Shown here: piece after piece, positions 1 through 64,000 of the stretch
Layout: every line of letters starts with the position of its first letter
Position numbering within the stretch: the first letter of the stretch is position 1
DNA from: Bacteroidota bacterium
GTDB lineage: Bacteria; Bacteroidota; Bacteroidia; Cytophagales; Cyclobacteriaceae
Direction of reading: 5' to 3'
Length of the DNA stretch: 64,000 nt
Assembly: GCA_018267135.1 (NCBI GenBank)
Contig: JAFDZA010000026.1
Span: forward strand, 62,001 to 126,000
The notes under the pieces: model-generated
What the model was told of the DNA's origin: nothing
Databases searched by the model: none
Seen by the model: only the letters and a program-made list of their open reading frames with translations
Program-made: the position numbers and the translations under genes

Positions 1-580
1 GCTTAAGCTCATCGTAGAAACTGCCAAAAGCAGTGGGCGGCCCGTGGTAGCACATGCCAGCACAGCCGAGGGCATGCTCCGGGCCATTTTAGCCGGTGTG
101 GAAACCATTGAACATGGGGATGGCGGCACCCCCGAAGTATATCGCCTGATGAAAGAAAAAAATATTTCCTTATGCCCTACATTGGCGGCCACCGAATCGA
201 TTGGGCAGTATCGCGGCTGGAAAAAAGGAAGCAACCCCGAGCCCGAAGCAATCAAAAAAAAGAAAGCCAGTTTTAAATTAGCCATCGAGTCGGGGGTAAC
301 CCTGTTAGCCGGTGGAGATGTAGGCGTTTTCGCACATGGTGAAAATGTATTAGAGTTGGAGTTGATGGTAGAATATGGACTTTCTCCGTTAGCCGTATTA
401 ACATCGGCCACTCTTGTAAATGCTAAAGCTTTTCATTTAGAAGAGCAGTTGGGCTCTTTAAAAAAAGGACTGAAAGCTGATATTATTATTGTTTCGGGAG
501 ACCCTACCAAAACTGTTTCTGATCTGAGAAAAGTTAAATTTGTTATGAAGGATGGTGTAATTTATCGTCAAGAAAAATAA
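1..580 (+). CDS. Amidohydrolase family protein, C-terminal part (cut by window edge)
   Basis: This is the C-terminal part of a metal-dependent amidohydrolase of the imidazolonepropionase/prolidase-like group. The frame is open from base 2, so the true start lies outside the window; the GTG at 44 is an internal valine. Visible metal-site motifs are VAHAST and TIEHGD, each with a histidine ligand, and the AGGD aspartate further on. The usual closing segment of the family follows, with GSLKKGLKADI leading into a strand and a final VMKDG turn. The substrate cannot be told from the fragment. It ends 5 bases before the next gene, which suggests an operon. Family certain, function open. Confidence 0.85.
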   Translation, partial: LKLIVETAKSSGRPVVAHASTAEGMLRAILAGVETIEHGDGGTPEVYRLMKEKNISLCPTLAATESIGQYRGWKKGSNPEPEAIKKKKASFKLAIESGVTLLAGGDVGVFAHGENVLELELMVEYGLSPLAVLTSATLVNAKAFHLEEQLGSLKKGLKADIIIVSGDPTKTVSDLRKVKFVMKDGVIYRQEK

Positions 581-585
581 AAAAT

Positions 586-1452
586 ATGATGAACCGTAAA
601 CAAGCTCTTAAAGCCATGGCCGGTGCGGCCATAGGATCCGTTGCGCTCCCTCAAATGGCCAAATCAATGAACGCCTTGCCGGCTGATTTAAAAGGGAACA
701 TCAACCACAGCGTTTGCCAATGGTGCTACAGCGATATTTCTTTAGAAAAACTTTGCGAAGCAGCCAAAGAAATGGGGATCAAATCCATTGACCTGCTCAA
801 CTCCACCCAATGGGCTACTGCGCAAAAATACGGACTTACCTGTGCTATGGCTTATGCCAGCGACCTTGGTTTACAAAAAGGGCTTAACGATTTATCTCTC
901 CATGAAAAACTGATCAAAGATTATACAACAAACATTCCTAAAGCAGCCGATGCCGGATTAAAAAATGTAATCTGTTTTAGCGGCAACGCAAAAGGGCTTA
1001 GTACTGAGCAAGGTTTGGAAAATTGTGCCCGTGCGCTAGATCCTATTTTAAAGGTAGCCGCTAAGCACCACGTTACTGTTAGCATGGAGTTGCTCAATAG
1101 CAAAGTAGATCATCATGATTACCAGTGCGACCACACCGAGTGGGGTGTAAAACTTTGCGAAAAACTAGGCTCCGAAAACTTTAAATTACTGTACGATATC
1201 TACCACATGCAGATTATGGAAGGCGATGTTATTGCTACCCTCACTAAACATATCCATTACATTTCGCACTTCCATACCGGAGGAGTTCCCGGGAGGCATG
1301 AAATTGACGATACACAAGAATTGAATTATGCCGCCATTATGCGGGGCATTGTAAAAACCGGATTTAAGGGATATGTTGCCCAGGAATTTATACCCTCACG
1401 AACGGATAAATTGGGTTCGTTAAAACAAGCTATTGGTATCTGCGATATCTAA
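586..1452 (+). CDS. Hydroxypyruvate isomerase-like TIM-barrel protein with N-terminal export signal
   Basis: A 288-residue protein of the sugar phosphate isomerase/epimerase (AP endonuclease 2-like TIM barrel) fold, closest by eye to the hydroxypyruvate isomerase group. Residues 1-30 form an export signal of the NRKQALK-hydrophobic-alanine type common on Bacteroidota Tat or Sec substrates; the twin arginine is incomplete. Barrel landmarks are SMELLNSK with a metal-binding Glu, a YDIYHMQ segment with Asp and His, and HFHTGG followed by PGRHEI. The start is the ATG at 586, just after the upstream amidohydrolase stop, so co-transcription is likely. The natural substrate is unknown; many exported members do not act on hydroxypyruvate. 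Confidence 0.8.
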   Translation: MMNRKQALKAMAGAAIGSVALPQMAKSMNALPADLKGNINHSVCQWCYSDISLEKLCEAAKEMGIKSIDLLNSTQWATAQKYGLTCAMAYASDLGLQKGLNDLSLHEKLIKDYTTNIPKAADAGLKNVICFSGNAKGLSTEQGLENCARALDPILKVAAKHHVTVSMELLNSKVDHHDYQCDHTEWGVKLCEKLGSENFKLLYDIYHMQIMEGDVIATLTKHIHYISHFHTGGVPGRHEIDDTQELNYAAIMRGIVKTGFKGYVAQEFIPSRTDKLGSLKQAIGICDI

Positions 1453-1458
1453 AAGTTG

Positions 1459-3990
1459 TTAGATCGCTTTGCGAACAATGAAGCGCCTTAAGTAGCCCTC
1501 TACCGGAAGAATCAGCAAGGCCACGCCTACCTGCAGAAAAAAATCGAGCACGGGTGAGTCTTTTATTGAAACCTGTGTGCTCACCACGGCCTGCACAAAC
1601 TGAATAATCATTACGATGGTTAATAGCGAAAGCAATTGGCTGATCAGTCTGTATTTCGGGTTGCCGGAACTCAAGCGCATCGAAAGAAATACCATGCCTC
1701 CAAAAAAAAGAATTTCGACTAGATAAAACCAAGATTGCCTCCAATAAGGCGGAGCTACTTCTAAAACGATTGCCTCTGCATTGGTTATTTTTCCCATCAT
1801 GTTCCGGGTTTGTACTTCTATTTTGTATTTACCTGCCGGCAGATAAGAAAAATTAAGCGTGTTATTGTTTACCGACCAGTGCGTCCAGTCATTATCAAGT
1901 CCGTTTACTTTATAACGGTATTCTACAGCCTTCGAGCCTAAATACCCGGCCTGAACATATTCAAATGAAATGGTAGACTCTAACTGACTGACTTTAATTG
2001 AACGGCTGAGCGGCTGCTTATTTTGTTGTCCGTGTACCTCTTTTAAAAATAACGGATAGGTGTACTGATCAGGCAAGGGCACAGTAGGCGAAAACTTGTA
2101 CAATTCATTACCCGAGGTAATTACCCAAAGGCTTTCTTTATCAGCATGCCCGATAAAGCGGATATTAGAAAACAGGCCGAGCCACTCCAACCGCAAGGCG
2201 GCTTGCATGCGCTTATCAACCGTATTCCACCGGTGGCCATCATAAAACCAAAAATAGCCGGCCGAGGCAAAATATTTTTTGGTGCCGGGAAGTGAATCAT
2301 ATTTTTTAAAAATATTTTCTTTTAAATCGTAACGATGAAAACTTCCGCCTGTGGCCATATATACTTCACTTCCGTAAGCAAGCCCCATACTTTCATCTAC
2401 CGTGGGGTTTGAAAAAGAAATTCGTTCCACCGCTGTAACCGCTCCATCTACTGTTTCAATTTTGATGGCCTGTGTTCGGCCGCAGAGCCAGATATTTTCC
2501 AGCTTGTCTTCAAAAATGTAACTCACATAATCATTCAGGGTATCAAACAACCGGGTTTCTTTCCAATGGCCCTTCGTCAGAGCAAATGTTTTAATTTCAT
2601 CTTCTTGTGTGCTGGCCAGCAATTGTGAAATGGCTGCCGACTTAAAAACCGACCTTACCGGAATGCGCGAAATTTCCTCTGCCTTCAGCCCGTTTACAGA
2701 AACCACCCCAAAGTTTCCGGCTGCTAAAAGTTGGTTGTCTGTTTCCAGCAGTTGTAAAACTTTACCCTCTACTCCATTTACCCGCTTAAAGAGATACGTT
2801 GATTTTGTTATTGGTTTCGATGCTATGGGTTTTTCTGCCTCACTTGTTTTTCTTTTTAAAAATGAAAAAAGACCTTTTCGTTTTTTGTTTTCTTTTGTGG
2901 GCGATACTGGTTGCTGGTTTATATATCCCCCTTCGGTAACATCCTGTGTTGCCAGCATAAATAGTCCTAATGTAGTGCCTACATAGGTTTGGCCATTAAA
3001 TGTTCTGGCGCAGAGTAAATTTCCTTCCAGCCCCATGTAATGACTGAACAACCGAAACGGAAGAGTAGGTGCTATGCGTGTAAACCCATAATCATGAGCT
3101 ACCCACAAGCCGTGGTTGTGGTCGGTTAGCAAAGCATATACTTCATTGTCGGGCAGGCCGGTATAAAAATTGGTTATCTCCTGTGTTTCGCCTGTGTTAG
3201 GATTAAGAAATATTACGCCTCCCCGAAGGGTTCCAACAGCCACCAAGTCTTCGCTGAGCCAGGCGGCAGAAATAGCCACATTGCGAATCAGGTAATCGCG
3301 GTCAGCAATTTTAATTTCTGTCAGCCCCGAAGAGGTTGCTAAAAAAAGCCGGCTGCCCGAAACCCCCAGAAGAGAAAATTTTTTATTGGATGCGGTAAAG
3401 TCTACGGCCAAATCATCCGTCCACGGAAAAGAGGGAGAAACAAACTTACCGTCAATAATTTTTTTTAATCCCTGATCTGTTTTGGCATAAACATTTCCGG
3501 TTATTTCAATCAGTCCATTTAACTCTACATCTGATACTAGTACAGATTCGATCTGATCTGTTTGGGGCGAAAGCACAAATACCGCGTGACTATTGGCAAA
3601 ATAAATTTTATCATTTATTAAAAGACTTGAAAATATCTGGGTGGCTGCAGGTTGTTGTTGCGAAAGCAACTGGTAGGTTTGCGTATGGTCTGCTCCAAAA
3701 ACAATTTTTCCAAATCCCTGAAAGCCTCCGGCATAAATTCCCTGTTGGCAACTTACGATTGTGAAAACCGGGCTTTGTGTGGCAATTAAATTCCATGTGT
3801 GTCCATCAAATTCTAAAATACCACTGCGGTTGGCTATATGGAGAATGCCGCGGTTATCTTGTGCTAGGGCAAAGGTAAGGCTGCTCACGCGCTCATCGCT
3901 GGGGGCGTAGTGCGAAAGAAAATAATTACCCGGTTGCCCCAATGCCTGTTGTGCAAAAGCCAATAAGACGATTAAGAATTTTGATCGCAT
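1459..3990 (-). CDS. Membrane-anchored beta-propeller/Y_Y_Y protein without a kinase domain
   Basis: An 843-residue protein that looks like the sensor half of a Bacteroidota hybrid two-component receptor. Residues 1-19 are a signal peptide ending in ALGQ. A long stretch follows of propeller-like repeats of the Reg_prop type (for example LLTDHNHGLWVAHDYG). A Y_Y_Y domain lies near residues 650-735 (YRYKVNGLDNDW, LPAGKYKIEVQTRN). Three membrane helices close the protein, ending RRFIVRKAI. No histidine kinase, LytTR or HTH domain follows, so the output partner is unknown. The ATG at 3990 is preferred to the TTG at 3999. It converges on the upstream pair with a 6-base gap. Confidence 0.75.
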   Translation of the reverse strand: MRSKFLIVLLAFAQQALGQPGNYFLSHYAPSDERVSSLTFALAQDNRGILHIANRSGILEFDGHTWNLIATQSPVFTIVSCQQGIYAGGFQGFGKIVFGADHTQTYQLLSQQQPAATQIFSSLLINDKIYFANSHAVFVLSPQTDQIESVLVSDVELNGLIEITGNVYAKTDQGLKKIIDGKFVSPSFPWTDDLAVDFTASNKKFSLLGVSGSRLFLATSSGLTEIKIADRDYLIRNVAISAAWLSEDLVAVGTLRGGVIFLNPNTGETQEITNFYTGLPDNEVYALLTDHNHGLWVAHDYGFTRIAPTLPFRLFSHYMGLEGNLLCARTFNGQTYVGTTLGLFMLATQDVTEGGYINQQPVSPTKENKKRKGLFSFLKRKTSEAEKPIASKPITKSTYLFKRVNGVEGKVLQLLETDNQLLAAGNFGVVSVNGLKAEEISRIPVRSVFKSAAISQLLASTQEDEIKTFALTKGHWKETRLFDTLNDYVSYIFEDKLENIWLCGRTQAIKIETVDGAVTAVERISFSNPTVDESMGLAYGSEVYMATGGSFHRYDLKENIFKKYDSLPGTKKYFASAGYFWFYDGHRWNTVDKRMQAALRLEWLGLFSNIRFIGHADKESLWVITSGNELYKFSPTVPLPDQYTYPLFLKEVHGQQNKQPLSRSIKVSQLESTISFEYVQAGYLGSKAVEYRYKVNGLDNDWTHWSVNNNTLNFSYLPAGKYKIEVQTRNMMGKITNAEAIVLEVAPPYWRQSWFYLVEILFFGGMVFLSMRLSSGNPKYRLISQLLSLLTIVMIIQFVQAVVSTQVSIKDSPVLDFFLQVGVALLILPVEGYLRRFIVRKAI

Positions 3991-4016
3991 ACTTTTCAAA
4001 ATTTCAAAAAAGCTAT

Positions 4017-4024
4017 CAAAGTTA
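4017..4024 (-). promoter_or_regulatory. Bacteroidota-type -7 box for the Y_Y_Y protein
   Basis: Reads TAACTTTG on the minus strand, an exact TAnnTTTG match, 26 bases upstream of the ATG at 3990. No clear TTG is seen at the -33 position. Confidence 0.5.
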
Positions 4025-4147
4025 GAAGATTAGCTGAATGAAACGATGTGCCGTGATTATTTCATCCGTTGTGTTCCAAAATAAAAAATGCGATTTATTT
4101 TCATAAAATTTTTAATTCAACCAATCCTGGCCAAAAAAATTTCAAGA

Positions 4148-6241
4148 TCAGCTGATCCGGCTCCAGTTCACAGCTATTTTTCGCATGGATAGAACCTGGG
4201 TTTTAATCATTCCATTTTCGGATTTTTCAAGATGAGGATCGGCTGCTAAAATTTCGGTTGCGGCCTCGCGTGCCTGTTGCAACAGCAGCCCGTCTTTGCT
4301 TAAATCGGCCATTAGTAAATCGAGTGCCCCGCTTTGCTGGGTGCCCATTAAATCGCCCGGGCCACGTAGTTTTAAATCGGTTTCGGCAATTTCAAAACCA
4401 TTGTTGGTACGCACCATGGTTTCAATTCTTGTCTTGGTATCGGCCCCGAGTTTATAGCTCGTCATTAAAATACAGTACGATTGCTCGGCCCCGCGACCAA
4501 CTCTTCCGCGCAACTGGTGCAACTGCGATAGGCCAAATCGCTCGGCACTTTCAATGATCATTACCGAGGCATTGGGTACATCTACCCCTACTTCTATAAC
4601 AGTGGTTGCTACCATTATTTTGGTTTCTCCTTTTACAAACCGAGCCATTTCAAAATCTTTGGCTTCGGGTTTCATCTGCCCATGCACAATGCTGATGGGC
4701 ACCTGCGGAAAGGCACGTGCCATACTCTCGTACCCGTCCATCAGGTGTTTTAAATCTAGCTTTTGCGATTCTTCAATGAGTGGATATACCACATATACCT
4801 GGCGGCCCGCCTCTATTTGCGATTGAATGAATCCATTTACCTTCAGTCGTTGCGAATCAAATTGATGTATCGTTTTAATTGGTTTTCTCCCCTTTGGTAA
4901 TTCATCAATAACAGAAATTTCCAGATCGCCATACAGTGTCATGGCCAGTGTGCGGGGAATGGGAGTGGCTGTCATTACCAGCACATGCGGATAGGTGTCG
5001 GTATTTTTTTGCCAGAGTTTGCTGCGCTGAGCCACCCCAAACCGGTGTTGCTCATCTATAATAGCCAGTCCTAATTTCTTAAATTTTACTTCTTCTTCTA
5101 ATAGTGCATGGGTGCCAATTAAAATTTTGAGATGACCGTTTTGTAATTGCTCATGAATAGGCTTACGCTGCGATTTTTTTACCGAGCCGGTAAGCAGAGC
5201 AATCGGCAAATTCATCAGGTCGGCATATTTTTTCAAACTGGAAAAATGTTGTTGCGCCAGAATTTCGGTGGGGGCCATCAAAGCAGCTTGTGCATCGCCC
5301 CCAATCACCAGCAGCATACAGATAAACGCTACTATTGTTTTGCCACATCCTACATCGCCTTGCAATAAGCGGTTCATCTGTTGGCCCGATTTTAAGTCGG
5401 AATAAATTTCGCGGATTACTTTTTTCTGAGCATTGGTCAATTCAAAAGGCAAATATTCTTTATAAAAAGAAGTAAGGATGCTCGCATCCTTAAATACTTG
5501 TCCTTTAAATTTATCTTGCCGCACTAGTTTTAATTTAATGAGGCGTAGCTGAATATAAAATAGTTCTTCATACTTCAGCCTTTGCTGGGCAGCCGTTAAC
5601 TGCTCTGAGGTAATGGGAAAATGAATATTTTTTAATGCTTCCTTTTTGCTGAGTAGTTGATGGCGCTTCAATAAAATTTCGGGAAGTGTTTCGCGAATGT
5701 GTGGCTCGGCTGCTTTAAAAAGTTCTTGTTGCCATTTGCCAATGGTTTTGCTGTCTATGTATTTTTTGCGGAGGGTTTCCGTAATAGGGTAAACCGGCTG
5801 AAAAGAATTTCCCTTCAGGCTGTTTTCAGTAAGGGGCTCTACTTCGGGGTGGGCGATGTTAAGTTTATTTCCAAAACGGGTTGGTTTTCCAAAAACAAGG
5901 TATTCCTGATTGGGTTTTATTTTTTGTATAACCCAATCTATGCGTTGAAACCATACCATCTCCATTTCATCCTGACCGTCTGAAAACCACCCGATCAATC
6001 TTTTTTTGTGCCGGGCTCCGGTAATTTCAAAATCGGTAAACCTTCCTTTTATCTGTACATACGGCATCGTTTCATCTATTTCTTTGATACGATAAAACTT
6101 CGTGCGGTCTTCGTAACGAAACGGGTAGTGCTGAATCAGGTCGCCATAATTGAATATCTTCAATTCTTTTTGAAGCCACACGGCCCGTTGTGGCCCTATG
6201 CCTTTTAGAAATTCGATAGGTGTTTCGAAAAAGTGAGCCAA
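4148..6241 (-). CDS. recG: ATP-dependent DNA helicase RecG
   Basis: A 697-residue RecG, the double-stranded DNA translocase that regresses stalled forks and branch-migrates Holliday junctions in the cytoplasm. The N-terminal wedge/OB domain covers about residues 50-150. The helicase core follows: Walker A GDVGCGKT (295-302), DEQH box (396-399), MTATPIPRT (423-431) and the motif VI-like QLRGRVGRG (576-584). Length and motif order fit the family. The start is the ATG at 6241. The 58 bases to gldD hold a short GC-rich hairpin but no clear T-tract. There is no sign of truncation. Confidence 0.97.
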   Translation of the reverse strand: MAHFFETPIEFLKGIGPQRAVWLQKELKIFNYGDLIQHYPFRYEDRTKFYRIKEIDETMPYVQIKGRFTDFEITGARHKKRLIGWFSDGQDEMEMVWFQRIDWVIQKIKPNQEYLVFGKPTRFGNKLNIAHPEVEPLTENSLKGNSFQPVYPITETLRKKYIDSKTIGKWQQELFKAAEPHIRETLPEILLKRHQLLSKKEALKNIHFPITSEQLTAAQQRLKYEELFYIQLRLIKLKLVRQDKFKGQVFKDASILTSFYKEYLPFELTNAQKKVIREIYSDLKSGQQMNRLLQGDVGCGKTIVAFICMLLVIGGDAQAALMAPTEILAQQHFSSLKKYADLMNLPIALLTGSVKKSQRKPIHEQLQNGHLKILIGTHALLEEEVKFKKLGLAIIDEQHRFGVAQRSKLWQKNTDTYPHVLVMTATPIPRTLAMTLYGDLEISVIDELPKGRKPIKTIHQFDSQRLKVNGFIQSQIEAGRQVYVVYPLIEESQKLDLKHLMDGYESMARAFPQVPISIVHGQMKPEAKDFEMARFVKGETKIMVATTVIEVGVDVPNASVMIIESAERFGLSQLHQLRGRVGRGAEQSYCILMTSYKLGADTKTRIETMVRTNNGFEIAETDLKLRGPGDLMGTQQSGALDLLMADLSKDGLLLQQAREAATEILAADPHLEKSENGMIKTQVLSMRKIAVNWSRIS

Positions 6242-6299
6242 TGTGGGAGGGTTAGCTAATGTTAAAGATAACCGGCCTCCCGGCTCTTTGCCAAACAGC

Positions 6300-6899
6300 T
6301 TATCGAGATTTCCACTCCAACGTGTTAATGAGGTGCATCGCTTCTTTCTTCATAAAGGCGATGGCCGGGGCTAACGAATCGTTTTGCACACGGGTATTAA
6401 AATAAAGTGCCCCGCGTAAAAAATTCCGGGAAGAATCGGTCATGGTAAACTGAAACTGGCTTGGCACTTCACCGGCTATTTCAGCAATCACTACTGTTTT
6501 TCCATGGGGTGTTTGGGTAATTACTTCGTCTATAGCGTTGGCCTTAATCTGTTGTTTGCTGGTAAGGTTATAGGCATCGTTTATCAGTTCTTTTAACAAG
6601 GCCTGCTTCCCATTTATTTTTTTGTAGGTTATGTGAATGTTGGCTTTTAGTTCGGGATAATAAATTTCGACAAAATGCCGCTCGGTAATCCAGGAGGTAT
6701 CTTTCAGCAAGCGGGCATGTTGGGAATACTCAAATTGATAGGGAAGCGAGTCGGGTAGCGGCCTGTATTCTTCTTTGGGCAAAACCAGCCGGTTATAGCC
6801 TTTGGGTTTGGGTTGGTAATCGTGCGAGCAGGAAAAAAGAAGCAGGGAAAAAAAGATCTGCACCCCGTGTTTCCATTTAATATTAAACTTGTTATTCAT
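6300..6899 (-). CDS. gldD: Gliding motility lipoprotein GldD
   Basis: A 199-residue lipoprotein with lipobox LFSC (Cys24). GldD is required for Bacteroidota gliding and is tied to the type 9 secretion/gliding machinery; its exact biochemical role is not known. Family landmarks are PKPKGYNRL near residues 30-38, the FEYSQHA segment, and [14 protein letters not shown] near residues 150-165, which corresponds to the conserved [11 protein letters not shown] block. Its start overlaps the end of gldE by 8 bases, so the two are translationally coupled. The pairing with gldE and ssb supports the assignment. Confidence 0.92.
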
Positions 6900-8238
6900 C
6901 TTTTACGGCTTCTTGCTGGATGGCCACCCGCACCCGTGTAATTCGTTTATCGTCAACATTTAAAACCGTAAACCGAAACCGGTCGAACGAAACCTGATCG
7001 CCTGCTTTCGGCATTCGGTTGTTCAGCTCAAGAATCATTCCTCCGAGTGATTCGTTTTCACCTTTTACTTCATCAAAGAAAGAAAAATCAACATCCAAAG
7101 TTTTGCACATATCATGAATGGATACTTTGCCGTCAAACACATACGTATGGTCGTCTATTTTATTGTAGCCGAGGTTCACCTCATCAAACTCATCGTGTAT
7201 GTCGCCTACGATTTCTTCAATTAAATCTTCCAATGTAATCAACCCTGCCGTGCCCCCATATTCATCCACCACAATGGCCATGTGCACATGTTTGCTTTGA
7301 AAATCTTTCAGTAAAGAATCCAACTTTTTGGTTTCAGGGACGAAAAAGCCGGAGCGCAATAGTTTTTGCCATTTAAAATCTTCTTTCTCATCCAGATGAG
7401 GGAGAAGGTCTTTTGTGTAAAGAATGCCCTCGATGGTATCGATCGTTTCATTATACACAGGTATGCGCGAAAATCCTGATTTATTTACCTGATCCATCAC
7501 TTCAAGAAAATTCAGTTCTATATTGATGGCCGAAATATCTACCCGCGATTTCATCACCTGCCGCACCGTTAGCGTTCCAAAATTTACAATTCCTTTCAAA
7601 ATATCTTTTTCTTCCTCGGTCGTGCCGCTGTTTTCGGTTGTCAGATCAAGTGCTTGATTTAATTCTTCTACGGTAGAGCTGTATCCTTTTTTTTCAATTC
7701 TGCGCTCTACAATTTTGCTCATCCCCATTAGTGCCCACGATAAGGGCCGGCAAACAGTCTGCAATATTTTCCATGATGCTCCTACCCTGCGGGCCACGCT
7801 CAGGTTTTGTTGAGTAGCATATACTTTGGGTACGATTTCACTAAAAAAGGTAAGGGCAAAGGTTACTATAAAAGTAACGATGCCCACCATGGTTTCGGCC
7901 GGTTTGCGGGTGCCGGCCATTTCCCACATTAAAAACGTGGAGATGGTAACCACGGCTACATTTACAAAGTCGTGGCAAATTAAAATTGTAGCGAGCAACA
8001 GTCTTGGTTTTTTCAGCAAATCAATGATGGTGGCATCGGCCGGGGCACCCGTATTTCGGCATTTTTCTAATTGTTCCGCTTTCAATGAAAAAAAAGCAAC
8101 TTCGGATGCCGAAATCACCGCAGAAATAACCAGTAAAACAAGAATGGCAATAAGGCCAAACACATAAAACCAGTTGAGCCCTGTGGCGGAAAGATCGGAA
8201 AGGAGTTGGTCGGTATTAAATAAAAAAAGAGTTCTCAA
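6892..8238 (-). CDS. gldE: Gliding-associated CorC/HlyC-type membrane protein GldE
   Basis: A 448-residue inner-membrane protein of the CNNM/CorC family. An N-terminal DUF21 region has about four membrane segments (first around residues 22-45, followed by [10 protein letters not shown]). A CBS-domain pair follows ([41 protein letters not shown]), then a C-terminal CorC/HlyC domain. GldE is the paralogue linked to gliding in Bacteroidota and acts with GldD. The only workable start is the TTG at 8238, because a stop lies upstream in frame with no ATG between. It sits between ssb and gldD, the usual arrangement. Confidence 0.92.
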
Positions 8239-8259
8239 ACTTCTGCTTTTCGTGTAACA

Positions 8260-8688
8260 CTAAAAAGGAAGATCATCGGTAGTGGTATCGACTGCCGGTT
8301 TATAATCCTCGGTTTGTACTGCGGGAGCCGGTTTCTCATAATTGCTGCCTCCGCTCTGTTTAGAGCCAAGCAGCGTCATGTTGTCGCCAATTATTTCGGT
8401 GGTGTAGCGCGTTACGCCTTCTTTTTCCCAGCTGCGTGTGCGCATTTTCCCTTCAATGTAAACCTGATCGCCTTTGTGCAAATATTTGGCGGCTGTTTCG
8501 GCCAGCCCACGCCAAAGCACAATATTGTGCCAATCGGTTATTTCTTTACGTTCGCCTGTAGTGCGGTCTTTATACACTTCGGAGGTGGCCATAGTGAAAT
8601 TTACCACCATTACCCCGTTTTCTAATGTGCGAGCCTCGGGATCTTTGCCCAACCGCCCAACTAAAATTACTTTATTTACGCCTGACAT
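8260..8688 (-). CDS. ssb: Single-stranded DNA-binding protein
   Basis: A 142-residue SSB with an N-terminal OB fold (residues 1-110: [39 protein letters not shown]), a short polar linker and the acidic tail DDLPF that docks replication and repair partners. It coats single-stranded DNA in replication, recombination and repair. It is the first gene of an apparent ssb-gldE-gldD operon downstream of mutY. The start is the ATG at 8688. A TAnnTTTG promoter box lies 54 bases upstream of it. Confidence 0.97.
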
Positions 8689-8717
8689 AGTATGGTTATT
8701 TACATTTTCGGAAAGGC

Positions 8718-8749
8718 CTGAAATTTTTCAGAGCCAAAAGGCAAAGTTA
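8718..8749 (-). promoter_or_regulatory. ssb promoter box and leader palindrome
   Basis: The minus strand reads TAACTTTG at 8742-8749, a perfect TAnnTTTG -7 box. Between the expected transcript start and ssb lies the palindrome CTGAAA-TT-TTTCAG (8718-8731), which could be an operator or a leader hairpin. Both elements are seen directly; their use is inferred. Confidence 0.5.
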
Positions 8750-8763
8750 CCAAAAATTCAGGA

Positions 8764-9819
8764 TCATGGATTTTTACTGAGGTAGCGGTTAATGAGTACC
8801 GGCTTCGGCAATGATTTTATTTCGTTTTTTTTAAACCAACGAAATCCGTTTTTTTTTAGGTCAGAATTTATTTTTAAAGGGAAAGAGGGTTGCATCTCTA
8901 TGAACCGCACTTTCAGTTTTTGGTGAGAAAGCACCTGCTCCACTACTTTCCCGGTATGCAGAAGGGTTAATTTTTTCAGTAACGGATCGTTTTTTATCAG
9001 GCTCATCGGGTTTGCGAGCCGTTTATTTTCAATTAGATAAAAATCGTACAACCCGTGCCAAATGTCTTTTTCTTTTCTTGGCCTCATCAAAACTTTGTTT
9101 TTATGTTTTATAATGAAGTAATAGAAATAACGTGTTTTACTTTTTTGCTTCTTCCTCTTCACAGGCAATTCTGCCTGAATTTTTTTTTGAAAGGCCACAC
9201 ACGATGAGGAAAAAATGCACTCATTACATTTTGGGCTTTGCGGCAAGCAGTGCAGTGCCCCAAATTCCATGAGAGCCTGATTAAAAATATCCGGTTCTGT
9301 TGAGCTGATCAACTTATTCGCCAGCCAAAAGAAATATTCTTTTCCTTCGTGCGAAGCGATGTCTTTGTCGATACCAAAGAAGCGGGCTAACACACGAAAT
9401 ACATTGCCATCTACAACAGCCACTACTTCGCGAAATGCCAACGAAGCAATAGCGGCAGCCGTGTAGGGCCCGATGCCCGGAAGTTTTTTTAGTTCTTCAA
9501 ACGTACCGGGAAACCGGCCCTGATATTTTTCTACTACCTTTTGAGCGCACCGGTGCAAGTTTCGGGCTCGGGTGTAATAGCCCAAGCCTTGCCAAAGATG
9601 TAGTACTTCCTGTTCGGTAGCTTTTGCCAAATCATAAACCGTGGGAAATTTCTTTATAAATTTATTATAGTAGGGCAGCCCCTGCGCCACACGTGTTTGC
9701 TGAAGTATCACTTCCGAAATCCAAATGTTATACGGGTTATTTGTTTGGCGCCAGGGAAGCGAGCGGGCATTTTCTTGGTACCACGCCATCAGGTTGATCG
9801 AAAATTTTTTCTGATTCAT
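8764..9819 (-). CDS. mutY: A/G-specific adenine DNA glycosylase MutY
   Basis: A 351-residue MutY, which removes adenine mispaired with 8-oxoguanine. Catalytic Glu36 is in SEVILQQT. The helix-hairpin-helix LPGIGPYT (113-120) leads to Asp137 in VVDGNV. The iron-sulfur cluster cysteines are C191, C198, C201 and C207 (C-x6-C-x2-C-x5-C). The C-terminal NUDIX-like domain that reads 8-oxoG covers about residues 225-350. The start is the ATG at 9819. It lies upstream of ssb in the same direction, a common Bacteroidota order, and is divergent from the HU gene. Confidence 0.96.
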   Translation of the reverse strand: MNQKKFSINLMAWYQENARSLPWRQTNNPYNIWISEVILQQTRVAQGLPYYNKFIKKFPTVYDLAKATEQEVLHLWQGLGYYTRARNLHRCAQKVVEKYQGRFPGTFEELKKLPGIGPYTAAAIASLAFREVVAVVDGNVFRVLARFFGIDKDIASHEGKEYFFWLANKLISSTEPDIFNQALMEFGALHCLPQSPKCNECIFSSSCVAFQKKIQAELPVKRKKQKSKTRYFYYFIIKHKNKVLMRPRKEKDIWHGLYDFYLIENKRLANPMSLIKNDPLLKKLTLLHTGKVVEQVLSHQKLKVRFIEMQPSFPLKINSDLKKNGFRWFKKNEIKSLPKPVLINRYLSKNP

Positions 9820-9909
9820 TTGTTAAGCCGTGCGAATCTCTAAAAAACATCGCATTCTACCGAACGCGGCCGGGGGTACCATCATCTGTGTGATTATCAA
9901 TATTTTCTT

Positions 9910-9939
9910 TTGCGATTGACAAGCCGAAAGCTAACTTTG
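9910..9939 (+). promoter_or_regulatory. Consensus promoter of the HU gene
   Basis: TTG at 9910-9912, a 19-base spacer, then TAACTTTG at 9932-9939: both halves of the Bacteroidota vegetative promoter with good spacing. The start codon is only 18 bases beyond the -7 box, so the leader is about a dozen bases. Confidence 0.75.
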
Positions 9940-9957
9940 CCTTCCCAATAATTGTTT

Positions 9958-10266
9958 ATGACCAAAGCAGATGTAATTAATCAGATAGCCGAGAAAACCG
10001 GGATTGATAAAGCAGACGTAACCGCTACCGTAGAAGCCTTTTTCAATATTGTAAAAACCAATATGGCCAGTGGCCACAATATTTATGTTCGTGGATTTGG
10101 CAGTTTTATTAACAAGAAGAGAAAGAAAAAAATAGCCCGCAATATTTCGCGCAATACAGCCATTGTTATAGATGAGCATTACATCCCCAGTTTTAAGCCG
10201 GCCAAAATATTCATCAATAAAATTAAAGGCAGTGATAAAGTAAAACAACTTGCCGGCAAGCTATAA
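9958..10266 (+). CDS. HU/IHF family DNA-binding protein
   Basis: A 102-residue histone-like protein that bends and compacts DNA. It opens MTKADVINQIAEKTG, has the RGFGSF turn before the basic DNA-gripping arm (KKRKKKIARN) and the PSFKPAK strand near the end. The longer reading from the TTG at 9952 is rejected because the ATG at 9958 gives the standard HU N terminus and fits the promoter spacing. The tail of about a dozen residues after the usual HU end is typical of Bacteroidota HU paralogues. Family certain; the specific subunit name is not assigned. Confidence 0.93.
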   Translation: MTKADVINQIAEKTGIDKADVTATVEAFFNIVKTNMASGHNIYVRGFGSFINKKRKKKIARNISRNTAIVIDEHYIPSFKPAKIFINKIKGSDKVKQLAGKL

Positions 10267-10302
10267 ACAAGTCAATAGCTTATTAGCTAAGTTTCTATTC
10301 TG

Positions 10303-11115
10303 ATGTTAAAAATCCGTATTTTATTAGTCGTTGTTAGTGCAATAGTCGTTGCTTTAATTTTTATACTCCCCAAGTCAGTAGTAGAAAATGAAAGCCAGCT
10401 TTCTTCCAGCACTGCATCGGCTCGCCAACCGGCCAAATTGCCCGCCAACCACCAGGCAACCTCGCCACGGCTCATCTCAGCTATTGCCGAAATACGAAAA
10501 GCCTTCCATGCTTCCTCCGATAGAAAAAATGCTATCTTTGCCGATTCTTTGCAAACGCTGTATGCGCAAGCCGGTAAGTTTGATAGTGCCGCCTGGTTTG
10601 GAGAGAAAGCCGCAACGTTCTTTAACAGTACACTCAGTTTTTTAAAAGCGGGGAACAGTTTTTATGAAGCCTACACTTTTGCTATGGATGACCCCAAGCG
10701 AAACGCACTCGCGGCCAAAGCACAAGAATGGCTGGGCAAGGCCATACAAGCCGACCCAAAAAATTATGAAGCCCGGGTAAAAGTAGCGATGACATACCTG
10801 AGTACAGGCGGCCCTATGCAGGGGATACGGTTGCTCCGCGATATATTGAAAGAAGACCCCAAAAACGAATTAGCACTTTTCAATATGGGAATGCTTTCCT
10901 TGCAGTCTGGCCAAAACACAAAAGCAGTAGATTGGCTAAGCCAGTTGATTGAAGTGAACCCCAAGCATGTGCAGGGCCAGCTGCTGTTGGGGGTCGCCTA
11001 TCTGAATGAGGGGCACAAAGAAGAGGCACGAGCCCAGTTTGAAAAAGTAAAAAAAATGGATAAAGATCCGGCTGTGCAATCGGCCGTGGATTCGTATCTA
11101 AAAGAGTTAAAATAA
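10303..11115 (+). CDS. Membrane-anchored TPR protein
   Basis: A 270-residue protein with an N-terminal membrane anchor (residues 5-25, rich in Val/Ile/Leu) followed by a polar Ser/Ala/Pro linker and tetratricopeptide repeats from about residue 140 to the end (AIQADPKNYEARVKVAMTYL, LKEDPKNELALFNMGM, IEVNPKHVQGQLLLGVAYL). TPR proteins are scaffolds; the partner is unknown. The start is the ATG at 10303. A TAAGTTTC motif just upstream resembles a -7 box with one mismatch. Lying between HU and the small ribosomal-type protein plus rng is the usual Bacteroidota order. Confidence 0.85.
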   Translation: MLKIRILLVVVSAIVVALIFILPKSVVENESQLSSSTASARQPAKLPANHQATSPRLISAIAEIRKAFHASSDRKNAIFADSLQTLYAQAGKFDSAAWFGEKAATFFNSTLSFLKAGNSFYEAYTFAMDDPKRNALAAKAQEWLGKAIQADPKNYEARVKVAMTYLSTGGPMQGIRLLRDILKEDPKNELALFNMGMLSLQSGQNTKAVDWLSQLIEVNPKHVQGQLLLGVAYLNEGHKEEARAQFEKVKKMDKDPAVQSAVDSYLKELK

Positions 11116-11165
11116 AATTATTGTTCAACCTCTCCGGTTAGCCGGGGCTAAACCAAAACAAAATT

Positions 11166-11255
11166 ATGCCAAGTGGAAAAAAAAGAAAGAAGCACAAGAT
11201 GGCTACCCACAAGCGCAAAAAGCGTTTGAGAAAAAATCGACATAAGAAAAAATAA
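11166..11255 (+). CDS. 29-residue basic protein, mS38/bS22-like (AURKAIP1/COX24-type) small-subunit protein
   Basis: A 29-codon gene starting MPSGKKRKKHKMATHKRKK and ending in NRHKKK. More than half the residues are Lys, Arg or His. This closely resembles the very short AURKAIP1/COX24-domain proteins annotated across Bacteroidota, whose relatives are mitochondrial mS38 and actinobacterial bS22 of the small ribosomal subunit. It lies 24 bases before rng and in the same reading frame, separated by a TAA, so co-transcription is likely. A role in ribosomes is inferred from the family, not shown here. Confidence 0.8.
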   Translation: MPSGKKRKKHKMATHKRKKRLRKNRHKKK

Positions 11256-11279
11256 ACGACACATTTTAAAACTTTTGTT

Positions 11280-12881
11280 TTGAGTAACGAGCTAATTATC
11301 AGCACCACTCAAAACGGATGTCGCATCGCCCTTCTTAAGGACAAGCACCTGGCCGAGTTTCATGAAGAAACCAACGGCAGCAAGTTTGTAGTAGGTGATA
11401 TATATTTAGGCACTGTAAAAAAAGTAGTGCCCGGCCTGAATGCCGCCTTTATTGATATTGGTTATGAGAAAGATGCCTTTCTCCATTATCTTGATCTCGG
11501 CCCTAAATTCAGTTCGTTACAAAAATTCACCAAACTTGTCCGCACTAAGAAGATCACCGGAAGTAAACTGGATAAATTCCAGGTAGAGAAAGACATAGAC
11601 AAGCACGGGAAAATAACCCAACAGCTTGCTAAAGGTCAACTCGTTCCGGTGCAGGTCGTGAAAGAACCGATCTCTACTAAAGGCCCGCGACTTTCGTGTG
11701 AGTTGTCCATTGCCGGCAGATACCTGGTAATGGTGCCCTTTTCATCCGGGGTAAGCATTTCAAAACGGATCGCCAGCAGTGAAGAGCGCAAGCGGCTGCA
11801 ACGTCTTATTCAATCTATTAAGCCCGAAAACTTTGGCATCATTATCCGTACGGTGGCCGAAGGCAAGGAAGTAGCGGAATTGGATAAGGATCTAAAAAAT
11901 CTGGTAAAAATGTGGGATGAAGGCATTGGCCGCATGGTAAATGCCAACCCCCGCGATAAAATTATTGGAGAGCTAAACAAAGCATCTTCTCTGCTGCGCG
12001 ATGTGCTGAACGAATCGTTCGACAGCGTTTGGGTGGACGATAAAAAGATTTACGATGAAGTAAAATCCTATATCCACCAGATTGCCCCCGACAAAGAAAA
12101 GATAGCGAAACTTTATACCGGCAAGCTCAAGTTGTTTGAGCATTATGGCGTAGAGCGGCAGATTAAAGCCGCCTTTGGCCAAACCGTAAGTTTGCGCGGA
12201 GGCGGCTACCTCATCATCGAACACACCGAAGCACTACATGTTATTGATGTAAACAGCGGCAACAAAAGCAACCGCGAAGAAAATCAGGAAACGACAGCCC
12301 TCTCCGTAAACATGGAGGCGGCCCGCGAAGTAGCCCGCCAACTGCGCCTGCGCGATATGGGCGGAATTGTGGTGGTCGATTTCATTGACATGCGCAACCA
12401 GGAAAATAAAAAACTCATCTTTCAAAAAATGAAAGACGAGATGGAGAGCGACAAAGCCAAGCATACCATCTTACCGCTTTCTAAGTTTGGGTTGATGCAG
12501 ATTACGCGCGAGCGGGTACGCCCGCAAATGAATATTACCACCAAAGAAGTTTGTCCGAGCTGCAACGGTACCGGAAAAATCACTGCCTCTATTTTAGTAA
12601 CCGACCAAATTGAGAGCACGATACAGTTGCTGTTCGAAAAACAAAACGAAAAGCATTTAACCCTTGCCCTGCATCCTTTCTTGTATGCTTACTATACTAA
12701 AGGATTAATCTCTAAACGGCTAAAATTATACTTTAAATACAAACGCTGGGTGGACCTGGTGAAAGACAGCTCACTGGCCATTACGGAGTTTCATTTCTTA
12801 AATAAAGACGGGGAAGAAATTGAATTGGGGCAGAAGGAAAAAGAGAAAGAAATACCGGTTGAGTCAGATTTAATAGTTTAA
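11280..12881 (+). CDS. rng: Ribonuclease E/G family endoribonuclease
   Basis: A 533-residue RNase G-type enzyme for 5'-end-dependent RNA cleavage in rRNA maturation and mRNA decay. An S1 domain spans about residues 36-145 (GDIYLGTVKKVVPGLNAAF). The catalytic magnesium ligands are Asp323 in VIDVNSG and Asp367 in VVDFIDM. The zinc-link cysteines C425 and C428 sit in CPSCNGTG. It lacks the long C-terminal scaffold of RNase E, so rng fits better. The start must be the TTG at 11280: the stop of the preceding 29-codon gene lies upstream in the same frame with no ATG between. Confidence 0.94.
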   Translation: MSNELIISTTQNGCRIALLKDKHLAEFHEETNGSKFVVGDIYLGTVKKVVPGLNAAFIDIGYEKDAFLHYLDLGPKFSSLQKFTKLVRTKKITGSKLDKFQVEKDIDKHGKITQQLAKGQLVPVQVVKEPISTKGPRLSCELSIAGRYLVMVPFSSGVSISKRIASSEERKRLQRLIQSIKPENFGIIIRTVAEGKEVAELDKDLKNLVKMWDEGIGRMVNANPRDKIIGELNKASSLLRDVLNESFDSVWVDDKKIYDEVKSYIHQIAPDKEKIAKLYTGKLKLFEHYGVERQIKAAFGQTVSLRGGGYLIIEHTEALHVIDVNSGNKSNREENQETTALSVNMEAAREVARQLRLRDMGGIVVVDFIDMRNQENKKLIFQKMKDEMESDKAKHTILPLSKFGLMQITRERVRPQMNITTKEVCPSCNGTGKITASILVTDQIESTIQLLFEKQNEKHLTLALHPFLYAYYTKGLISKRLKLYFKYKRWVDLVKDSSLAITEFHFLNKDGEEIELGQKEKEKEIPVESDLIV

Positions 12882-12896
12882 ACGCACAGATTATTA

Positions 12897-12945
12897 CGCC
12901 AGTTATTCAGAAAGATTTTTTTTGAATAACTGGCGATTTATTTTC
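12897..12945 (+). terminator. Rho-independent terminator after rng
   Basis: A perfect 13-base inverted repeat (12897-12909 with 12923-12935; the 5' arm reads CGCCAGTTATTCA) followed by ATTTATTTTCT. The loop itself is T-rich. The rest of the gap up to htpG (12946-13191) shows no further gene I can support. Confidence 0.8.
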
Positions 12946-13191
12946 TAAGAACTCTCCCAGGAACTAACTTTTTAATTCCTACAAGTTTACACTATTCGGG
13001 TTTTGCCCTGCTTGGGTTAATACCGTTCTTAATTTTACTACGAGTGGCCTCATTCTACGCAAGCAACAAGCTTAATAAACTCTGTAGATGTATAGTAATG
13101 GTATTCGCCCGGCTCCAGTTTCTGCCATCCTGTCATTTTTTTACTGGCTGGAACAATTTTTGAAATGTGGCGCTTCTAAAATTAAATTGTT

Positions 13192-15081
13192 ATGCAAGAG
13201 AAAGGCACCATATCCATCCATACCGAGAATATCTTTCCCATCATTAAAAAATTTCTCTATTCCGACCATGAAATCTTTTTGCGGGAGCTCGTGAGCAACG
13301 CGGTAGATGCTACCCAAAAATTAAAAAAGCTGGCTTCGCTGGGCGAGTTTACGGGCGAACTGGGCGATACTAAAATTGAAGTGCGCTTCGATAAAAAAGA
13401 AAAAACCATTACCGTAAGCGACCGCGGGCTGGGCATGACGGCCGAGGAGATAAAGAAATATATTAACCAGATTGCTTTTTCCGGAGCGGCCGAGTTTGTA
13501 GAAAAATTTAAAGATAAAGCCGATGCTAAAGACATCATTGGGAAATTTGGTCTTGGCTTTTATTCCGCTTTTATGGTGGCCGATAAAGTTGAGCTCATCT
13601 CCCGGTCGTATAAAGAAGGAAGTGACGCTGCCCGCTGGGAGTGCGATGGCTCTACCGAATTTGAATTGACCTCTGCCCAAAAAGAAACCCGTGGCACCGA
13701 TGTTATTCTGCACATCAACCAAGACTCCGAAGAGTTTCTGGATGAGTGGCGCATTAAAGGCATTCTCGAAAAATATTGCAAGTTTCTCCCGGTAGAAATA
13801 AAGTTCGGCACAAAAGATGAAAACGTAGAAGACGGAGTTGACAAAGACAATAAACCGAAATATAAAACGATTACCCAGGATCGGATCATCAACAACCCAA
13901 ACCCAATCTGGACGAAAGCCCCGAGCGAACTGAAGGACGAAGACTATCTGAAATTTTATAAAGAACTCTATCCGTTTACAGAAGACCCGTTGTTCTGGAT
14001 TCATCTGAACGTGGATTACCCGTTTCATCTAACGGGCGTATTGTACTTTCCCAAAATCAAAAGCGATTTTGAAATCCAACGAAATAAAATACAACTGTAT
14101 TCAAGACAGGTATTCATTACCGATGAAGTAAAAGATGTAGTGCCTGATTTTCTCATGCTGTTGCATGGCGTGTTAGATTCGCCCGACATCCCGCTCAACG
14201 TAAGCCGCAGTTATTTGCAAAGCGATGCCAATGTAAAAAAAATCAGCTCGCACATTACCAAAAAAGTAGCCGATAAGCTGGTAGATATGTTTATTAAAGA
14301 CCGCAAAGAATTTGAAAAGAAGTGGGACGACATCAGTGTGTTTGTTCGCTATGGCATGATCAGCGATGAAAAATTTTATGAAAAAGCAAAAGAGTTTTCG
14401 TTACTGAAAAATGTGGATGCCCAGTATTTTACTTTAAAAGAGTACGAAGACAAAGTAAAAATAAACCAAACCGATAAAGACAAAAATACCGTTTATCTCT
14501 ACACCACCGATACCGGCAAACAGCATGCATTCATAGAATCGGCCAAGGCCAAATCGTACGATGTGTTGCAATTAGATGGCGTTCTGGACAGCCACTTCAT
14601 TGGTCATCTCGAACAAAAACTGGAAAAGACTCAATTAAAACGCGTTGATAGCGAAATTATAGATAAGCTTATTGCCAAAGAAGAAAAAATAGCCAGCGTA
14701 CTAACTCACGATGATGAAGAAAAAGTGAAAGGTATTTTTGAAACAGCCATTCATAATAAAAGTATGAGCATCGCCATTGAGTCGCTCTCACCAAATGATC
14801 TGCCCGTAACTATTACGATGAGTGAGTGGATGCGCAGAATGAAAGACATGGCCCGTACCGGTAATGGCGGTATGAATTTTATGGGGAATATGCCCGACAG
14901 CTATACCGTTTCTATTAATGGCAATCATGCCTTGGTTCAAAAAATATTAAAGGCCGAAACAGACGAACAAAAACAGCAACTGGCCAAACAGGTTTACGAT
15001 CTAGCTCTGTTATCGCAAAGTATGCTAACGGGTGCCGATCTCACCAATTTCATTAAGCGAAGTGTGGAAATGGTTTCGTAA
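13192..15081 (+). CDS. htpG: Molecular chaperone HtpG (Hsp90)
   Basis: A 629-residue bacterial Hsp90 that folds and stabilises client proteins in the cytoplasm with ATP. The N-terminal GHKL ATPase shows ELVSNAVDA (Mg/ATP Asn), DRGLGMT, and the lid and glycine segment IGKFGLGFYSAFMVA. The middle domain carries the conserved arginine in PLNVSRSYLQ. The C-terminal dimerisation domain runs to the end. Length and motifs are standard. The start is the ATG at 13192. No exact TAnnTTTG box was found upstream. Confidence 0.97.
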   Translation: MQEKGTISIHTENIFPIIKKFLYSDHEIFLRELVSNAVDATQKLKKLASLGEFTGELGDTKIEVRFDKKEKTITVSDRGLGMTAEEIKKYINQIAFSGAAEFVEKFKDKADAKDIIGKFGLGFYSAFMVADKVELISRSYKEGSDAARWECDGSTEFELTSAQKETRGTDVILHINQDSEEFLDEWRIKGILEKYCKFLPVEIKFGTKDENVEDGVDKDNKPKYKTITQDRIINNPNPIWTKAPSELKDEDYLKFYKELYPFTEDPLFWIHLNVDYPFHLTGVLYFPKIKSDFEIQRNKIQLYSRQVFITDEVKDVVPDFLMLLHGVLDSPDIPLNVSRSYLQSDANVKKISSHITKKVADKLVDMFIKDRKEFEKKWDDISVFVRYGMISDEKFYEKAKEFSLLKNVDAQYFTLKEYEDKVKINQTDKDKNTVYLYTTDTGKQHAFIESAKAKSYDVLQLDGVLDSHFIGHLEQKLEKTQLKRVDSEIIDKLIAKEEKIASVLTHDDEEKVKGIFETAIHNKSMSIAIESLSPNDLPVTITMSEWMRRMKDMARTGNGGMNFMGNMPDSYTVSINGNHALVQKILKAETDEQKQQLAKQVYDLALLSQSMLTGADLTNFIKRSVEMVS

Positions 15082-15083
15082 CG

Positions 15084-15260
15084 CTATTCTTTACACATCC
15101 GGTTAGCCCGGATCATCTCTCCAAACACTTGTTGTTTTGAAAAGGATGTAAGAGCCATCATTATCCGCTAGGTTTTAGTGTGGGCGGCTTTTGCCTCTTC
15201 TATCCCTTTGCTAAAATACCGTTGATGCAACCCGGGCAACGTTTTAACCCAGATGATACA
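15084..15260 (-). pseudogene. Degraded minus-strand reading frame downstream of htpG
   Basis: One minus-strand frame stays open over 59 codons except for a single TAG, and reads like protein on both sides of it: first VKTLPGLHQRYFSKGIEEAK, then after the TAG a segment beginning MMALTSFSKQQVFGEM. There is no start codon for the first half. I read it as a decayed gene fragment of unknown family; chance is possible. Together with the ctpA promoter region it accounts for the gap of more than 300 bases between htpG and the protease. Confidence 0.25.
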
Positions 15261-15347
15261 TTACTTGTGTTTAATGAACCTCTCAGGCCTGAGTAAAAGA
15301 GTCAAAGGTGCTGACCGGGGGAGCCATTAAAAGTCCATTTTTCAAGG

Positions 15348-15355
15348 TAACTTTG
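15348..15355 (+). promoter_or_regulatory. -7 box of the CtpA protease gene
   Basis: TAACTTTG, an exact TAnnTTTG match, 38 bases before the ATG at 15394. A TTA at 15327-15329 is the nearest -33 candidate. Confidence 0.5.
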
Positions 15356-15393
15356 AGTTTCCAAATCCGTTTAGAGAGTATTCAATTTTAGTC

Positions 15394-17010
15394 ATGAGCG
15401 AAATCAAAAATTCCAAATATCAAATCAGCCTTCCGTTAATCCTGTGCATTGGCCTGGCAGCCGGGTTGCTGATTGGGGCCAATCTTCATTCAAAAAAAAC
15501 AACTGCCTCCGATAATACGGAGATTGAAAAACTGAGGGAAGTACTCATGCTGGTACAACACGAATACGTTGACAAAGGCAAAACCGATGTGGTGGTAGAA
15601 GATGCCATCCAGCATATCTTGAGCAAGCTTGATCCGCACTCGGCTTACATTCCGGCAAAAGATAAGATTGCTGCCAACGAAGATCTAAAAGGCAACTTTG
15701 AGGGTATTGGGATTGAGTTCAGCATTTTTCACGATACGCTGATGGTGGTGGCGGCCCTGAGCGGAGGGCCGTCTGAGGCCGTGGGCTTGCGTCCCGGAGA
15801 TAAAATTATTAAAGTAGACGGGAAGGTGATTGCCAACATCAAACTTACCAATGCGGATGTACAAAAATATTTGAAAGGCCCTAAAGGAACAGAAGTAAAA
15901 ATTGAGGTGCTGCGTAAAAATCAGTCTTCGCTGATGTCTTTCACCATCATTCGCGACAAAATACCGCAAACATCGGTAGATGCCTCGTATCTGATTACTC
16001 CGGAAATCGGGTACATTAAAGTGAGCCGGTTCTCGCAAACTACGTACGAGGAGTTTAAAAAATCGCTCGATGCACTCAAGGGGAAAGGAATGAAAAAATT
16101 GATTCTCGACTTACAAGGAAACCCGGGCGGATACATGGATCAGGCCACCGAAGTGGCCGATGAATTTTTGCCGAAAGGCGATAAAATAGTATTTACCAAA
16201 GGGCAGGGAAACCGGTATAATGATATGGTGATGGCTACCGATAAGGGTGATTTTGAAAAAGGCGACCTGATCGTGCTCATTAACGAAGGCAGCGCATCGG
16301 CCTCGGAAATTGTGAGTGGCGCTTTGCAAGATAACGACCGCGCGCTGGTAGTAGGCAGAAGATCGTTTGGCAAGGGACTGGTGCAGCGCCCGTTTGAATT
16401 AAATGACGGCTCCGAAGTGCGGCTTACCATTTCCCGTTACTACACCCCCAGCGGGCGTTGCATTCAAAAACCGTATGATGATTACGATAAAGACATTATG
16501 AAACGCTACAAGCATGGCGAATTTTTTCATGCCGACAGTATTCATTTTAATGATTCATTAAAATACAAAACCTCTAGCGGCCGCACCGTGTATGGCGGGG
16601 GCGGCATCATGCCCGATTATTTTGTGCCGCTCGATACGGCTTACTCCAGCAAATATTTTAACGAACTGTTTGCCGCAAATGTTATTCGCGAATTTGCTTT
16701 CGTCTATGCCGAAGACCATAAAGATCGTCTGGAGAAAATGGGCTTTAATCAATACCAGGAAAAATTCCGGGTAGATGAGCCGATGCTCGCTAAGTTGATG
16801 GCGATGGGCGAAAAAGAAAAAGTGAAAGCCAACGTGCACGATATTGCCCGCAACAAATCCGTTTTTCAGGTTTATTTAAAAGCCGAAATCGCCAGGCGGG
16901 TTTGGGGCTACGAAAGCTTTTATCCGGTTTTCAATGAAAGTAACGAAGTATTGCAACAAGCCGTGAAGTTATTCGACCGGATACCCGAACTGAACAAGAG
17001 CAAAATGTAA
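15394..17010 (+). CDS. C-terminal processing peptidase, S41 family (CtpA/Prc-like)
   Basis: A 538-residue S41 serine protease with an N-terminal membrane anchor (about residues 12-31), so it probably acts in the periplasm. A PDZ domain covers about residues 95-185 (GIGIEFS, GLRPGDKIIKVDG). The peptidase core shows GYIKVSRF, LDLQGNPGG, the serine segment NEGSASASE (nucleophile probably Ser302) and SFGKGLVQ with Lys327; the 25-residue Ser-Lys spacing equals that in E. coli Tsp. The family trims C termini of exported proteins. recO follows after 2 bases. Confidence 0.93.
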   Translation: MSEIKNSKYQISLPLILCIGLAAGLLIGANLHSKKTTASDNTEIEKLREVLMLVQHEYVDKGKTDVVVEDAIQHILSKLDPHSAYIPAKDKIAANEDLKGNFEGIGIEFSIFHDTLMVVAALSGGPSEAVGLRPGDKIIKVDGKVIANIKLTNADVQKYLKGPKGTEVKIEVLRKNQSSLMSFTIIRDKIPQTSVDASYLITPEIGYIKVSRFSQTTYEEFKKSLDALKGKGMKKLILDLQGNPGGYMDQATEVADEFLPKGDKIVFTKGQGNRYNDMVMATDKGDFEKGDLIVLINEGSASASEIVSGALQDNDRALVVGRRSFGKGLVQRPFELNDGSEVRLTISRYYTPSGRCIQKPYDDYDKDIMKRYKHGEFFHADSIHFNDSLKYKTSSGRTVYGGGGIMPDYFVPLDTAYSSKYFNELFAANVIREFAFVYAEDHKDRLEKMGFNQYQEKFRVDEPMLAKLMAMGEKEKVKANVHDIARNKSVFQVYLKAEIARRVWGYESFYPVFNESNEVLQQAVKLFDRIPELNKSKM

Positions 17011-17012
17011 TT

Positions 17013-17681
17013 ATGCTGCACAAAACGAGAGGCATCGTTTTCCGGTCGGTAAATTATAGTGAATCCTCCATTATCGTTACCATCTTTACCGGTGCTTTTG
17101 GGTTGCAGAGTTACATCGTGAATGGGGTACGGGGGAAATCAAAAAAAACAAATCTGGCTCTTTACCAACCGCTTACCCTGCTCGATCTGGTGGTTTACCA
17201 CAAAGAAAATGCTTCCATTATGCGCGTGAAAGATGTGAAGTGTGTGCATCCGTATCAGCATCTTGTAACAGACTTTAGGAAATCGACCATCGCCCTGTTC
17301 TTGTGCGAGGTTATTAACAAGGCTGTGAAAGAACAAGCACATGCCCAAGAACTGTGTACATTTTTAATTGAATCGTTCATTTATTTAGATCGCTTGGAAA
17401 AAAATGTTGAAAATTTTCATTTGATATTTTTACTTCAGCTAAGCCAGCATTTAGGGTTCCGACCCAGCAAAGTGCATGATCTTTCAGGAGAGTGGATGGC
17501 TGATGAACCCGAACAAAAAATTATCGCTCTCTTATTGATGGCCGATTATTCAACCCCGGTTGGGATGAGCCATGCGCAACGGAAAAATATTCTTGACCTG
17601 CTGCTGCGTTTTTATGCAACCCATTCTGAAAACTTTGGAGAAATGAAATCGCTTGCCGTACTGCGCGAAATAATATTTTAA
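17013..17681 (+). CDS. recO: DNA repair protein RecO
   Basis: A 222-residue RecO, which anneals single strands and helps RecR load RecA on SSB-coated DNA. It opens with the family pattern LHKTRGIVFRSVNYSESSII, an OB fold (residues 1-80), followed by a helical domain. Close packing 2 bases after ctpA and 1 base before the thioesterase suggests one operon. No zinc-cysteine cluster is obvious. Confidence 0.9.
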   Translation: MLHKTRGIVFRSVNYSESSIIVTIFTGAFGLQSYIVNGVRGKSKKTNLALYQPLTLLDLVVYHKENASIMRVKDVKCVHPYQHLVTDFRKSTIALFLCEVINKAVKEQAHAQELCTFLIESFIYLDRLEKNVENFHLIFLLQLSQHLGFRPSKVHDLSGEWMADEPEQKIIALLLMADYSTPVGMSHAQRKNILDLLLRFYATHSENFGEMKSLAVLREIIF

Positions 17682-17682
17682 T

Positions 17683-18132
17683 ATGGAACCTTTTTCCCTG
17701 CCCGTACAAATCCGGTGGTCGGATATAGATCAAAATCGTCATTTAAGACATTCCGCTTATTATGATTTTGGAGCCATGGCACGTGTAACTTACTTTTCGC
17801 GGCAGGGGTTAACCAATGCCCGGTTAGAAGAATTTAAAGTAGGGCCCATTCTTTTCAGAGAAGAAGCCTTATTTAAGCGTGAAATTAAATTTGAAGACCG
17901 GATCACTATTGATTTGGTTATGGTAAAATCGCTCCCCGATTTCTCGCGGTGGAGTATCCGGCATCTTTTGCGCAAAGAAGATACTACCCTGGCGGCCGTG
18001 TTAAATCTGGATGGCGCCTGGATCGATCTGGAAAAACGAAAACTGACCACGCCCAATGAAACCATTCAACAAATTTTTTCGGCTTTCCCCCGGGCAGAAG
18101 AATTTACCTGGGGCGATCCGCTGAAGAAGTAA
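17683..18132 (+). CDS. Acyl-CoA thioesterase-like hotdog protein
   Basis: A 149-residue single-hotdog protein of the 4HBT/FatA-like group. The N-terminal RWSDIDQNRHLRHSAYYDF segment matches the family's D..G/N.H.....Y block, with Asp and His in catalytic positions. It likely hydrolyses an acyl thioester, substrate unknown. It is the last gene of the ctpA-recO cluster, and its 3' end overlaps the 3' end of the convergent purN by 29 bases. ATG start. Confidence 0.82.
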   Translation: MEPFSLPVQIRWSDIDQNRHLRHSAYYDFGAMARVTYFSRQGLTNARLEEFKVGPILFREEALFKREIKFEDRITIDLVMVKSLPDFSRWSIRHLLRKEDTTLAAVLNLDGAWIDLEKRKLTTPNETIQQIFSAFPRAEEFTWGDPLKK

Positions 18133-18691
18133 CCCACGCTTCAATTACTTTAGGATAATGTTCGTGTTCTAATTTTAATACCCGCTCGCCTAACGTAGTG
18201 GCATCGTCTGTGGGCAACACGGCACATTTTACCTGAGCTAAAATTTTTCCTTCATCATAGCGCTCGTTCACTTCATGCATGGTAATGCCTGTTTCGATTT
18301 CTTGGGCCGCTACTACCGCTTCATGTATTTTGTGGCCGTGCATACCCTTGCCGCCAAATTTTGGGAGCAACGAAGGGTGAATATTAATGATGCGGTGAGG
18401 GAAAGCCGTTACAATTATTTCCGGAACAAGCCATAGAAAACCGGCCAACACCAGATGTGTAATATTTACTTCTTTCAGCCATTGATTTACCTCTCCATTT
18501 TGAAGTTGGGTTTTGGTGAAAATTTTGGAAGGGACATTATATTTTTTTGCCCTCTCCAGAGCGTAGGCCCGCTCGTTGTTAGAAAGTACCAACACAATCT
18601 CAATTTGCGAATGGTGAAAGAAATATTTCATGATTGCCTCCGCGTTCGACCCGCTGCCGGAAGCAAAGATGGCCAGATAATTTTTTTTCAT
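18104..18691 (-). CDS. purN: Phosphoribosylglycinamide formyltransferase (GART)
   Basis: A 195-residue PurN, which transfers a formyl group from 10-formyl-THF to GAR in purine synthesis. SGSGSN (11-16) binds the phosphate. The active-site residues are Asn103 and His105 in NIHPSLLP and Asp146 in YDEGKI, matching the E. coli Asn106/His108/Asp144 layout. The start is the ATG at 18691, with a TAnnTTTG box almost abutting it. The end overlaps the convergent thioesterase gene. Confidence 0.94.
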   Translation of the reverse strand: MKKNYLAIFASGSGSNAEAIMKYFFHHSQIEIVLVLSNNERAYALERAKKYNVPSKIFTKTQLQNGEVNQWLKEVNITHLVLAGFLWLVPEIIVTAFPHRIINIHPSLLPKFGGKGMHGHKIHEAVVAAQEIETGITMHEVNERYDEGKILAQVKCAVLPTDDATTLGERVLKLEHEHYPKVIEAWVTSSADRPR

Positions 18692-18695
18692 GTGG

Positions 18696-18703
18696 CAAAG
18701 CTA
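18696..18703 (-). promoter_or_regulatory. -7 box abutting purN
   Basis: TAGCTTTG on the minus strand, ending 4 bases before the purN ATG. If used, the mRNA would be leaderless or nearly so. No clear -33 TTG is seen. Confidence 0.45.
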
Positions 18704-18726
18704 TATGAAAAAACACAGATCGTGTT

Positions 18727-19572
18727 TTACGCAAAAACCATACTGGCCACCCCCAGCAGCATAATAACTTTACACCACTGGCTCAGCTTATAAAAATCTT
18801 TCTTGGTGTCTGCCCGAAGCAACCTTACAAAAAGAAAAACCAAGGGTAAAAAAAGAAAAACGAAAAAATAAAGCAGGGGCAACTTTGTGAAAACCTCGTT
18901 GATGTAAACCACCGAGCCAAACAGAACCAGCATCAAAAAATAAATCAGGAATTTGGTTCTCCGCAGCCCCCAGATAATGGGCAGGGTTTGGCAGCCAAAG
19001 GTATTATCGCCCTTCAGGTCTTCCATATCTTTTACAATTTCGCGAATGAGTGTTATGGCAAAGGCAAAAACACTGTAGGTAATGACCAGGGGCAGGTGTG
19101 TTTGATACAACACACTAACCAAAAAAATAGCCAGCCCGGTAAGCAAAGCCACCACTCCGTTCCCTATAAATGGTTGGCGTTTCAGATCGTTAGAGTACCA
19201 CCACAATAAAAAAGCCGATAAGAAATTAATTACTCCGATTTGCCAGCTCAGAAAAAAACCGATTAAAGTTCCGGTTATAGAAAGTACCGAGTGAAACAAC
19301 AGGGCATACCTGCGGGCTACTTTTTTGCCGATTACCACACGGCCGGGTTTGTTAATTAAATCAATCTTTACATCATAGTAATCGTTAATGATGTAGCCTC
19401 CGGCTGCCACAATTACTGTAGAGGCCGTGAGAAGAAAAAGCCGGTAATCGCAAAGAGTGCTATGGCCAACTAAAAAAAAGGCAGTAAAGTATTGTGCCGT
19501 AGCAATAATAAGCAAATTCCAAAAGCGGGTAAGTTTGAGGAAGCCTGTTAAAGTAAATTGCTGCGAAGCCAT
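18727..19572 (-). CDS. UbiA family prenyltransferase
   Basis: A 281-residue integral membrane prenyltransferase with about eight or nine helices. The first Asp-rich site is NDYYDVKID with KPGR just after it, and the second is DMEDLKGD; both bind prenyl diphosphate through magnesium. The sequence resembles the geranylgeranylglycerol-phosphate/UbiA-like members common in Bacteroidota; the acceptor cannot be told. The ATG at 19572 is chosen over the TTG at 19578, because that TTG is part of a TAnnTTTG promoter box. A 45-base gap separates it from the TonB receptor upstream. Confidence 0.87.
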   Translation of the reverse strand: MASQQFTLTGFLKLTRFWNLLIIATAQYFTAFFLVGHSTLCDYRLFLLTASTVIVAAGGYIINDYYDVKIDLINKPGRVVIGKKVARRYALLFHSVLSITGTLIGFFLSWQIGVINFLSAFLLWWYSNDLKRQPFIGNGVVALLTGLAIFLVSVLYQTHLPLVITYSVFAFAITLIREIVKDMEDLKGDNTFGCQTLPIIWGLRRTKFLIYFLMLVLFGSVVYINEVFTKLPLLYFFVFLFLPLVFLFVRLLRADTKKDFYKLSQWCKVIMLLGVASMVFA

Positions 19573-19575
19573 CGA

Positions 19576-19583
19576 CAAAGATA
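19576..19583 (-). promoter_or_regulatory. -7 box abutting the UbiA gene
   Basis: TATCTTTG on the minus strand, ending 3 bases before the ATG, again implying a near-leaderless transcript. Its TTG makes a spurious in-frame start. Confidence 0.45.
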
Positions 19584-19617
19584 ATCAGGTATGGGTGCGT
19601 AAATCAAAACTCCAAAT

Positions 19618-21771
19618 TTAAAACCGCATCGCCACCATCAGTAAATAGTTTCGGGTGGCTTGTGGGTAGTAATAGTTGGCGGCCACCGGCTGCCCGCTGG
19701 CCATGTAGGGGTAGGTAGTTCCGTTGCTGGCATATTTCACATTCATAAAATTGTTAAGCAAGAAGCTCACCGATAATTCGCGCATACCGGCCGGCTTAAA
19801 TGTATAGCTAGCCCGGAAGTCGTTGATCAAATACGGGCTGATTGATCGTTGCCTGTTTGATGTATTATCTAAAAATTGAAGACCTACATATTTGGTTAGC
19901 AAGCCTACTTCCAGTTTTTCGATCGGGTGATAAAGAAAAACCGATCCGCCAATAAGGGAAGGCGAAAAGGCAATGTCAACATTTTTGTGAGAGATGTCGG
20001 TTTCGTTTCCCTGCGCATCGTAAAGAATTTCAGTAAAGTTTTTGATCCGGTTTTGACTCAGGGTCAGGTTCGCATTCCAGGTAAAGTGAGTGTCGATTTT
20101 AATGCCTCCGTCTAATTCAATGCCCATGCGGGAACTGGCGGGCACATTGGTGCGGATAGGCGAGCCAACGTTATTCAGTTTTCCTGTCAGCACCAGTTGG
20201 TTGGTGTAGCCCATATAATAGCCGTTGATGTTAATGGCCACTTTATTTTTACGCCAACGCCAGCCTGCTTCTATATCGTGCAGGGTTTCATGTTGAGGTG
20301 TGTGTGATGGTTGGGCTTGTACAAAATCGCTGCGTACCGGCTCGCGGTTGCCTATGCTATAAGAGGCATAAAATTGTTGGTCGTCTTTAACTAAATAGGT
20401 TAATCCGATTTTAGGGTTAAAGAAATTATACTGCACACGAAAATCAACATTTACCAATTGATCTTCCGTGCCTCTGGCTTTATAATCTACCTGACGGTAT
20501 TGCATATCAACAAATCCTAGTATTTTTTCATGCACCCGTATTGTGTTTTTCCAGAAAATATTAAAGTCGTTTTTCTTTCCATTGTTAAAATAGTAGCGGT
20601 AAAATGGAGGAACCGTAACGGCCACTTGCGCCCACACTACTTCTCCGAAATGATCGCCATCATACCGGTTATACGCTCCGCCCAAAATTGAATTCCATTT
20701 TTCCTTTTCATAATTCAGCGACCACGTCATGCCATAAAACCGGTTGTTAAGCCAAAGCTGGCGCACCAGATTAGTTGTGTCAATGGTTTTATTGCCAACT
20801 ACCGGTGCCGTTATTCCATAATTGGCAAACAATTGTTGAGGTTGATATTCTTCATAGTAGCCACGGCCATAGGTATAATGCAGTGCCGCATTGGCTGTTA
20901 CGAAAGTATTTACCCGGTGCGAAACATGAAGTTGGTAATGATCTTGTGCATAATTATCAATCTGATTTTTGTAAGTATAATAATTGTAAGTGCGGTGTTT
21001 GGCCAATGAATCTTGCGGTACCCCATACCACGATTGATACGTAATTTCTTTACCCCCAAAGACGATGGCCTTGATCATCGTTTTGTCGCCATAATATCCG
21101 CCCGAGAGGTAATACGATTTTAAATCGGATGTGGCGCGGTCAATGTATCCATCGGAGCCGATTAAAGACACCCGCCCATCAAAAGCAAATTTTTTGTTCA
21201 GGCCGGTGCCAAAACCTACGGTGTGGCGATGGGTGCCAAAAGAACCGAATGAATTAATGAGATCCGCATAAGGCGAATCTTTGCGGGTATTGGTTTGTAA
21301 ATTAATAGAAGCTCCAAAAGCCCCGGCCCCGTTAGTAGAAGTACCCACGCCTCGCTGTATCTGTATGTTGTGTGTAGAGGTGGCAATATCGGGCACATCT
21401 ACCCAGTACACACTTTGTTCTTCGGCATCGTTCAGCACAATACCATTGATGGTAACATTAATGCGGGCGGCATCGCTTCCGCGAATACGCACCCCGGTGT
21501 AGCCAATGCCTGCTCCGGCATCGGAAGTGGTAACCAGCGAGGGGGTCCAATTCAGCACAAAGGGCATGTCTTGCCCGAAGTTCTGTTTTTGAATAACGGC
21601 TTTACTGATATTTGAAAAGGCTGTGGGGCTGTTTTCAGAAGCACGTGTAGCATATACCACTATCTCATCGGTAAGTTGTTTAACCGTATCTTTGGCCGGC
21701 CAATTTTTTTGTTGTGCTCCGGCATAGACCGATGTGGCCATACTCAGCACCAGAATACGAAATCTTGTCAT
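19618..21771 (-). CDS. TonB-dependent outer-membrane receptor under a TPP riboswitch (probable thiamine uptake)
   Basis: A 717-residue TonB-dependent receptor: signal peptide (about residues 1-19), no carboxypeptidase-like extension, a TonB-box-like region (DEIVVYATRA), a plug domain (residues 40-165, with VRIRGSDAARINVTINGI) and a 22-strand-type beta barrel ending in an aromatic YLLMVAMRF closing strand. The barrel places it in the outer membrane, energised by TonB-ExbBD. The substrate is inferred to be thiamine or a derivative because a TPP riboswitch sits directly upstream, as for thiamine receptors described in Bacteroides. ATG start at 21771. Confidence 0.9.
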   Translation of the reverse strand: MTRFRILVLSMATSVYAGAQQKNWPAKDTVKQLTDEIVVYATRASENSPTAFSNISKAVIQKQNFGQDMPFVLNWTPSLVTTSDAGAGIGYTGVRIRGSDAARINVTINGIVLNDAEEQSVYWVDVPDIATSTHNIQIQRGVGTSTNGAGAFGASINLQTNTRKDSPYADLINSFGSFGTHRHTVGFGTGLNKKFAFDGRVSLIGSDGYIDRATSDLKSYYLSGGYYGDKTMIKAIVFGGKEITYQSWYGVPQDSLAKHRTYNYYTYKNQIDNYAQDHYQLHVSHRVNTFVTANAALHYTYGRGYYEEYQPQQLFANYGITAPVVGNKTIDTTNLVRQLWLNNRFYGMTWSLNYEKEKWNSILGGAYNRYDGDHFGEVVWAQVAVTVPPFYRYYFNNGKKNDFNIFWKNTIRVHEKILGFVDMQYRQVDYKARGTEDQLVNVDFRVQYNFFNPKIGLTYLVKDDQQFYASYSIGNREPVRSDFVQAQPSHTPQHETLHDIEAGWRWRKNKVAININGYYMGYTNQLVLTGKLNNVGSPIRTNVPASSRMGIELDGGIKIDTHFTWNANLTLSQNRIKNFTEILYDAQGNETDISHKNVDIAFSPSLIGGSVFLYHPIEKLEVGLLTKYVGLQFLDNTSNRQRSISPYLINDFRASYTFKPAGMRELSVSFLLNNFMNVKYASNGTTYPYMASGQPVAANYYYPQATRNYLLMVAMRF

Positions 21772-21795
21772 TTCATTTTTGGTTTAAACTGCAGA

Positions 21796-21908
21796 GCACA
21801 CAGGGGAATGTGGTGCGTATGTTTAACCTTGCCTCCCTTCGTCCGCATTACCGGCATCAGGTTCTATGGGTATAATCTCAGCCCGTTGTTTTTAGGCACC
21901 CCTTACTT
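21796..21908 (-). promoter_or_regulatory. TPP (thiamine pyrophosphate) riboswitch with downstream hairpin
   Basis: On the minus strand the conserved TPP aptamer blocks occur in order: GGGGTGCC (21902-21895), GGCTGAGA, ACCC, GAACCTGATGCCGGTAATGC and GACGAAGGGAGG, so the aptamer is about 21908-21827. A 7-pair hairpin with one bulge (21816-21796) lies between the aptamer and the ATG and could be the expression platform. A perfect small hairpin (21920-21906) precedes the aptamer. Binding of TPP would lower expression of the receptor. P1 pairing was not resolved by eye. Confidence 0.92.
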
Positions 21909-21926
21909 GGAATCTCCAAGACTGTG

Positions 21927-21934
21927 CAAAAGTA
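21927..21934 (-). promoter_or_regulatory. -7 box of the riboswitch transcript
   Basis: TACTTTTG on the minus strand, placing the transcript start about 10-15 bases before the aptamer. No TTG is seen at the -33 position, only T-rich sequence. Confidence 0.5.
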
Positions 21935-22036
21935 ATAGAATAAATGAGAGAATTTAAAAACAGACTGTTCAATTTTTTTAGAGAATCCTTTTATGCCGTA
22001 TGCTGACTTCTGATTTCTATGTTCTATTTTTGGCCT

Positions 22037-22531
22037 ATGTATCAGGCAAAAATCAACGGCAAATATTTTGAGATTGTAAAAAATGAAAATGGATTTACCG
22101 TAGGAGGCCATTCTTTTCAATGGGATCTTTCTAAAATCTGCGCCAATCATTTTCACATTCTGCACCACAACAAAAGTTACCGGGCCGAATTGGTAAAAAT
22201 AGATCGGGCAACCAAAACCGTCCAGCTTAAAATCAACAATCAAACCATTTCCGTTGAGGTAAAAGATAAAATGGACTTACTTCTGGAAAAAATGGGGATG
22301 GCCAATGGTGCGGGCACAAAAGTAAATACTCTTAAAGCGCCTATGCCGGGGTTGGTTATTGATTTAAAAATTAAAGCAGGCGATGCCGTAAAAACTGGCG
22401 ACCCGCTTTTAATTTTAGAAGCCATGAAAATGGAGAATATTTTAAAATCGCCTGCCGATGCGGTGGTGAAGAATGTAAAAATTAAAAAAGGCGACAGCGT
22501 AGAAAAAGGACAGGTATTGATTGAGTTTTGA
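22037..22531 (+). CDS. Biotin/lipoyl-attachment domain protein (biotin carboxyl carrier-like)
   Basis: A 164-residue acyl-CoA carboxylase biotin carrier subunit. The C-terminal 75 residues are a biotinyl domain: APMPGLV, then EAMKMEN with the modified lysine at about residue 131, and GDSVEKGQVL near the end. The N-terminal half is a beta-rich linker region. The ATG at 22037 is preferred to 22019, as it gives the usual MYQAKING-type start. No carboxylase or transcarboxylase subunit lies next to it here, which is unusual; the partner must be elsewhere. Confidence 0.88.
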   Translation: MYQAKINGKYFEIVKNENGFTVGGHSFQWDLSKICANHFHILHHNKSYRAELVKIDRATKTVQLKINNQTISVEVKDKMDLLLEKMGMANGAGTKVNTLKAPMPGLVIDLKIKAGDAVKTGDPLLILEAMKMENILKSPADAVVKNVKIKKGDSVEKGQVLIEF

Positions 22532-22541
22532 TACTGTATCC

Positions 22542-23117
22542 TCAACCTTTTTTCTCTGGAGAAGGGAGTAACGCATCAATTTCTTTTCTGATAATTCTCT
22601 CCCGTTCACTCCAACTTCCTGAAACTTTGATGGGCTGAATACTTCTCTTTGTTAATTCATCTTCAAAAATTTTCATCATTTCGTTTCGTTTATTGCCCAA
22701 ATCACGCAAGCCGTCATCAACCCACGGCACATCAATATCAAAGAGAAAATATTTATCGTAACGGATTTGTTTTTCCAATTCATAAAGAATTTCGGGAACT
22801 ACGTCTAAATATTGTCGTGAATAAATTTGAGTGGTGATTAAATCCGTGTCGCAAAAAAGAATTCGATTAGCTGTTTTTATCTTTTCTTTTATACGTTGTG
22901 TCTGTGCTTTGCCTATCCGGATAACATCGTCCACAGAAAAATCATTTGACGAAATCAGCTCGCGAGACACTTCGGGCACAAATTCCGTACGGTAAATTTC
23001 AGCCATGCGTTTTGCCATGGTTGATTTGCCCGTACTTTCAGGGCCGTAGAAACAAATCAGAACAACTTTCATTCGCTCAGCCATGCTCATCGCTCTATAA
23101 TCCACGGTCTTGGCCAT
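22542..23117 (-). CDS. NadR-like P-loop nucleoside kinase
   Basis: A 191-residue AAA/P-loop protein resembling the kinase half of NadR (ribosylnicotinamide kinase). Walker A is GPESTGKST (25-33), followed by EVSRELI and a Walker B-like FCDTDLITT; a VPWVDDGLRD lid-type segment follows. There is no adenylyltransferase domain. Such stand-alone kinases often accompany PnuC-family transporters; a pnuC gene lies about 3.9 kb away. It might phosphorylate nicotinamide riboside, or thiamine given the nearby TPP riboswitch; the sequence alone cannot decide. The ATG at 23117 is used; internal ATGs are possible. Confidence 0.8.
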   Translation of the reverse strand: MAKTVDYRAMSMAERMKVVLICFYGPESTGKSTMAKRMAEIYRTEFVPEVSRELISSNDFSVDDVIRIGKAQTQRIKEKIKTANRILFCDTDLITTQIYSRQYLDVVPEILYELEKQIRYDKYFLFDIDVPWVDDGLRDLGNKRNEMMKIFEDELTKRSIQPIKVSGSWSERERIIRKEIDALLPSPEKKG

Positions 23118-23137
23118 TGAAGTTTTTTAGCATCTAC

Positions 23138-25174
23138 TTACAAAAGACCCTTCTCTTTCAACTCGTACCGAATCCTTTTGTGGTTATCCCAAAAGTGCTC
23201 ATTGATTTCCGTCATTATCTTCTTAAACATAGGTAGGTTCTTGATGTTCTCAACGACACAATCCTCGGGCAAGAGCAACACCCAATATTGTATGTTATCT
23301 TCTTTGGAAAAAAGTTTAAGGTGAAGAAGCGCTTTTTCGTTGTCCGCTTTCCACGTGTAGTACATCATTAGGCTCAGGTTTCTGTAAATTGATTTATCCT
23401 TTTCGGCATATTTCTTAAACTTTTCGACATACGTTAACGATTCTATCTTTTTTCCTACCTTATCCAACACGATGCCGATCATAAGATCTTCATTTTGAAA
23501 GATGTCCAGCTTCTGATCTTCGCGAAACGCAATGAATCGCTTTAGTTCTTGATAAGCCAATTGATAGTTCCTTTGTAGGTAGGACATCTTTGCGATTTCG
23601 GGAATCAAATAAAAAAGCGAAGAATCTGCCTGCACCGCATCAACAAGAATTTGTTTGGTTTGATTTATATCGCGGTCACGTGCATACAAAATGCCAGCCT
23701 TTATCCAAGTGGAGAAAGAATTCTTGGGATTATACTGAAGGGACAGGTTAATGTACTTCATCGCTTCATCTACAAAGCCCGTTTGAATCAATGCATTGCT
23801 CAAATGCATGAAGTAATAACTTTTCCCTACCGAATCAGCCGCAACATTTAAACGCAAACCGATCAGCGCATACTCTAGGTATTTGGCAGTGTTTGGTGCA
23901 TGTAAATTGTATATCTCCGTGAGAAAGTGAACTGCCAGCCCCGAATTGGGATTGTACTCTAACGCTTTTTCGAGGTAGGGAATTGCGTGATCAAATTCTT
24001 TTCTGATTAAATAATACAATGCCTTGGCGACTAAACTTTCATCAAGCTTGGCATCAAAAAGTTCAGCTTTGTCAGCATAGTTTCCGATTTCGACCCTGTA
24101 CTTTTTTTCGGTTTGAAACTCATCTAAATAATAGTAGACCATAGCAAGTTCGGCATAAGCTTGGGCGAATTTGGTGTCTAACTCAATCGCCTTTTCGTAA
24201 TAAGGTATCGAGTTCGCAAGATTTTTCCCAACGTTGCCATAAAGTATTTCACGTCCTTTCAAAAACTGATCGTATGCTTGAAGATTCTCAGTAGACTTCT
24301 TTTCAATCCGGTTTTGTTCAGCAGGTGTGACAATCGCTTCCACTTCTTGTGCAATATTTTTTGCCACTTCCTGTTGTAAAGCAAAAATATCTTTTGCTTC
24401 CCTGCGGTACTGTTTTGCCCAAAGGTGCTTGTCGCTATGGGCCTCGATCAATTGGATATTCAATAAAATCTGGTCGCCTATTTTTTGACCGCTCCCTTCA
24501 ACAACATAATTTACATTCAGTTCGTTGGCCATTTCAGGGATCGACTTTCGCTGGTATCGATACTTCTCCGATGATGTGCGGCTGATCACCTTCAGCATTT
24601 TTATCTTTTGCAAATTATTCAGTGTTGATTCCATCACGCCATTGATCAAGTAAATGTTAGATGAATCCGTACTTTCGTTTTTGAATGGCAATATGGCTAT
24701 CGACCTCTCCAAAGGTTGTTTAAAAGTCAACTTGGTGTAAAAGAGCAGGGAAACGATAATCGCAGTTGCCAGAATGGCAAGGCCTATCATGATCCTTCGT
24801 CTTCGGCTTGGTGTTGCCGCAGTGTTGATTTTATCAATCGGTTGCTTGCCCACTTCACCGGGTGGAAAGCCATATCGCTCACGAAAACATTTGATAAAGT
24901 ACGATGCACTGCTAAAGCCTACTTGAAACGAAACTTCAGAAACATTTAGGGAATTTGATTGGAGCAGCTGCATGGCGCGTTTGAGGCGCACATCGCGCAG
25001 CAGTTGGTTTACGGACAGGCCGGTTTCTTTTTTCACCTTGCGTAACAAGTTGGATCGGCTCATGCTCATGGCATCGGCCAGTTCGGTAACCCCGAAGTTT
25101 TCGTTGGAAATGTTTTTTTCCACCACTTCATTAAGTTGGTTCAGAAAATTTTTCCCCATGTGAAAATCAGCCAT
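23138..25174 (-). CDS. AraC-type HTH protein with membrane segment and TPR sensor domain
   Basis: A 678-residue chimera. Residues 5-110 are an AraC/XylS helix-turn-helix pair (VTELADAMSMSRSNLLRKVK, VSEVSFQVGFSSASYFIKCF). A basic stretch and one membrane helix follow (about 123-147). Then comes a SIAILPFKNES domain of the FlgO/adenylate-cyclase-associated type, and TPR repeats to the C terminus. The architecture suggests a one-component membrane regulator whose outer part senses or scaffolds. The ATG at 25174 is preferred to the TTG at 25207, since the HTH begins soon after. It is divergent from the ankyrin lipoprotein, its most likely target. Confidence 0.85.
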   Translation of the reverse strand: MADFHMGKNFLNQLNEVVEKNISNENFGVTELADAMSMSRSNLLRKVKKETGLSVNQLLRDVRLKRAMQLLQSNSLNVSEVSFQVGFSSASYFIKCFRERYGFPPGEVGKQPIDKINTAATPSRRRRIMIGLAILATAIIVSLLFYTKLTFKQPLERSIAILPFKNESTDSSNIYLINGVMESTLNNLQKIKMLKVISRTSSEKYRYQRKSIPEMANELNVNYVVEGSGQKIGDQILLNIQLIEAHSDKHLWAKQYRREAKDIFALQQEVAKNIAQEVEAIVTPAEQNRIEKKSTENLQAYDQFLKGREILYGNVGKNLANSIPYYEKAIELDTKFAQAYAELAMVYYYLDEFQTEKKYRVEIGNYADKAELFDAKLDESLVAKALYYLIRKEFDHAIPYLEKALEYNPNSGLAVHFLTEIYNLHAPNTAKYLEYALIGLRLNVAADSVGKSYYFMHLSNALIQTGFVDEAMKYINLSLQYNPKNSFSTWIKAGILYARDRDINQTKQILVDAVQADSSLFYLIPEIAKMSYLQRNYQLAYQELKRFIAFREDQKLDIFQNEDLMIGIVLDKVGKKIESLTYVEKFKKYAEKDKSIYRNLSLMMYYTWKADNEKALLHLKLFSKEDNIQYWVLLLPEDCVVENIKNLPMFKKIMTEINEHFWDNHKRIRYELKEKGLL

Positions 25175-25245
25175 AGAAAACTCTTCGTATCGGTTGTGTT
25201 GCTTCAAAAATTATTTCAATGCGCCAAAATTGATATTGATTTCAG

Positions 25246-25253
25246 CAAAATTA
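25246..25253 (-). promoter_or_regulatory. -7 box of the AraC-TPR gene
   Basis: TAATTTTG on the minus strand, an exact TAnnTTTG match about 72 bases before the ATG, inside the divergent intergenic region. The -33 element is not clear. Confidence 0.45.
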
Positions 25254-25335
25254 ACGGTTTTTGGCCGCATCGTTGTTTTGGCTTGCCACTCTGGCTGTCA
25301 GTTCTTTGCTCCATCAAATTTTTAAACAAAATATT

Positions 25336-25914
25336 ATGAAAACACTAGCCGTCTTAATGAAATCAGCTACGCGCGTAATCATTTGCAGCATGCTGATTAT
25401 GGTATTCTCGTGCGGATCGAACTCTGCGCAAAAAAAAGAATCTGCAACCTCCATGAAATCCACACAGGTTGACATCCACACAGCAGTTATTACAGACAAC
25501 CTTGATGCGTTGAAACAACATATTGCTGCTGGCAGCAATATTAACGAGAAAGATCCTTTTGGCGGGTCGAGTCCACTTATTTCGGCATCGTTGTTTGGAA
25601 AAACAGAAGCTGCACGGCTGTTGATCGAAGCTGGAGCTGATCTTAACCTTAAGAATAAAGACGGCTCAACTGCATTGATCACTTCCGCTTTTTTCTGTAG
25701 GCCAGAAATCGTAAAAATGCTTTTACAAAAGGGTGCTGATAAAACGATCAAGAATAATTATGGCTCAACTGCGTATCAGTCTGTAGCTACACCATTCAGC
25801 GAAGCAAAGCCTGTGTATGAAATGATGGTGCAGGCTCTCGCCCCCATGGGATTAAAGTTGGACTATGACTATGTTGAAAAGACAAGGCCCATTATTGCAG
25901 CGCTTTTAAAATAA
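25336..25914 (+). CDS. Ankyrin-repeat lipoprotein
   Basis: A 192-residue protein with a lipoprotein signal (lipobox VFSC, Cys26) and about three ankyrin repeats between residues 50 and 150 (DNLDALKQHIAAGSNINEKD, LLIEAGADLNLKNKDGSTAL, MLLQKGADKTIKNNYGSTAY). It is likely anchored to the inner or outer membrane in the periplasm as a protein-binding module. The ATG at 25336 is chosen over 25261 because it gives a proper signal peptide. It is followed after 22 bases by the acyltransferase and divergent from the AraC-TPR regulator, so the three may form one unit. Confidence 0.82.
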   Translation: MKTLAVLMKSATRVIICSMLIMVFSCGSNSAQKKESATSMKSTQVDIHTAVITDNLDALKQHIAAGSNINEKDPFGGSSPLISASLFGKTEAARLLIEAGADLNLKNKDGSTALITSAFFCRPEIVKMLLQKGADKTIKNNYGSTAYQSVATPFSEAKPVYEMMVQALAPMGLKLDYDYVEKTRPIIAALLK

Positions 25915-25936
25915 GCTTTACATTTTCTTCATAAAC

Positions 25937-26986
25937 ATGCTCTCGAATCGTAAGTATTACATTGACTGGATCCGCGTGATTGCCATCGGCTTACTTTTGA
26001 TTTATCACGTAGCAATCGGTTTTCAACCTTGGGGAAGGTTAATCGGCTTCATTACCAATGCACAATCATGGGAGTCCTTATGGATTCCCATGACCATGCT
26101 GAATGTGTGGCGTATACCGCTTTTGTTTTTTGTGTCGGGCATGGGTGTGTACTTCGCCATGCAAAGAAGAAACTGGAAACAATTGATTACCGAACGTGTC
26201 CAACGCATTTTGTTGCCTTTCGTATTTGGTTATTTCTGCATAGTTCCCATTTACCTTTTTATGTTCCAATCCAATAACGGAATGAAAGTTGATTACTATC
26301 CCAATCCTGGGCACCTCTGGTTTTTGGCTAATATTTTCATTTATGTGGTGGTGCTGTCACCGCTGTTCTTTTTCCTTAAAAAAAATGAGTCAGGCTTATT
26401 TGTGCTAGGGATGAGGAAGATTCTTTCCACACCGCTGGCTTGGGTTATCGTGGTATTTGCCTTCACCGCAGAAGCGCTAATCGTTGATCCGCATCCGTAT
26501 GAATTATACGCGCTTACCGCTCATGGGTTTGTGTTGGGAATGATGGCTTTCTTTTTTGGTTTTTCTTTTATGCTCAGTGGCGATGACTTCTGGAAAATGC
26601 TGGCCAAGTGGAAGTGGGGTTTTGTCAGTGTTGCAGTGGGGCTTTTTTTGGTGCGATGGATTATTTTCCACCTGCAAGTGCCCGTTTACTTGTTAGTAGC
26701 AGAATCGGAAAGTTGGATTTTTTCTGTTTTGGCCTTGGGTTATTCCTACCTGAACAGACCAAGTAAGGTGTTAGATTATTTGAGCGAGGCCGCATATCCT
26801 GTGTACATTCTGCACATGATCTTTTTATATACCGGAGCCTCGCTGGTCTTCCCAATTTCAATAGATGTGCGTCTTAAGTTTATTTTGGTACTACTTTTCA
26901 CCTTTGCGGGATGCTTTGTTACCTATGATTTTGTCGTCAGGCGTGTGCGGCTACTGAGGTTTCTATTTGGGTTAAGAAAACGTTAA
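25937..26986 (+). CDS. Acyltransferase family 3 membrane protein
   Basis: A 349-residue integral membrane O-acyltransferase with about ten helices. The N terminus has YYIDWIRVIAIGLLLIYHV with the conserved D..R.....H arrangement of the family (as in OafA/MdoC-like proteins), and a GHLWFLANIFIY segment follows. It probably transfers an acyl group to a surface or periplasmic carbohydrate; the acceptor is unknown. It lies downstream of the ankyrin lipoprotein, and its end overlaps the end of the convergent pnuC gene by 4 bases. Confidence 0.85.
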   Translation: MLSNRKYYIDWIRVIAIGLLLIYHVAIGFQPWGRLIGFITNAQSWESLWIPMTMLNVWRIPLLFFVSGMGVYFAMQRRNWKQLITERVQRILLPFVFGYFCIVPIYLFMFQSNNGMKVDYYPNPGHLWFLANIFIYVVVLSPLFFFLKKNESGLFVLGMRKILSTPLAWVIVVFAFTAEALIVDPHPYELYALTAHGFVLGMMAFFFGFSFMLSGDDFWKMLAKWKWGFVSVAVGLFLVRWIIFHLQVPVYLLVAESESWIFSVLALGYSYLNRPSKVLDYLSEAAYPVYILHMIFLYTGASLVFPISIDVRLKFILVLLFTFAGCFVTYDFVVRRVRLLRFLFGLRKR

Positions 26987-27645
26987 TCCGATTTAGGATA
27001 GCTTCTAAACTCTTTCACCCAATGCCGTAGTCCGTACCACGCCATCACCGTGAGCAGAAAATATTCCACGCTGAAAAATTTTGCCCCTTTCACAAAATAC
27101 AAAACCGTGGCCACCACATCAATGATGATCCAGATTACCCAACATTCTATTTTCTTTTGCACCATCATAAAGGTGGTAATAATGCTCATTACCAAAATAA
27201 AAGAATCGGCATAGGGAAACGAGCTGGGCAATTGGAAAATGAAGGGCGCCCACAGATGAAGCCGGCTGGCCAGCAGGCCAAAAAAAAGAGTGCCGGTTAA
27301 ACCCAGAAAAAAAATAGCTATAAATTGTCTCCTGTGCATTCGGCTTACCTTCAATTCTTTCTTCTTGTCTTCTTCTTCCGGGGTGGGGTTTGCCCACCGC
27401 CACCAGCCCAGCAAATTGGTAACGAAGAAAAAAATCTGCAAAAGCATATCGGGGTAAAGTTGGATTTGGTAATAGAAAAAAAACGCAAGTATTACGTTGA
27501 TGATGCCTACAGGCCAACTCCAGATATTGGCCTTGGCCGAAAGCGCAACGGCTATCAATCCAAACACGACCCCAAAAAATTCTAAATAGCTCATCGGGTA
27601 GCCAAGAGCTGTGAAGAAAATATTTTTTGTGTCAAAGAAAATCAC
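26983..27645 (-). CDS. pnuC: PnuC family vitamin transporter (nicotinamide riboside or thiamine)
   Basis: A 220-residue membrane protein with seven predicted helices and PnuC landmarks: ALGYPMSYLEFFGVVFGL at the start, WSWPVGIINVILAF, LYPDMLLQIFFF with GWWRW, and a C-terminal ECWVIWIIIDVVATVLYFV. Family members import nicotinamide riboside (PnuC) or thiamine (PnuT) by facilitated diffusion followed by phosphorylation. The GTG at 27645 is accepted because it restores the conserved N terminus. It starts 4 bases after the aldehyde dehydrogenase stop, so translation is probably coupled. A NadR-like kinase and a TPP-controlled receptor occur in the same window. Confidence 0.88.
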   Translation of the reverse strand: MIFFDTKNIFFTALGYPMSYLEFFGVVFGLIAVALSAKANIWSWPVGIINVILAFFFYYQIQLYPDMLLQIFFFVTNLLGWWRWANPTPEEEDKKKELKVSRMHRRQFIAIFFLGLTGTLFFGLLASRLHLWAPFIFQLPSSFPYADSFILVMSIITTFMMVQKKIECWVIWIIIDVVATVLYFVKGAKFFSVEYFLLTVMAWYGLRHWVKEFRSYPKSD

Positions 27646-27649
27646 CCAG

Positions 27650-29092
27650 CTAAAGTTTCACGCAAACATTTTTCGTTTCGGTAAAAAACCGGATGGCTTC
27701 CCAGCCACCTTCACGCCCGGCTCCGCTTTGCTTCATGCCGCCAAAAGGGGTGCGCAAATCGCGGTGCAGCCAGCAGTTGATCCAGATAATGCCGCTCTTT
27801 ACTTGGTGGGCTACTCTATGAGCTTTCTTTAAATTCTCTGTCCAGATTGTTGCCGCTAACCCGTAAGGGGTTGAGTTAGCAAGATTGATTGCTTCCTCTT
27901 CCGTATTGAATGACATAATCGTAACGACAGGACCAAAAATTTCTTCCTGATTGGTTCTGCATTTCTCATCGAGACCAACAATTACCGTGGGCTCCATAAA
28001 ATAGCCGTTGGCACACCGGCCTTCTATTTTCAGTTGTTTGCCGCCTGTCAAAATTTTCCCGCCTTCTTCCTGAGCCAGCAAAACATAACCCATCACTTTT
28101 TTTAAATGTGCTTCCGAAACCATGGCACCAAGTTGAGTTGCTTCTTTTTGCGGGTCGTCAACTTTAAGTTCTTTCGTTCGCTTAACAAATTCATCAACAA
28201 ACTTGCTGTATATACTTCGTTCGACAAAAATTCTGGATCCACACAAACAGATTTCGCCTTGATTAGAGAAAGAAGAAAGCAGCGAAGTTTTTATAGCTTC
28301 TTCAAAATTGCAATCGGCAAAAACAATATTGGGGTTTTTACCACCCAGTTCGAGCGAAAGTTTTTTAAACATAGGAGCAGCCGTGGCGGCAATTTTTTTT
28401 CCGGTCACGGTTCCGCCTGTAAAAGAGATTGCCGTGATTTCCGGATGTTCAATAATAGCTTGCCCTGCTTTGCCTCCAAGTCCGTGAACAATATTTAAAA
28501 CCCCTGCGGGCAAACCGGCCTCCACGCATAGTTGTGAAAACAAAAAGGCTGTCATAGGTGTAAGTTCGGAAGGTTTGCCAATAACCGTACAACCTGCTGC
28601 CAGCGCAGGTGCAATTTTCCAGGTGAATAAATACAACGGCAAATTCCAGGGCGAGATACACCCCACAACCCCGATGGGAAAACGGGTAGTATAATTTACC
28701 GAGTCGCCCTCGTTGACATGGGCCTCTGAAGCAAAATGCTGAGCAGCCGTAGCATAAAACCGAAGATTAGAGGCCGCCCGGTAAATATCTACCGTGCGGG
28801 CAAACTTCACGGTCTTTCCATTGTCTATACTTTCGGCCAGCGCCAGTTTTTCTAAATCACGGTCAATCAAATCGGCTATGCGCGATAAAATTTTACAGCG
28901 TTCTTCGGCCGGTATGATAGACCAAGCCGGGAATGCTTTCTGTGCGGCAGCTACTGCATCGCCCACGTCTCTTTCGTCAGAGTCTGCCACCAAACTGTAA
29001 ATTTTCCCTTCGGAGGGGTTGTAGTTGTCGAGAAACTTGCCTGACTTGGGTTCGACCAGCTTGCCGTTAATGTAGTTGACGATTTTTTGCAT
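27650..29092 (-). CDS. Aldehyde dehydrogenase, aminomuconate/hydroxymuconate semialdehyde type
   Basis: A 480-residue NAD(P)-dependent aldehyde dehydrogenase. It has SPWNLPL with Asn150, the SFTGG cofactor loop, LELGGKNP with Glu248, and the nucleophile segment NQGEICLCGSR with Cys282; the CLCGSR form is typical of 2-aminomuconic and 2-hydroxymuconic semialdehyde dehydrogenases. It may therefore act in 3-hydroxyanthranilate/tryptophan or catechol breakdown. The upstream SDR often accompanies such genes, but none of the ring-opening enzymes is present in this window, so the pathway is inferred. It is the middle gene of an SDR-ALDH-pnuC operon. Confidence 0.88.
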   Translation of the reverse strand: MQKIVNYINGKLVEPKSGKFLDNYNPSEGKIYSLVADSDERDVGDAVAAAQKAFPAWSIIPAEERCKILSRIADLIDRDLEKLALAESIDNGKTVKFARTVDIYRAASNLRFYATAAQHFASEAHVNEGDSVNYTTRFPIGVVGCISPWNLPLYLFTWKIAPALAAGCTVIGKPSELTPMTAFLFSQLCVEAGLPAGVLNIVHGLGGKAGQAIIEHPEITAISFTGGTVTGKKIAATAAPMFKKLSLELGGKNPNIVFADCNFEEAIKTSLLSSFSNQGEICLCGSRIFVERSIYSKFVDEFVKRTKELKVDDPQKEATQLGAMVSEAHLKKVMGYVLLAQEEGGKILTGGKQLKIEGRCANGYFMEPTVIVGLDEKCRTNQEEIFGPVVTIMSFNTEEEAINLANSTPYGLAATIWTENLKKAHRVAHQVKSGIIWINCWLHRDLRTPFGGMKQSGAGREGGWEAIRFFTETKNVCVKL

Positions 29093-29113
29093 ATCAATGC
29101 TTAATGATTGAAG

Positions 29114-29899
29114 TTATATACTCCCCGTTCGGCCGCCATCTACCGGCAAACTTACACCATTAATATAGCCGGCCGCGGGCGAGGCTAAAAAAGCTACAGC
29201 TGCAGCTACTTCACTTGCCTCGGCCATGCGCCCAGCCGGAATTTCATCCACCATTTCCTGCCGGATTTCCTTTTCTGTTCTTCCCGATTTTTGCGCTCGT
29301 GTTTGTATGAGCGATTCAATTCTTCCGGTCTTGGTGCTTCCCGGCAACACATTGTTCACGGTAATGCCAAAAGAGGCCAGTTCGAGCGAAAGCGTTTTCG
29401 ACCAACTGGCCATCGCTCCGCGCACGGTGTTGGAAACACCCAGCCCCTTAATCGGAATTTTTACCGAAGTGGAAATAATATTAATGATGCGTCCGTAGCT
29501 GTTTTTTTTCATGGAAGGGACACAGGCTTGTACTAATAGTTGACTGGAGATAAGATGTGCGTTAATGGCTTTTAAAAAATCTTGCGGAGATGAATCAATA
29601 GCTAATCCTGCGGGGGGGCCGCCTGTGTTGTTTACAAGTATGTGCAGGCTTGTATTGGCTATAGCCAGTAGCCCCGCTTCTTTTACCTGTTCCGGAAAAT
29701 CAAAATCGGCCGTAACAAAGCGGTGCGGCTGAGAGAAGGGAGCAGGGAGTTCTTTTACGGTGGCTTTCAGTTTGGCTTCATCTCGTGCCAACAAAATAAC
29801 GGTGGCCCCCAGCTGAGCCAACTCTATGGCCGATGCCTTCCCAATGCCCTGTGTGCTTCCACAGACCAAAGCTGTTTTTCCTTGCAAACTTAAATCCAT
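29114..29899 (-). CDS. Short-chain dehydrogenase-like protein with altered catalytic motif
   Basis: A 261-residue SDR with a Rossmann N terminus (VCGSTQGIG, 12-20), NNTGGPP (90-96) instead of NNAG, and a C-terminal VDGGRTGSI. Where the catalytic YxxxK should stand it reads SNTVR (156-160), so Tyr and Lys are missing; this matches an SDR subgroup resembling 3-oxoacyl-ACP reductases but with a non-classical site. The reaction is therefore unknown. The ATG at 29899 is chosen over 29938, consistent with the promoter box. It is the first gene before the aldehyde dehydrogenase and is divergent from the OxyR-like regulator. Confidence 0.85.
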   Translation of the reverse strand: MDLSLQGKTALVCGSTQGIGKASAIELAQLGATVILLARDEAKLKATVKELPAPFSQPHRFVTADFDFPEQVKEAGLLAIANTSLHILVNNTGGPPAGLAIDSSPQDFLKAINAHLISSQLLVQACVPSMKKNSYGRIINIISTSVKIPIKGLGVSNTVRGAMASWSKTLSLELASFGITVNNVLPGSTKTGRIESLIQTRAQKSGRTEKEIRQEMVDEIPAGRMAEASEVAAAVAFLASPAAGYINGVSLPVDGGRTGSI

Positions 29900-29935
29900 A
29901 CAACTAAATTTTAGTGTTATCCCCTTACGTCCTTT

Positions 29936-29963
29936 CAAAAATACAAAAAAGGAAGCCGGTCAA
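29936..29963 (-). promoter_or_regulatory. Promoter of the SDR-ALDH-pnuC operon
   Basis: On the minus strand TTG (29963-29961), 17-base spacer, TATTTTTG (29943-29936). It is one of the better promoters in the window, with a leader of about 30 bases, and lies in the region shared with the divergent regulator. Confidence 0.6.
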
Positions 29964-30001
29964 TAAAATACGATATTCCATATCTTGCAAGGCTATTCTC
30001 T

Positions 30002-30943
30002 ATGAACCTTCAGCAACTTGAATATATTGTGGCCGTAGATACTTGGCGGCATTTCTCTACCGCAGCCGAGCGATGCCATGTTACGCAACCTACGCTTAGT
30101 ATGATGATCAAGCGGCTGGAAGATGAACTGGACGTAAAAATTTTCGATCGCACCAAACAACCCGTAGCGGCAACGGATATCGGAAAAAAAATTATAGAGC
30201 AAGCCCGCATTATACTGGCCGAGGCCGGCCAACTGAAAAGAATCGTAGCCGATCAAAAAAATGAGGCGCACGGACATTTACATGTGGGCATCATCCCTAC
30301 CATAGCGCCTTATCTGGTTCCATTGTTTGTTCATTCGTTTATTACAAAATACCCTAAAATCAAACTGCAGATTTCCGAGTTTACCACCGACCAAATCATC
30401 AGCAAATTGGAAAAACAGCAACTGGATGTGGGGATTTTGGCTACGCCTTTAAAAATTTCATCCATAAAAGAGCAGCCTGTTTTTTATGAACAGTTTGTGG
30501 TATATGCTTCGCCTGATGAGAAGCTGATGAAAAAGAGATATTTGCTGGCCGATGATATTGATGTAAACCGTCTTTGGTTGCTGGAAGAAGGTCATTGCCT
30601 GCGCGAGCAGGTGGTAAACCTGTGCGAACTAAAACGACAAGAAACGCTGTCGCAAAATTTAGACTACCAGGCCGGAAGTATAGAAACGCTAAAAAAGATG
30701 GTAGATATAAATAAAGGCATTACGATTTTGCCGGAGTTAGCTTTGCCCGATTTGTCGGCCAGGCAAAAAAAGAATATCCGTTATTTTAAACCGCCTGCCC
30801 CGGTGCGCGAAGTAAGCCTCGTTACCTACCGGTATTTTATTAAATACAACTTAATTGAACTTTTGAAAAAAGAAATCCTCATTCATCTACCGGCTGCTAT
30901 GCAAACAGCCGATAAAAAAAATATTACGCCCATAGAACATTGA
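30002..30943 (+). CDS. OxyR-like LysR family regulator
   Basis: A 313-residue LysR-type regulator: winged HTH (residues 1-60, with HFSTAAERCHVTQPTLSMMI) and a periplasmic-binding-protein-like effector domain. The effector domain carries GHCLREQVVNLC, in which Cys199 and Cys208 fall at the same numbers and spacing as the redox-active pair of E. coli OxyR. It therefore probably senses hydrogen peroxide by disulfide formation. It is divergent from the SDR-ALDH-pnuC operon and may regulate it as well as distant oxidative-stress genes. ATG start at 30002. Confidence 0.9.
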   Translation: MNLQQLEYIVAVDTWRHFSTAAERCHVTQPTLSMMIKRLEDELDVKIFDRTKQPVAATDIGKKIIEQARIILAEAGQLKRIVADQKNEAHGHLHVGIIPTIAPYLVPLFVHSFITKYPKIKLQISEFTTDQIISKLEKQQLDVGILATPLKISSIKEQPVFYEQFVVYASPDEKLMKKRYLLADDIDVNRLWLLEEGHCLREQVVNLCELKRQETLSQNLDYQAGSIETLKKMVDINKGITILPELALPDLSARQKKNIRYFKPPAPVREVSLVTYRYFIKYNLIELLKKEILIHLPAAMQTADKKNITPIEH

Positions 30944-30966
30944 GTAATCAATTTTAAAATAGCACC

Positions 30967-32145
30967 ATGGATTTATTTACCGAATCGAAGCGCATTGTAG
31001 TTACGTGCAACAAAAGACTGGCCCCTTACCTCGAAAAAGAAATAGAGGAGTTGGGGTATGCCGAATCTATAGAACGTACCTTTTCTACCGGAGTGGAGAT
31101 GATGGGTACGCTGGCCGACTGCATTCGGTTAAACCTAAACCTTTTTTGCGCCAGCCAAGTGCTGTTTTCGCTCATGGAATTCAAATGCCGGGATGCCGAG
31201 GTGTTATACGACAAGCTGATTCAATATCCTTGGGAAAGGATCATTCCCGAAAACGGGTATTTTGCTGTTACCAACCACACCGAAAACTTTACCATCAACA
31301 ATGAGATGTATGTAAACGTAAAAATAAAAGATGCCATTGTCGATCGCTTTCGCAGAGAAACCGGTCAGCGGCCTAACTCCGGCCCGGAGTTAAACCACGT
31401 GGTGGTACATCTGCACTGGCGCGAAAACCAGGCAGAAATTTTTTTAGATACATCGGGAGAAACATTAGCTAAACACGGCTACCGCAAAATTCCGGGCAAA
31501 GCCCCCATGTTAGAAGCCTTGGCCTCTGCCACTATTTTAGCCACTAAATGGAATCGAAATTCTCCCTTTGTTAATCCCATGTGCGGGTCGGGCACGCTGG
31601 CTATTGAGGCTGCTCTTATTGCCACCGGCCGCAGGCCGGGGTTATTCAGAAAAAATTATTCCTTCATGCACGTGGTCGGGTACGATTCCTCTGTTTATAA
31701 AACCGAATTAAATAAACTTGAAAACCAGATTATAGAGCTGCCACAACTAAAGATTTTGGCCACCGACATTAAAAAGGATGCCATAGATATTTCTAAGGTA
31801 AATGCCGCCCTGGCCGGTGTAGAAAAATTGATTGATTTTGATGTGTGTGATTTTGAATCTACGAATATACCCACGCCTGCCGGGGTTGTTTTTATTAACC
31901 CCGAATACGGAGAGCGTTTGGGCGATGTGGCAGAATTAGAACAAACCTATTCCCGCTTAGGCGATTTCCTGAAAAAAAAATGCCAGGGATATACGGGTTA
32001 CATCTTCACGGGAAATTTAGACCTCGCCAAAAAAATAGGTCTTAAAACCAGCCGCAGAATTGAGTTTTATTCTGCTAAGCTCGATTGCCGATTGTTGGAA
32101 TACGATTTGTATGCGGGGAGTAGAGAAGTGAAAACAAATACGTAA
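30967..32145 (+). CDS. THUMP-domain rRNA methyltransferase, RlmL-like
   Basis: A 392-residue class I SAM-dependent methyltransferase of the RlmL/N6-DNA-methylase-like group that modifies a guanine of 23S rRNA. A THUMP domain covers about residues 45-160. The SAM site is NPMCGSGTLAIEAAL. The catalytic motif reads NPEYGER instead of NPPYGER. The last 30 codons (from 32054) are duplicated, with only synonymous changes over most of the stretch, at 32872-32961 beyond the HEPN/MNT pair, so this 3' end may have been brought in with that pair. Confidence 0.88.
   Translation: MDLFTESKRIVVTCNKRLAPYLEKEIEELGYAESIERTFSTGVEMMGTLADCIRLNLNLFCASQVLFSLMEFKCRDAEVLYDKLIQYPWERIIPENGYFAVTNHTENFTINNEMYVNVKIKDAIVDRFRRETGQRPNSGPELNHVVVHLHWRENQAEIFLDTSGETLAKHGYRKIPGKAPMLEALASATILATKWNRNSPFVNPMCGSGTLAIEAALIATGRRPGLFRKNYSFMHVVGYDSSVYKTELNKLENQIIELPQLKILATDIKKDAIDISKVNAALAGVEKLIDFDVCDFESTNIPTPAGVVFINPEYGERLGDVAELEQTYSRLGDFLKKKCQGYTGYIFTGNLDLAKKIGLKTSRRIEFYSAKLDCRLLEYDLYAGSREVKTNT
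32054..32127 (+). repeat. Copy 1 of a duplicated rlmL 3' end
   Basis: This stretch aligns from GCAGAAT onward with 32873-32946. About nine differences occur in the first 69 bases, and all keep the amino acid. It is the functional 3' end of the methyltransferase gene as it stands now. Confidence 0.85.
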
Positions 32146-32183
32146 TCAAAAGGTTCTTATTATCTTAGCACAGAATTAAAATC

Positions 32184-32576
32184 ATGCTCACCAAAGAAGG
32201 TCATATTGATTTTTGGAAAAAAGATGCCGAGAGAAATTGGGAGACGGCTTCGTTTTTAATGAGCGGTCGGCAATTTGTGATGGCGCTTTTTATGTTTCAT
32301 TTAACAATTGAAAAATTGTTGAAAGCACATTGGGTGAAAGACAATACCGATAATTTTCCACCGCGCTCACATGACCTCCAATATCTGCACAATCAAACCG
32401 ACCTCGATTTACCTGCAGACGATTACATCTATTTGGCTGTAGTCAATCAATGGAACATTGACACGCGTTATCCCGATTACAAAGAAAAAATTTATTCGAT
32501 CGCTTCCGAAGCGTTTGTGAAAACGCATCAAGAAAAAATCAATTCGTTGCGGTTATGTTTACTCGAAAAGCTATAA
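32184..32576 (+). CDS. HEPN domain protein
   Basis: A 130-residue all-helical HEPN-domain protein. Landmarks are the N-terminal W..DAERNWETA helix, MFHLTIEKLLKAHWV, PPRSHDLQYL and NIDTRYPDY, as in the PF05168-type HEPN partners of minimal nucleotidyltransferases. The RX4-6H ribonuclease motif of active HEPN toxins is not seen. It overlaps the nucleotidyltransferase gene by 22 bases, so the two are coupled. The pair is a candidate toxin-antitoxin or substrate-binding module and sits inside the duplicated rlmL end. A TATCTTAG box upstream may be its own promoter. Confidence 0.85.
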   Translation: MLTKEGHIDFWKKDAERNWETASFLMSGRQFVMALFMFHLTIEKLLKAHWVKDNTDNFPPRSHDLQYLHNQTDLDLPADDYIYLAVVNQWNIDTRYPDYKEKIYSIASEAFVKTHQEKINSLRLCLLEKL

Positions 32577-32866
32577 GAATATACATTCAAGATTTCATTG
32601 GAGAATTAAAGCAACTTGGTTATCAACCTGAGAAAGTTGCTTTGTTTGGCTCTTATGCGTACGGTCGCCCACATGAGTTAAGCGACATTGACCTTGCTGT
32701 TTGGGATAAAAAATTTTCTGGCTGCGGAAGCGTTGATGTAGAGCCCATCGCTGCCGTTCTTTCTAAATTTCCTTTTTTGGAGTTGCATCCTTTTTCACTG
32801 GACGACACACCCGAAACCAATCCATTTGTTGGTGAGATACTCAAGCACGGAATAACTATTCAATAA
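32555..32866 (+). CDS. Minimal nucleotidyltransferase (MNT)
   Basis: A 103-residue DNA-polymerase-beta-like minimal nucleotidyltransferase. The signature GSYAYGRPHELSDIDLAV holds Gly32-Ser33 and the metal-binding Asp44 and Asp46. In MNT-HEPN systems of the MntA-HepT type the enzyme adds AMP to the HEPN partner and so neutralises it; whether this pair does so is not known, since the HEPN motif is incomplete. Its ATG lies within the end of the HEPN gene. Six bases after its stop the remnant rlmL tail begins. Confidence 0.87.
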   Translation: MFTRKAIRIYIQDFIGELKQLGYQPEKVALFGSYAYGRPHELSDIDLAVWDKKFSGCGSVDVEPIAAVLSKFPFLELHPFSLDDTPETNPFVGEILKHGITIQ

Positions 32867-32871
32867 CAAAA

Positions 32872-32961
32872 TGCAGAATCGAGTTTTATTCTGCCAAGCT
32901 CGATTGCCGATTGCTGGAGTACGATTTGTATGCCGGAAGCCGGAGAAAAACAGAAAACTAA
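32872..32961 (+). pseudogene. Remnant second 3' end of the rlmL gene
   Basis: The frame from 32872 reads C, then RIEFYSAKLDCRLLEYDLYA, then GSRRKTEN and TAA. It repeats the C terminus of the methyltransferase at 32051-32145. The changes in the shared part are synonymous (att/atc, gct/gcc, ttg/ctg, gaa/gag), and the codons are richer in G and C, closer to the body of the gene. It has no start of its own and is best read as the displaced original tail. Confidence 0.85.
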
Positions 32962-32990
32962 CCCGCCCCACAAAATATTTTTTTGAATAG

Positions 32991-33002
32991 TATGCGCGCA
33001 TA
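32991..33002. promoter_or_regulatory. Perfect 12-base palindrome upstream of the MarR gene
   Basis: TATGCGCGCATA, 31 bases before the MarR ATG. A TAACTTCG box (one mismatch from TAnnTTTG) follows at 33015-33022. The position suits an operator bound by the MarR regulator itself; this is inference. Confidence 0.4.
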
Positions 33003-33033
33003 ACAAATTTATCCTAACTTCGTTCTCCTGTAC

Positions 33034-33459
33034 ATGAAGCGCGAAGAAACCATAGACCACCACATCAGAACCGCCTGGCATGGAATTTCCAGATTCTATA
33101 ATCAACAGGCATCTGCCTTTGGGGGCACCATGTCTATCGGCTTTGCGCTGCTTACCATTCATGGAGATGAAGGAACTCCAGCCACAAAAATTGCCCCGCA
33201 AATGGGCTTAGAGCCACGAAGCCTTACCCGCTTGCTCAAATCCATGGAAGATAATAAACTGATCGTGCGCAAAACCGATAAAAACGATAAACGCTCCGTA
33301 CGCATTTTTTTAACCAAAGAAGGAAAACGAAAACGCGAAAACGCAAAAGAAATAGTAATCCGCTTTAACGAGACTGTACGAGAAGAAATACCACAACAAA
33401 AATTAAATATCTTTTTTGAAGTTATTCAACAGATACAAATGCTTTCAAAAAAGAATTAA
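33034..33459 (+). CDS. MarR family transcriptional regulator
   Basis: A 141-residue MarR protein with the winged HTH in the middle (ATKIAPQMGLEPRSLTRLLK as recognition region, DKNDKRSVRIFLT as wing) and terminal dimerisation helices. It stands 40 bases before fadN at the head of a fatty-acid oxidation cluster, so it probably represses that cluster in response to acyl-CoA; the ligand is inferred from context only. A palindrome lies upstream. ATG start at 33034. Confidence 0.88.
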   Translation: MKREETIDHHIRTAWHGISRFYNQQASAFGGTMSIGFALLTIHGDEGTPATKIAPQMGLEPRSLTRLLKSMEDNKLIVRKTDKNDKRSVRIFLTKEGKRKRENAKEIVIRFNETVREEIPQQKLNIFFEVIQQIQMLSKKN

Positions 33460-33499
33460 AAATGAGTATAACGAGGTAGGTAACATTGAATCTTTATTT

Positions 33500-35899
33500 A
33501 TGAACAGAACCATTAAAAAAGTAGCCGTACTCGGCTCGGGCATTATGGGCTCGCGCATTGCCTGTCATTTTGCCAACATCGGCTGCGAAGTGCTTTTGCT
33601 CGATATCGCTCCCAAAGAACTGACAGACGATGAGAAGAAAAAAAATCTGACGCTCGATCATCCCGCTGTAAAAAATAGAATCGTAACCGGTGCTTTGGAG
33701 GCAACGCTGAAAGCCAACCCGGCCTCTCTCTTCACTAAAAAATTCGCTTCGCGCATCCGGCTCGGCAATTTTACAGACGATATGCCCAAAATAAAATCGT
33801 GCGACTGGACTATTGAAGTAGTGGTGGAAAATCTGGATATCAAAAGAAAAGTGTATGAAGAAGTTGAAAAATACAGAACCCGGGGCACGCTCATTACCTC
33901 TAACACTTCGGGTATTCCTATCCATTTAATGGCCGAAGGAAGAAGCGATGATTTTCAAAAACATTTTGCCGGCACACACTTCTTTAATCCGCCTCGGTAC
34001 TTAAAGCTCCTCGAAATTATTCCTACTGCAAAGACCGATTCCGAAATCACCCAATTCTTGTTGCACTATGGTGATCTTTTTCTGGGTAAAACCACAGTGC
34101 TCTGCAAAGATACACCCGCCTTTATTGGCAATCGGGTAGGCGTTTGGGGTTTGCTGAAAGTAATCGACTCCATGAAAAAATTTGATTTGAATGTAGATGA
34201 AATTGATAAGCTTACCGGCCCCGTTATTGGCCGGCCCAAGTCGGCTACCTTCAGAACGTCTGACGTAGTGGGGCTGGATACCCTCGTAAAAGTGGCCAAT
34301 AATTTATATGCCGGGTTGCCCAATGATGAAGGCCGTGAAATGTTCAAGTTACCTGAAGTAGTGGCGAAGCTCGATCAAAACAAATGGCTTGGCGACAAAA
34401 CCGGTCAGGGATTTTATAAGAAATCAAAAGATGCGAAGGGTCAAACCGAAATTCTTACCCTTGATCTTAAAACATTAGAATATAAACCGAAAACGAAAGT
34501 AAAATTCGCCACACTTGAAACCACCAAGACGATTGATAATTTAAAAGATCGCCTCAAAGTTTTGCTTAGCGGAAAAGATAAGGCCGGAGATTTTTATCGC
34601 GATTGTTTTTTTGGATTGTTTCAATATGTAAGTAACCGCATTCCCGAAATCAGCGATGAGCTTTTCAGGATTGATGATGCCGTATGCGGAGGGTTCGGTT
34701 GGGGGCTCGGCCCGTTTGAAACCTGGGATGCCGTAGGTGTAGAGAAAAGTCTTCCGTTGATGGAAGCTGCCGGCTATAAGCCCGCTCCATGGGTTTATGA
34801 TATGATTGCCTCGGGCAATAAATCATTTTACAAAAGCGAAGGCGGTCAGAAAAAATATTACGACATTCCTTCAAAATCATACAAAGGAATCTCTGGTAAG
34901 GAATCATTGATCATCCTTGAAAACAAAAACGAAAACATCGTTTGGAAAAATACCGATTCTAAAATCATTGACTTAGGCGATGGGGTGCTGAATTTTTCGT
35001 GGCACAGCAAAAGTTATACGCTGGGCAGTGCCGTGATAGAAGGAATGAATAAAGCCCTCGACTTAGCCGAGAAAAATTATCGTGGATTAGTAATTGGGCA
35101 TCAAGGTGCAGATTTTTCTCTCGGTGCGAATTTGGGTTTAGTTTTTATGTACGCCATCGAGCAAGACTACGATGAAATAGATTTTATGATTCGGGCTTTT
35201 CAAAATACGGTTATGCGTATTCGCTATTCTTCCGTTCCGGTGGCGGTGTGTCCGCAAGGCCGCACGCTGGGAGGTGGTTGCGAAATGACACTGCATGCCG
35301 ATATAGCACAAGCTGCAGCCGAAACCTACATTGGTTTGGTAGAGGTTGGTGTTGGGCTTATCCCCGGTGGCGGTGGCACCAAAGAATTCACCAAACGTGT
35401 GAGCGATGCCTTGCAAGAAGGCGATGTAGAATTAAATGCGTTGCAGAATGCATTTATGAATATTGCTACGGCAAAAGTAGCCACCTCGGCAGAAGAAGCA
35501 CGAGAGATGGGCATCTTAAAAAAAGTAGATCGTATTTCAATCAATCGCGACCGCCAGCTGGCCGATGCCAAAGAAGCGGTAATCGAATTGGCCGATGCCG
35601 GTTATACTATGAAGCCCGCGGTTAAGAATATAAAAGTGCAAGGCCGCACCGGGCAGGCATTGTTCTTAGCGGGTCTGCAAGGCATGCGTATGGGAAATTA
35701 TATTTCCGATCACGATGTTAAGGTAGCGAAGTGGATTGCCAATGTAATGTGCGGTGGCGATTTAACTTCACCTCAAGAAGTGAGTGAACAATATTTATTA
35801 GATCTCGAACGCGAAGCCTTCTTGTCATTAACAGGAGAGAAGAAAACATTGGAAAGAATACAAGCAATATTAACTGGAGGAAAACCATTGAGAAATTAA
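33500..35899 (+). CDS. fadN: 3-hydroxyacyl-CoA dehydrogenase/enoyl-CoA hydratase fusion
   Basis: A 799-residue bifunctional beta-oxidation enzyme in the FadN order: NAD-binding 3-hydroxyacyl-CoA dehydrogenase first (VLGSGIMGSRIACHFA at residues 9-24, HFFNPPRYLKLLEI, CKDTPAFIGNRVG), then the crotonase-fold enoyl-CoA hydratase (GADFSLGANL oxyanion-type segment, GGGCEMTLHAD and GLVEVGVGLIPGGGG with the two glutamates). It hydrates enoyl-CoA and oxidises the product to 3-ketoacyl-CoA. The ATG at 33500 is chosen over 33416, since the longer form adds residues unlike the family. fadA follows after a repeat-filled gap. Confidence 0.93.
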   Translation: MNRTIKKVAVLGSGIMGSRIACHFANIGCEVLLLDIAPKELTDDEKKKNLTLDHPAVKNRIVTGALEATLKANPASLFTKKFASRIRLGNFTDDMPKIKSCDWTIEVVVENLDIKRKVYEEVEKYRTRGTLITSNTSGIPIHLMAEGRSDDFQKHFAGTHFFNPPRYLKLLEIIPTAKTDSEITQFLLHYGDLFLGKTTVLCKDTPAFIGNRVGVWGLLKVIDSMKKFDLNVDEIDKLTGPVIGRPKSATFRTSDVVGLDTLVKVANNLYAGLPNDEGREMFKLPEVVAKLDQNKWLGDKTGQGFYKKSKDAKGQTEILTLDLKTLEYKPKTKVKFATLETTKTIDNLKDRLKVLLSGKDKAGDFYRDCFFGLFQYVSNRIPEISDELFRIDDAVCGGFGWGLGPFETWDAVGVEKSLPLMEAAGYKPAPWVYDMIASGNKSFYKSEGGQKKYYDIPSKSYKGISGKESLIILENKNENIVWKNTDSKIIDLGDGVLNFSWHSKSYTLGSAVIEGMNKALDLAEKNYRGLVIGHQGADFSLGANLGLVFMYAIEQDYDEIDFMIRAFQNTVMRIRYSSVPVAVCPQGRTLGGGCEMTLHADIAQAAAETYIGLVEVGVGLIPGGGGTKEFTKRVSDALQEGDVELNALQNAFMNIATAKVATSAEEAREMGILKKVDRISINRDRQLADAKEAVIELADAGYTMKPAVKNIKVQGRTGQALFLAGLQGMRMGNYISDHDVKVAKWIANVMCGGDLTSPQEVSEQYLLDLEREAFLSLTGEKKTLERIQAILTGGKPLRN

Positions 35900-35903
35900 A
35901 ATC

Positions 35904-35982
35904 AGACGTAAGTAGTAAGACACAAGTATCAAGAATGAAATTGAACCATGTCTTACGTCTTATGTCATAATTCTTGATACTA
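35904..35982. repeat. Heptanucleotide repeat hairpin between fadN and fadA
   Basis: The left arm is made of in-phase 7-base units ACGTAAG, TAGTAAG, ACACAAG, TATCAAG (35906-35933). The right arm holds their reverse complements CTTACGT, CTTATGT, CATAATT, CTTGATA (35952-35979). The two arms can pair in several registers around a short centre. There is no gene inside. It belongs to the same family as the repeats at 37170, 37551 and 39396. Confidence 0.85.
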
Positions 35983-35993
35983 AAAAGAAAATT

Positions 35994-37169
35994 ATGGACG
36001 CATACATCGTAGCAGGATTTAGAACAGGCGTGGGCAAAGCAAAAAAAGGAGGCTTTCGCTTCGTTCGTCCGGATGATTTGGCATCGGATGTCATTAAACA
36101 TCTCGTGAAATCTATTCCGGGTTTGGAAAACAAAATGGTTGATGATCTTTTTGTGGGCAATGCCGTGCCTGAGGCAGAACAAGGCATGCAGATGGGAAGA
36201 ATGATTTCGCTCTTAGCCCTCGGCATTGATAACCCTGGCTTAATCGTAAACCGCTATTGCGGCTCCGGCATCGAAACCATCGCCATGGCTTGTCAGCGCA
36301 TCCACGCAAAACAAGCCGAGGTGATTATTGCAGGCGGAACTGAGTCAATGTCGCTTGTTCCTACCATGGGAATCAAGACCGCATTGAATTATATGATCGC
36401 CAAAGATAACCCTACTTATTATACCAGCATGGGGTTGACAGCTGAGGAGGTTTCAAAACAATATAAAATCACGCGCGTAGAGCAAGATCAGTTTTCGTAC
36501 GAATCGCACATGAAGGCAACGGCCGCATGGAAGGCAGGAAAATTCAAAGACGAGATTGTTCCCATCACCGTTAAAGAAGTTTATGTAGACGAGAACATGA
36601 AAAAGAAAACACGCGAACATGTGGTAGAAACCGATGAGGGTGTTCGCCCGGATACCACAATCGAAGGGTTAGCAAAATTGAAACCTGTTTTTGCCATGAA
36701 TGGAACCGTAACCGCAGGCAATTCATCACAAACTTCTGACGGAGCTGCCTTCGTAGCCGTCATGTCAGAACAGATGGTGAAGCAACTAAACCTGAAACCC
36801 ATCGCACGCATGGTAAGCTATGCCACCGCGGGTGTAGATCCGCGCATTATGGGCATTGGCCCGATAGCTGCTGTTCCAAAAGCTTTGAAGAATGCCAATA
36901 TGAAATTGAACAGCATTGACTTGATCGAACTCAACGAAGCCTTTGCTGCGCAGTCGTTGGCCGTGATAAAGGAATTAGACATGGATAGAAAAAAACTGAA
37001 CGTAAATGGCGGAGCCATTGCCGTGGGGCACGCCCTCGGTTCTACTGGCGCACGTTTATCGGTTCAAATGTTTAATGAATTGAGAAGACAAAAGAAAAAG
37101 TACGGAATGGTAACCGCGTGCGTAGGCGGAGGGCAAGGCGTGGCAGGGATTTATGAGCTACTGAATTAG
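35994..37169 (+). CDS. fadA: Acetyl-CoA acyltransferase (3-ketoacyl-CoA thiolase)
   Basis: A 391-residue thiolase that cleaves 3-ketoacyl-CoA with CoA in the last step of beta-oxidation. The nucleophile is Cys89 in NRYCGSGIE (a variant of the common NRxCSSG), the active-site histidine is near 346 in AVGHALGSTGAR, and the second cysteine is Cys376 in CVGGGQG. The length is standard. It is the second enzyme of the fad cluster, flanked on both sides by heptanucleotide repeats, one set starting directly after its TAG stop. Confidence 0.94.
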   Translation: MDAYIVAGFRTGVGKAKKGGFRFVRPDDLASDVIKHLVKSIPGLENKMVDDLFVGNAVPEAEQGMQMGRMISLLALGIDNPGLIVNRYCGSGIETIAMACQRIHAKQAEVIIAGGTESMSLVPTMGIKTALNYMIAKDNPTYYTSMGLTAEEVSKQYKITRVEQDQFSYESHMKATAAWKAGKFKDEIVPITVKEVYVDENMKKKTREHVVETDEGVRPDTTIEGLAKLKPVFAMNGTVTAGNSSQTSDGAAFVAVMSEQMVKQLNLKPIARMVSYATAGVDPRIMGIGPIAAVPKALKNANMKLNSIDLIELNEAFAAQSLAVIKELDMDRKKLNVNGGAIAVGHALGSTGARLSVQMFNELRRQKKKYGMVTACVGGGQGVAGIYELLN

Positions 37170-37190
37170 ACACAAGACTTAAGTAGTAAG
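37170..37190 (+). repeat. Heptanucleotide repeats, left flank of the four-helix gene
   Basis: Three units ACACAAG, ACTTAAG, TAGTAAG follow immediately after the fadA stop and lead into the next start codon (ACTGA-ATG). Confidence 0.85.
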
Positions 37191-37195
37191 ACTGA

Positions 37196-37561
37196 ATGCA
37201 TAATTTCAAGGAGTTGAAGGTTTGGCAATTGTCTCGAAATCTCGTAAAAGAGATTCATGAGATAACTTCCAATTTCCCGCTAGCCGAGAAATATGGACTC
37301 GTGTCCCAACTGCGGAGAGGCGCTGTTTCTGTTCCCGCAAATATTGCTGAGGGGTCAGGTCGAAACACTGATAAAGATTTCGCGCAATTCCTGAATATAA
37401 GTCTCGGGTCAGCTTATGAATTGGAAACCTTGCTTATTCTCGGTTTTGATGTTCAGCTAATTACTGAAGAGCAAATAGAAAGACTTTCAAATAGGATTTC
37501 AGAAATACAAAAAATGACTTTTGGCTTGATCCAGACGTTACGCCAAGAGTCTTATGTCTAA
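37196..37561 (+). CDS. Four-helix bundle protein (S23/IVP-like)
   Basis: A 121-residue protein of the four-helix-bundle family named after ORFs in 23S rRNA intervening sequences and related to the Avd accessory protein of diversity-generating retroelements. It has the family pattern LKVWQLSRNL, SQLRRGAVSVPANIAEGSGR and SLGSAYELETLL. Function is unknown. It is wedged between fadA and fadE, flanked by 7-base repeats, and its last four codons and stop are themselves part of the right-hand repeat. This suggests the gene and repeats arrived together as one small element. Confidence 0.9.
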   Translation: MHNFKELKVWQLSRNLVKEIHEITSNFPLAEKYGLVSQLRRGAVSVPANIAEGSGRNTDKDFAQFLNISLGSAYELETLLILGFDVQLITEEQIERLSNRISEIQKMTFGLIQTLRQESYV

Positions 37562-37583
37562 CGTCTTGATACTTATGTCTTAA
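37551..37583 (-). repeat. Heptanucleotide repeats, right flank of the four-helix gene
   Basis: On the plus strand the units are CTTATGT, CTAACGT, CTTGATA, CTTATGT, CTTAA, the inverted form of the left-flank units (ACATAAG, TATCAAG, ACGTTAG). They overlap the end of the four-helix gene by 11 bases and stop 8 bases before the fadE ATG. Confidence 0.85.
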
Positions 37584-37591
37584 AAAAGATT

Positions 37592-39394
37592 ATGGCAACA
37601 GCAGTAGAAACCAAAAACACCATTAAAGGGGGCGAGTTCCTCATTAAAGAAACACGCGCACAGGCTATTTTCATTCCTGAAGAATTTAACGAAGAGCAAC
37701 GCATGATTAAGCAGCAGTGCGAAGACTTTCTAGCCAAAGAAGTAACGCCCCGGCTTAACGACATTGACTCAATGAAAGACCCCAAAATTATGCCGTCTAT
37801 TTTAGACAAGGCCGGAGAACTGGGGCTGCTCGGCACATCCGTGCCACAGGAACTGGGCGGGTTTGGTATGGATTTTAACACCACCATGCTGGTGGCCGAA
37901 GTAATTGGTGCCGGCCACTCGGTAGCCGTAGCGCTCTCAGCCCACACCGGCATTGGCACGCTGCCCATTTTGTACTATGGCAACGATACACAAAAGAAAA
38001 AATACATTCCCAAACTGGCTACAGGCGAATGGAAAGCATCGTATTGCCTGACCGAACCCGATTCTGGCTCGGATGCCAACAGCGGAAAAACCAAAGCTGT
38101 ATTAACGGCCGATGGAAAACACTACCTCATTAACGGACAAAAGATGTGGATTACCAATGGGGGATTTGCCGATGTGTTTGTCGTGTTTGCCAAAATAGAC
38201 AACGACAAAAACCTCAGCGCTTTTATTGTAGAAAAAACATTTGGCGGCATTACCATGAACGAAGAAGAAAAGAAGATGGGCATTAAAGGTTCTTCTACGC
38301 GGCAAATCTTTTTTAACGATTGCAAAGTGCCGGTCGAGAATTTACTGAGCGAGCGGGAAAACGGATTTAAGATTGCGGTAAATATTTTAAATATCGGGCG
38401 CATCAAGTTAGGGATTGCCGCCATTGGCGGATCGAAAGCAACCGTAAGCCAGGCTGTAAAATATGCCAAAGAACGCAAACAGTTTGGCGTTCCATTGGCC
38501 ACATTCGGGGCCATCAAACATAAACTGGCTGAAATGACTACCAAAATTTTTGCCAGCGAGTCGGCCCACTATCGCGCCTCACAAAATATAGACGACACCT
38601 ATCAGGCCTTAATTGCCACCGGCCTGAATTCGGCCAAAGCCCGGTTAAAATCACTGGAAGAATTTGCCATTGAGTGTGCCATCTTAAAAGTACATGGCTC
38701 GGAAGTGTTAGATTATGTAACCGATGAGGGCGTGCAGATATACGGAGGGATGGGCTTCTCAGCCGAAGGCCCGATGGACCGCGCCTATCGCGATGCACGC
38801 ATCAACCGCATCTTTGAAGGCACCAACGAAATAAACCGCCTGCTCACCATCGATATGCTGATGAAGCGCGCCATGAAGGGTTCTTTAGATCTGATGACAC
38901 CCGCCATGGCCGTGCAAAAGGAACTGATGTCTATTCCTGATTTTGGCGCCAGCGAGGAAGAAGGTCTTTTTGTGAAAGAGAAAAAAGTACTGGCCAACCT
39001 GAAAAAAGCCGGGCTCGTAATAGCCGGGGCGGCCGTGCAAAAATTTATGATGAAACTCTCAGAAGAACAGGAAGTGATTATGAGCCTGGCCGATATGCTC
39101 ATCGAAATTTATGTGGCCGAGTCGGTGCTGCTGCGGGTAGAAAAGCTTATTAGTAAACAGGGAGAAAAGGAGTGCGAAATACAAAAAGAAATGGCCCTGG
39201 TGTACCTGCACGAAGCCGTAGAAAAAACCGCCTACTCGGGCAAGCAGGCCGTCTATGCCTTTGCCGCAGGCGATGAACTCCGGCTGATGATGCTCGGCCT
39301 GAAACGCTTTACCAAAATAGAGCCTTATAATTTAAAAGAAGCCAGACGGAAAATTGCCAACTACATTATAGAAAAAGGCGCCTATCCGTTTTAA
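37592..39394 (+). CDS. fadE: Acyl-CoA dehydrogenase (FadE/VLCAD-like)
   Basis: A 600-residue FAD-dependent acyl-CoA dehydrogenase, longer than the 380-residue short type and similar to very-long-chain/ACAD9 enzymes with an extra C-terminal helical domain. It shows CLTEPDSGSDAN and KMWITNGGFADVF (flavin and substrate regions), QFGVPLATFGAIKHKL, and the catalytic-base segment RIFEGTNEINR. It makes the trans-2-enoyl-CoA used by FadN. It is the last enzyme of the cluster, followed by 7-base repeats and a terminator. ATG start at 37592. Confidence 0.94.
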   Translation: MATAVETKNTIKGGEFLIKETRAQAIFIPEEFNEEQRMIKQQCEDFLAKEVTPRLNDIDSMKDPKIMPSILDKAGELGLLGTSVPQELGGFGMDFNTTMLVAEVIGAGHSVAVALSAHTGIGTLPILYYGNDTQKKKYIPKLATGEWKASYCLTEPDSGSDANSGKTKAVLTADGKHYLINGQKMWITNGGFADVFVVFAKIDNDKNLSAFIVEKTFGGITMNEEEKKMGIKGSSTRQIFFNDCKVPVENLLSERENGFKIAVNILNIGRIKLGIAAIGGSKATVSQAVKYAKERKQFGVPLATFGAIKHKLAEMTTKIFASESAHYRASQNIDDTYQALIATGLNSAKARLKSLEEFAIECAILKVHGSEVLDYVTDEGVQIYGGMGFSAEGPMDRAYRDARINRIFEGTNEINRLLTIDMLMKRAMKGSLDLMTPAMAVQKELMSIPDFGASEEEGLFVKEKKVLANLKKAGLVIAGAAVQKFMMKLSEEQEVIMSLADMLIEIYVAESVLLRVEKLISKQGEKECEIQKEMALVYLHEAVEKTAYSGKQAVYAFAAGDELRLMMLGLKRFTKIEPYNLKEARRKIANYIIEKGAYPF

Positions 39395-39395
39395 G

Positions 39396-39423
39396 ACACA
39401 AGACTTTAGACACAAGTAGTAAG
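39396..39423 (+). repeat. Heptanucleotide repeats after fadE
   Basis: Units ACACAAG, ACTTTAG, ACACAAG, TAGTAAG begin one base after the fadE stop, in the same orientation as the copies behind fadN and fadA. There is no matching right arm, so it is a solo end. Confidence 0.85.
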
Positions 39424-39426
39424 ACA

Positions 39427-39450
39427 AGCCCGAAGATTTCGGGCTTTTTT
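39427..39450 (+). terminator. Rho-independent terminator of the fad cluster
   Basis: Perfect 8-pair stem AGCCCGAA / TTCGGGCT with a GAT loop, followed by a run of T. Confidence 0.88.
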
Positions 39451-39507
39451 ATTCTTATGATCGAAAGTATATACTCCTAGAAGAATATTATTTGCTGGGC
39501 TGACTAA

Positions 39508-39681
39508 AGTAAATTTCTTGATAAGAGATTGAACGAAAACACACAGCCGTACATCACGGCACATGATTTATTCAACGCGCTTTATACGGCTGTTTTAAAC
39601 AACACCAATACGGTTCCGCTTTACGGAGTTATTCAAGACACAGGCGATGAGGGCGGAGAATTTATTTTTATAAAAAAGTAA
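39508..39681 (+). pseudogene. Remnant tail resembling the end of a caspase-family (C14) protein
   Basis: An open frame between stops with no ATG; a TTG at 39529 would give 50 residues. It ends NTNTVPLYGVIQDTGDEGGE followed by FIFIKK. The TGDEGGxFxFI ending is, from memory, typical of the C terminus of bacterial caspase-like peptidases. No p20 catalytic domain precedes it, so it is most likely what is left of a lost gene. The rest of the gap to the GH3 gene (39682-39768) shows only short AT-rich repeats of ATCCTATCC. Confidence 0.4.
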
Positions 39682-39768
39682 ATATAAACAGCTCTGCTTG
39701 CCCGTTTTATCCTATCCTATTATAGTAAAAATCCTATCCTCGCAATAGGGTAGCTTAACGTAAGTTTG

Positions 39769-41280
39769 CTACATCAGCAGAATGTCTTCTACGTACTCGC
39801 GTGAGTTGCTGAGGCGGGGCACTTTGTTTTGGCCGCCTAATTTGCCGCGTCTTTTCATCCAGTTGTAAAAGGTTCCTTCGGGCACGTTGTGTACTTTGGG
39901 TGCGATCAGCGCGATGTTGTGCGCCCGCTTGGCATCGTAATCTGAATTTACTTTGCGCAGCATTTCATCTAATGCGGTGGCAAACCGCTCCATGTTTTCG
40001 GGTTGTTTTTTAAATTCTACAATCCACTCGTGCCCGCCTCGTTTTGATTTTTCAAAATAGACCGGAGCAGCCGTGTAGTTATCTATCACTGCGTGGGTTT
40101 GTTCGCACGCATACGATATGGCTGCATCGGCATTTTCTATGATCACTTCTTCGCCAAAGGCATTGATAAAATGTTTAGTGCGGCCCGATATTTTGATGCG
40201 GTACGGAGAAAGGTTGGTAAATTTTACCGTGTCGCCAATATGATAGCGCCATAACCCGGCATTGGTGGTTATTACCACGGCATAGTTTTTTCCCAACTCT
40301 ACCTCGGCAAGGCTGATGGCATCGGGGTATTCTTTGCCCCATTCTTCTATGGGTATAAATTCATAGAACACGCCATAATCCAGCATCAGCAAAAGTTCGT
40401 CTGAATCTTTGCGGTCTTGTATTCCAAAAAAACCTTCGCTCGCATTGTAGGTTTCCCAATAGCGCATCTGGTCGGACGGGATGATGGATCGGAATAAATT
40501 TTTGTAAGGCTTAAAGGCAACGGCTCCGTGGAAAAACACTTCCAGGTTGGGCCACACTTCCAGAATGTTGTTTTTCTTTTCAAGTTCCAGGATGCGCTGC
40601 AGCAACAGCACCGTCCAGGTGGGCACGCCCGAAATGTGCGCCACATTTACCTTGGAAGTGCTGGCGGCTATTTTATCAATTTTCTCTTCCCAGTTGCTCA
40701 TCAGTGCCAACTCCAGGCTGGGGGTGCGAATAAACTCGGCCCAGGGTGGCAGGTTTTGCATGATCACGGCCGATACATCGCCATAATGCGAGGAAGAAGA
40801 AGAATCGAATTCATTTACCTGATAACTACCGCCAATGGCCAGGCCTTTGCCATCAAATATTTTTGTGTCAGGATAGTTATTTACATAAATGGAGAGCAGG
40901 TCTTTCCCTCCTTTGAAATGACATTCTTCAATTGCCTCAGCGGAAACCGGGATAAATTTACTGCGGGCATTGGTGGTGCCGCTGGATTTGGCAAACCATT
41001 TTATTTCGCTGGGCCACAATACATTTTGCTCGCCCCGCATGAGCCGTTCGATGTAGGGAAAAATTTGTTCGTAGGTATGCACCGGAACTTGCTTCTTAAA
41101 ATCTTCGTAGTTTACGATGTCGGCAAAAGCGTGGCGGGTTCCAAACTCGGTAAAGGCTGCGGTGCTGAGCAGCCGCTTCAGCACTTCTTCCTGCACTTCG
41201 TGCGGGTATTTCATAAAAAGCTCAATCTGGTGAATGCGCTTTTTCATTACCCAAGTCAGTATGGAGTTGAGAATCTGCAT
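39769..41280 (-). CDS. GH3 auxin-responsive promoter family protein
   Basis: A 503-residue member of the GH3 family, whose plant relatives join amino acids to jasmonate or auxin through an acyl-adenylate. ATP-binding landmarks are AKSSGTTNARSKFIPVS, YWETYNASEGFFGIQD and LWRYHIGDTVKFT. Bacterial members are common in Bacteroidota but their substrate is unknown. The ATG at 41280 is preferred to 41316; it lies 11 bases after a TACTTTTG box. There is no obvious operon partner. Confidence 0.9.
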   Translation of the reverse strand: MQILNSILTWVMKKRIHQIELFMKYPHEVQEEVLKRLLSTAAFTEFGTRHAFADIVNYEDFKKQVPVHTYEQIFPYIERLMRGEQNVLWPSEIKWFAKSSGTTNARSKFIPVSAEAIEECHFKGGKDLLSIYVNNYPDTKIFDGKGLAIGGSYQVNEFDSSSSSHYGDVSAVIMQNLPPWAEFIRTPSLELALMSNWEEKIDKIAASTSKVNVAHISGVPTWTVLLLQRILELEKKNNILEVWPNLEVFFHGAVAFKPYKNLFRSIIPSDQMRYWETYNASEGFFGIQDRKDSDELLLMLDYGVFYEFIPIEEWGKEYPDAISLAEVELGKNYAVVITTNAGLWRYHIGDTVKFTNLSPYRIKISGRTKHFINAFGEEVIIENADAAISYACEQTHAVIDNYTAAPVYFEKSKRGGHEWIVEFKKQPENMERFATALDEMLRKVNSDYDAKRAHNIALIAPKVHNVPEGTFYNWMKRRGKLGGQNKVPRLSNSREYVEDILLM

Positions 41281-41291
41281 AATGCAAACCT

Positions 41292-41299
41292 CAAAAGTA
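41292..41299 (-). promoter_or_regulatory. -7 box close to the GH3 gene
   Basis: TACTTTTG on the minus strand, with a TTG 14 bases further upstream (shorter than usual spacing). The transcript would have a leader of only a few bases. Confidence 0.45.
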
Positions 41300-41355
41300 A
41301 AGCCCCTCGGCCGCAATCACTAACTGAAAAAGTGAGAAAAATAAAAAAAAGGCAC

Positions 41356-42102
41356 TTACGACTGTACTTCTATATTCGCTCTTCGTAATTGAAAATTTTG
41401 CCCCAAATATACTTTGCGCACCAGCGGGTCATCGGCCAGTTCTTGCGCTGTACCGGCTTTAAAAAGTTTTCCTTCCACCATTAAATAAGCCCGGTCGGTA
41501 ATGGCCAGCGTTTCATCTACGTTGTGGTCGCTGATCAGGATGCCAATATTCTTTTTTTTGAGGCGCGCCACAATGCCCTGAATTTCTTCCACGGCAATCG
41601 GATCGACCCCGGCAAAAGGCTCGTCCAGCAAAACAAATTTGGGATCTACGGCCAGCGCCCGGGCTATTTCAGTTCTTCGTCTTTCGCCTCCCGATAGCAC
41701 CATGCCCAAATTTTTGCGTACGTGGGTAAGGCTGAATTCCTCCAATAATTTTTCTACTTTTTCTTTCCTTTCTTTTTTGGGGATGTCGCGCATTTCAAGT
41801 GGGGCCATAATATTTTCTTCCACACTTAATTTTCTGAATACCGAAGCCTCTTGCGCCAGATACCCGATGCCGCGTTTAGCCCGCTGGTACATGGGCAGGC
41901 CGGTAACATTTTCCGTATCTAAAAAAATTTTTCCTTCATTAGGCTTAATGAGACCCACAATCATATAAAAGCTGGTGGTTTTTCCGGCACCGTTCGGGCC
42001 CAACAGTCCTACAATTTCGCCTTGTGCTACTTTTACCGAAACGTTGTTTACAACCGTGCGTTTCTTATATTTTTTTATCAGGTTTTCAGCTTGTAAAATC
42101 AT
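41356..42102 (-). CDS. lptB: LPS export ABC transporter ATP-binding protein LptB
   Basis: A 248-residue ABC ATPase that drives LptB2FG, pulling lipopolysaccharide from the inner membrane to the Lpt bridge. Walker [10 protein letters not shown] (35-43), [18 protein letters not shown]-loop region, signature LSGGERRR, Walker [15 protein letters not shown]-loop ISDHN. The GERRR form and the length are typical of LptB. It lies 31 bases downstream of recJ in the same direction. ATG start. Confidence 0.94.
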
Positions 42103-42133
42103 GTTGCTATTCCGGGTTCTTTTTCCTTTTTAT

Positions 42134-43834
42134 TTAATCAAATTTAATATCCCGAACGCGCAGCTGAACGGATACGATTCCATTATACTGATTTTCTTCA
42201 ATACTAAAAGCCATCCTGAAAGTATCTCCTTCGGCTAACCGCTGATAATGCTGTGCCTGATCAAACCCGATAGTCTGAAAAACCACCTCATTTCCTGCCT
42301 GTCCTACCAAAAAACGCACGTGTTTGTCTTTAAATGTGGATAATGAATTGACTACTTGCAAATTCCTTGCCTCAAATACCGGTCGTTGGTTCTCCGGGCC
42401 AAACGGAGCCATTTGTTTGATGATATTAATAAATTTAGGGGTGATGGATTTCAGCGAAATAACCAGATCAATTTCTACCAAAGGCGTTTTCATTTCTTCG
42501 GTGATGGAGGACGATACCACTTCTTCAAATTTTTTTTGAAAGGCCGGCACGTTTTGCTTCTCTAACGTAAGCCCGGCCGCGTATTTATGACCTCCGTATT
42601 TTTCTAAAAATTCGCTGCAACTTTCCAGTGCCTTATATAAATCAAAATCTTTAATGCTGCGAGCTGAGCCTGTAACTTTTTCATTCGATTCGGTAAGTAT
42701 GATGGTAGGGCGATAGTATTTTTCTACACAACGTGCCGCCACAATACCGATCACTCCTTTATGCCAGGTGTTTTTAAAAAGCACGGTACTTTTAGCCTGG
42801 CGCAAAGTCTCATCGTTTTCGATCATACCAATAGCCTCTTCGGTAATAGACAAATCGTATTCTCTGCGTAAATCGTTTTTGATGTTTATTTTTTCGGCCA
42901 GTGCTTTGGCCTCATTTTCTGTTTTTGAAATCAGCAATTCTACGGCTGCATGAGCATGCGCCACGCGGCCTGCGGCATTAATTCTCGGCCCCAGCGTAAA
43001 AACCACCGTAGATATATCCATTTCGTTTTTTATGGCGGCTGTTTCTTTTAACGCTGCCAAACCAGGTCGGGGTTGCTGGTTTAGTTTTTGTAAACCAAAA
43101 TAGGCCAGTATTCTGTTCTCGCCTGTTATGGGTACAATATCGGAGGCAATACTTACGGCTACCAGATCCAGATAATCGTACACTTCTTGTTCGTCTCTGA
43201 ATTTTTGGGCAAAAGCCTGTAGTAACTTAAACCCCAGTCCGCAGCCACTCAATTCTTTAAACGGGTATAAACAGTCTTCTCGTTTAGGGTCTAAAACCGC
43301 AATGGCATTGGGTATTTTACCTCCGGGCAGGTGGTGATCGCAGATGATAATGTCTATGCCTTTATGCGATGCCAGGGTTACCATATCGTCCGACTTGATG
43401 CCCAAATCCAGTGCGATGATGAGTGAATATCCATTCTCCTCTGCCCACCGTATGCCTGCTTCTGAAACTCCATATCCTTCGGCATACCGATCGGGGATAT
43501 AAAAGTGGCAAGGCTCATAAAATTTTTTTAGATAGCTATACACCATGCTTACGGCTGTGGTGCCATCTACATCGTAGTCGCCATAGACTAAGATTTTTTC
43601 ATGGGAGTCAATGGCTTTCTTTAATCGGAGAACGGCTTGTTGCATATCCTTCATTAAAAACGGATCGTGCAAATGCATGAGCGAGGGTCTGAAAAAATCT
43701 TTCGCTGTTTCAAAATCGCGGAAGCCCCGTTGCCACAATAGTGTGGTGAGTTGTGAATTGATGTTTAGCTTTTGGCTCAGTTCACTTATTTCTTCCGGAC
43801 GCGGCTCCGGGCTATAAAGCCATCGTTTCTCCAT
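42134..43834 (-). CDS. recJ: Single-stranded-DNA-specific exonuclease RecJ
   Basis: A 566-residue RecJ, a 5'-3' exonuclease of mismatch repair and recombination. DHH motifs: GDYDVDGTTAV near residues 80-90, ALDLGIKSDD, and ICDHHLPGG. The DHHA1 domain shows GRINAAGR-like PRINAAGRVAHAHAAVELL, and GSARSIKDFDL with the GGHKYAAG segment follows. The OB domain is at the end. The ATG lies directly after the stop of the collagen-like gene with no spacer, so translation is coupled; lptB follows. Confidence 0.96.
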   Translation of the reverse strand: MEKRWLYSPEPRPEEISELSQKLNINSQLTTLLWQRGFRDFETAKDFFRPSLMHLHDPFLMKDMQQAVLRLKKAIDSHEKILVYGDYDVDGTTAVSMVYSYLKKFYEPCHFYIPDRYAEGYGVSEAGIRWAEENGYSLIIALDLGIKSDDMVTLASHKGIDIIICDHHLPGGKIPNAIAVLDPKREDCLYPFKELSGCGLGFKLLQAFAQKFRDEQEVYDYLDLVAVSIASDIVPITGENRILAYFGLQKLNQQPRPGLAALKETAAIKNEMDISTVVFTLGPRINAAGRVAHAHAAVELLISKTENEAKALAEKINIKNDLRREYDLSITEEAIGMIENDETLRQAKSTVLFKNTWHKGVIGIVAARCVEKYYRPTIILTESNEKVTGSARSIKDFDLYKALESCSEFLEKYGGHKYAAGLTLEKQNVPAFQKKFEEVVSSSITEEMKTPLVEIDLVISLKSITPKFINIIKQMAPFGPENQRPVFEARNLQVVNSLSTFKDKHVRFLVGQAGNEVVFQTIGFDQAQHYQRLAEGDTFRMAFSIEENQYNGIVSVQLRVRDIKFD

Positions 43835-44614
43835 TTAATTACGTATAATATTTACCACCCCCACTTTTCCATCAGATGCCGGTGAGCCTTCGCTCCCTCG
43901 TTTTCCGTTTTTACCATCCACCAACGGTCCTAAACCGGCTTGGCCGCCTAACCCTCCTTCTCCTCCAACTCCACCAAAACCGCCATAGTTTTTTACAATC
44001 AGTTGATGCCCCATAAACAAATGAATGTTGATGCAATTTTTGCAACTGATATTAAATGTTCCTCCATTTCCTCCATTTCCTCCATTTCCTCCATTGGCCC
44101 CATCGCCTCCGTTGCCGGCAGAGCATACACGGGTGCCCGAGCCGCCATCGCCTCCTTTCCCTCCTTTCCCTCCAGCTCCGCCATCGCCTCCATTGAGATT
44201 GATTGTCAACCCTCCGTTTATCTGCATGTCTTCTAAATACAATGACAGCGCAGGGGCATTCATTCCATGTTCACCTGCCAAAGCCGTTTTGCCGGGCAAC
44301 CCGTGTCGGCAAGGAGCACGCTGCGATAGACCTTCTTCTCCGGTTTTTCCTTTTTTTCCATTTTTAGCATGGCCGGTAATGGTGCAATTTTTGCCTACTA
44401 TCATTTTTTTAGCATGAATAAAATTCTCTTCCTTATCGAGATTTAAAAAAATAGAGGACGAGTCGTTCATGATGAGTGTATCCACTACCAAAATATCGGT
44501 TTGGGTAACCCTGAATTTTTCGTTCGGCTTTAGTTCTAATTTTGATAAGCGAACCTGGGCCTGGGTTGTTTCATAAAGCAACACTATTGCGGTTATATAT
44601 ATCCATCTCCTCAT
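43835..44614 (-). CDS. Secreted collagen-like glycine-repeat protein
   Basis: A 259-residue protein with a signal peptide (about residues 1-19, ending TQA). An N-terminal part of about 75 residues resembles a strand-rich adhesion or carbohydrate-type region. Three glycine-repeat blocks then follow (NGKKGKTGEEG, GGDGGAGGKGGKGGDGGSG, GGANG-type GGN runs, GGFGGVGGEGGLGGQ), broken by a short CSAGNGG and CKNCINIH cysteine region. The G-x-y pattern suggests a collagen-like or polyglycine-helix fold at the surface. The gene is placed directly before recJ with no spacer, an odd neighbour for a DNA exonuclease. Function unknown. Confidence 0.8.
   Translation of the reverse strand: MRRWIYITAIVLLYETTQAQVRLSKLELKPNEKFRVTQTDILVVDTLIMNDSSSIFLNLDKEENFIHAKKMIVGKNCTITGHAKNGKKGKTGEEGLSQRAPCRHGLPGKTALAGEHGMNAPALSLYLEDMQINGGLTINLNGGDGGAGGKGGKGGDGGSGTRVCSAGNGGDGANGGNGGNGGNGGTFNISCKNCINIHLFMGHQLIVKNYGGFGGVGGEGGLGGQAGLGPLVDGKNGKRGSEGSPASDGKVGVVNIIRN
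44061..44096 (-). repeat. 9-base tandem repeat in the collagen-like gene
   Basis: Four units of CCTCCATTT/G on the plus strand (GGAGGAAAT-type on the coding strand), each encoding Gly-Gly-Asn. In-frame gain or loss would lengthen or shorten the glycine tract. Confidence 0.85.
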
Positions 44615-44618
44615 ATTG

Positions 44619-44626
44619 CAAAAGTA
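44619..44626 (-). promoter_or_regulatory. -7 box abutting the collagen-like gene
   Basis: TACTTTTG on the minus strand, ending 4 bases before the ATG at 44614, with TTTG about 15 bases further upstream. It would drive the collagen-like gene, recJ and lptB from a nearly leaderless message. Confidence 0.5.
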
Positions 44627-44724
44627 AAAGAAACTTTAACCCAAATAATGCAATAGAAAATCTATTGTATTATTGATCTATAAAATCTCCTTGGGAGTTT
44701 TCATCGTCAGGGTTCATCTTTTGT

Positions 44725-44759
44725 AAAAAAAAAGGCTATCTCCATTTTCGAGACAGCCT
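44725..44759 (-). terminator. Rho-independent terminator of the SPOR gene
   Basis: On the minus strand AGGCTGTCTC pairs with GAGATAGCCT (one G-U) around a 7-base loop, followed by eight or more T. It separates the SPOR gene from the collagen-like-recJ-lptB operon. Confidence 0.85.
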
Positions 44760-44780
44760 CTGCAATTTTTTAAATCAATT

Positions 44781-45416
44781 TTATTTTGATGCTCCTGCCT
44801 TTTGTGCTTCAACTCCTTCTAAAACATCTTTAATTTCTACGCGTTGACCATCTTTAAAGGGTACAATCCAAGCATCTTTTACACCCATTTCGCGCATATA
44901 TTTTTTAAATTTATCAGCTTCCCAATAGTCGCGAAATACTCCAATCGTAAATCGTTGTTCGCCTTTGTCCGTGGCTTCACCTCCGAAATTAGGGTTGTTC
45001 TCAAAATATTTTGAAAGGTCTTTATGTTTAAAGGCTCCAATTTGTACTTTAAATACAACTCCCTTAGAAAAATCCATAGGGTTGGGTGCAGGGGGAGTGG
45101 CTTTTGCCTGAGCTAACTCCGCCTTCGTGGCCGTGAGGTCGCTGCGCATTTTAGAAAGTTGGTCTTCTAACTCAGCAATCTTTGCATTTTTGTCGCTGAT
45201 TTGATTGTTAAGTGTACCTACCTGTCCCTTCAGTTGGGTATTGTCATTGTCGGCAGCTTGTTTTGCTTCCACTAATGTTTTCAGGTTAGCTGGGTTTTTA
45301 GCATATTCTTTGGCTTTCTTTTTCCATTCTTTCTTCTCTTTTTTAGAGAGCTGAGCGAAAACTTGCATGCCGGAAAAAATAAATGCCAGGCAGAGAACAA
45401 GAACTTTAGTTTTCAT
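44781..45416 (-). CDS. Exported coiled-coil protein with SPOR-like C-terminal domain
   Basis: A 211-residue protein: signal peptide (1-21, ending VFA), a lysine-rich helix, a coiled coil (about 50-105: GQVGTLNNQISDKNAKIAEL and on), a short Pro-rich linker, and a C-terminal domain (about 118-195) with VVFKVQIGAFKHKDLSKYF and FRDYWEADKFKKYMREMG, which resembles the SPOR peptidoglycan-binding fold. It probably acts in the periplasm at the cell wall. It is monocistronic, with a terminator after it. Confidence 0.8.
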   Translation of the reverse strand: MKTKVLVLCLAFIFSGMQVFAQLSKKEKKEWKKKAKEYAKNPANLKTLVEAKQAADNDNTQLKGQVGTLNNQISDKNAKIAELEDQLSKMRSDLTATKAELAQAKATPPAPNPMDFSKGVVFKVQIGAFKHKDLSKYFENNPNFGGEATDKGEQRFTIGVFRDYWEADKFKKYMREMGVKDAWIVPFKDGQRVEIKDVLEGVEAQKAGASK

Positions 45417-45499
45417 GTGTTTAATGTTATGTTGAATAAGTAAAAGTAAAAAATATTTTGATAATTGAAGCCGGGAGGTGATACCAGCTTGTTTTTAAC

Positions 45500-45667
45500 T
45501 CATCCACAGCCCAGATTTTTTTTCAAATTCATTTGTGGAAGCCCTCCAAAATCGAATGGGTTTTCTTTCTCTTGATTTTCTTCCAACCCAAAGTTTTGTT
45601 TTTTCAATTCATTATTTTTTGCTTCACTTTTTGCAGTTTCTTTCTTTTTCTTCAACAACTTTTTCAT
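45500..45667 (-). CDS. Small 55-residue protein ending LGCG
   Basis: A 55-codon frame starting at the ATG at 45667: a lysine/glutamate-rich N terminus (MKKLLKKKKETAKSEAK) followed by FDFGGLPQMNLKKNLGCG and TGA. The FGGxPxxxxLKKNLGCG ending resembles a class of short conserved Bacteroidota proteins seen before as hypothetical; I cannot name it. It lies in the gap between the SPOR gene and feoA, upstream of the SPOR gene and in the same direction. Apart from this gene and the feoA promoter nothing else is seen in the gap. Confidence 0.55.
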   Translation of the reverse strand: MKKLLKKKKETAKSEAKNNELKKQNFGLEENQEKENPFDFGGLPQMNLKKNLGCG

Positions 45668-45787
45668 ACGTAAAGAATTTCTCCGTTAAGGTATTGTTAT
45701 TTTTTGTATCAATTATTTCATCGGGTTACCCACCAGGGGCACTTGCTATTTTCAGTTTTATGTCTTGTTACTAAGTTCTATAAAACC

Positions 45788-45818
45788 TTTGTTTTCACAA
45801 ACAGATAGGTCTATCTTG
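45788..45818 (+). promoter_or_regulatory. Probable feoAB promoter
   Basis: TTTG at 45788-45791, a 20-base spacer and TATCTTG at 45812-45818, a -7 box one base shorter than consensus. The feoA GTG follows 27 bases later. Confidence 0.45.
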
Positions 45819-45845
45819 CACCTTGTTTAAAATTAATCTAAATAA

Positions 45846-46079
45846 GTGGAGCCCATTCTAAAGACTGTAGCTAGTATGAGCCCTGGCGAAACAGGGGTAA
45901 TTGCAGGTTTTACTGATGAGTTGATTTCAATTAAGCTTTTGGAAATGGGTTTTTTACCAGGAACGGCTGTTCGTTATAACTTCAAAGCTCCCTTGGGCGA
46001 CCCTATTTGTGTAAGTGTTTCCGGCTACGATGTTTCGTTGCGTTTGGAAGAGGCCTCCACTATTTCAATTGTTAATTGA
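45846..46079 (+). CDS. feoA: Ferrous iron transport protein FeoA
   Basis: A 77-residue SH3-like FeoA, a small cytoplasmic partner of FeoB. Landmarks: ASMSPGETGVIAGF, LLEMGFLPGTAV and PICVSVSGYDVSLRLEEA. The start is the GTG at 45846; no ATG fits the family start. feoB begins 2 bases after its stop, a common feoAB arrangement. Confidence 0.93.
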   Translation: MEPILKTVASMSPGETGVIAGFTDELISIKLLEMGFLPGTAVRYNFKAPLGDPICVSVSGYDVSLRLEEASTISIVN

Positions 46080-46081
46080 TC

Positions 46082-48196
46082 ATGGCCGCAGATTCAAAAA
46101 TGAAAATTGCACTGGTGGGCAAGCCTAATTCGGGCAAGTCTTCTTTATTTAACAGGCTCACCGGTCTTAATCAGAAAATCGGAAATTTTCCGGGAGTAAC
46201 TGTTGACAAGCGAACCGGGTATTGCCAACTGGAAGGAGGTATTTCATCTGAAATTATTGACTTGCCCGGAACCTACAGCCTCTATCCACGCACGTTAGAT
46301 GAAAAGGTAGTGGCCGAAGTTTTTGCCGATGATCGGGGAAGCTTTTATCCTGAAAAAGTAGTGCTGGTAGCCGATGCCACTAATTTAAAAAACTGTTTTT
46401 TATTACTCACTCAACTGATTGACTTAGGGTTACCTACCATTCTGGCTTTAAACATGGTTGACCTCGCTGCTAAATCCGGCCAGAGTATCAACATTAAAAA
46501 TCTGGAAAAAGAATTAGACCTGCCTGTAGTGATGATTAACGCACGAAATGGCATGGGGATTGACCAACTTCGTTTGCTTTTAAGCCGCCCGCTTAAACCC
46601 AGCCGTAAACTTATTTACCAGCCGGAGCTTGAGATAAAACCACTGGTCGATCAAATAAAAAAGAAATTTAATTTACAAGCAGACTATCGGGCTTATCAAT
46701 TTTTACAGCAAGCCGAAAATCTTGTCTTTCTACCCGAGCAAGAACGTCATTACATCCGTACCCTAGCCAAGGAAAATAATTTTTTTTCGCATAAATATCA
46801 GGGCGCTGAAACGGTGAAGCGTTACGGGTTCATCCAAGACTTGCTCAATAAGGTAGTGATTCGCTCTTCCAATGAAGGATGGAAAAAAGTATCGTACGGC
46901 ATAGACAAAGTGTTAACGCATAAAGTTTGGGGGTATGTTATTTTCTTTGTGGCCTTATTTCTTATCTTCCAATCTATTTTTGCGTGGGCACAAATCCCGA
47001 TGGATTTTATTGACCGCACTTTTGCCCGGTTGAGCAGCCAACTCGATGATTTTTTTCCAGAAGGTCCTTTTTTTGAATTGCTCTCGCACGGCATCATACC
47101 GGGGATTGGGGGCATTGTTATCTTCATTCCTCAAATCGCTATTCTGTTTGCTTTTATTTCTGTCTTTGAAGAAACCGGCTACATGTCGCGTGTCGTTTTT
47201 TTAATGGATAAGATCATGCGCAAGTTTGGATTAAACGGCAAAAGTGTTGTACCGTTAATGTCGGGCTGGGCTTGCGCTATCCCGGCCATCATGGCTACCC
47301 GCACGATCGAAAACTGGAAAGACCGGCTGATTACCATTTTTGTAACTCCTTTTATGAGCTGCTCAGCTCGTCTTCCGGTGTTCACTATCTTGGTGGCATT
47401 AATTATTCCCGATACCAAGATTTTTGGATTTTTTAATTACCAGGGGCTGGTGTTAATGGGGCTCTACCTGCTGGGTTTTTTAGCAGCCATACTTTCTGCA
47501 TTCGCTATGAAATTAATTATCAAGGCACGCGAGCGAAGTTATTTAATTATGGAAATGCCTACTTACAAAATGCCCAAATGGAGCAACGTAGGGTTTCAAA
47601 TCATTGAAAAAACAAAAGCCTTTGTGTTTGAGGCCGGAAAAATTATTCTGGCAATCTCTATTATCCTCTATGTACTATCAAGCTATGGCCCGGCAGACGT
47701 TATGAATGCCGCAAAAGAAACCGTTAGAAAAGAGGTGGCTGCGCAACATCTGTCAGAAGAGCAAATTCAAAACCGAATCGCCTCTTACAAACTTGAAAAT
47801 TCGTATGCCGGACGGTTGGGCAAAACACTTGAGCCTCTCATTAAGCCGCTGGGCTACGATTGGAAAATCGGGATTGCGCTGGTTACTTCGTTTGCGGCAC
47901 GCGAGGTGTTTGTAGGCACCATCGCTACCATCTACAGCATCGGCAGTACCGATGACCAGGCCACGATTAAAGAACGACTAAAATCGGAAGTAGATCCGGA
48001 CACCGGAAAACCTCGCTACACTTTGGCTGTTGGGCTGTCGCTCTTGGTATTTTATACCTTTGCCATGCAATGTATGAGTACGCTGGCCGTGGTAAAGCGG
48101 GAAACCAAAAGTTGGCGGTGGCCTTTACTTCAATTAGCATACATGAGCACCCTTGCCTACTTTTCAGCTTTGGTTGTTTATCAAGTGCTTAAGTGA
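46082..48196 (+). CDS. feoB: Ferrous iron transporter FeoB
   Basis: A 704-residue iron(II) transporter of the inner membrane. N-terminal G domain: G1 GKPNSGKS (13-20), G2 in GVTVDKRTG, G3 DLPGTYSL, G4 LNMVD. A helical linker follows, then the membrane part with two gate repeats (FIPQIAILFAFISVFEETGY, GWACAIPAIMATRTIE, FMSCSARLPVFTIL). Length is typical. The ATG at 46082 is chosen over the TTG at 46076, which would overlap feoA. TerB and pur genes follow on the same strand. Confidence 0.96.
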   Translation: MAADSKMKIALVGKPNSGKSSLFNRLTGLNQKIGNFPGVTVDKRTGYCQLEGGISSEIIDLPGTYSLYPRTLDEKVVAEVFADDRGSFYPEKVVLVADATNLKNCFLLLTQLIDLGLPTILALNMVDLAAKSGQSINIKNLEKELDLPVVMINARNGMGIDQLRLLLSRPLKPSRKLIYQPELEIKPLVDQIKKKFNLQADYRAYQFLQQAENLVFLPEQERHYIRTLAKENNFFSHKYQGAETVKRYGFIQDLLNKVVIRSSNEGWKKVSYGIDKVLTHKVWGYVIFFVALFLIFQSIFAWAQIPMDFIDRTFARLSSQLDDFFPEGPFFELLSHGIIPGIGGIVIFIPQIAILFAFISVFEETGYMSRVVFLMDKIMRKFGLNGKSVVPLMSGWACAIPAIMATRTIENWKDRLITIFVTPFMSCSARLPVFTILVALIIPDTKIFGFFNYQGLVLMGLYLLGFLAAILSAFAMKLIIKARERSYLIMEMPTYKMPKWSNVGFQIIEKTKAFVFEAGKIILAISIILYVLSSYGPADVMNAAKETVRKEVAAQHLSEEQIQNRIASYKLENSYAGRLGKTLEPLIKPLGYDWKIGIALVTSFAAREVFVGTIATIYSIGSTDDQATIKERLKSEVDPDTGKPRYTLAVGLSLLVFYTFAMQCMSTLAVVKRETKSWRWPLLQLAYMSTLAYFSALVVYQVLK

Positions 48197-48259
48197 GGAA
48201 AAAATTACTCGTTCGCTAATCATTCCGTTCAATTATCTATCTTTCAAAAAAAATCGGTA

Positions 48260-48643
48260 ATGATTTCCGAAAACAATTTCCATTTGGGCTTGTTGTATCT
48301 GATCCATCTGCTCATCAATGCCGATGGTATCGTAAACGAACACGAAAAGCAAGCCTTGCTAAGAGTAAAAAATAAAGAGAAAATTCCCCAGCCTACATTT
48401 GATGAGTTTCTGGACGAGGTCAAGACTAAAAAACCAAAAGAAATATATGAGCGCGGAATTGATTTGATCAACGGCTGCGAAGACGCTCTGAAGTTGCGGG
48501 CTTTTGCCCTCTTGTACAAAATCAGTGAAGCCGATGGAAGCGTGCATGTAAAAGAAGTACGTCTTTTACTATACTCAGTTAAAATGGCGGAAATCGAATT
48601 TAACGATGTGGTGGCAGAAGCCGGAAAACTTCACAATTATTAA
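48260..48643 (+). CDS. TerB-like (tellurite-resistance family) protein
   Basis: A 127-residue all-helical TerB-type protein. It has the two family turns with Asp and Glu: INADGIVNEHEKQALL and SEADGSVHVKEVRLLL. TerB domains bind metal ions and accompany TerC/TerD-type stress systems. It lies between feoB and purK, 2 bases before purK, so it is probably co-transcribed with the purine genes. A TATCTTTC box (one mismatch) lies upstream. Its role is inferred only from the family. Confidence 0.8.
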   Translation: MISENNFHLGLLYLIHLLINADGIVNEHEKQALLRVKNKEKIPQPTFDEFLDEVKTKKPKEIYERGIDLINGCEDALKLRAFALLYKISEADGSVHVKEVRLLLYSVKMAEIEFNDVVAEAGKLHNY

Positions 48644-48645
48644 GT

Positions 48646-49785
48646 ATGCCAGCGGCAATCTACCGGCAACCCAAAGTGGGTATATTAGGCGGAGGACAAC
48701 TGGGCCGCATGCTGATACAAGCCGGCTTCGACTGGAATATCAATTTCTCTGTTCTGGATCCCGATGCGGATGCTCCTTGTTCTTCATTAGCTTCTTTTAC
48801 TAATGCTAAACTTACCGATTACCAAGCCGTATTGGAATTTGGAAAAACATGCGATCTCATTACTATTGAAATTGAAAATGTTAATACTGAAGCCTTAAAA
48901 GAATTGGTTCGTTTAGGTAAAAAAGTTTTTCCCCAGCCCGATGTAATTGAGCTGGTTCAGGATAAACGGGTGCAAAAACTTTTTTATCGGGAAAATAAAA
49001 TACCTACGGCCGATTTTCTTTTGGTAGAAAATGCCAACGAAGTAAAAAACCATCTTTCCTTTTTACCGGCTGTTCATAAATTAGGAAAGGAGGGCTATGA
49101 TGGCCGGGGTGTACAAATTCTGAAAGATGAATCTGACCTCGTCAAAGCGTTTGATAAACCGGGGGTGTTAGAAAAATTAGTTGATTTTGAAAAAGAAATT
49201 TCGGTGATCGTAGCCCGAAACGAAAGAGGCGAAGTAAAAACTTACCCGGCTGTAGAAATGGTTTTTCATCCGGAAGCAAACTTGGTAGAATACTTGTTTT
49301 CTCCGGCATCTATCTCGGCCTCAGTAAGCCTTCTGGCCGATCAGATTGCCAAAGAAATTATAACTCAACTAAACATGGTTGGGTTGCTGGCCGTAGAAAT
49401 GTTTGTTACCCGCGATCAGAAAATATTGGTTAACGAAATTGCCCCGCGTCCTCACAACAGCGGGCATCATACGATAGAGGGAAATGTAACATCACAATAT
49501 CATCAACAGCTGCGGGCTATACTAAATTTACCCTTGGGAGACACATCGCTGATCTACCCCAGTGCCATGGTAAATTTATTGGGAGAAGAAGGTTATGCCG
49601 GTGAGGCCAAATATCTTGGGCTGCCCGAGGTATTGAATATGAAGGGAGTTTATGTTCATCTTTACGGAAAAAAAATAACTAAACCTTTTCGTAAAATGGG
49701 GCACGTTACACTTGTTGACAACGAAATTTCCGAATTAAAAAAAAAGACATCTGTTGTAAAGCATACTCTTAAAGTAAAGGCATAA
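48646..49785 (+). CDS. purK: N5-carboxyaminoimidazole ribonucleotide synthase
   Basis: A 379-residue ATP-grasp enzyme that carboxylates AIR to N5-CAIR with bicarbonate and ATP in purine synthesis. It has [16 protein letters not shown] at the N terminus, the ATP-grasp lid [28 protein letters not shown], and the magnesium site [18 protein letters not shown]. purE follows after 1 base, so the two steps are co-expressed. Confidence 0.96.
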
Positions 49786-49786
49786 T

Positions 49787-50302
49787 ATGGCAGACAAAGC
49801 AATTGTGGGTATCATTATGGGGAGTCAGTCGGACCTGCGGGTTATGCGCGAGGCTGCTGAATTTTTAGAAGAAATGAAAATTCCGTTTGAGCTGACCATA
49901 GTGTCTGCACACCGCACGCCCAGGCGCATGATGGACTATGCTTCTTCGGCTCAAAGCCGCGGGCTTAGTGTGATTATTGCCGGAGCCGGAGGGGCGGCTC
50001 ATTTACCCGGCATGGTGGCTTCCCTTACTTCTTTGCCCGTTATCGGGGTGCCTATTAAATCTTCTAACTCGATAGACGGGTGGGATTCCATACTCTCAAT
50101 TTTACAAATGCCTTCGGGCGTTCCGGTGGCTACCGTAGCCTTAGATGGAGCCAAAAATGCCGGGATTTTAGCGGCTCAAATAATCGGAACAAAAGATAAA
50201 TCGGTAGCCAAAAAATTAAATCAGTTTAAATCTACTCTTCAAAAAAAGGTTGAAAAGTCGTTTCAGGAACTTGAAACAAAAGGATGGAAAGGGACTCAAT
50301 AG
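49787..50302 (+). CDS. purE: N5-CAIR mutase
   Basis: A 171-residue class I PurE that converts N5-CAIR to CAIR. The nucleotide-binding start is GSQSDLRVM, the catalytic histidine is in [10 protein letters not shown], and [14 protein letters not shown] and GVPIKSS follow. Length and motifs are those of the stand-alone bacterial mutase. It is paired with purK. Confidence 0.96.
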
Positions 50303-50357
50303 TTTTTAAGAAAAAAGGGTATTAAAAAAATTTGTAATTTCTCCGCCTAATTAACAG

Positions 50358-51626
50358 ATGAAACCCGCAGAAAAAGGTTGGTTGAAAGATTATTTGGAGT
50401 TTAGAAGGGAGCTTCTTAAAGATTTACCTGCCAATAGTAAAAAATCGGCTCATCCTGAACAATCCCTGTATCATGTCATTCAGCCCACCGGTTTGATGTA
50501 CGGGCAATCCGTTCCCTCGGATACGCTTCAAGGATCCGAATCATGGGCACCCAAAGACCGGATGAAAATCTTACTGGCCGAAAGCCTCATCAGCAGCTCG
50601 TTATTGTTTCACGATAAGCCGATCAAAAACCCCGATGAGTTAACGGGCGTAATTATGAAAACCCTGGAGAACATCGGCAATTTTTACAACCATGTTTTTC
50701 CCGAACTGGCCACACCCACCAAAACATTATTTGGTCGAAAAAAGTCATCCTTAGAGTTAGCCGAAAAAATTTTAGACAAACGCATCGAATATTCTATTGG
50801 GCAAGAGGCTAACTTTTGGGTTCATTTTTTTCATAATAGTTTACTCTTTCTCGATATTTTCATTTTTGGTCAGTGGATCCATACCAATGCTGACCGAATT
50901 GTGGCCGATTTTTTTAAATATGAAAGAGAAGAATTGCGATTTTCGGTGGTAAAAGTAATGGCTGCGGCAGCTCATGCCAATGCCACGGTAGAACCGGAAG
51001 AACAAAAGCTGTTAGAGTTTTTTTTACAAAGTGCCGGATTAAGTTCCGAACGGAAAAAAGAAGCCATTAAAATTTTCGACTCCGGTATTGAAATTGAAGA
51101 GATCAATCTGCCTACCAATAATTCGTGGATATTAAAAAAGTTTTTTCTTGAAATCGCCATTCTTACCATCTGGTCTGATAAAAGAGTGGAAGCCCAGGAA
51201 CTCGATTTTCTAAAAAGGCTATGCAATTACCTCAATTTCAATGACGATGATTTGGAAAACAGCATGATGGCCATTGAGGGGTTTGTGCTGGAGCATTGGA
51301 ATGACCTGGATTACCTGCAAAACAAAAAAGATTTTCAGCAGGTAAGCGAGCAATTTATAAAAAGGCTTTCTAAGATAACCGACAACAATAAAAACAGGCT
51401 GGTAAAAGAAGTACAAGACAGCCGTGAGTTGATGATGCTCTTACGAAAATCAAAAAGTAATGAGCTAACGGTGGAAGAAAAAGAGCACATGCAAAAATTA
51501 CTGATTACGGCTCTCAAAACAATTCCCACTTTTGTTATTATTTCTTTGCCTCAACGGTTCCTTACATTACCTATTCTCTTAAAGATTTTACCTGGTAATT
51601 TCTTTAATGAAGTGAGCGTGAAATAA
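50358..51626 (+). CDS. TerB/LETM1-type helical protein
   Basis: A 422-residue, mostly helical protein. A central region (about 190-320) has two TerB-like turns (NATVEPEEQKLLEFFL, SDKRVEAQELDFLKRL). The C terminus (about 345-422) resembles a LETM1-like domain (VKEVQDSRELMMLLRKSKSN, PQRFLTLPILLKILP), found in mitochondrial ion-exchange proteins. One or two hydrophobic segments are present, so membrane association is possible. Its stop abuts the stop of the convergent terC gene. With the TerB protein upstream it suggests a Ter-type metal or stress module. Function inferred. Confidence 0.7.
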   Translation: MKPAEKGWLKDYLEFRRELLKDLPANSKKSAHPEQSLYHVIQPTGLMYGQSVPSDTLQGSESWAPKDRMKILLAESLISSSLLFHDKPIKNPDELTGVIMKTLENIGNFYNHVFPELATPTKTLFGRKKSSLELAEKILDKRIEYSIGQEANFWVHFFHNSLLFLDIFIFGQWIHTNADRIVADFFKYEREELRFSVVKVMAAAAHANATVEPEEQKLLEFFLQSAGLSSERKKEAIKIFDSGIEIEEINLPTNNSWILKKFFLEIAILTIWSDKRVEAQELDFLKRLCNYLNFNDDDLENSMMAIEGFVLEHWNDLDYLQNKKDFQQVSEQFIKRLSKITDNNKNRLVKEVQDSRELMMLLRKSKSNELTVEEKEHMQKLLITALKTIPTFVIISLPQRFLTLPILLKILPGNFFNEVSVK

Positions 51627-52640
51627 CTATTTTTCTTGGTCTGAATCTTCGGAGGTTTCTTTGCGGGGAATCAGCACCGAGAATGTGATGGATAAAGTTA
51701 AGGTAGCAATGATGATGGTAAAGGAAAGAGTCGGGGTTAGTTTATCGGATAGGCTGGGAATCATCTCCAATAACATTTTAGCTCCAATAAAAAATAATAT
51801 AACGGAAAGGCCTTTTTGCAGTAAATAGAATTTATCAATTATGCCTGCCAGTAAAAAGAACATGGCGCGCAAGCCCATTACGGCAAAAATATTAGATGTA
51901 TAAATGATGAACTCATTTTGCGTAATGGCAAAAGCAGCCGGAATAGAATCTACTGCAAAAATTAAATCGGTAGTTTCAACCAATATCACTACTAAAAAGA
52001 GAGGGGTAAACATCAACTTCCCGGCCTGTGTTACCATAAATCTCCCGCCCATTTCATCTTTCGTAATGGGTAAATATTTTCTGCACAAACGCAAAATCGG
52101 GTTCTTTTCCGGGTCTATTTTTTCATCGCTCTCCTCAAAATAAATCTTAATGCCCGAGTAGATCAAAAACACACCGAAGACATATAATATCCAGTGCCAC
52201 TTGGCAATAAAATAAGCCCCAACAAAAATAAATACACCCCGGAAAACTACCGCTCCAAGGATTCCCCAAAAAAGAATTTTATGGTAATACTCTTCCTTTA
52301 CTGAAAAGTATTTCAGAATTAACAGGATGACAAAAATATTATCTACCGAAAGGGCATACTCTGTAAGATAGGCCGAGAAATATTCAATGGAGGCATCAAA
52401 ACTGGAGGTGCTTCCATCCTTGTCAAAATAATAAATAAGGTATCCAAAAATGGAACTGATTATTACCCAAAAAATAGATTGCAAAAGCGCAGAGCGAGTA
52501 GAAATTTTATGGGCTTTGCTGTTTAAAAAGCCTAAGTCCACAATAAGAAAAACAAGAATTATGAGGCCGAAAACACTGAACAGAATGGTTTCAATGCCAC
52601 TATGGTTTCTGAACAAAGAGAAAAGGAAAAGGATTTTCAA
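51627..52640 (-). CDS. TerC/Alx family integral membrane protein
   Basis: A 337-residue TerC family protein with about nine helices. It has the family acid-rich segments LTEYALSVDNIFVILLIL and VVILVETTDLIFAVDSIPA (metal-site Asp/Glu) and a charged C-terminal tail. The family includes Mn(II) exporters such as Alx/MntP-linked YkoY. No yybP-ykoY manganese riboswitch is visible upstream. The start is the TTG at 52640, since an in-frame stop lies two codons upstream. It converges on the LETM1-type gene with no spacer. Confidence 0.88.
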   Translation of the reverse strand: MKILFLFSLFRNHSGIETILFSVFGLIILVFLIVDLGFLNSKAHKISTRSALLQSIFWVIISSIFGYLIYYFDKDGSTSSFDASIEYFSAYLTEYALSVDNIFVILLILKYFSVKEEYYHKILFWGILGAVVFRGVFIFVGAYFIAKWHWILYVFGVFLIYSGIKIYFEESDEKIDPEKNPILRLCRKYLPITKDEMGGRFMVTQAGKLMFTPLFLVVILVETTDLIFAVDSIPAAFAITQNEFIIYTSNIFAVMGLRAMFFLLAGIIDKFYLLQKGLSVILFFIGAKMLLEMIPSLSDKLTPTLSFTIIIATLTLSITFSVLIPRKETSEDSDQEK

Positions 52641-52694
52641 ACGTTAACAGCTTAAAAATGAACTTTTTACTACCACAAGAAAGTTAACAAACAT

Positions 52695-52702
52695 CAAAAC
52701 TA
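52695..52702 (-). promoter_or_regulatory. -7 box of the TerC gene
   Basis: TAGTTTTG on the minus strand, an exact TAnnTTTG match, giving a leader of about 45 bases. No TTG at the -33 position. Confidence 0.45.
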
Positions 52703-52733
52703 CAAATAAAATCCATTTACCTTACTTAAGACA

Positions 52734-52760
52734 TTTTTAATACGGTTTAGGTATTAAAAA
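52734..52760 (-). terminator. AT-rich inverted repeat after the fumC-mqo-lipoprotein operon
   Basis: A perfect 10-base inverted repeat TTTTTAATAC / GTATTAAAAA with a 7-base loop. It is too AT-rich to be a strong terminator, but it stands 29 bases after the last gene of the operon. Confidence 0.45.
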
Positions 52761-52788
52761 GAACCCATAATTTGCAATAATACAGAGT

Positions 52789-53268
52789 TTATTTCATACT
52801 TCTTATCACTTGTTTTTTGGATACCCTGATGGCTAATGCCTTGACAAACTCTTGGGAGCCATCGGGGCGTTCATGCATAAAGGGTTTTGTGTATAGTAAA
52901 GAGTCATGTCCTACTTTCTGAATATTATCAGGCAGCGAAGCTGAGGCATCTGTAGTATAGGCTTCGATCAGCGCTTTTTCTACTCCTTTTAGCATTTCGT
53001 TTGTTGGGTCAAGAAAAGAGATCTGGACACTGAACGTGTTTCCGAGCGAATCGAGAAATTTTTTATCGTTAATCCTTCCGGGTTTGCTTTCTAACGAGGT
53101 GGCAATTATACGGGCATAAGAAAAAGCTGCCTCGGTTAAGTCGGCATCGGATACTCGTTTAATTTCCCCTTCCTTCATGCTTTCTTTTATTCTTCTGCGC
53201 TGTTCGTTGCTTAGCGAGCCGCCACAGGAAATGAAAGTCAGTGCGATTAGAAAAATGAATGCACGCAT
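52789..53268 (-). CDS. Uncharacterised lipoprotein
   Basis: A 159-residue protein with a lipoprotein signal (lipobox FISC, Cys15), then a charged helical region (SNEQRRRIKESMKEGEIKRV) and a compact C-terminal domain including HDSLLYTKPFMHERPDGSQE. I do not recognise the family. It starts 1 base after the mqo stop, so it is expressed with fumC and mqo. Location should be the periplasmic face of a membrane. Confidence 0.75.
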   Translation of the reverse strand: MRAFIFLIALTFISCGGSLSNEQRRRIKESMKEGEIKRVSDADLTEAAFSYARIIATSLESKPGRINDKKFLDSLGNTFSVQISFLDPTNEMLKGVEKALIEAYTTDASASLPDNIQKVGHDSLLYTKPFMHERPDGSQEFVKALAIRVSKKQVIRSMK

Positions 53269-53269
53269 A

Positions 53270-54766
53270 TTATAAATTTAATATTTTGGTGGTTCGCTGA
53301 CGCGAAGCTTGCAGCGCTTTGCTATTCTGGCTTAATGTCATTCCAAATGAGGGTGCCATTTCTTTCATTTTGTTTTTCCAAGCTGATGTGGTGCATTCAT
53401 TTTTAAAACAGCGTGGCAGAATATCAAACATAATGGCAGCCGCTGTAGAGGCTCCGGGCGAAGCACCCAACAGAGCCGCCACACTGCCATCGGCAGAAAC
53501 TACGGCCTCTGTACCAAATTCTAAAACACCGGTCATTCCATGATCTTTTTTAATGACCTGCACGCGCTGACCTGCTTCTTTTAATTCCCACTCATCGGCT
53601 TTGGCTTGCGGCACATACTCTTGCAGGGCGCGAATCCTGTCTTCGTGCGAAAGGCGGAGCTGTTCAATCAGGTATTTGGTAAGCGGAAGGTTGCGCAACC
53701 CGGCCGAAATCATAGGAAATAGATTATCGGGTTTAATGGATTTGGCCAGATCAAAACGCGAACCGGATTTTAAAAACTTAGTAGAGAATCCGGCAAAGGG
53801 GCCGAATAGTAATTCTTTTTTTCCGTTGATGATCCGTGTGTCTATATGCGGTACCGACATGGGTGGAGAACCGACACTGGCCTTGCCATATACTTTGGCA
53901 AAATGTTCTTTAATCAAGATTTCATTATTGCATTTCAGCCAAAGGCCACTAACGGGAAAGCCGCCATATCCTTTGCGTTCATCTATCTCTGCTTTTTTTA
54001 ACAAATTTAGGGTGGCCCCACCGGCTCCTAAAAACACAAATTTTGTTGCCCGGCAACTTTGTTTTTCTTCATTCAATAGATTTTTAACAATTACCTTCCA
54101 TCCTCCTTTTTTATGCGGGTCTATGTCGAGGGTTTCAACATTATAGTGAACCGTTACGCCCGGTGTTTTTTCCAGTTGTCTGAAAATACTTCGGGTTAGT
54201 TCGCCAAAATTTACATCTGTCCCTATCTCTACTCGTGTGGCCGCGATGGGTTCCGAAGGCCTGCCTTCCATAACCAGTGGTGCCCATTTCTCTATTTGTG
54301 TCGGGTTTTCCGAAAATAACATTTCCTGAAATAAGGCATTGGCCTGCATCCGGCTATGCCTTGCTTTTAAATAAGATACATTCTCTTGGCCCCAGACCAA
54401 ACTCATGTGCGGCACCCGGCTGATAAATTGGGTGGGGTGAGATAAAAAATTATTTTCTATAAGGTGCGACCAAAATTCTTTCGAGAGTTCAAACGATTCG
54501 CATATCTTCAGCGCCTTGGTAATATCTACCGCCCCATCTTGTTTTTGCGGAGTATAGTTTAGTTCGCAAAAGGCAGAGTGGCCTGTGCCTGCATTGTTCC
54601 ATGCGTCTGAGCTTTCCAGGCCGGGGGTTTCTAATCGCTCAAAAATTTGAATGGTAAAGTTGGGGTTCAGTTCTTTTAGCATCATCCCCAATGTGGCACT
54701 CATAATTCCTGCACCCACCAAAACAATATCTGTTTCCGGCTCTAAAGGACGAATGGATTGCGACAT
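53270..54766 (-). CDS. mqo: Malate:quinone oxidoreductase
   Basis: A 498-residue FAD-dependent membrane-associated enzyme that oxidises malate to oxaloacetate and reduces quinone. FAD-binding start DIVLVGAGIMSATLGMML; RLETPGLESSDAWNNAGTGH (the conserved NNAGTGH block); KFVFLGAGGATL; FPVSGLWL; LLGASPGASTA. Length is typical. It is downstream of fumC with a 29-base gap, so the two successive TCA-cycle enzymes are co-expressed. Confidence 0.96.
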   Translation of the reverse strand: MSQSIRPLEPETDIVLVGAGIMSATLGMMLKELNPNFTIQIFERLETPGLESSDAWNNAGTGHSAFCELNYTPQKQDGAVDITKALKICESFELSKEFWSHLIENNFLSHPTQFISRVPHMSLVWGQENVSYLKARHSRMQANALFQEMLFSENPTQIEKWAPLVMEGRPSEPIAATRVEIGTDVNFGELTRSIFRQLEKTPGVTVHYNVETLDIDPHKKGGWKVIVKNLLNEEKQSCRATKFVFLGAGGATLNLLKKAEIDERKGYGGFPVSGLWLKCNNEILIKEHFAKVYGKASVGSPPMSVPHIDTRIINGKKELLFGPFAGFSTKFLKSGSRFDLAKSIKPDNLFPMISAGLRNLPLTKYLIEQLRLSHEDRIRALQEYVPQAKADEWELKEAGQRVQVIKKDHGMTGVLEFGTEAVVSADGSVAALLGASPGASTAAAIMFDILPRCFKNECTTSAWKNKMKEMAPSFGMTLSQNSKALQASRQRTTKILNL

Positions 54767-54795
54767 GGCTTGATTTTAAATCTTCAATATTTCTA

Positions 54796-56181
54796 TTACA
54801 CCATTTTTTCAGGCCGTACCCATTCATCAAACTGCTGAGACGTAAGCAGGCCCAGTTCGATGGCCGCTTCGCGCAAGGTTTTATTTTCTTTGTGTGCTTT
54901 CTTGGCAATCTTGGCGGCATTTTCATAGCCGATGTGTGTGTTAAGCGCAGTTACCAACATCAATGAATTCTCCATGTGTTGTTTAATAATTGACAAATTG
55001 GGTTCAATGCCCACCGCACATTTTTCGTTAAATGAAACACAAGCATCACCAATCAACCGGGCCGACTGCAGTACATTGGCCGCAATTACCGGTTTAAATA
55101 CATTCAGTTCAAAATGGCCGGTGGCTCCTCCAACAGAAACAGCCACATCGTTGCCAATCACTTGTGCGCACACCATCGTTAAAGCTTCGGGCTGGGTGGG
55201 GTTTACTTTTCCGGGCATAATGCTGGAGCCGGGCTCGTTGTCGGGAATAATAATTTCGCCAATGCCACTACGCGGCCCCGAACTTAACATACGGATATCG
55301 TTAGCAATTTTCATGAACGAAACAGCTGCTCGTTTCAGTGCCCCCGACAACTCCACCATGGCATCGTGTGCTGCCAGTGCTTCAAATTTATTGGGAGCCG
55401 TAATAAATGGGTAGCCCGTAAGCTCGGCAATTTTTTTGGCTACCAGCACATCGTAGCCCTTCGGTGTGTTAAGCCCTGTGCCTACAGCCGTTCCGCCAAG
55501 GGCCAGTTCTCGAACAGCCTCCAAAGCATTCTTAATAGCCCGAATGCTATTGTCTATTTGTTGTACATACCCCGAAAATTCCTGGCCTAAGGTAAGTGGG
55601 GTGGCATCCATAAAATGCGTGCGCCCGGTTTTTACAATAGTTTTAAACGCGATTGCTTTTTGGTGCAGTGTATCGCGTAGTTTTTGCATGCCCGGCAGGG
55701 TTATTTCCGCCACTTGTTTATAGGCTGCAATGTGCATGGCTGTTGGAAAGGTATCGTTGCTGCTTTGCGATTTGTTTACGTCATCATTTGGATGGAGTAC
55801 TTTTTTTTCATCGGTCAGTTTGCCTCCGCTCAGCACATGAGCACGGTACGCTATTACCTCGTTGGCATTCATGTTACTTTGAGTGCCCGATCCGGTTTGC
55901 CAGATTACTAATGGAAACTGATCGTCTAATTGATGTGCTAGTATTTCCTCGCACACTTTGGCAATCAGGTCTTTTTTTTCGGCCGGTAATACACCCAATT
56001 CATGATTGGCCTGTGCGGCTGCTTTTTTTAAATACCCAAAAGCATAGATAATTTCTTTGGGCATGCTGGCTTCGGGGCCAATTTTAAAATTATTTCGCGA
56101 ACGTTCGGTTTGTGCGCCCCAGTATTTGTCGGCAGGTACTTGTACTTCGCCCATCGTGTCTTTTTCAATGCGGTAATTCAT
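54796..56181 (-). CDS. fumC: Class II fumarate hydratase
   Basis: A 461-residue class II fumarase that hydrates fumarate to malate. Substrate-site segments [14 protein letters not shown] and [23 protein letters not shown], and the family signature [11 protein letters not shown] near residue 315. Class II enzymes do not use an iron-sulfur cluster, so they tolerate oxygen. It is the first gene of the fumC-mqo-lipoprotein operon. ATG start at 56181 close to a TAATTTTG box. Confidence 0.96.
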
Positions 56182-56198
56182 AGCAGTATGTTTTGTAA

Positions 56199-56206
56199 CA
56201 AAATTA
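56199..56206 (-). promoter_or_regulatory. -7 box of the fumC operon
   Basis: TAATTTTG on the minus strand, exact TAnnTTTG, 17 bases from the ATG, giving a very short leader. Confidence 0.5.
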
Positions 56207-56233
56207 GAAGTTTCAATGAAAATGGCAGCGTAC

Positions 56234-56863
56234 CTAATGTAGTGTGTCTAACAGCCATCCTGTAAGGCTTAGCCGCGGGTGTATGGCCGGCAGCACTTCG
56301 TGTTCTAATAAATCGCTGCGAAAACAAATCAACCGGCCGGCTATAGGTAGTATATCTTGCGTTTGGCTGGGAAAATAAACGCGGAGTTGCCCACCCATTT
56401 CTTCTTTCCAGTTTTTATTAAGGTAGCAGATGATTGTCAGTTTCCGGTGATCTTCTTTTTTGAATTGATCGAGATGGCGTTTGTAAAAACTACCAATGGG
56501 GTAAATGGTTTGATGTATTTCAGCATCCTTTAAACTGAGAAACAATGCCTGGTTAATAAATTCTCGCAGCTGGTCTATACGTTCTAAATAAAGTTGCAAG
56601 GGCGGGGGCGCCTCGGCTTTGGTAAGCCACCGGATGTAATCGCCCCGAATGCTTTCGTTTATTTGTTTATCGCGTTGTTGGCCAATACCCGCTTTTTTAA
56701 AATGCGACAATCCGTTTTTAAAATCATCCAGCGAAGTAATAGCACTTACCTCGTCCTCCGATAAAAAGCCATCCGTTACCGAAAATCCCGTTTCGGCCAG
56801 CCCATCGGCAATGGCATTAAATTTGGAAAGGAGTTCTTCATTCACATCCAAATGTAAGATCAT
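56234..56863 (-). CDS. 2-oxoglutarate/Fe(II)-dependent oxygenase, prolyl hydroxylase-like
   Basis: A 209-residue enzyme of the SM-20/PHD-type 2OG oxygenase group. The iron ligands are His130 and Asp132 (FYKRHLDQF) and His188 (LLEHEVLP); Arg197 (PRLSLTGW) binds 2-oxoglutarate. The beta-jelly-roll core includes [13 protein letters not shown] and GGQLRVYF. It may hydroxylate a protein or small substrate; the target is unknown. It is divergent from the LEA-type lipoprotein gene. Confidence 0.9.
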
Positions 56864-56867
56864 CTGT

Positions 56868-56875
56868 TAATTTTG
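56868..56875 (+). promoter_or_regulatory. -7 box abutting the LEA-type lipoprotein gene
   Basis: TAATTTTG ends 6 bases before the ATG at 56882, so the transcript would begin at or very near the start codon. No -33 TTG was seen. Confidence 0.45.
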
Positions 56876-56881
56876 TGAACG

Positions 56882-57334
56882 ATGAAAAAAATCATTTTTA
56901 ATTTTTTTGTTCTTCTGGGGATTCTCTCCGGTTGTGCCCCCAAAGAGCCTGTTGTTTTTAAAAATATTAACAACCTGAGTGTTGACCTCGCAGCCACGGG
57001 CAAGCCGTTATTAAAAGCCGATGCGCTCTTTTTCAACCCCAACTCTACAAAAATGAAGCTGAAAGAAGTAAATATATCAGTGTGGGTAGATGGTGTGCCC
57101 TCGGCCGAGGTAATACAAAAGCTGGATGTGGCCATTCCGGCACAATCCGATTTTTCCGTTCCGCTAGAGGTACAACTTATATTAAAAGAAACTAACTTAT
57201 TGAGTACCGTTCTCGGCTTTTTGGGAGGTAAAAAATATGAGGTGCAGTTTAAGGGGCACATCCGGGTGGGGGTGCATGGTCTTACCCTTAAAGTGCCCGT
57301 AGCGCAAAAGCAAGAAATAAAACTGAACCACTAA
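56882..57334 (+). CDS. LEA type 2-like lipoprotein
   Basis: A 150-residue lipoprotein (lipobox LSGC, Cys18) with a single beta-sandwich of the LEA14/WHy type: VFKNINNLSVDL, ADALFFNPNSTKMKLKEV (the NPN segment typical of the family), VPSAEVIQKLDVAIPAQSDF and a final strand before KQEIKLNH. Such domains are linked to desiccation or membrane stress. Its stop overlaps the start of the histidine kinase gene by one base, so the kinase is translationally coupled. Confidence 0.82.
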   Translation: MKKIIFNFFVLLGILSGCAPKEPVVFKNINNLSVDLAATGKPLLKADALFFNPNSTKMKLKEVNISVWVDGVPSAEVIQKLDVAIPAQSDFSVPLEVQLILKETNLLSTVLGFLGGKKYEVQFKGHIRVGVHGLTLKVPVAQKQEIKLNH

Positions 57335-58191
57335 TGATGCTGGCTGCGGTCATCATAGGGGGTGCATTTTCCTTAGGGCTGGCCGTTCTTTTAAAGATCT
57401 ATATAAAATCGCTGCGGCAAACCAAGGCTATGAAAATTCAAAGCTGGCAAATACAAAGCCATTTGCTGGAGTTAACACAACAGAATAACGCCTTGTTAAA
57501 ATCGAATCAGGAAAAGATGCAGTTGATCAGTTTGGTTTCGCATGATTTGAAGGGGCCGTTCAACCGAATTTTTGCACTGGTGCAATTATTTAATCTGCAT
57601 CAGGAGAATCTTACTTCTGAACAGAAAGAGTATTTAGGGAAAATACATAACGTAGCCACCGATGGGTTAAGTATGGTGCGCAATCTGCTGGATAGCCGAA
57701 GACTTGAGGACAAAGGCATGGAGTTGCACCCGGCTGATATTGACCTGAGTACATTGGTTTCATCGCTGGTAAAAAATTATCGTTCTATCGCTGAAAAGAA
57801 AAATATTCGTCTGGAATGGAACCCGACTGTTCCTTTGATGTTGTTTGCCGATAAACTCTACCTAAGCCGCGTTATTGAAAACCTTTTGTCGAACGCCCTA
57901 AAGTTCTCGCCCGAAAATAAAACCGTTACGGTTCTGGCTTCTTCGTTGCCGGGTAAAATAGAACTAACCGTGCAAGACGAAGGCCCGGGAATAAGTGCAG
58001 AAGATCAGGCGAAGTTATTTCAGCGCTTTCAGCGGCTGAGTGCCCGGCCTACAGGGGGAGAAAGCTCTACCGGCCTCGGTCTTTTTATTGTAAAATCAAT
58101 GGTAGAAAAAATGGGGGGGGAGGTTCTTTGTAAAAGTGAACTTGGGAATGGGGCTACTTTTACCATTTCCTTGCCGAATAATTCTCCTTAA
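57334..58191 (+). CDS. Sensor histidine kinase
   Basis: A 285-residue kinase with one N-terminal membrane helix (about 5-25), a short coiled coil and no extra sensor domain. H-box SLVSHDLKGPFNR with His70; ATP-binding domain with N-box VIENLLSNALKFS, G1 VQDEGPGIS and G2 TGLGLFIVKSMV. The DLKGPFNR H-box and GxGLGL pattern are typical of the HisKA type. It is encoded with the LEA lipoprotein, and its 3' end overlaps by 4 bases the 3' end of a response regulator on the other strand. Confidence 0.92.
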   Translation: MMLAAVIIGGAFSLGLAVLLKIYIKSLRQTKAMKIQSWQIQSHLLELTQQNNALLKSNQEKMQLISLVSHDLKGPFNRIFALVQLFNLHQENLTSEQKEYLGKIHNVATDGLSMVRNLLDSRRLEDKGMELHPADIDLSTLVSSLVKNYRSIAEKKNIRLEWNPTVPLMLFADKLYLSRVIENLLSNALKFSPENKTVTVLASSLPGKIELTVQDEGPGISAEDQAKLFQRFQRLSARPTGGESSTGLGLFIVKSMVEKMGGEVLCKSELGNGATFTISLPNNSP

Positions 58192-58574
58192 ATAAAAAGT
58201 AAATAATCTTCGTCTTTTCCGGAAAGAATGGCCTCCAGCGACTCTACTACATTTTCGTCTTTGATGACGTAATCGCGCACTCCCTTTTGTATAAAACTCA
58301 GCACCATATTGCCATCATCCAGCGCGCTCAGCATAATTACTTTATGCTGATCGGTAATTTGTGTCTTAATTTTTTCATAAAATTCTATACCGCTCATGCC
58401 GGGAAGTTTGTAATCAACTATTAATACATCAGGAAACAAGCCGCTAAGAGCTTTGAGAGCCTCTTCGGCACTAAAAAAAGGATGAATCTTATAATCGGTA
58501 TTTTTACTTAATGATTTTTGGATAAACTCCGAGTAGATCGGGTCATCTTCTACAAGAAAAATGATTTTAGCCAT
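58188..58574 (-). CDS. Single-domain response regulator
   Basis: A 128-residue receiver domain with no output domain. Acidic pocket Asp10-Asp11 (VEDD), phosphoacceptor Asp54 in IVDYKLPGMSG, Ser83 in MLSAL and Lys105 in YVIKDE. It probably works by binding another protein. It faces the histidine kinase tail to tail with a 4-base overlap, so the two are likely partners although on opposite strands. Confidence 0.9.
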   Translation of the reverse strand: MAKIIFLVEDDPIYSEFIQKSLSKNTDYKIHPFFSAEEALKALSGLFPDVLIVDYKLPGMSGIEFYEKIKTQITDQHKVIMLSALDDGNMVLSFIQKGVRDYVIKDENVVESLEAILSGKDEDYLLFI

Positions 58575-59000
58575 ACATTACAAATATAACAGACTTCGTT
58601 TATGGCAACCATGATTTTTACATCGCCTTTTAGTTATTCTTTTCCTGAGGAGTATATTTTAATCCGTTCAACCTATTTTCTTTTGCCTCCTCTCCTGTTT
58701 TTGAATTATATTTCTACAAAACCAAAAAGGAATGTGCATCGGTATTAAATTTTCTGCTTGCCCGTATAAATCGGCCAGAAAGAATACCATTGAAATTATA
58801 ATTCATTACGCTAAAGTATATTTTACAGATTCGGCATAACCACTTATACTTGCCGGAGATATTGAAACGAGCCAGCAAAGGTGCTCCTGCCAGAGCCGAT
58901 TTAAAAAAGCTGACGTTATTATTAATGAAGTACACCTGGGAATTAAATTAAACTTAGTGGTGTTGTTTTCATCTAACTATAAATTTTTTTTTAGACTGTT
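58575..59000. other. 426-base intergenic region without a supported gene
   Basis: AT-rich sequence between the response regulator and the BamA-like gene. A 73-codon minus-strand frame (58714-58935) and a plus-strand frame of about 35 codons from the ATG near 58731 look like chance. No RNA gene, repeat or consensus promoter was recognised; a TAAATTTT near 58979 is one base off the -7 consensus for the downstream gene. Confidence 0.5.
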
Positions 59001-60191
59001 TTGATTTTGCTGCGCACACGTTTACTCTTTTTACTGATTTTATTTACACGGCTTGCTTTCAGCCAAAACACACAACCTCAATCCGAGCGCGATCTGATTG
59101 ATGTGGCTGAAAAATTTCTAGGAAAACCTTTACTTAACCGTAATAACGTTAAAAAAAAATCAGGACGAATTTATTTTTCTGGAGCGCCTTCATTAGGTTA
59201 TTCACTCACCAGCGGGTGGGCCGGGCTGATTGCTGCCAATGGTGCTTTTTATACCAGCGAAGAAAAAGAGGTTAAAATTTCAAACCTCTACAGTGATGTG
59301 GTTTACACCCAAAACCAACAACTGGTTATGCACCTGCAAAGCAACATCTGGACCCGCGGCAACCGATTTAATTTAGTAACCGACTGGCGTTACTACTCTT
59401 ACCCACAAAAAACATTTGGCCTGGGTGGAAGCACCGATAATACCTATGCCGATCAAGATTACCAGTATCTTCGCTTAAATCAGATTCTGCTAAAAAGTAT
59501 TAAACCCAATCTGTACTTAGGAGGGGGGTACGGGTTAGATTATCATTGGAGTATTACCGAAACCGATGGTGATTCCTCCGTTATCAGCAACACGTTACAA
59601 TATGGGTTGCCCAACCACTCTGTTTCTTCCGGTTTATTTATTAACCTGCTTTACGACAACCGCCTCAACTCCATCAACCCGGCCAAAGGTCAGTATGCAA
59701 ACATTCTGGTGAAAGAAAACGTAACCGCTCTGGGCAGCAACAGCAACTGGGGTATGTTGTTAATTGATTTGCGGCACTATATTCCGTTTCCCCGAAACAG
59801 CCAAAACGTATTGGCTTTTTGGAGTTACAATTGGCTGACTACCCACGGCAATCCGCCTTACTTAGATTTGCCCAGCACCGGCTGGGATCCATACAGCAAT
59901 ACAGGGCGTGGTTATATACAAGGTAGGTTTCGCGGAAAAAATATGATTTACCTGGAAAGTGAATACCGTTTCAGAATTTTGAAAAGCGGTCTTCTTGGCG
60001 GAGTTGTGTTTGTAAATGCCCAGTGCTTTTCAGAATGGCCCTCAAATGTATTTAAAACCATTTTGCCTGCGGCCGGGTTTGGAGCCCGCATAAAATTCAA
60101 CAAGTACTCTAAAACCAACATCGCCATAGATTACGGTATCGGGCAAAACGGATCGCAAGGCATTTTTGTGAATTTGGGGGAGGTTTTTTGA
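59001..60191 (+). CDS. BamA/TamA-like outer-membrane barrel protein
   Basis: A 396-residue protein: signal peptide (1-21, ending AFSQ), a short N-terminal segment and a 16-strand-type barrel of the surface-antigen D15 family. Landmarks: GLGGSTDNTYADQDYQYLRL, LFINLLYDNRLNSINPAKGQ and the lid-loop-like RGYIQGRFRGKNMIYLESEY (VRGF/Y-type motif). No POTRA repeats are seen, so it is a barrel-only member of unknown role in the outer membrane. The start is a TTG at 59001, forced by an upstream in-frame TAG. Confidence 0.82.
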   Translation: MILLRTRLLFLLILFTRLAFSQNTQPQSERDLIDVAEKFLGKPLLNRNNVKKKSGRIYFSGAPSLGYSLTSGWAGLIAANGAFYTSEEKEVKISNLYSDVVYTQNQQLVMHLQSNIWTRGNRFNLVTDWRYYSYPQKTFGLGGSTDNTYADQDYQYLRLNQILLKSIKPNLYLGGGYGLDYHWSITETDGDSSVISNTLQYGLPNHSVSSGLFINLLYDNRLNSINPAKGQYANILVKENVTALGSNSNWGMLLIDLRHYIPFPRNSQNVLAFWSYNWLTTHGNPPYLDLPSTGWDPYSNTGRGYIQGRFRGKNMIYLESEYRFRILKSGLLGGVVFVNAQCFSEWPSNVFKTILPAAGFGARIKFNKYSKTNIAIDYGIGQNGSQGIFVNLGEVF

Positions 60192-60321
60192 TGTAATGAC
60201 CACGTACTTTATCTATAAGATTCATCAGAAATAATTTTTGAAAATTTACTAAGTTGCCATTCGGCTTTTTGCGAAAACCCTGAAAATGAAGCTTCAGGCT
60301 TTGTAAAGGCCCACTCCGGCA

Positions 60322-63276
60322 ATGAAAGTATCAGCTACACAACCCTTTCAGATTATCTACTCGCTTTACCAGCACGAGTATTTGGGCTATGTTTTTGAGC
60401 CCTTCATTGTGCATTTGGATGAGCGGGGCAAACTTACTTACCAGCATCAAAGCATCTCTCAAAAAAATACGCGCGAATTTGGCAAAGGTCTTGACAACAA
60501 AGACCTTGATCTGATCAAAATCATGGATAGCATGAGCCAGGATGCCGTACTAAAACATTTCAGTAAAAAAATAATGAAACCGGACGAGTTTTTTAGCCGG
60601 GTTTACCACAAACAAAAAGGCGATGAGTTAATACAAAAAGAAATAGAGTTTTACATGGAAGCCCGCCGGGCCAAAGTGCTGGAAGAGCTAAAAGGGAAAC
60701 TCCTGTTTGAAATGGGCAACGATGGCGAGCCCACCTGGCGCAAAGTAGAAGTACTAGAAGGCCGGGCTAGTGTTCGTTTTCATTTTTCAAGATCGTCCGA
60801 CTCTACCACCTACTACCCCACCATCCGCTACAACGGGAAGCCCGTAGAAATTCCGGATGCCGGAGCTTACTTAGTGTGCCGCCAGCCGGCCTGGATGGTG
60901 TTAAAAGGGAAACTCTATGGCTTCGAAAAAATGGTGGATGGGAAAAAACTACAACCCTTCCTCTCTAAAAAAAATGTAGTCGTACCTAAAAATCTGGAAG
61001 AGAATTATTACACCCGTTTTATTGCTCCGTTAATAGAAGGCTTTGATGACATTGAGGCTTCTGGCTTCGCCATTGTAAAACACGAATACGATCCCCATCC
61101 GCTGCTTACTATTTCCGAATTGCCACAAGCACCGGCTGGCTCCTCGCCCGGGTTGTTTGATGAGAGCGCAGACCGTGCCATAACCGGCAGCGATGAAGCC
61201 GGTAAAATTGTTTTTGATCTTTCTTTCCGGTATGGAAAATATAAATTCAGAGGGGCTTCGGCTCATACTGCCAATGTAAGTGTGTCGGTAGAAAAAAAAG
61301 AAAACGATTATATTTTTCACCGGGTAAGCCGCCAAGCCGAGACTGAAAAAAAATCGGAACAGACTTTGGTAAAGCTGGGCTTGCCCATGCGGTGGTCGCG
61401 GGCGGCTGTAGATAAGGCACATGCTTTTTCGTGGCTCAATGAAAACCGGGTAAACCTGCTCAATATGGGTTTTGAAGTAAGCCAGCCCGACAATAAGGAC
61501 AAAAAATATTTTGTGGGCAAAGCGGTGATTGAACTCGATGTGCGCGAAAATATAGACTGGTTCGATATTCATGCCAAAATCCGGTTTGGTGAGTTTGAGA
61601 TTTCTTTTAAAGAATTACGCAAACTCATCCTTAAGAAAAAAGTAGAATTTAAATTGCCCAATGGCGAGATCGCCATCATTCCCGAGGCGTGGTTAATTAA
61701 GTACGGAGATCTTTTTGCCTTAAGTGAAACACAAGGCACCAACGAAAAACCTGTATTAAAAAAACATCACATCAGTTTGTTGCAGGAGTTGGAAGAAAAT
61801 AAATTGGCTCGCGTACACATGAGCGACCGGCTGAGAAATCTTCAATCTTTTACCGGCATCCGCGATTACGATTTGCCGCACGGGTTTCAGGGCACACTTC
61901 GGCCGTATCAAAAAGCCGGGTACAATTGGCTGCGTTTCTTAAACGAATTTCATCTGGGCGGCTGTCTGGCAGATGATATGGGCTTGGGAAAAACCGTACA
62001 AACTTTGTCGCTGCTTCAGGCCGAAAAAGAAAAAGGAAATGCCGGCACTTCACTCCTCATTATGCCCACTTCCCTCATTTATAATTGGGAGATGGAAGCA
62101 GCTAAGTTTACGCCTCACCTCAAGGTTTTTACTTATACCGGTACTCTTCGCAAAAAGGACGTTACCCTATTTAATCAATACGATGTAATCCTTACCTCGT
62201 ATGGCATTACTCGTCTCGATATAGACACGCTCAGCCAGTTTTTTTTCAATTATGTTATCCTGGACGAATCGCAGGTCATTAAAAACCCTTCTTCTAACAT
62301 TGCCCAGGCGGTGATGCAGCTCCACAGCAAATTCCGGCTCACGCTTACCGGCACCCCGCTTGAAAACACCACACTCGACCTTTGGAGCCAAATGACGTTT
62401 TTAAACCCCGGGTTATTAGGCGGTCAAAAATTTTTTAAAGACGAATATCAGGTTCCAATTGAAAAAAAGGCTGATGCAGATAAAACCAAAAAACTTAACG
62501 GCATTATAAAACCATTTGTTTTGCGCAGGCTGAAATCGCAAGTGGCCACCGACCTGCCCGAAAAAGTAGAGAATATCTACTATACCAACATGACGGCCGA
62601 GCAAGAGCAGAAATACGAAGAAATAAAATCGCACTACCGACATAAAATTTTAGATCAAATTGAAAAAGAAGGACTGAACAGCTCCCGCATGACTATTTTA
62701 GAAGGGCTTACCAAGTTGCGGCAAATTTCTAACCACCCTAAAATGATTGATCCCAAGTATGCGGGCGATTCGGGTAAGCTGGAAGATGTATCGCACATGA
62801 TTGAGAGTGCTATGCTGGAAGGACACAAACTCCTAATCTTTAGCCAATTTGTAAAGCATCTGGAAATCGTAAAAGAATTATTGAAAGCCCGCAAAGTGCC
62901 TTTCGCTTATTTAGACGGCTCCAGCACCGACCGCAAAGAGCAGGTTGAAAAGTTCAATAAAAATCCTGACTTGAAAGTATTTTTAATTTCCATTAAAGCC
63001 GGTGGGTTAGGATTAAATCTTACCGAAGCCGACTATGTCTTTTTGCTCGACCCCTGGTGGAACCCTGCCGTAGAGGCACAAGCCACCGACCGCGCCCACC
63101 GCATCGGGCAAAAGAAAAAAGTATTTACCTACAAATTTATTACCCGAAATACGGTAGAAGAAAAGATCCTTCAATTGCAAAAACGAAAACTGAAGCTTTC
63201 CGAAAACCTGATCCAAAGCGAAGAGAGCGTAATTAAATCGTTAACGATGGAAGACATTGAAATGCTGATGAACTGA
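60322..63276 (+). CDS. SNF2 family DNA-dependent ATPase/helicase
   Basis: A 984-residue SNF2-type protein. The N-terminal half (about 1-500) is an accessory region typical of bacterial SNF2 proteins. The ATPase core has Walker A LADDMGLGKT (about 549-558), DESQ in LDESQVIKNPSS (about 646), LTGTPLEN, then the second RecA lobe with LIFSQF, ISIKAGGLGLNLTEAD and motif VI QATDRAHRIGQ (about 919-929). It probably remodels protein-DNA complexes; the role in bacteria is not settled. A TAATTTTTG sequence upstream has one extra base versus the promoter consensus. Confidence 0.93.
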   Translation: MKVSATQPFQIIYSLYQHEYLGYVFEPFIVHLDERGKLTYQHQSISQKNTREFGKGLDNKDLDLIKIMDSMSQDAVLKHFSKKIMKPDEFFSRVYHKQKGDELIQKEIEFYMEARRAKVLEELKGKLLFEMGNDGEPTWRKVEVLEGRASVRFHFSRSSDSTTYYPTIRYNGKPVEIPDAGAYLVCRQPAWMVLKGKLYGFEKMVDGKKLQPFLSKKNVVVPKNLEENYYTRFIAPLIEGFDDIEASGFAIVKHEYDPHPLLTISELPQAPAGSSPGLFDESADRAITGSDEAGKIVFDLSFRYGKYKFRGASAHTANVSVSVEKKENDYIFHRVSRQAETEKKSEQTLVKLGLPMRWSRAAVDKAHAFSWLNENRVNLLNMGFEVSQPDNKDKKYFVGKAVIELDVRENIDWFDIHAKIRFGEFEISFKELRKLILKKKVEFKLPNGEIAIIPEAWLIKYGDLFALSETQGTNEKPVLKKHHISLLQELEENKLARVHMSDRLRNLQSFTGIRDYDLPHGFQGTLRPYQKAGYNWLRFLNEFHLGGCLADDMGLGKTVQTLSLLQAEKEKGNAGTSLLIMPTSLIYNWEMEAAKFTPHLKVFTYTGTLRKKDVTLFNQYDVILTSYGITRLDIDTLSQFFFNYVILDESQVIKNPSSNIAQAVMQLHSKFRLTLTGTPLENTTLDLWSQMTFLNPGLLGGQKFFKDEYQVPIEKKADADKTKKLNGIIKPFVLRRLKSQVATDLPEKVENIYYTNMTAEQEQKYEEIKSHYRHKILDQIEKEGLNSSRMTILEGLTKLRQISNHPKMIDPKYAGDSGKLEDVSHMIESAMLEGHKLLIFSQFVKHLEIVKELLKARKVPFAYLDGSSTDRKEQVEKFNKNPDLKVFLISIKAGGLGLNLTEADYVFLLDPWWNPAVEAQATDRAHRIGQKKKVFTYKFITRNTVEEKILQLQKRKLKLSENLIQSEESVIKSLTMEDIEMLMN

Positions 63277-63280
63277 TGGT

Positions 63281-64000
63281 ATGGAAAATAAAGTAATCGT
63301 TATCACCGGTGGGTCGTCTGGCATTGGCAAAGCCCTGGCCGAAGTGTTTGGAAAAAATCGATCTAAAATTTTAATTACCGGCCGAAACCTGGCAGAATTA
63401 GAAAAAGGAATAGCTGAATTAAAAACAAAAGGAATAGATATTGCCGGCCTGGTGGCCGATGTAAGCATAGAGGCAGATAATAAAAAGATGGCGGCCGAAG
63501 CACTGCGCCTGTATGGCCGAATAGATGTGCTAATCAACAATGCCGGCATCAGTATGCGGGCTTTGTTTGAAGAGGTAGATTTGGAAGTAGTAAAAAAGGT
63601 AATGGATATTAATTTTTATGGCGCTCTTTACGCTACCCATGCCTGTTTGCCGGAAATTATAAAAAACAAAGGAAGTGTTATCGGCATTTCATCGATTGCG
63701 GGCTTTCGGGGGTTGCCCGGACGCACGGGTTATTCTGCTTCGAAGTTTGCTTTGAACGGATTTTTAGAAGTGCTGCGCACCGAAATGCTTCACCGAGGCG
63801 TACATGTGCTAACGGCTGCTCCCGGATTTACGGCTTCCAATATTCGCAAGCGTGCGCTAAGCAAGGACGGAATGGCTCAGGGCGAATCGCCCCGGGCAGA
63901 AGAAAAGATGATGACGGCCGAAGAATGTGCCCACCATATTTATAACGCAACCGTAAAACGCAAAAATTTTCTGGTGCTTACCTTACAAGGTAAATTAGCG
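63281..64000 (+). CDS. Short-chain dehydrogenase, partial (runs off the window)
   Basis: The first 240 residues of a classical SDR. It starts at the ATG at 63281, 4 bases after the helicase stop. Cofactor motif TGGSSGIG (9-16), NNAG (86-89), catalytic Ser138, Tyr151 and Lys155 (GYSASK). There is no stop before the window edge. The family members with this start (MENKVIVITGGSSGIG) are general NAD(P)-dependent oxidoreductases; the substrate is unknown. Confidence 0.9.
   Translation, partial: MENKVIVITGGSSGIGKALAEVFGKNRSKILITGRNLAELEKGIAELKTKGIDIAGLVADVSIEADNKKMAAEALRLYGRIDVLINNAGISMRALFEEVDLEVVKKVMDINFYGALYATHACLPEIIKNKGSVIGISSIAGFRGLPGRTGYSASKFALNGFLEVLRTEMLHRGVHVLTAAPGFTASNIRKRALSKDGMAQGESPRAEEKMMTAEECAHHIYNATVKRKNFLVLTLQGKLA

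Follow-up and report, generated by a model that had tools for sequence, protein, structure and literature searches.

Small chromosomal toxin-antitoxin pairs move without a transposase, and how they do so is the question taken up here at a locus within a 64,000-nucleotide stretch of DNA (the window), part of a 3.4 Mb Bacteroidota genome (G000). Those of its near relatives that carry a name are MAGs of Bacteroidetes and Cyclobacteriaceae. A pair of genes for a HEPN-domain protein and a minimal nucleotidyltransferase (MNT) is located there between an rlmL-like gene and marR, and the 3' end of rlmL is present on both sides of the pair. Which of the two tails is native, and how did the pair come to lie between them? 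The features of the locus are as follows.

30967 to 32145, plus strand: rlmL-like 23S rRNA methyltransferase gene (THUMP and UPF0020), intact, ending in AGSREVKTNT
32054 to 32120, plus strand: tail copy 1, the 3' end of intact rlmL, with the GSRE end type associated with the cassette (repeat and comparison)
32121 to 32183, plus strand: rlmL C-terminus linked to the cassette, stop, and HEPN leader (comparison with G033 and G004)
32184 to 32576, plus strand: HEPN-domain gene, 130 aa, putative toxin (PF05168, E 1e-12)
32555 to 32866, plus strand: MNT gene, 103 aa, putative antitoxin (PF01909, E 5e-8; GSYAYGRPHELSDID motif)
32867 to 32872, plus strand: right joint between the cassette and the native rlmL tail
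32873 to 32939, plus strand: tail copy 2, the displaced native rlmL 3' end (repeat and comparison)
32940 to 32961, plus strand: rest of the native C-terminus and stop (GSRRKTEN-stop), native end type
33034 to 33459, plus strand: marR, conserved right neighbour in G000, G033, G001, G002, G004 and G031

The two tails form a direct repeat (32054-32120 and 32873-32939) of 67 bp with 6 mismatches (91%) and a spacing of 819, detected in a search of one flank of the HEPN-MNT pair against the other (E about 5e-24). Copy 1 belongs to the 3' end of the intact rlmL; copy 2 directly follows the pair. The preliminary description had claimed a double tail around the pair, a sharp start of the match at GCAGAAT, silent differences and an intact host gene, and each of these was recovered. 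In the rlmL frame, 8 codons differ between the copies from 32059 to 32124, 8 of 8 synonymously, and rlmL is whole. From 32125 on, the copies diverge in amino acids (E/R, V/K), and the C-termini read SREVKTNT in copy 1 and SRRKTEN in copy 2, each before a stop. The argument from base composition is weak: GC is 47.8% in copy 2, 43.3% in copy 1 and 45.0% in the rlmL body. A chance repeat is ruled out by 67 bp at 91% identity, and an assembly artefact by the same structure in the separately assembled genome G033. The objection that copy 2 might be a general repeat fails as well, a protein search having found no further rlmL tail copy elsewhere in the 3.4 Mb genome. Each tail copy opens with a hairpin, GCAGAAT ... 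ATTCTGC, with 7-bp arms (32054-32075 and 32873-32894); the palindrome is longer in G001. The hairpin at the start of copy 2 thus puts a palindrome base right at the right joint, which is possibly relevant to where this joint formed.

The HEPN gene (32184-32576) and the MNT gene (32555-32866) overlap on the same strand, and PF05168 and PF01909 confirm the identities proposed for them. MNT carries the nucleotidyltransferase motif GSx10DxD (GSYAYGRPHELSDID at residue 32). Both this motif and the pairing of the genes resemble the type VII HEPN/MNT systems (PMC7641770; PMC11586414). The window pair differs from these in two respects. The ribonuclease motif R-x4-6-H is absent from HEPN in 11 of 11 aligned homologues, in which H63 and R95-Y96 are invariant, and MNT stays below the NCBIfam MntA equivalog cut-off (28.3 bits versus 60). 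On both counts the pair is described here as no more than toxin-antitoxin-like. The earlier claim that an integrase is absent agrees with the surroundings: no recombinase is located beside the window cassette (neighbour genes inspected, Pfam run on four genes), and the cassette ends carry no terminal inverted repeats.

The order rlmL-X-marR-hydroxyacyl-CoA dehydrogenase is kept in six genomes, and the genomes of the relatives are mostly MAGs. X represents HEPN-MNT with a double tail in G000 and G033, the latter being the independently assembled MAG SZAS-69 with about 90% nucleotide identity to the window. HEPN-MNT with a single tail is found in G004. In G001 and G002, X is empty and rlmL is followed by marR with one tail; empty sites of this kind had been proposed as a check. 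Three unrelated genes occupy X in G031. Sharing of the double tail by all relatives had been named as a possible refutation; one of them (G033) has it, and the others have single tails. The G031 insert (L246, 3478-5699 after reversal) lies in the rlmL-marR interval on the opposite strand, without tail duplication; by eye, its genes are rhodanese-like and lipoprotein-like. A dehydrogenase tree unites G000 with G033, then with G001, and leaves G004, G031 and G002 outside this group; for the genomes sampled, rpoB gives a consistent picture. Only the G033 pair is closer to that of the window than the G004 pair (about 82% aa identity over the matched parts). The HEPN gene of G004 (L039/L098) is frameshifted and MNT is intact. 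This is the pattern expected if the toxin decays first, and it could also be a sequence error of the MAG.

The end types of rlmL separate the two tails. Cassette-free rlmL ends that were examined read GS[R/K]R (G010: GTRR). The ends of copy 2 match this type (window GSRRK, G033 GSKR), and copy 2 is continuous with the native marR spacer. On these two grounds copy 2 is the displaced native rlmL tail, moved about 0.8 kb downstream; the earlier proposal that the native tail was pushed downstream is thereby borne out. A GSRE end is seen only in the three cassette-bearing genomes: it closes copy 1 in G000 and G033 and the single tail of G004. The end of copy 1 thus belongs with the cassette. A donor origin of copy 1 is only suggested by the GSRE common to G004. 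As a candidate microhomology, GCAG is present at the right joint and after MNT in G004; a match of 4 bp is within chance.

The tails record an exchange between the copies. At certain sites, the four tails of G000 and G033 fall into two pairs. Six such sites in a row (24, 30, 36, 42, 48 and 51) agree within each genome and differ between the genomes, and the edge sites 6, 63 and 66 retain the difference between copy 1 and copy 2. Judged against G004 and G001, 48C and 51T are window-only states present in both window copies, and 36T and 42A are G033-only states present in both G033 copies. The 51T state turns a conserved E into D. The within-genome agreement of sites 24-51 thus shows that the middle of the repeat was homogenised, evidently by gene conversion, separately in the G000 and G033 lineages after their split. 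In keeping with this, G000 and G033 are about 81% identical in their copy-1 tails and 90-92% in the rlmL body and the cassette. As a consequence of gene conversion, the similarity of the tail copies cannot date the insertion. At fourfold sites, the synonymous divergence between window and G004 is saturated to an equal degree in the cassette and in the neighbour genes. A transfer from a G004-like donor is therefore not supported as recent. Because the saturation is equal in cassette and neighbours, the data would also fit an early insertion in a shared ancestor that was followed by losses.

The best reading of the locus is an integrase-free acquisition that left one target end on each side of the pair, by homology-facilitated illegitimate recombination or by insertion with long target duplication. 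The chance that the first route joined the pair on the left to an rlmL end of its own type (GSRE) and on the right to the recipient's end is judged to be about even. Incoming DNA would carry an rlmL tail and the cassette. Homologous recombination inside rlmL would account for the left side, and end-joining or microhomology for the right side. As an outcome, rlmL would stay whole and one surplus tail would remain. Gene conversion between the tails afterwards homogenised their middle, separately in the two lineages. With a repeat on either flank, RecA would be able to remove the cassette cleanly, resulting in an empty site as in G001 and G002, and toxin-antitoxin activity, acting as toxin and antidote, would select against cassette loss. 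We infer retention of the cassette by addiction. Clean deletion through the repeats, with addiction punishing loss, would explain the occurrence of long target-end duplications around addiction-type modules.

In the second route, held to be a serious possibility somewhat short of even, the cassette entered the rlmL 3' end de novo and duplicated about 70 bp. The insertion would be ancestral to G000, G033 and G004. Of these, G004 would have lost copy 2; from G001 and G002 (and G031), recombination between the tails would have removed the cassette. The one-tail empty sites in G001 and G002 and the long repeat on both sides without a recombinase suit this history, as do the G004 cassette, which is close to the window's and has the left joint in common with it, and the saturated synonymous sites, which agree with a vertical age. 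It demands three or more subsequent losses on the tree ((G000,G033),G001),(G004,G031,G002), however, and the tail copies, whose origin gene conversion has blurred, end in different gene-like C-termini. Homology-facilitated illegitimate recombination is slightly favoured because the copy 1 end is linked to the cassette and because of the event count on the tree. The synonymous divergence, which suits vertical descent, and the single tail of G004 speak against it, and no donor genome was identified, which counts against incoming DNA. Long target duplication is viable on account of the saturated synonymous sites and the left joint common to G004.

The mark is not confined to rlmL. HEPN relatives were gathered from genus, order and GTDB genomes. 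Repeats of 35-270 bp bracket 28 of 126 HEPN-MNT loci and 22 of 1260 same-length windows from the same contigs (E<1e-6; both counted by hand from the results table). Fisher's p of about 6e-18 is only indicative, because the loci are not phylogenetically independent and the same-contig windows can overlap. After removal of near-duplicates, 25 of 103 loci score, including two tandem MNT copies and several with mainly terminator similarity. L072 and L161 are not target duplications but tandem duplications of HEPN-MNT or of MNT itself; the Hymenobacter matches L067, L070, L073, L074 and L151 represent mainly terminator similarity. The targets are unrelated: rlmL, lpdA, dnaK, an ABC ATPase, a ferredoxin-like gene and a HlyD-like exporter gene. 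Gene 5' ends serve as targets in two cases (L062 and L094). This range of unrelated targets, 5' ends included, with duplicated stretches of 35-270 bp, argues for insertion with long target duplication.

An ordinary segmental duplication would have copied the rlmL tail downstream independently, with HEPN-MNT associated by chance. Short duplications do occur anywhere, as in 1.7% of the control windows, but repeats are strongly enriched around HEPN-MNT pairs and around the toxin modules behind lpdA, and the empty sites have a single tail, which renders this very improbable. The rlmL loci themselves are bracketed in 0 of 30 cases. Among ParE and HicA loci, 8 of 56 are bracketed, which is not significantly below HEPN-MNT. 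The HicA loci L214 and L217 and the ParE locus L172 carry direct repeats of 130-320 bp (87-95%) that are HEPN-MNT-like. A mechanism specific to HEPN-MNT is unsupported, ParE and HicA loci being bracketed too. The bracketing mark is seen around toxin modules more widely, and given these loci, nothing about it is special to HEPN-MNT.

A second target was studied in Hymenobacter, where the region downstream of lpdA was read in 60 genomes. The toxin modules behind lpdA are HEPN-MNT or a Hcp(TssD)-fused toxin with PoNi immunity. A second lpdA tail is present in 10 of 15 toxin-module genomes, one apparent HEPN-MNT relic (G476) included, and in 2 of the 45 genomes in which something else follows lpdA (p about 2e-6, a significance inflated by kinship). 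The duplications start at varying positions, 26 to 141 bp before the lpdA stop. Within G417, the lpdA tails differ at 1 of 84 sites; at least 4 differ from other species. Repeated use of this one site, together with the gene-end location and the intact target, would be expected from an integrase or transposase that integrated at gene 3' ends and has since been lost or acts in trans. Such an enzyme is highly unlikely: by inspection no recombinase gene lies beside the window cassette, which also lacks terminal inverted repeats; a single target shows several junctions and duplication lengths (right joint -26 to -141 from the lpdA stop); and the targets are unrelated, with variable duplications and no constant att core.

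Several lpdA loci are more complex. In Hymenobacter telluris (G189; L283 and L125), lpdA is followed by the Hcp-fused toxin and PoNi, a degenerate lpdA tail, HEPN-MNT and another lpdA tail, a series of two modules with three tails in all. In one junction type the lpdA tail is joined in frame to MNT: near position 2200 (HEPN-forward) of L061, L068 and L070, the MNT frame runs into the last lpdA codons and ends in TENRAIHM, or a sequence close to it, before the stop. The C-terminus and stop of the antitoxin are thus supplied by the tail of the host gene. In L304 (G377), a DUF433 and PIN-like (DUF5615) pair is located 174-744 after lpdA, between lpdA and HEPN-MNT, and is likely a second toxin-antitoxin module.

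In the genus of the window, a HlyD-like gene of G081 is followed by HEPN-MNT with a 69 bp tail copy, and G075 is the empty counterpart. The two genomes are 95-98% identical in the first half of the HlyD-like gene and about 82% in the second half. Past the start of the right tail, identity is about 71-92% for about 350 bp and then 98-100%. This identity profile places the G081 cassette within a recombined block. Both tails may already have been part of that block when it moved, since the low identity extends about 350 bp past the right tail. The right tail of G081 shows 11 differences from the G075 tail; 6 of these have the base of the G081 left tail, 5 of them in 31-59, which suggests partial conversion of the right tail by the left. 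The comparison of G081 and G075 was withdrawn as proof of a donor tail, both because the low identity passes the right tail and because this tail is partly converted. In G061 (L359) and G072 (L360), two more pieces of the HlyD-like gene's own 3' end, both diverged, lie downstream of it, interspersed with small genes, which gives the impression of repeated insertion.

Restriction-modification systems have been described as inserting with long target duplication (Nobusato 2000 and Furuta 2010, drawn here from reviews and citing papers, PMC3874152 and PMC3031569). The likeness consists of a two-gene toxin-antidote unit, no linked recombinase, variable duplications of about 100 bp and an empty site in relatives, a geometry that favours the target-duplication route at rlmL. 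The differences are the cargo, which is HEPN-MNT here (Hcp-toxin/PoNi at lpdA), the location mostly at gene 3' ends, the concerted evolution of the copies and the link of the copy 1 end to the cassette. Homology-facilitated illegitimate recombination that displaces a native 3' end has been proposed for T6SS effector-immunity arrays of Vibrio cholerae (PMC5361080). These arrays and the Rhs C-terminal displacement share a homologous left anchor, a new pair and the native 3' end downstream as a remnant. At the loci described here, in contrast, the anchor is a housekeeping gene and not a toxin gene, the displaced piece is the tail only, and the targets vary. Mobile HEPN-MNT pairs have been described by their presence and absence between close relatives in Deinococcus and Thermus (Makarova 2009; PMC2701414). 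The gene pair and its patchy presence between relatives are the same as here; a flanking duplication is not reported in PMC2701414 (0 matches for 'direct repeat' in the text). Within the open-access literature, both routes are known for other toxin-antidote modules, and for HEPN-MNT they look new.

Tentatively, and with less confidence than either route commands, long duplications of host gene ends may be a general mark of recombinase-free entry by toxin-antidote modules, in which scarless deletability spares only addictive cargo and gene conversion maintains the repeats for long periods and alters the host C-terminus. Such a single entry mark would link HEPN-MNT, T6SS effector-immunity pairs and restriction-modification systems. 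The scar, with one target end per side, offers a way to find recent insertions and to polarise gain and loss. It could also be used to test whether addiction protects DNA that is otherwise deleted by recombination. Present, at other genes, around about a fifth to a quarter of the sampled relatives of this pair, it hints at how integrase-free selfish gene pairs enter and persist.

Follow-up and report, generated by a model that had tools for sequence, protein, structure and literature searches.

The small gene between fadA and fadE in the window (the whole 64,000-nucleotide stretch of DNA analysed here), together with the two repeat arms that enclose it, is probably a single insertion element of about 420 nt, selfish, mobile and served by its own S23 protein, and as such a protein-gene counterpart of the intervening sequences (IVSs) of 23S rRNA. 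In relatives, elements of this kind measure 420–490 nt. Each sits between two genes on one strand, with S23 in the same orientation, and fills the gap from the stop codon of the first gene to within a few bases of the start codon of the second. That stop codon tends to serve as one of the units of the repeat array. Near relatives have the same junction without an insert, and one and the same junction has been entered by dissimilar S23 elements that differ in repeat wording. The mode of movement we infer, having seen no movement directly.

The host genome is 3.4 Mb in size and Cyclobacteriaceae-like. Its beta-oxidation operon runs on the plus strand in the order fadN, fadA, S23 gene, fadE. The open reading frames are those of a fadN-like 3-hydroxyacyl-CoA dehydrogenase upstream (33500–35899, stop TAA at 35897–35899), the fadA thiolase (35994–37169, stop TAG at 37167–37169), the S23 protein of 121 amino acids (37196–37561) and a fadE-like acyl-CoA dehydrogenase downstream (37592–39394), the last 84% identical in relative L004. 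The name fadN follows an earlier, sequence-only reading of this DNA; used as a query, fadN found the same operon in 78 relatives. That reading had also placed an S23/IVP-like four-helix-bundle gene inside a repeat frame, and profile searches bear it out: the protein scores 136.5 bits against PF05635 (23S_rRNA_IVP; cut-off 33.8; residues 5–108 on profile positions 1–104) and 127.3 bits against TIGR02436 (cut-off 24). S23 relatives with solved structures are 2gsc and 2rld; a solved relative is, as we take it, a ring of five four-helix bundles, and we know of no catalytic activity in S23. Residues P28, E31, Q38, S45, N49, E52 and E75 are invariant, and comparison with L004 shows purifying selection on the gene (dN 0.136, dS saturated). 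The window's genome has a second S23 gene (L003 1501–1854, G000:C9:114932), situated in an efflux operon between genes that apparently encode the membrane-fusion protein and the RND pump. Its flanks carry about two short AATTAAG units per side, as in a minimal or worn element.

Both arms are on the plus strand and consist of 7-nt units. The left arm, TAGACAC AAGACTT AAGTAGT AAGAC (37167–37193), takes the fadA stop codon into its first unit; the earlier description of this flank as ACACAAG-ACTTAAG-TAGTAAG began the frame 3 bases too late. The right arm (37549–37582) is made of inverted units, TCTTATG TCTAACG TCTTGAT ACTTATG TCTTA, and includes the S23 stop TAA (37559–37561) with the preceding three codons, where four had been proposed. 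The outer arms pair with each other in the minimum-free-energy RNA fold of 37165–37595 (z −3.1). Considered without relatives, the window's arms agree at 16 of 19 aligned positions (score 13), which is no more than swapped or shuffled arms reach, and mirrored unit order is not significant in them (p 0.31); only the strong inversion seen in relatives makes their inverted arrangement secure.

For that comparison 80 relatives were fetched, giving 75 usable loci. In Bacteroidota the arm pair of a locus scores 21.5 on average, against 13.5 for arms swapped between loci and 11.5 for shuffled arms; the corresponding values in other phyla (Proteobacteria, Planctomycetes, Acidobacteria, Nitrospirota, Cyanobacteria and others) are 20.4, 11.1 and 10.1. 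Control genes from the same loci average 11.9 and 10.9, respectively, and S23 arms exceed the controls' 95th percentile at 30 of 50 Bacteroidota loci and 20 of 25 others, so that the flanks first noticed in the window recur around other genes of this type. Strong periods in the S23 flanks are 7 (and 14) only, in all groups, with a lag-7 match of 0.44–0.47 on both sides compared with about 0.27 at other lags. The wording of the units varies by locus (TTAGACA, GTATCAA, TCAGTGG, AGCTTTC, TAGGCAG, GTGAGTA, TAGGGTG and more), while the two arms of one locus use common wording. Variant units follow one another in mirrored order in the two arms at 27 of 71 loci (p < 0.05 each; combined p 1e-22). Adhaeribacter soli carries two S23 elements with differing words (L011, L026), so wording is a property of the element and not of the genome.

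The boundaries follow the same rule across loci. In the locus average, the upstream coding sequence has no period-7 signal; the signal sets in with the stop codon and dies away about 5 bases short of the next start codon. Register between stop codon and units is seen in Bacteroidota (1.59 versus 0.89 of 3, p 2e-5) and in other phyla (1.35 versus 0.74, p 0.03). In the window's family, fadN stops with TAG at 16 of 21 S23-filled but only 2 of 27 short gaps (p 1.6e-6), and fadA at 14 of 19 versus 6 of 17 (p 0.04). Neighbouring genes are co-directional with each other at 48 of 49 Bacteroidota loci, and S23 points the same way as fadA in all 41 family matches; the 15 of 23 counted outside Bacteroidota is a lower bound, because calling neighbours from ORFs overlooked the real ones at certain GC-rich loci (L061, L077). 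These orientation counts do not fit a DNA transposon or MITE, which would be found in either orientation and with target-site duplications.

Within the window's family we read 70 fad loci. The fadN–fadA gap is short in 27, S23-filled in 21 (of 65 scorable), long without S23 in 17 and not scorable in 5; for the fadA–fadE gap the counts are 17, 19, 18 and 16. Both gaps are filled in ten genomes, and in L091, whose FadA is 86% identical, they measure 12 and 27 nt and have no arms. The gene is thus not conserved in place, and the earlier idea of filled and empty forms of one element is supported by these relatives in amended form: a truly empty site is a short gap without arms, and the gene-less hairpin is a third state. 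L154 is an element caught losing its gene, with a decayed S23 start, MHNFKDL, between intact heptad arms in a fadN–fadA gap of 240 nt. Stop codons or frameshifts were also seen in further S23 genes of the family (L111, L122, L152 and more).

Occupancy turns over as well. The window and L004 share 86% identity in FadA and 82% in S23; in four other relatives with equally similar FadA (85–87%), the S23 protein in the same gap is only 42–53% identical and the arms use other words. Mapped on a tree of 86 S23 proteins, the labels for site require 20 changes (shuffled mean 40), which points to vertical descent at a site combined with repeated re-entry, and at least three distinct S23 lineages with good support occur at the fadA–fadE site alone.

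These data bear on the view that gene and arms form a host-serving regulatory cassette, kept because it is useful, in which S23 binds the arms in mRNA and tunes processing or translation between cistrons by autoregulation or RNase III cutting. The purifying selection on S23, its constant orientation along the operon and the predicted pairing of the outer arms all suit such a role, and RNase III does cut the stem of the rRNA IVS (PMC4990558). Arms kept for RNA pairing, however, should have more G-U than A-C mismatches, and the data show no such preference (97 and 101, p 0.83). Selection on an RNA stem was rejected as the cause of the arms on this ground; they resemble DNA ends that are kept alike by copying or recognition. 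The RNA fold, proposed earlier as a check, does pair the arms, which nevertheless show no sign of upkeep as a stem. Presence is also erratic among close relatives, and dissimilar S23 genes and words replace one another at one site. We consider a regulatory cassette unlikely, though the most serious competitor to a selfish element.

Two further genera show the empty site directly. At the nuoC–nuoD junction of Rhizobium, 25 of 30 loci are empty (16–18 nt) and five are filled (483–487 nt). In each filled allele the stop codon is TAG and keeps register with TAGGCAN units. Three of these alleles have empty relatives (NuoD 97–99% identical) in which the stop is TGA, but L233 has an empty sister that stops with TAG as well, so replacement of the stop is clear only for part of the alleles. 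Five changes, at least four of them on well-supported branches, are needed to place the filled alleles on a tree of the flanking genes. In Brevundimonas, a conserved gene pair overlaps by stop and start as TGATG in 20 of 30 loci, the empty junction, and nine of the 30 have S23 elements at exactly this point. They fall into three wording sets (GTGAGTA, GTGATTA and GTGGCGA), with S23 proteins of the second and third sets 54–57% identical to those of the first. No target duplication was seen at the TGATG junction beyond a shared A. One further locus, L240, has a 367-nt insert at the same junction with no S23 match and no obvious heptad arms.

The words of the window's arms also occur without a gene. 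As the sequence-only reading had noted, the fadN–fadA gap (35900–35993) shares words with the fadA–fadE arms and has no gene between its own (about 35903–35930 and 35947–35990); this hairpin is predicted to fold at −24.3 kcal/mol (z −4.95). The three-unit pattern AAGACNYAAGWNNYAAG is commoner than expected by chance, with six matches in the 3.4 Mb genome, three of them in the fad operon, and none for its reversed control. Two further matches are gene-less hairpins elsewhere in the genome (L085 935–1010 on C22, z −5.75; L086 930–1020 on C28, z −3.98), which use the window's words, have little or no loop and lie between co-directional neighbours. After fadE there is an uninverted single arm, TAAGACA CAAGACT TTAGACA CAAGTAG TAAGAC (39392–39424, plus strand), that begins in the fadE stop codon and leads directly into an intrinsic-terminator-like hairpin, AGCCCGAAGATTTCGGGCT, followed by a T run (39427–39450, plus strand) and recovered by RNA folding too.

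Gene-less hairpins in the same operons and genome are what one would expect if there were no autonomous element at all, that is, if heptads arose by slippage after stop codons and S23 entered and left by homologous recombination between repeats or relatives. The counts of heptad gaps in S23-free and S23-bearing genomes, 3/13 and 18/66, favour neither view; word sharing is slightly greater between the two fad gaps within a genome than between gaps of different genomes (0.14 versus 0.09, p 0.03). In Rhizobium, element identity (80–94%) runs roughly parallel to host identity (85–93%), so much of the patchiness could reflect old insertion and exchange with empty relatives. Slippage, though, yields direct rather than inverted arrays and leaves the mirrored order of units unexplained. 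Nor does this account sit well with S23 as the constant cargo across phyla, or with insertion into a TGATG overlap that has no repeats, and we rate it as rather improbable.

The mobile, S23-served element that we prefer would live on its host's operon transcript. Read from that transcript, S23 needs no promoter of its own, and with stop and start left intact an insertion is nearly harmless. The S23 protein may bind the heptad arms and, as a factor encoded by the element itself, insert or maintain it. The arms would be mainly DNA ends, copied or matched for each element, with any role as an RNA stem secondary, and the gene-less hairpins may be decayed or non-autonomous forms. That the stop codon is itself an array unit suggests that new wording is seeded there, and the fixed orientation would fit either a strand-specific insertion step or strong selection. 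Against mobility stand the lack of any known transposase, recombinase or reverse transcriptase in the element, the partial clustering of S23 genes by site on the tree and the weak inversion of the window's own arms. Across the 78 genomes, S23 is present in 68, with 369 copies in all and 0–14 per genome. Spread by phages or plasmids was rejected: S23 matches occur in none of 50,697 phage records, and just 29 of 72,556 plasmids, mainly from cyanobacteria, have one.

The fixed orientation would also be explained, and the strict boundaries would agree, if S23, as a relative of Avd, the accessory protein of diversity-generating retroelements, guided a reverse transcriptase in copying the element into junctions. 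S23 and Avd/bAvd belong to the same four-helix-bundle fold class and show distant sequence similarity, although the matches to the bAvd and DivGenRetAVD profiles (1e-4 and 2e-6) are weak and score below the NCBIfam and Pfam cut-offs. PF00078 reverse transcriptases are absent from the window's genome and from 28 of the 47 genomes that have at least four S23 genes, and S23 number is unrelated to PF00078 presence across 78 genomes (p 0.79). We rejected reverse transcriptase dependence, and a retroelement-like origin is very improbable. An ordinary small gene with coincidental short repeats, or an assembly artefact, is suggested only by the lack of significance of the window's arms taken alone, and is refuted by the same anatomy in dozens of independent assemblies from many phyla and by empty sites in two genera.

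It is conceivable, and we offer it as a tentative extension, that these elements form a cross-phylum class of mobile DNA that targets stop/start junctions, builds inverted 7-nt arms seeded at the stop and uses S23 as its mover, with no transposase, recombinase or reverse transcriptase, and of which the rRNA IVS is one branch. The function of S23 and the spread of rRNA IVSs are long-standing questions, and earlier work on S23 dealt mainly with the rRNA copies, for which it is uncertain that protein is produced at all. The present elements add a large set of S23 genes that lie in mRNAs and are kept by purifying selection, and close relatives differ in whether a junction is filled or empty, which makes both function and mobility testable in ordinary laboratory species. 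The stop-to-start rule lets a passenger enter central-metabolism operons such as nuo and fad, and S23 elements may account for part of the unexplained intergenic heptamer repeats of bacteria.

Several repeat systems resemble the window's element in part. Like REP/REPIN–RAYT systems, it includes short inverted-repeat hairpins scattered between genes, but there is no shared REP sequence, and dependence on a Y1 transposase (PF01797) was rejected, since genomes with 11–13 S23 genes lack Y1 and S23 number shows no significant relation to it (p 0.10). One family genome, G013, has 28 Y1 matches, most with identical scores, apparently a recent burst unrelated to its two S23 copies. TAACTGA heptamer arrays, reported from Beggiatoaceae, cyanobacteria and Bacteroidetes (MacGregor 2015, PMC4679880), are likewise tandem 7-nt intergenic units in partly the same phyla, but they are direct, precede start codons, keep to one word and have no S23. 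The heptamers GGGAATC of Xanthomonas and GGGGAYT of Nostoc (Rehm et al. 2015, PMC4692102) are 7-nt units too, lying between co-directional ORFs, mostly within 50 bp of a stop codon, with 70–75 inverted pairs per Xanthomonas genome. They differ in being one fixed G-rich word per genome, discussed as a quadruplex, and the text of that paper mentions neither 23S nor XCC0516. Xanthomonas campestris has both 70 inverted GGGAATC pairs and the solved S23 protein XCC0516 (2gsc). In the literature covered, which took in few subscription journals, we found nothing that ties heptamer repeats to S23 or IVSs.

The closest likeness is to the S23-type IVSs known from Coxiella, Leptospira and Brucella, which occupy helix 9, 25 or 45 of 23S rRNA. 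The window's element lies between fadA and fadE, not inside a 23S rRNA gene, and no rRNA was found around 20 other S23 loci; elements of its type run from stop to start between protein genes rather than in an rRNA helix. They differ further in their locus-specific wording, the stop codon within the array, several copies per genome and the unsupported selection on an RNA stem. The resemblance that the sequence-only reading had drawn nevertheless stands. In both, an ORF of the same family (PF05635) is bounded by inverted complementary arms, which in the window pair in the predicted fold but are weak on their own, and which are strong in relatives; both have a sporadic distribution and similar lengths, 428–444 nt in Coxiella; and both have 7-nt repeats in the 5′ arm, in Coxiella as GACAGAT heptamers directly upstream of the S23 ORF (PMC4990558).
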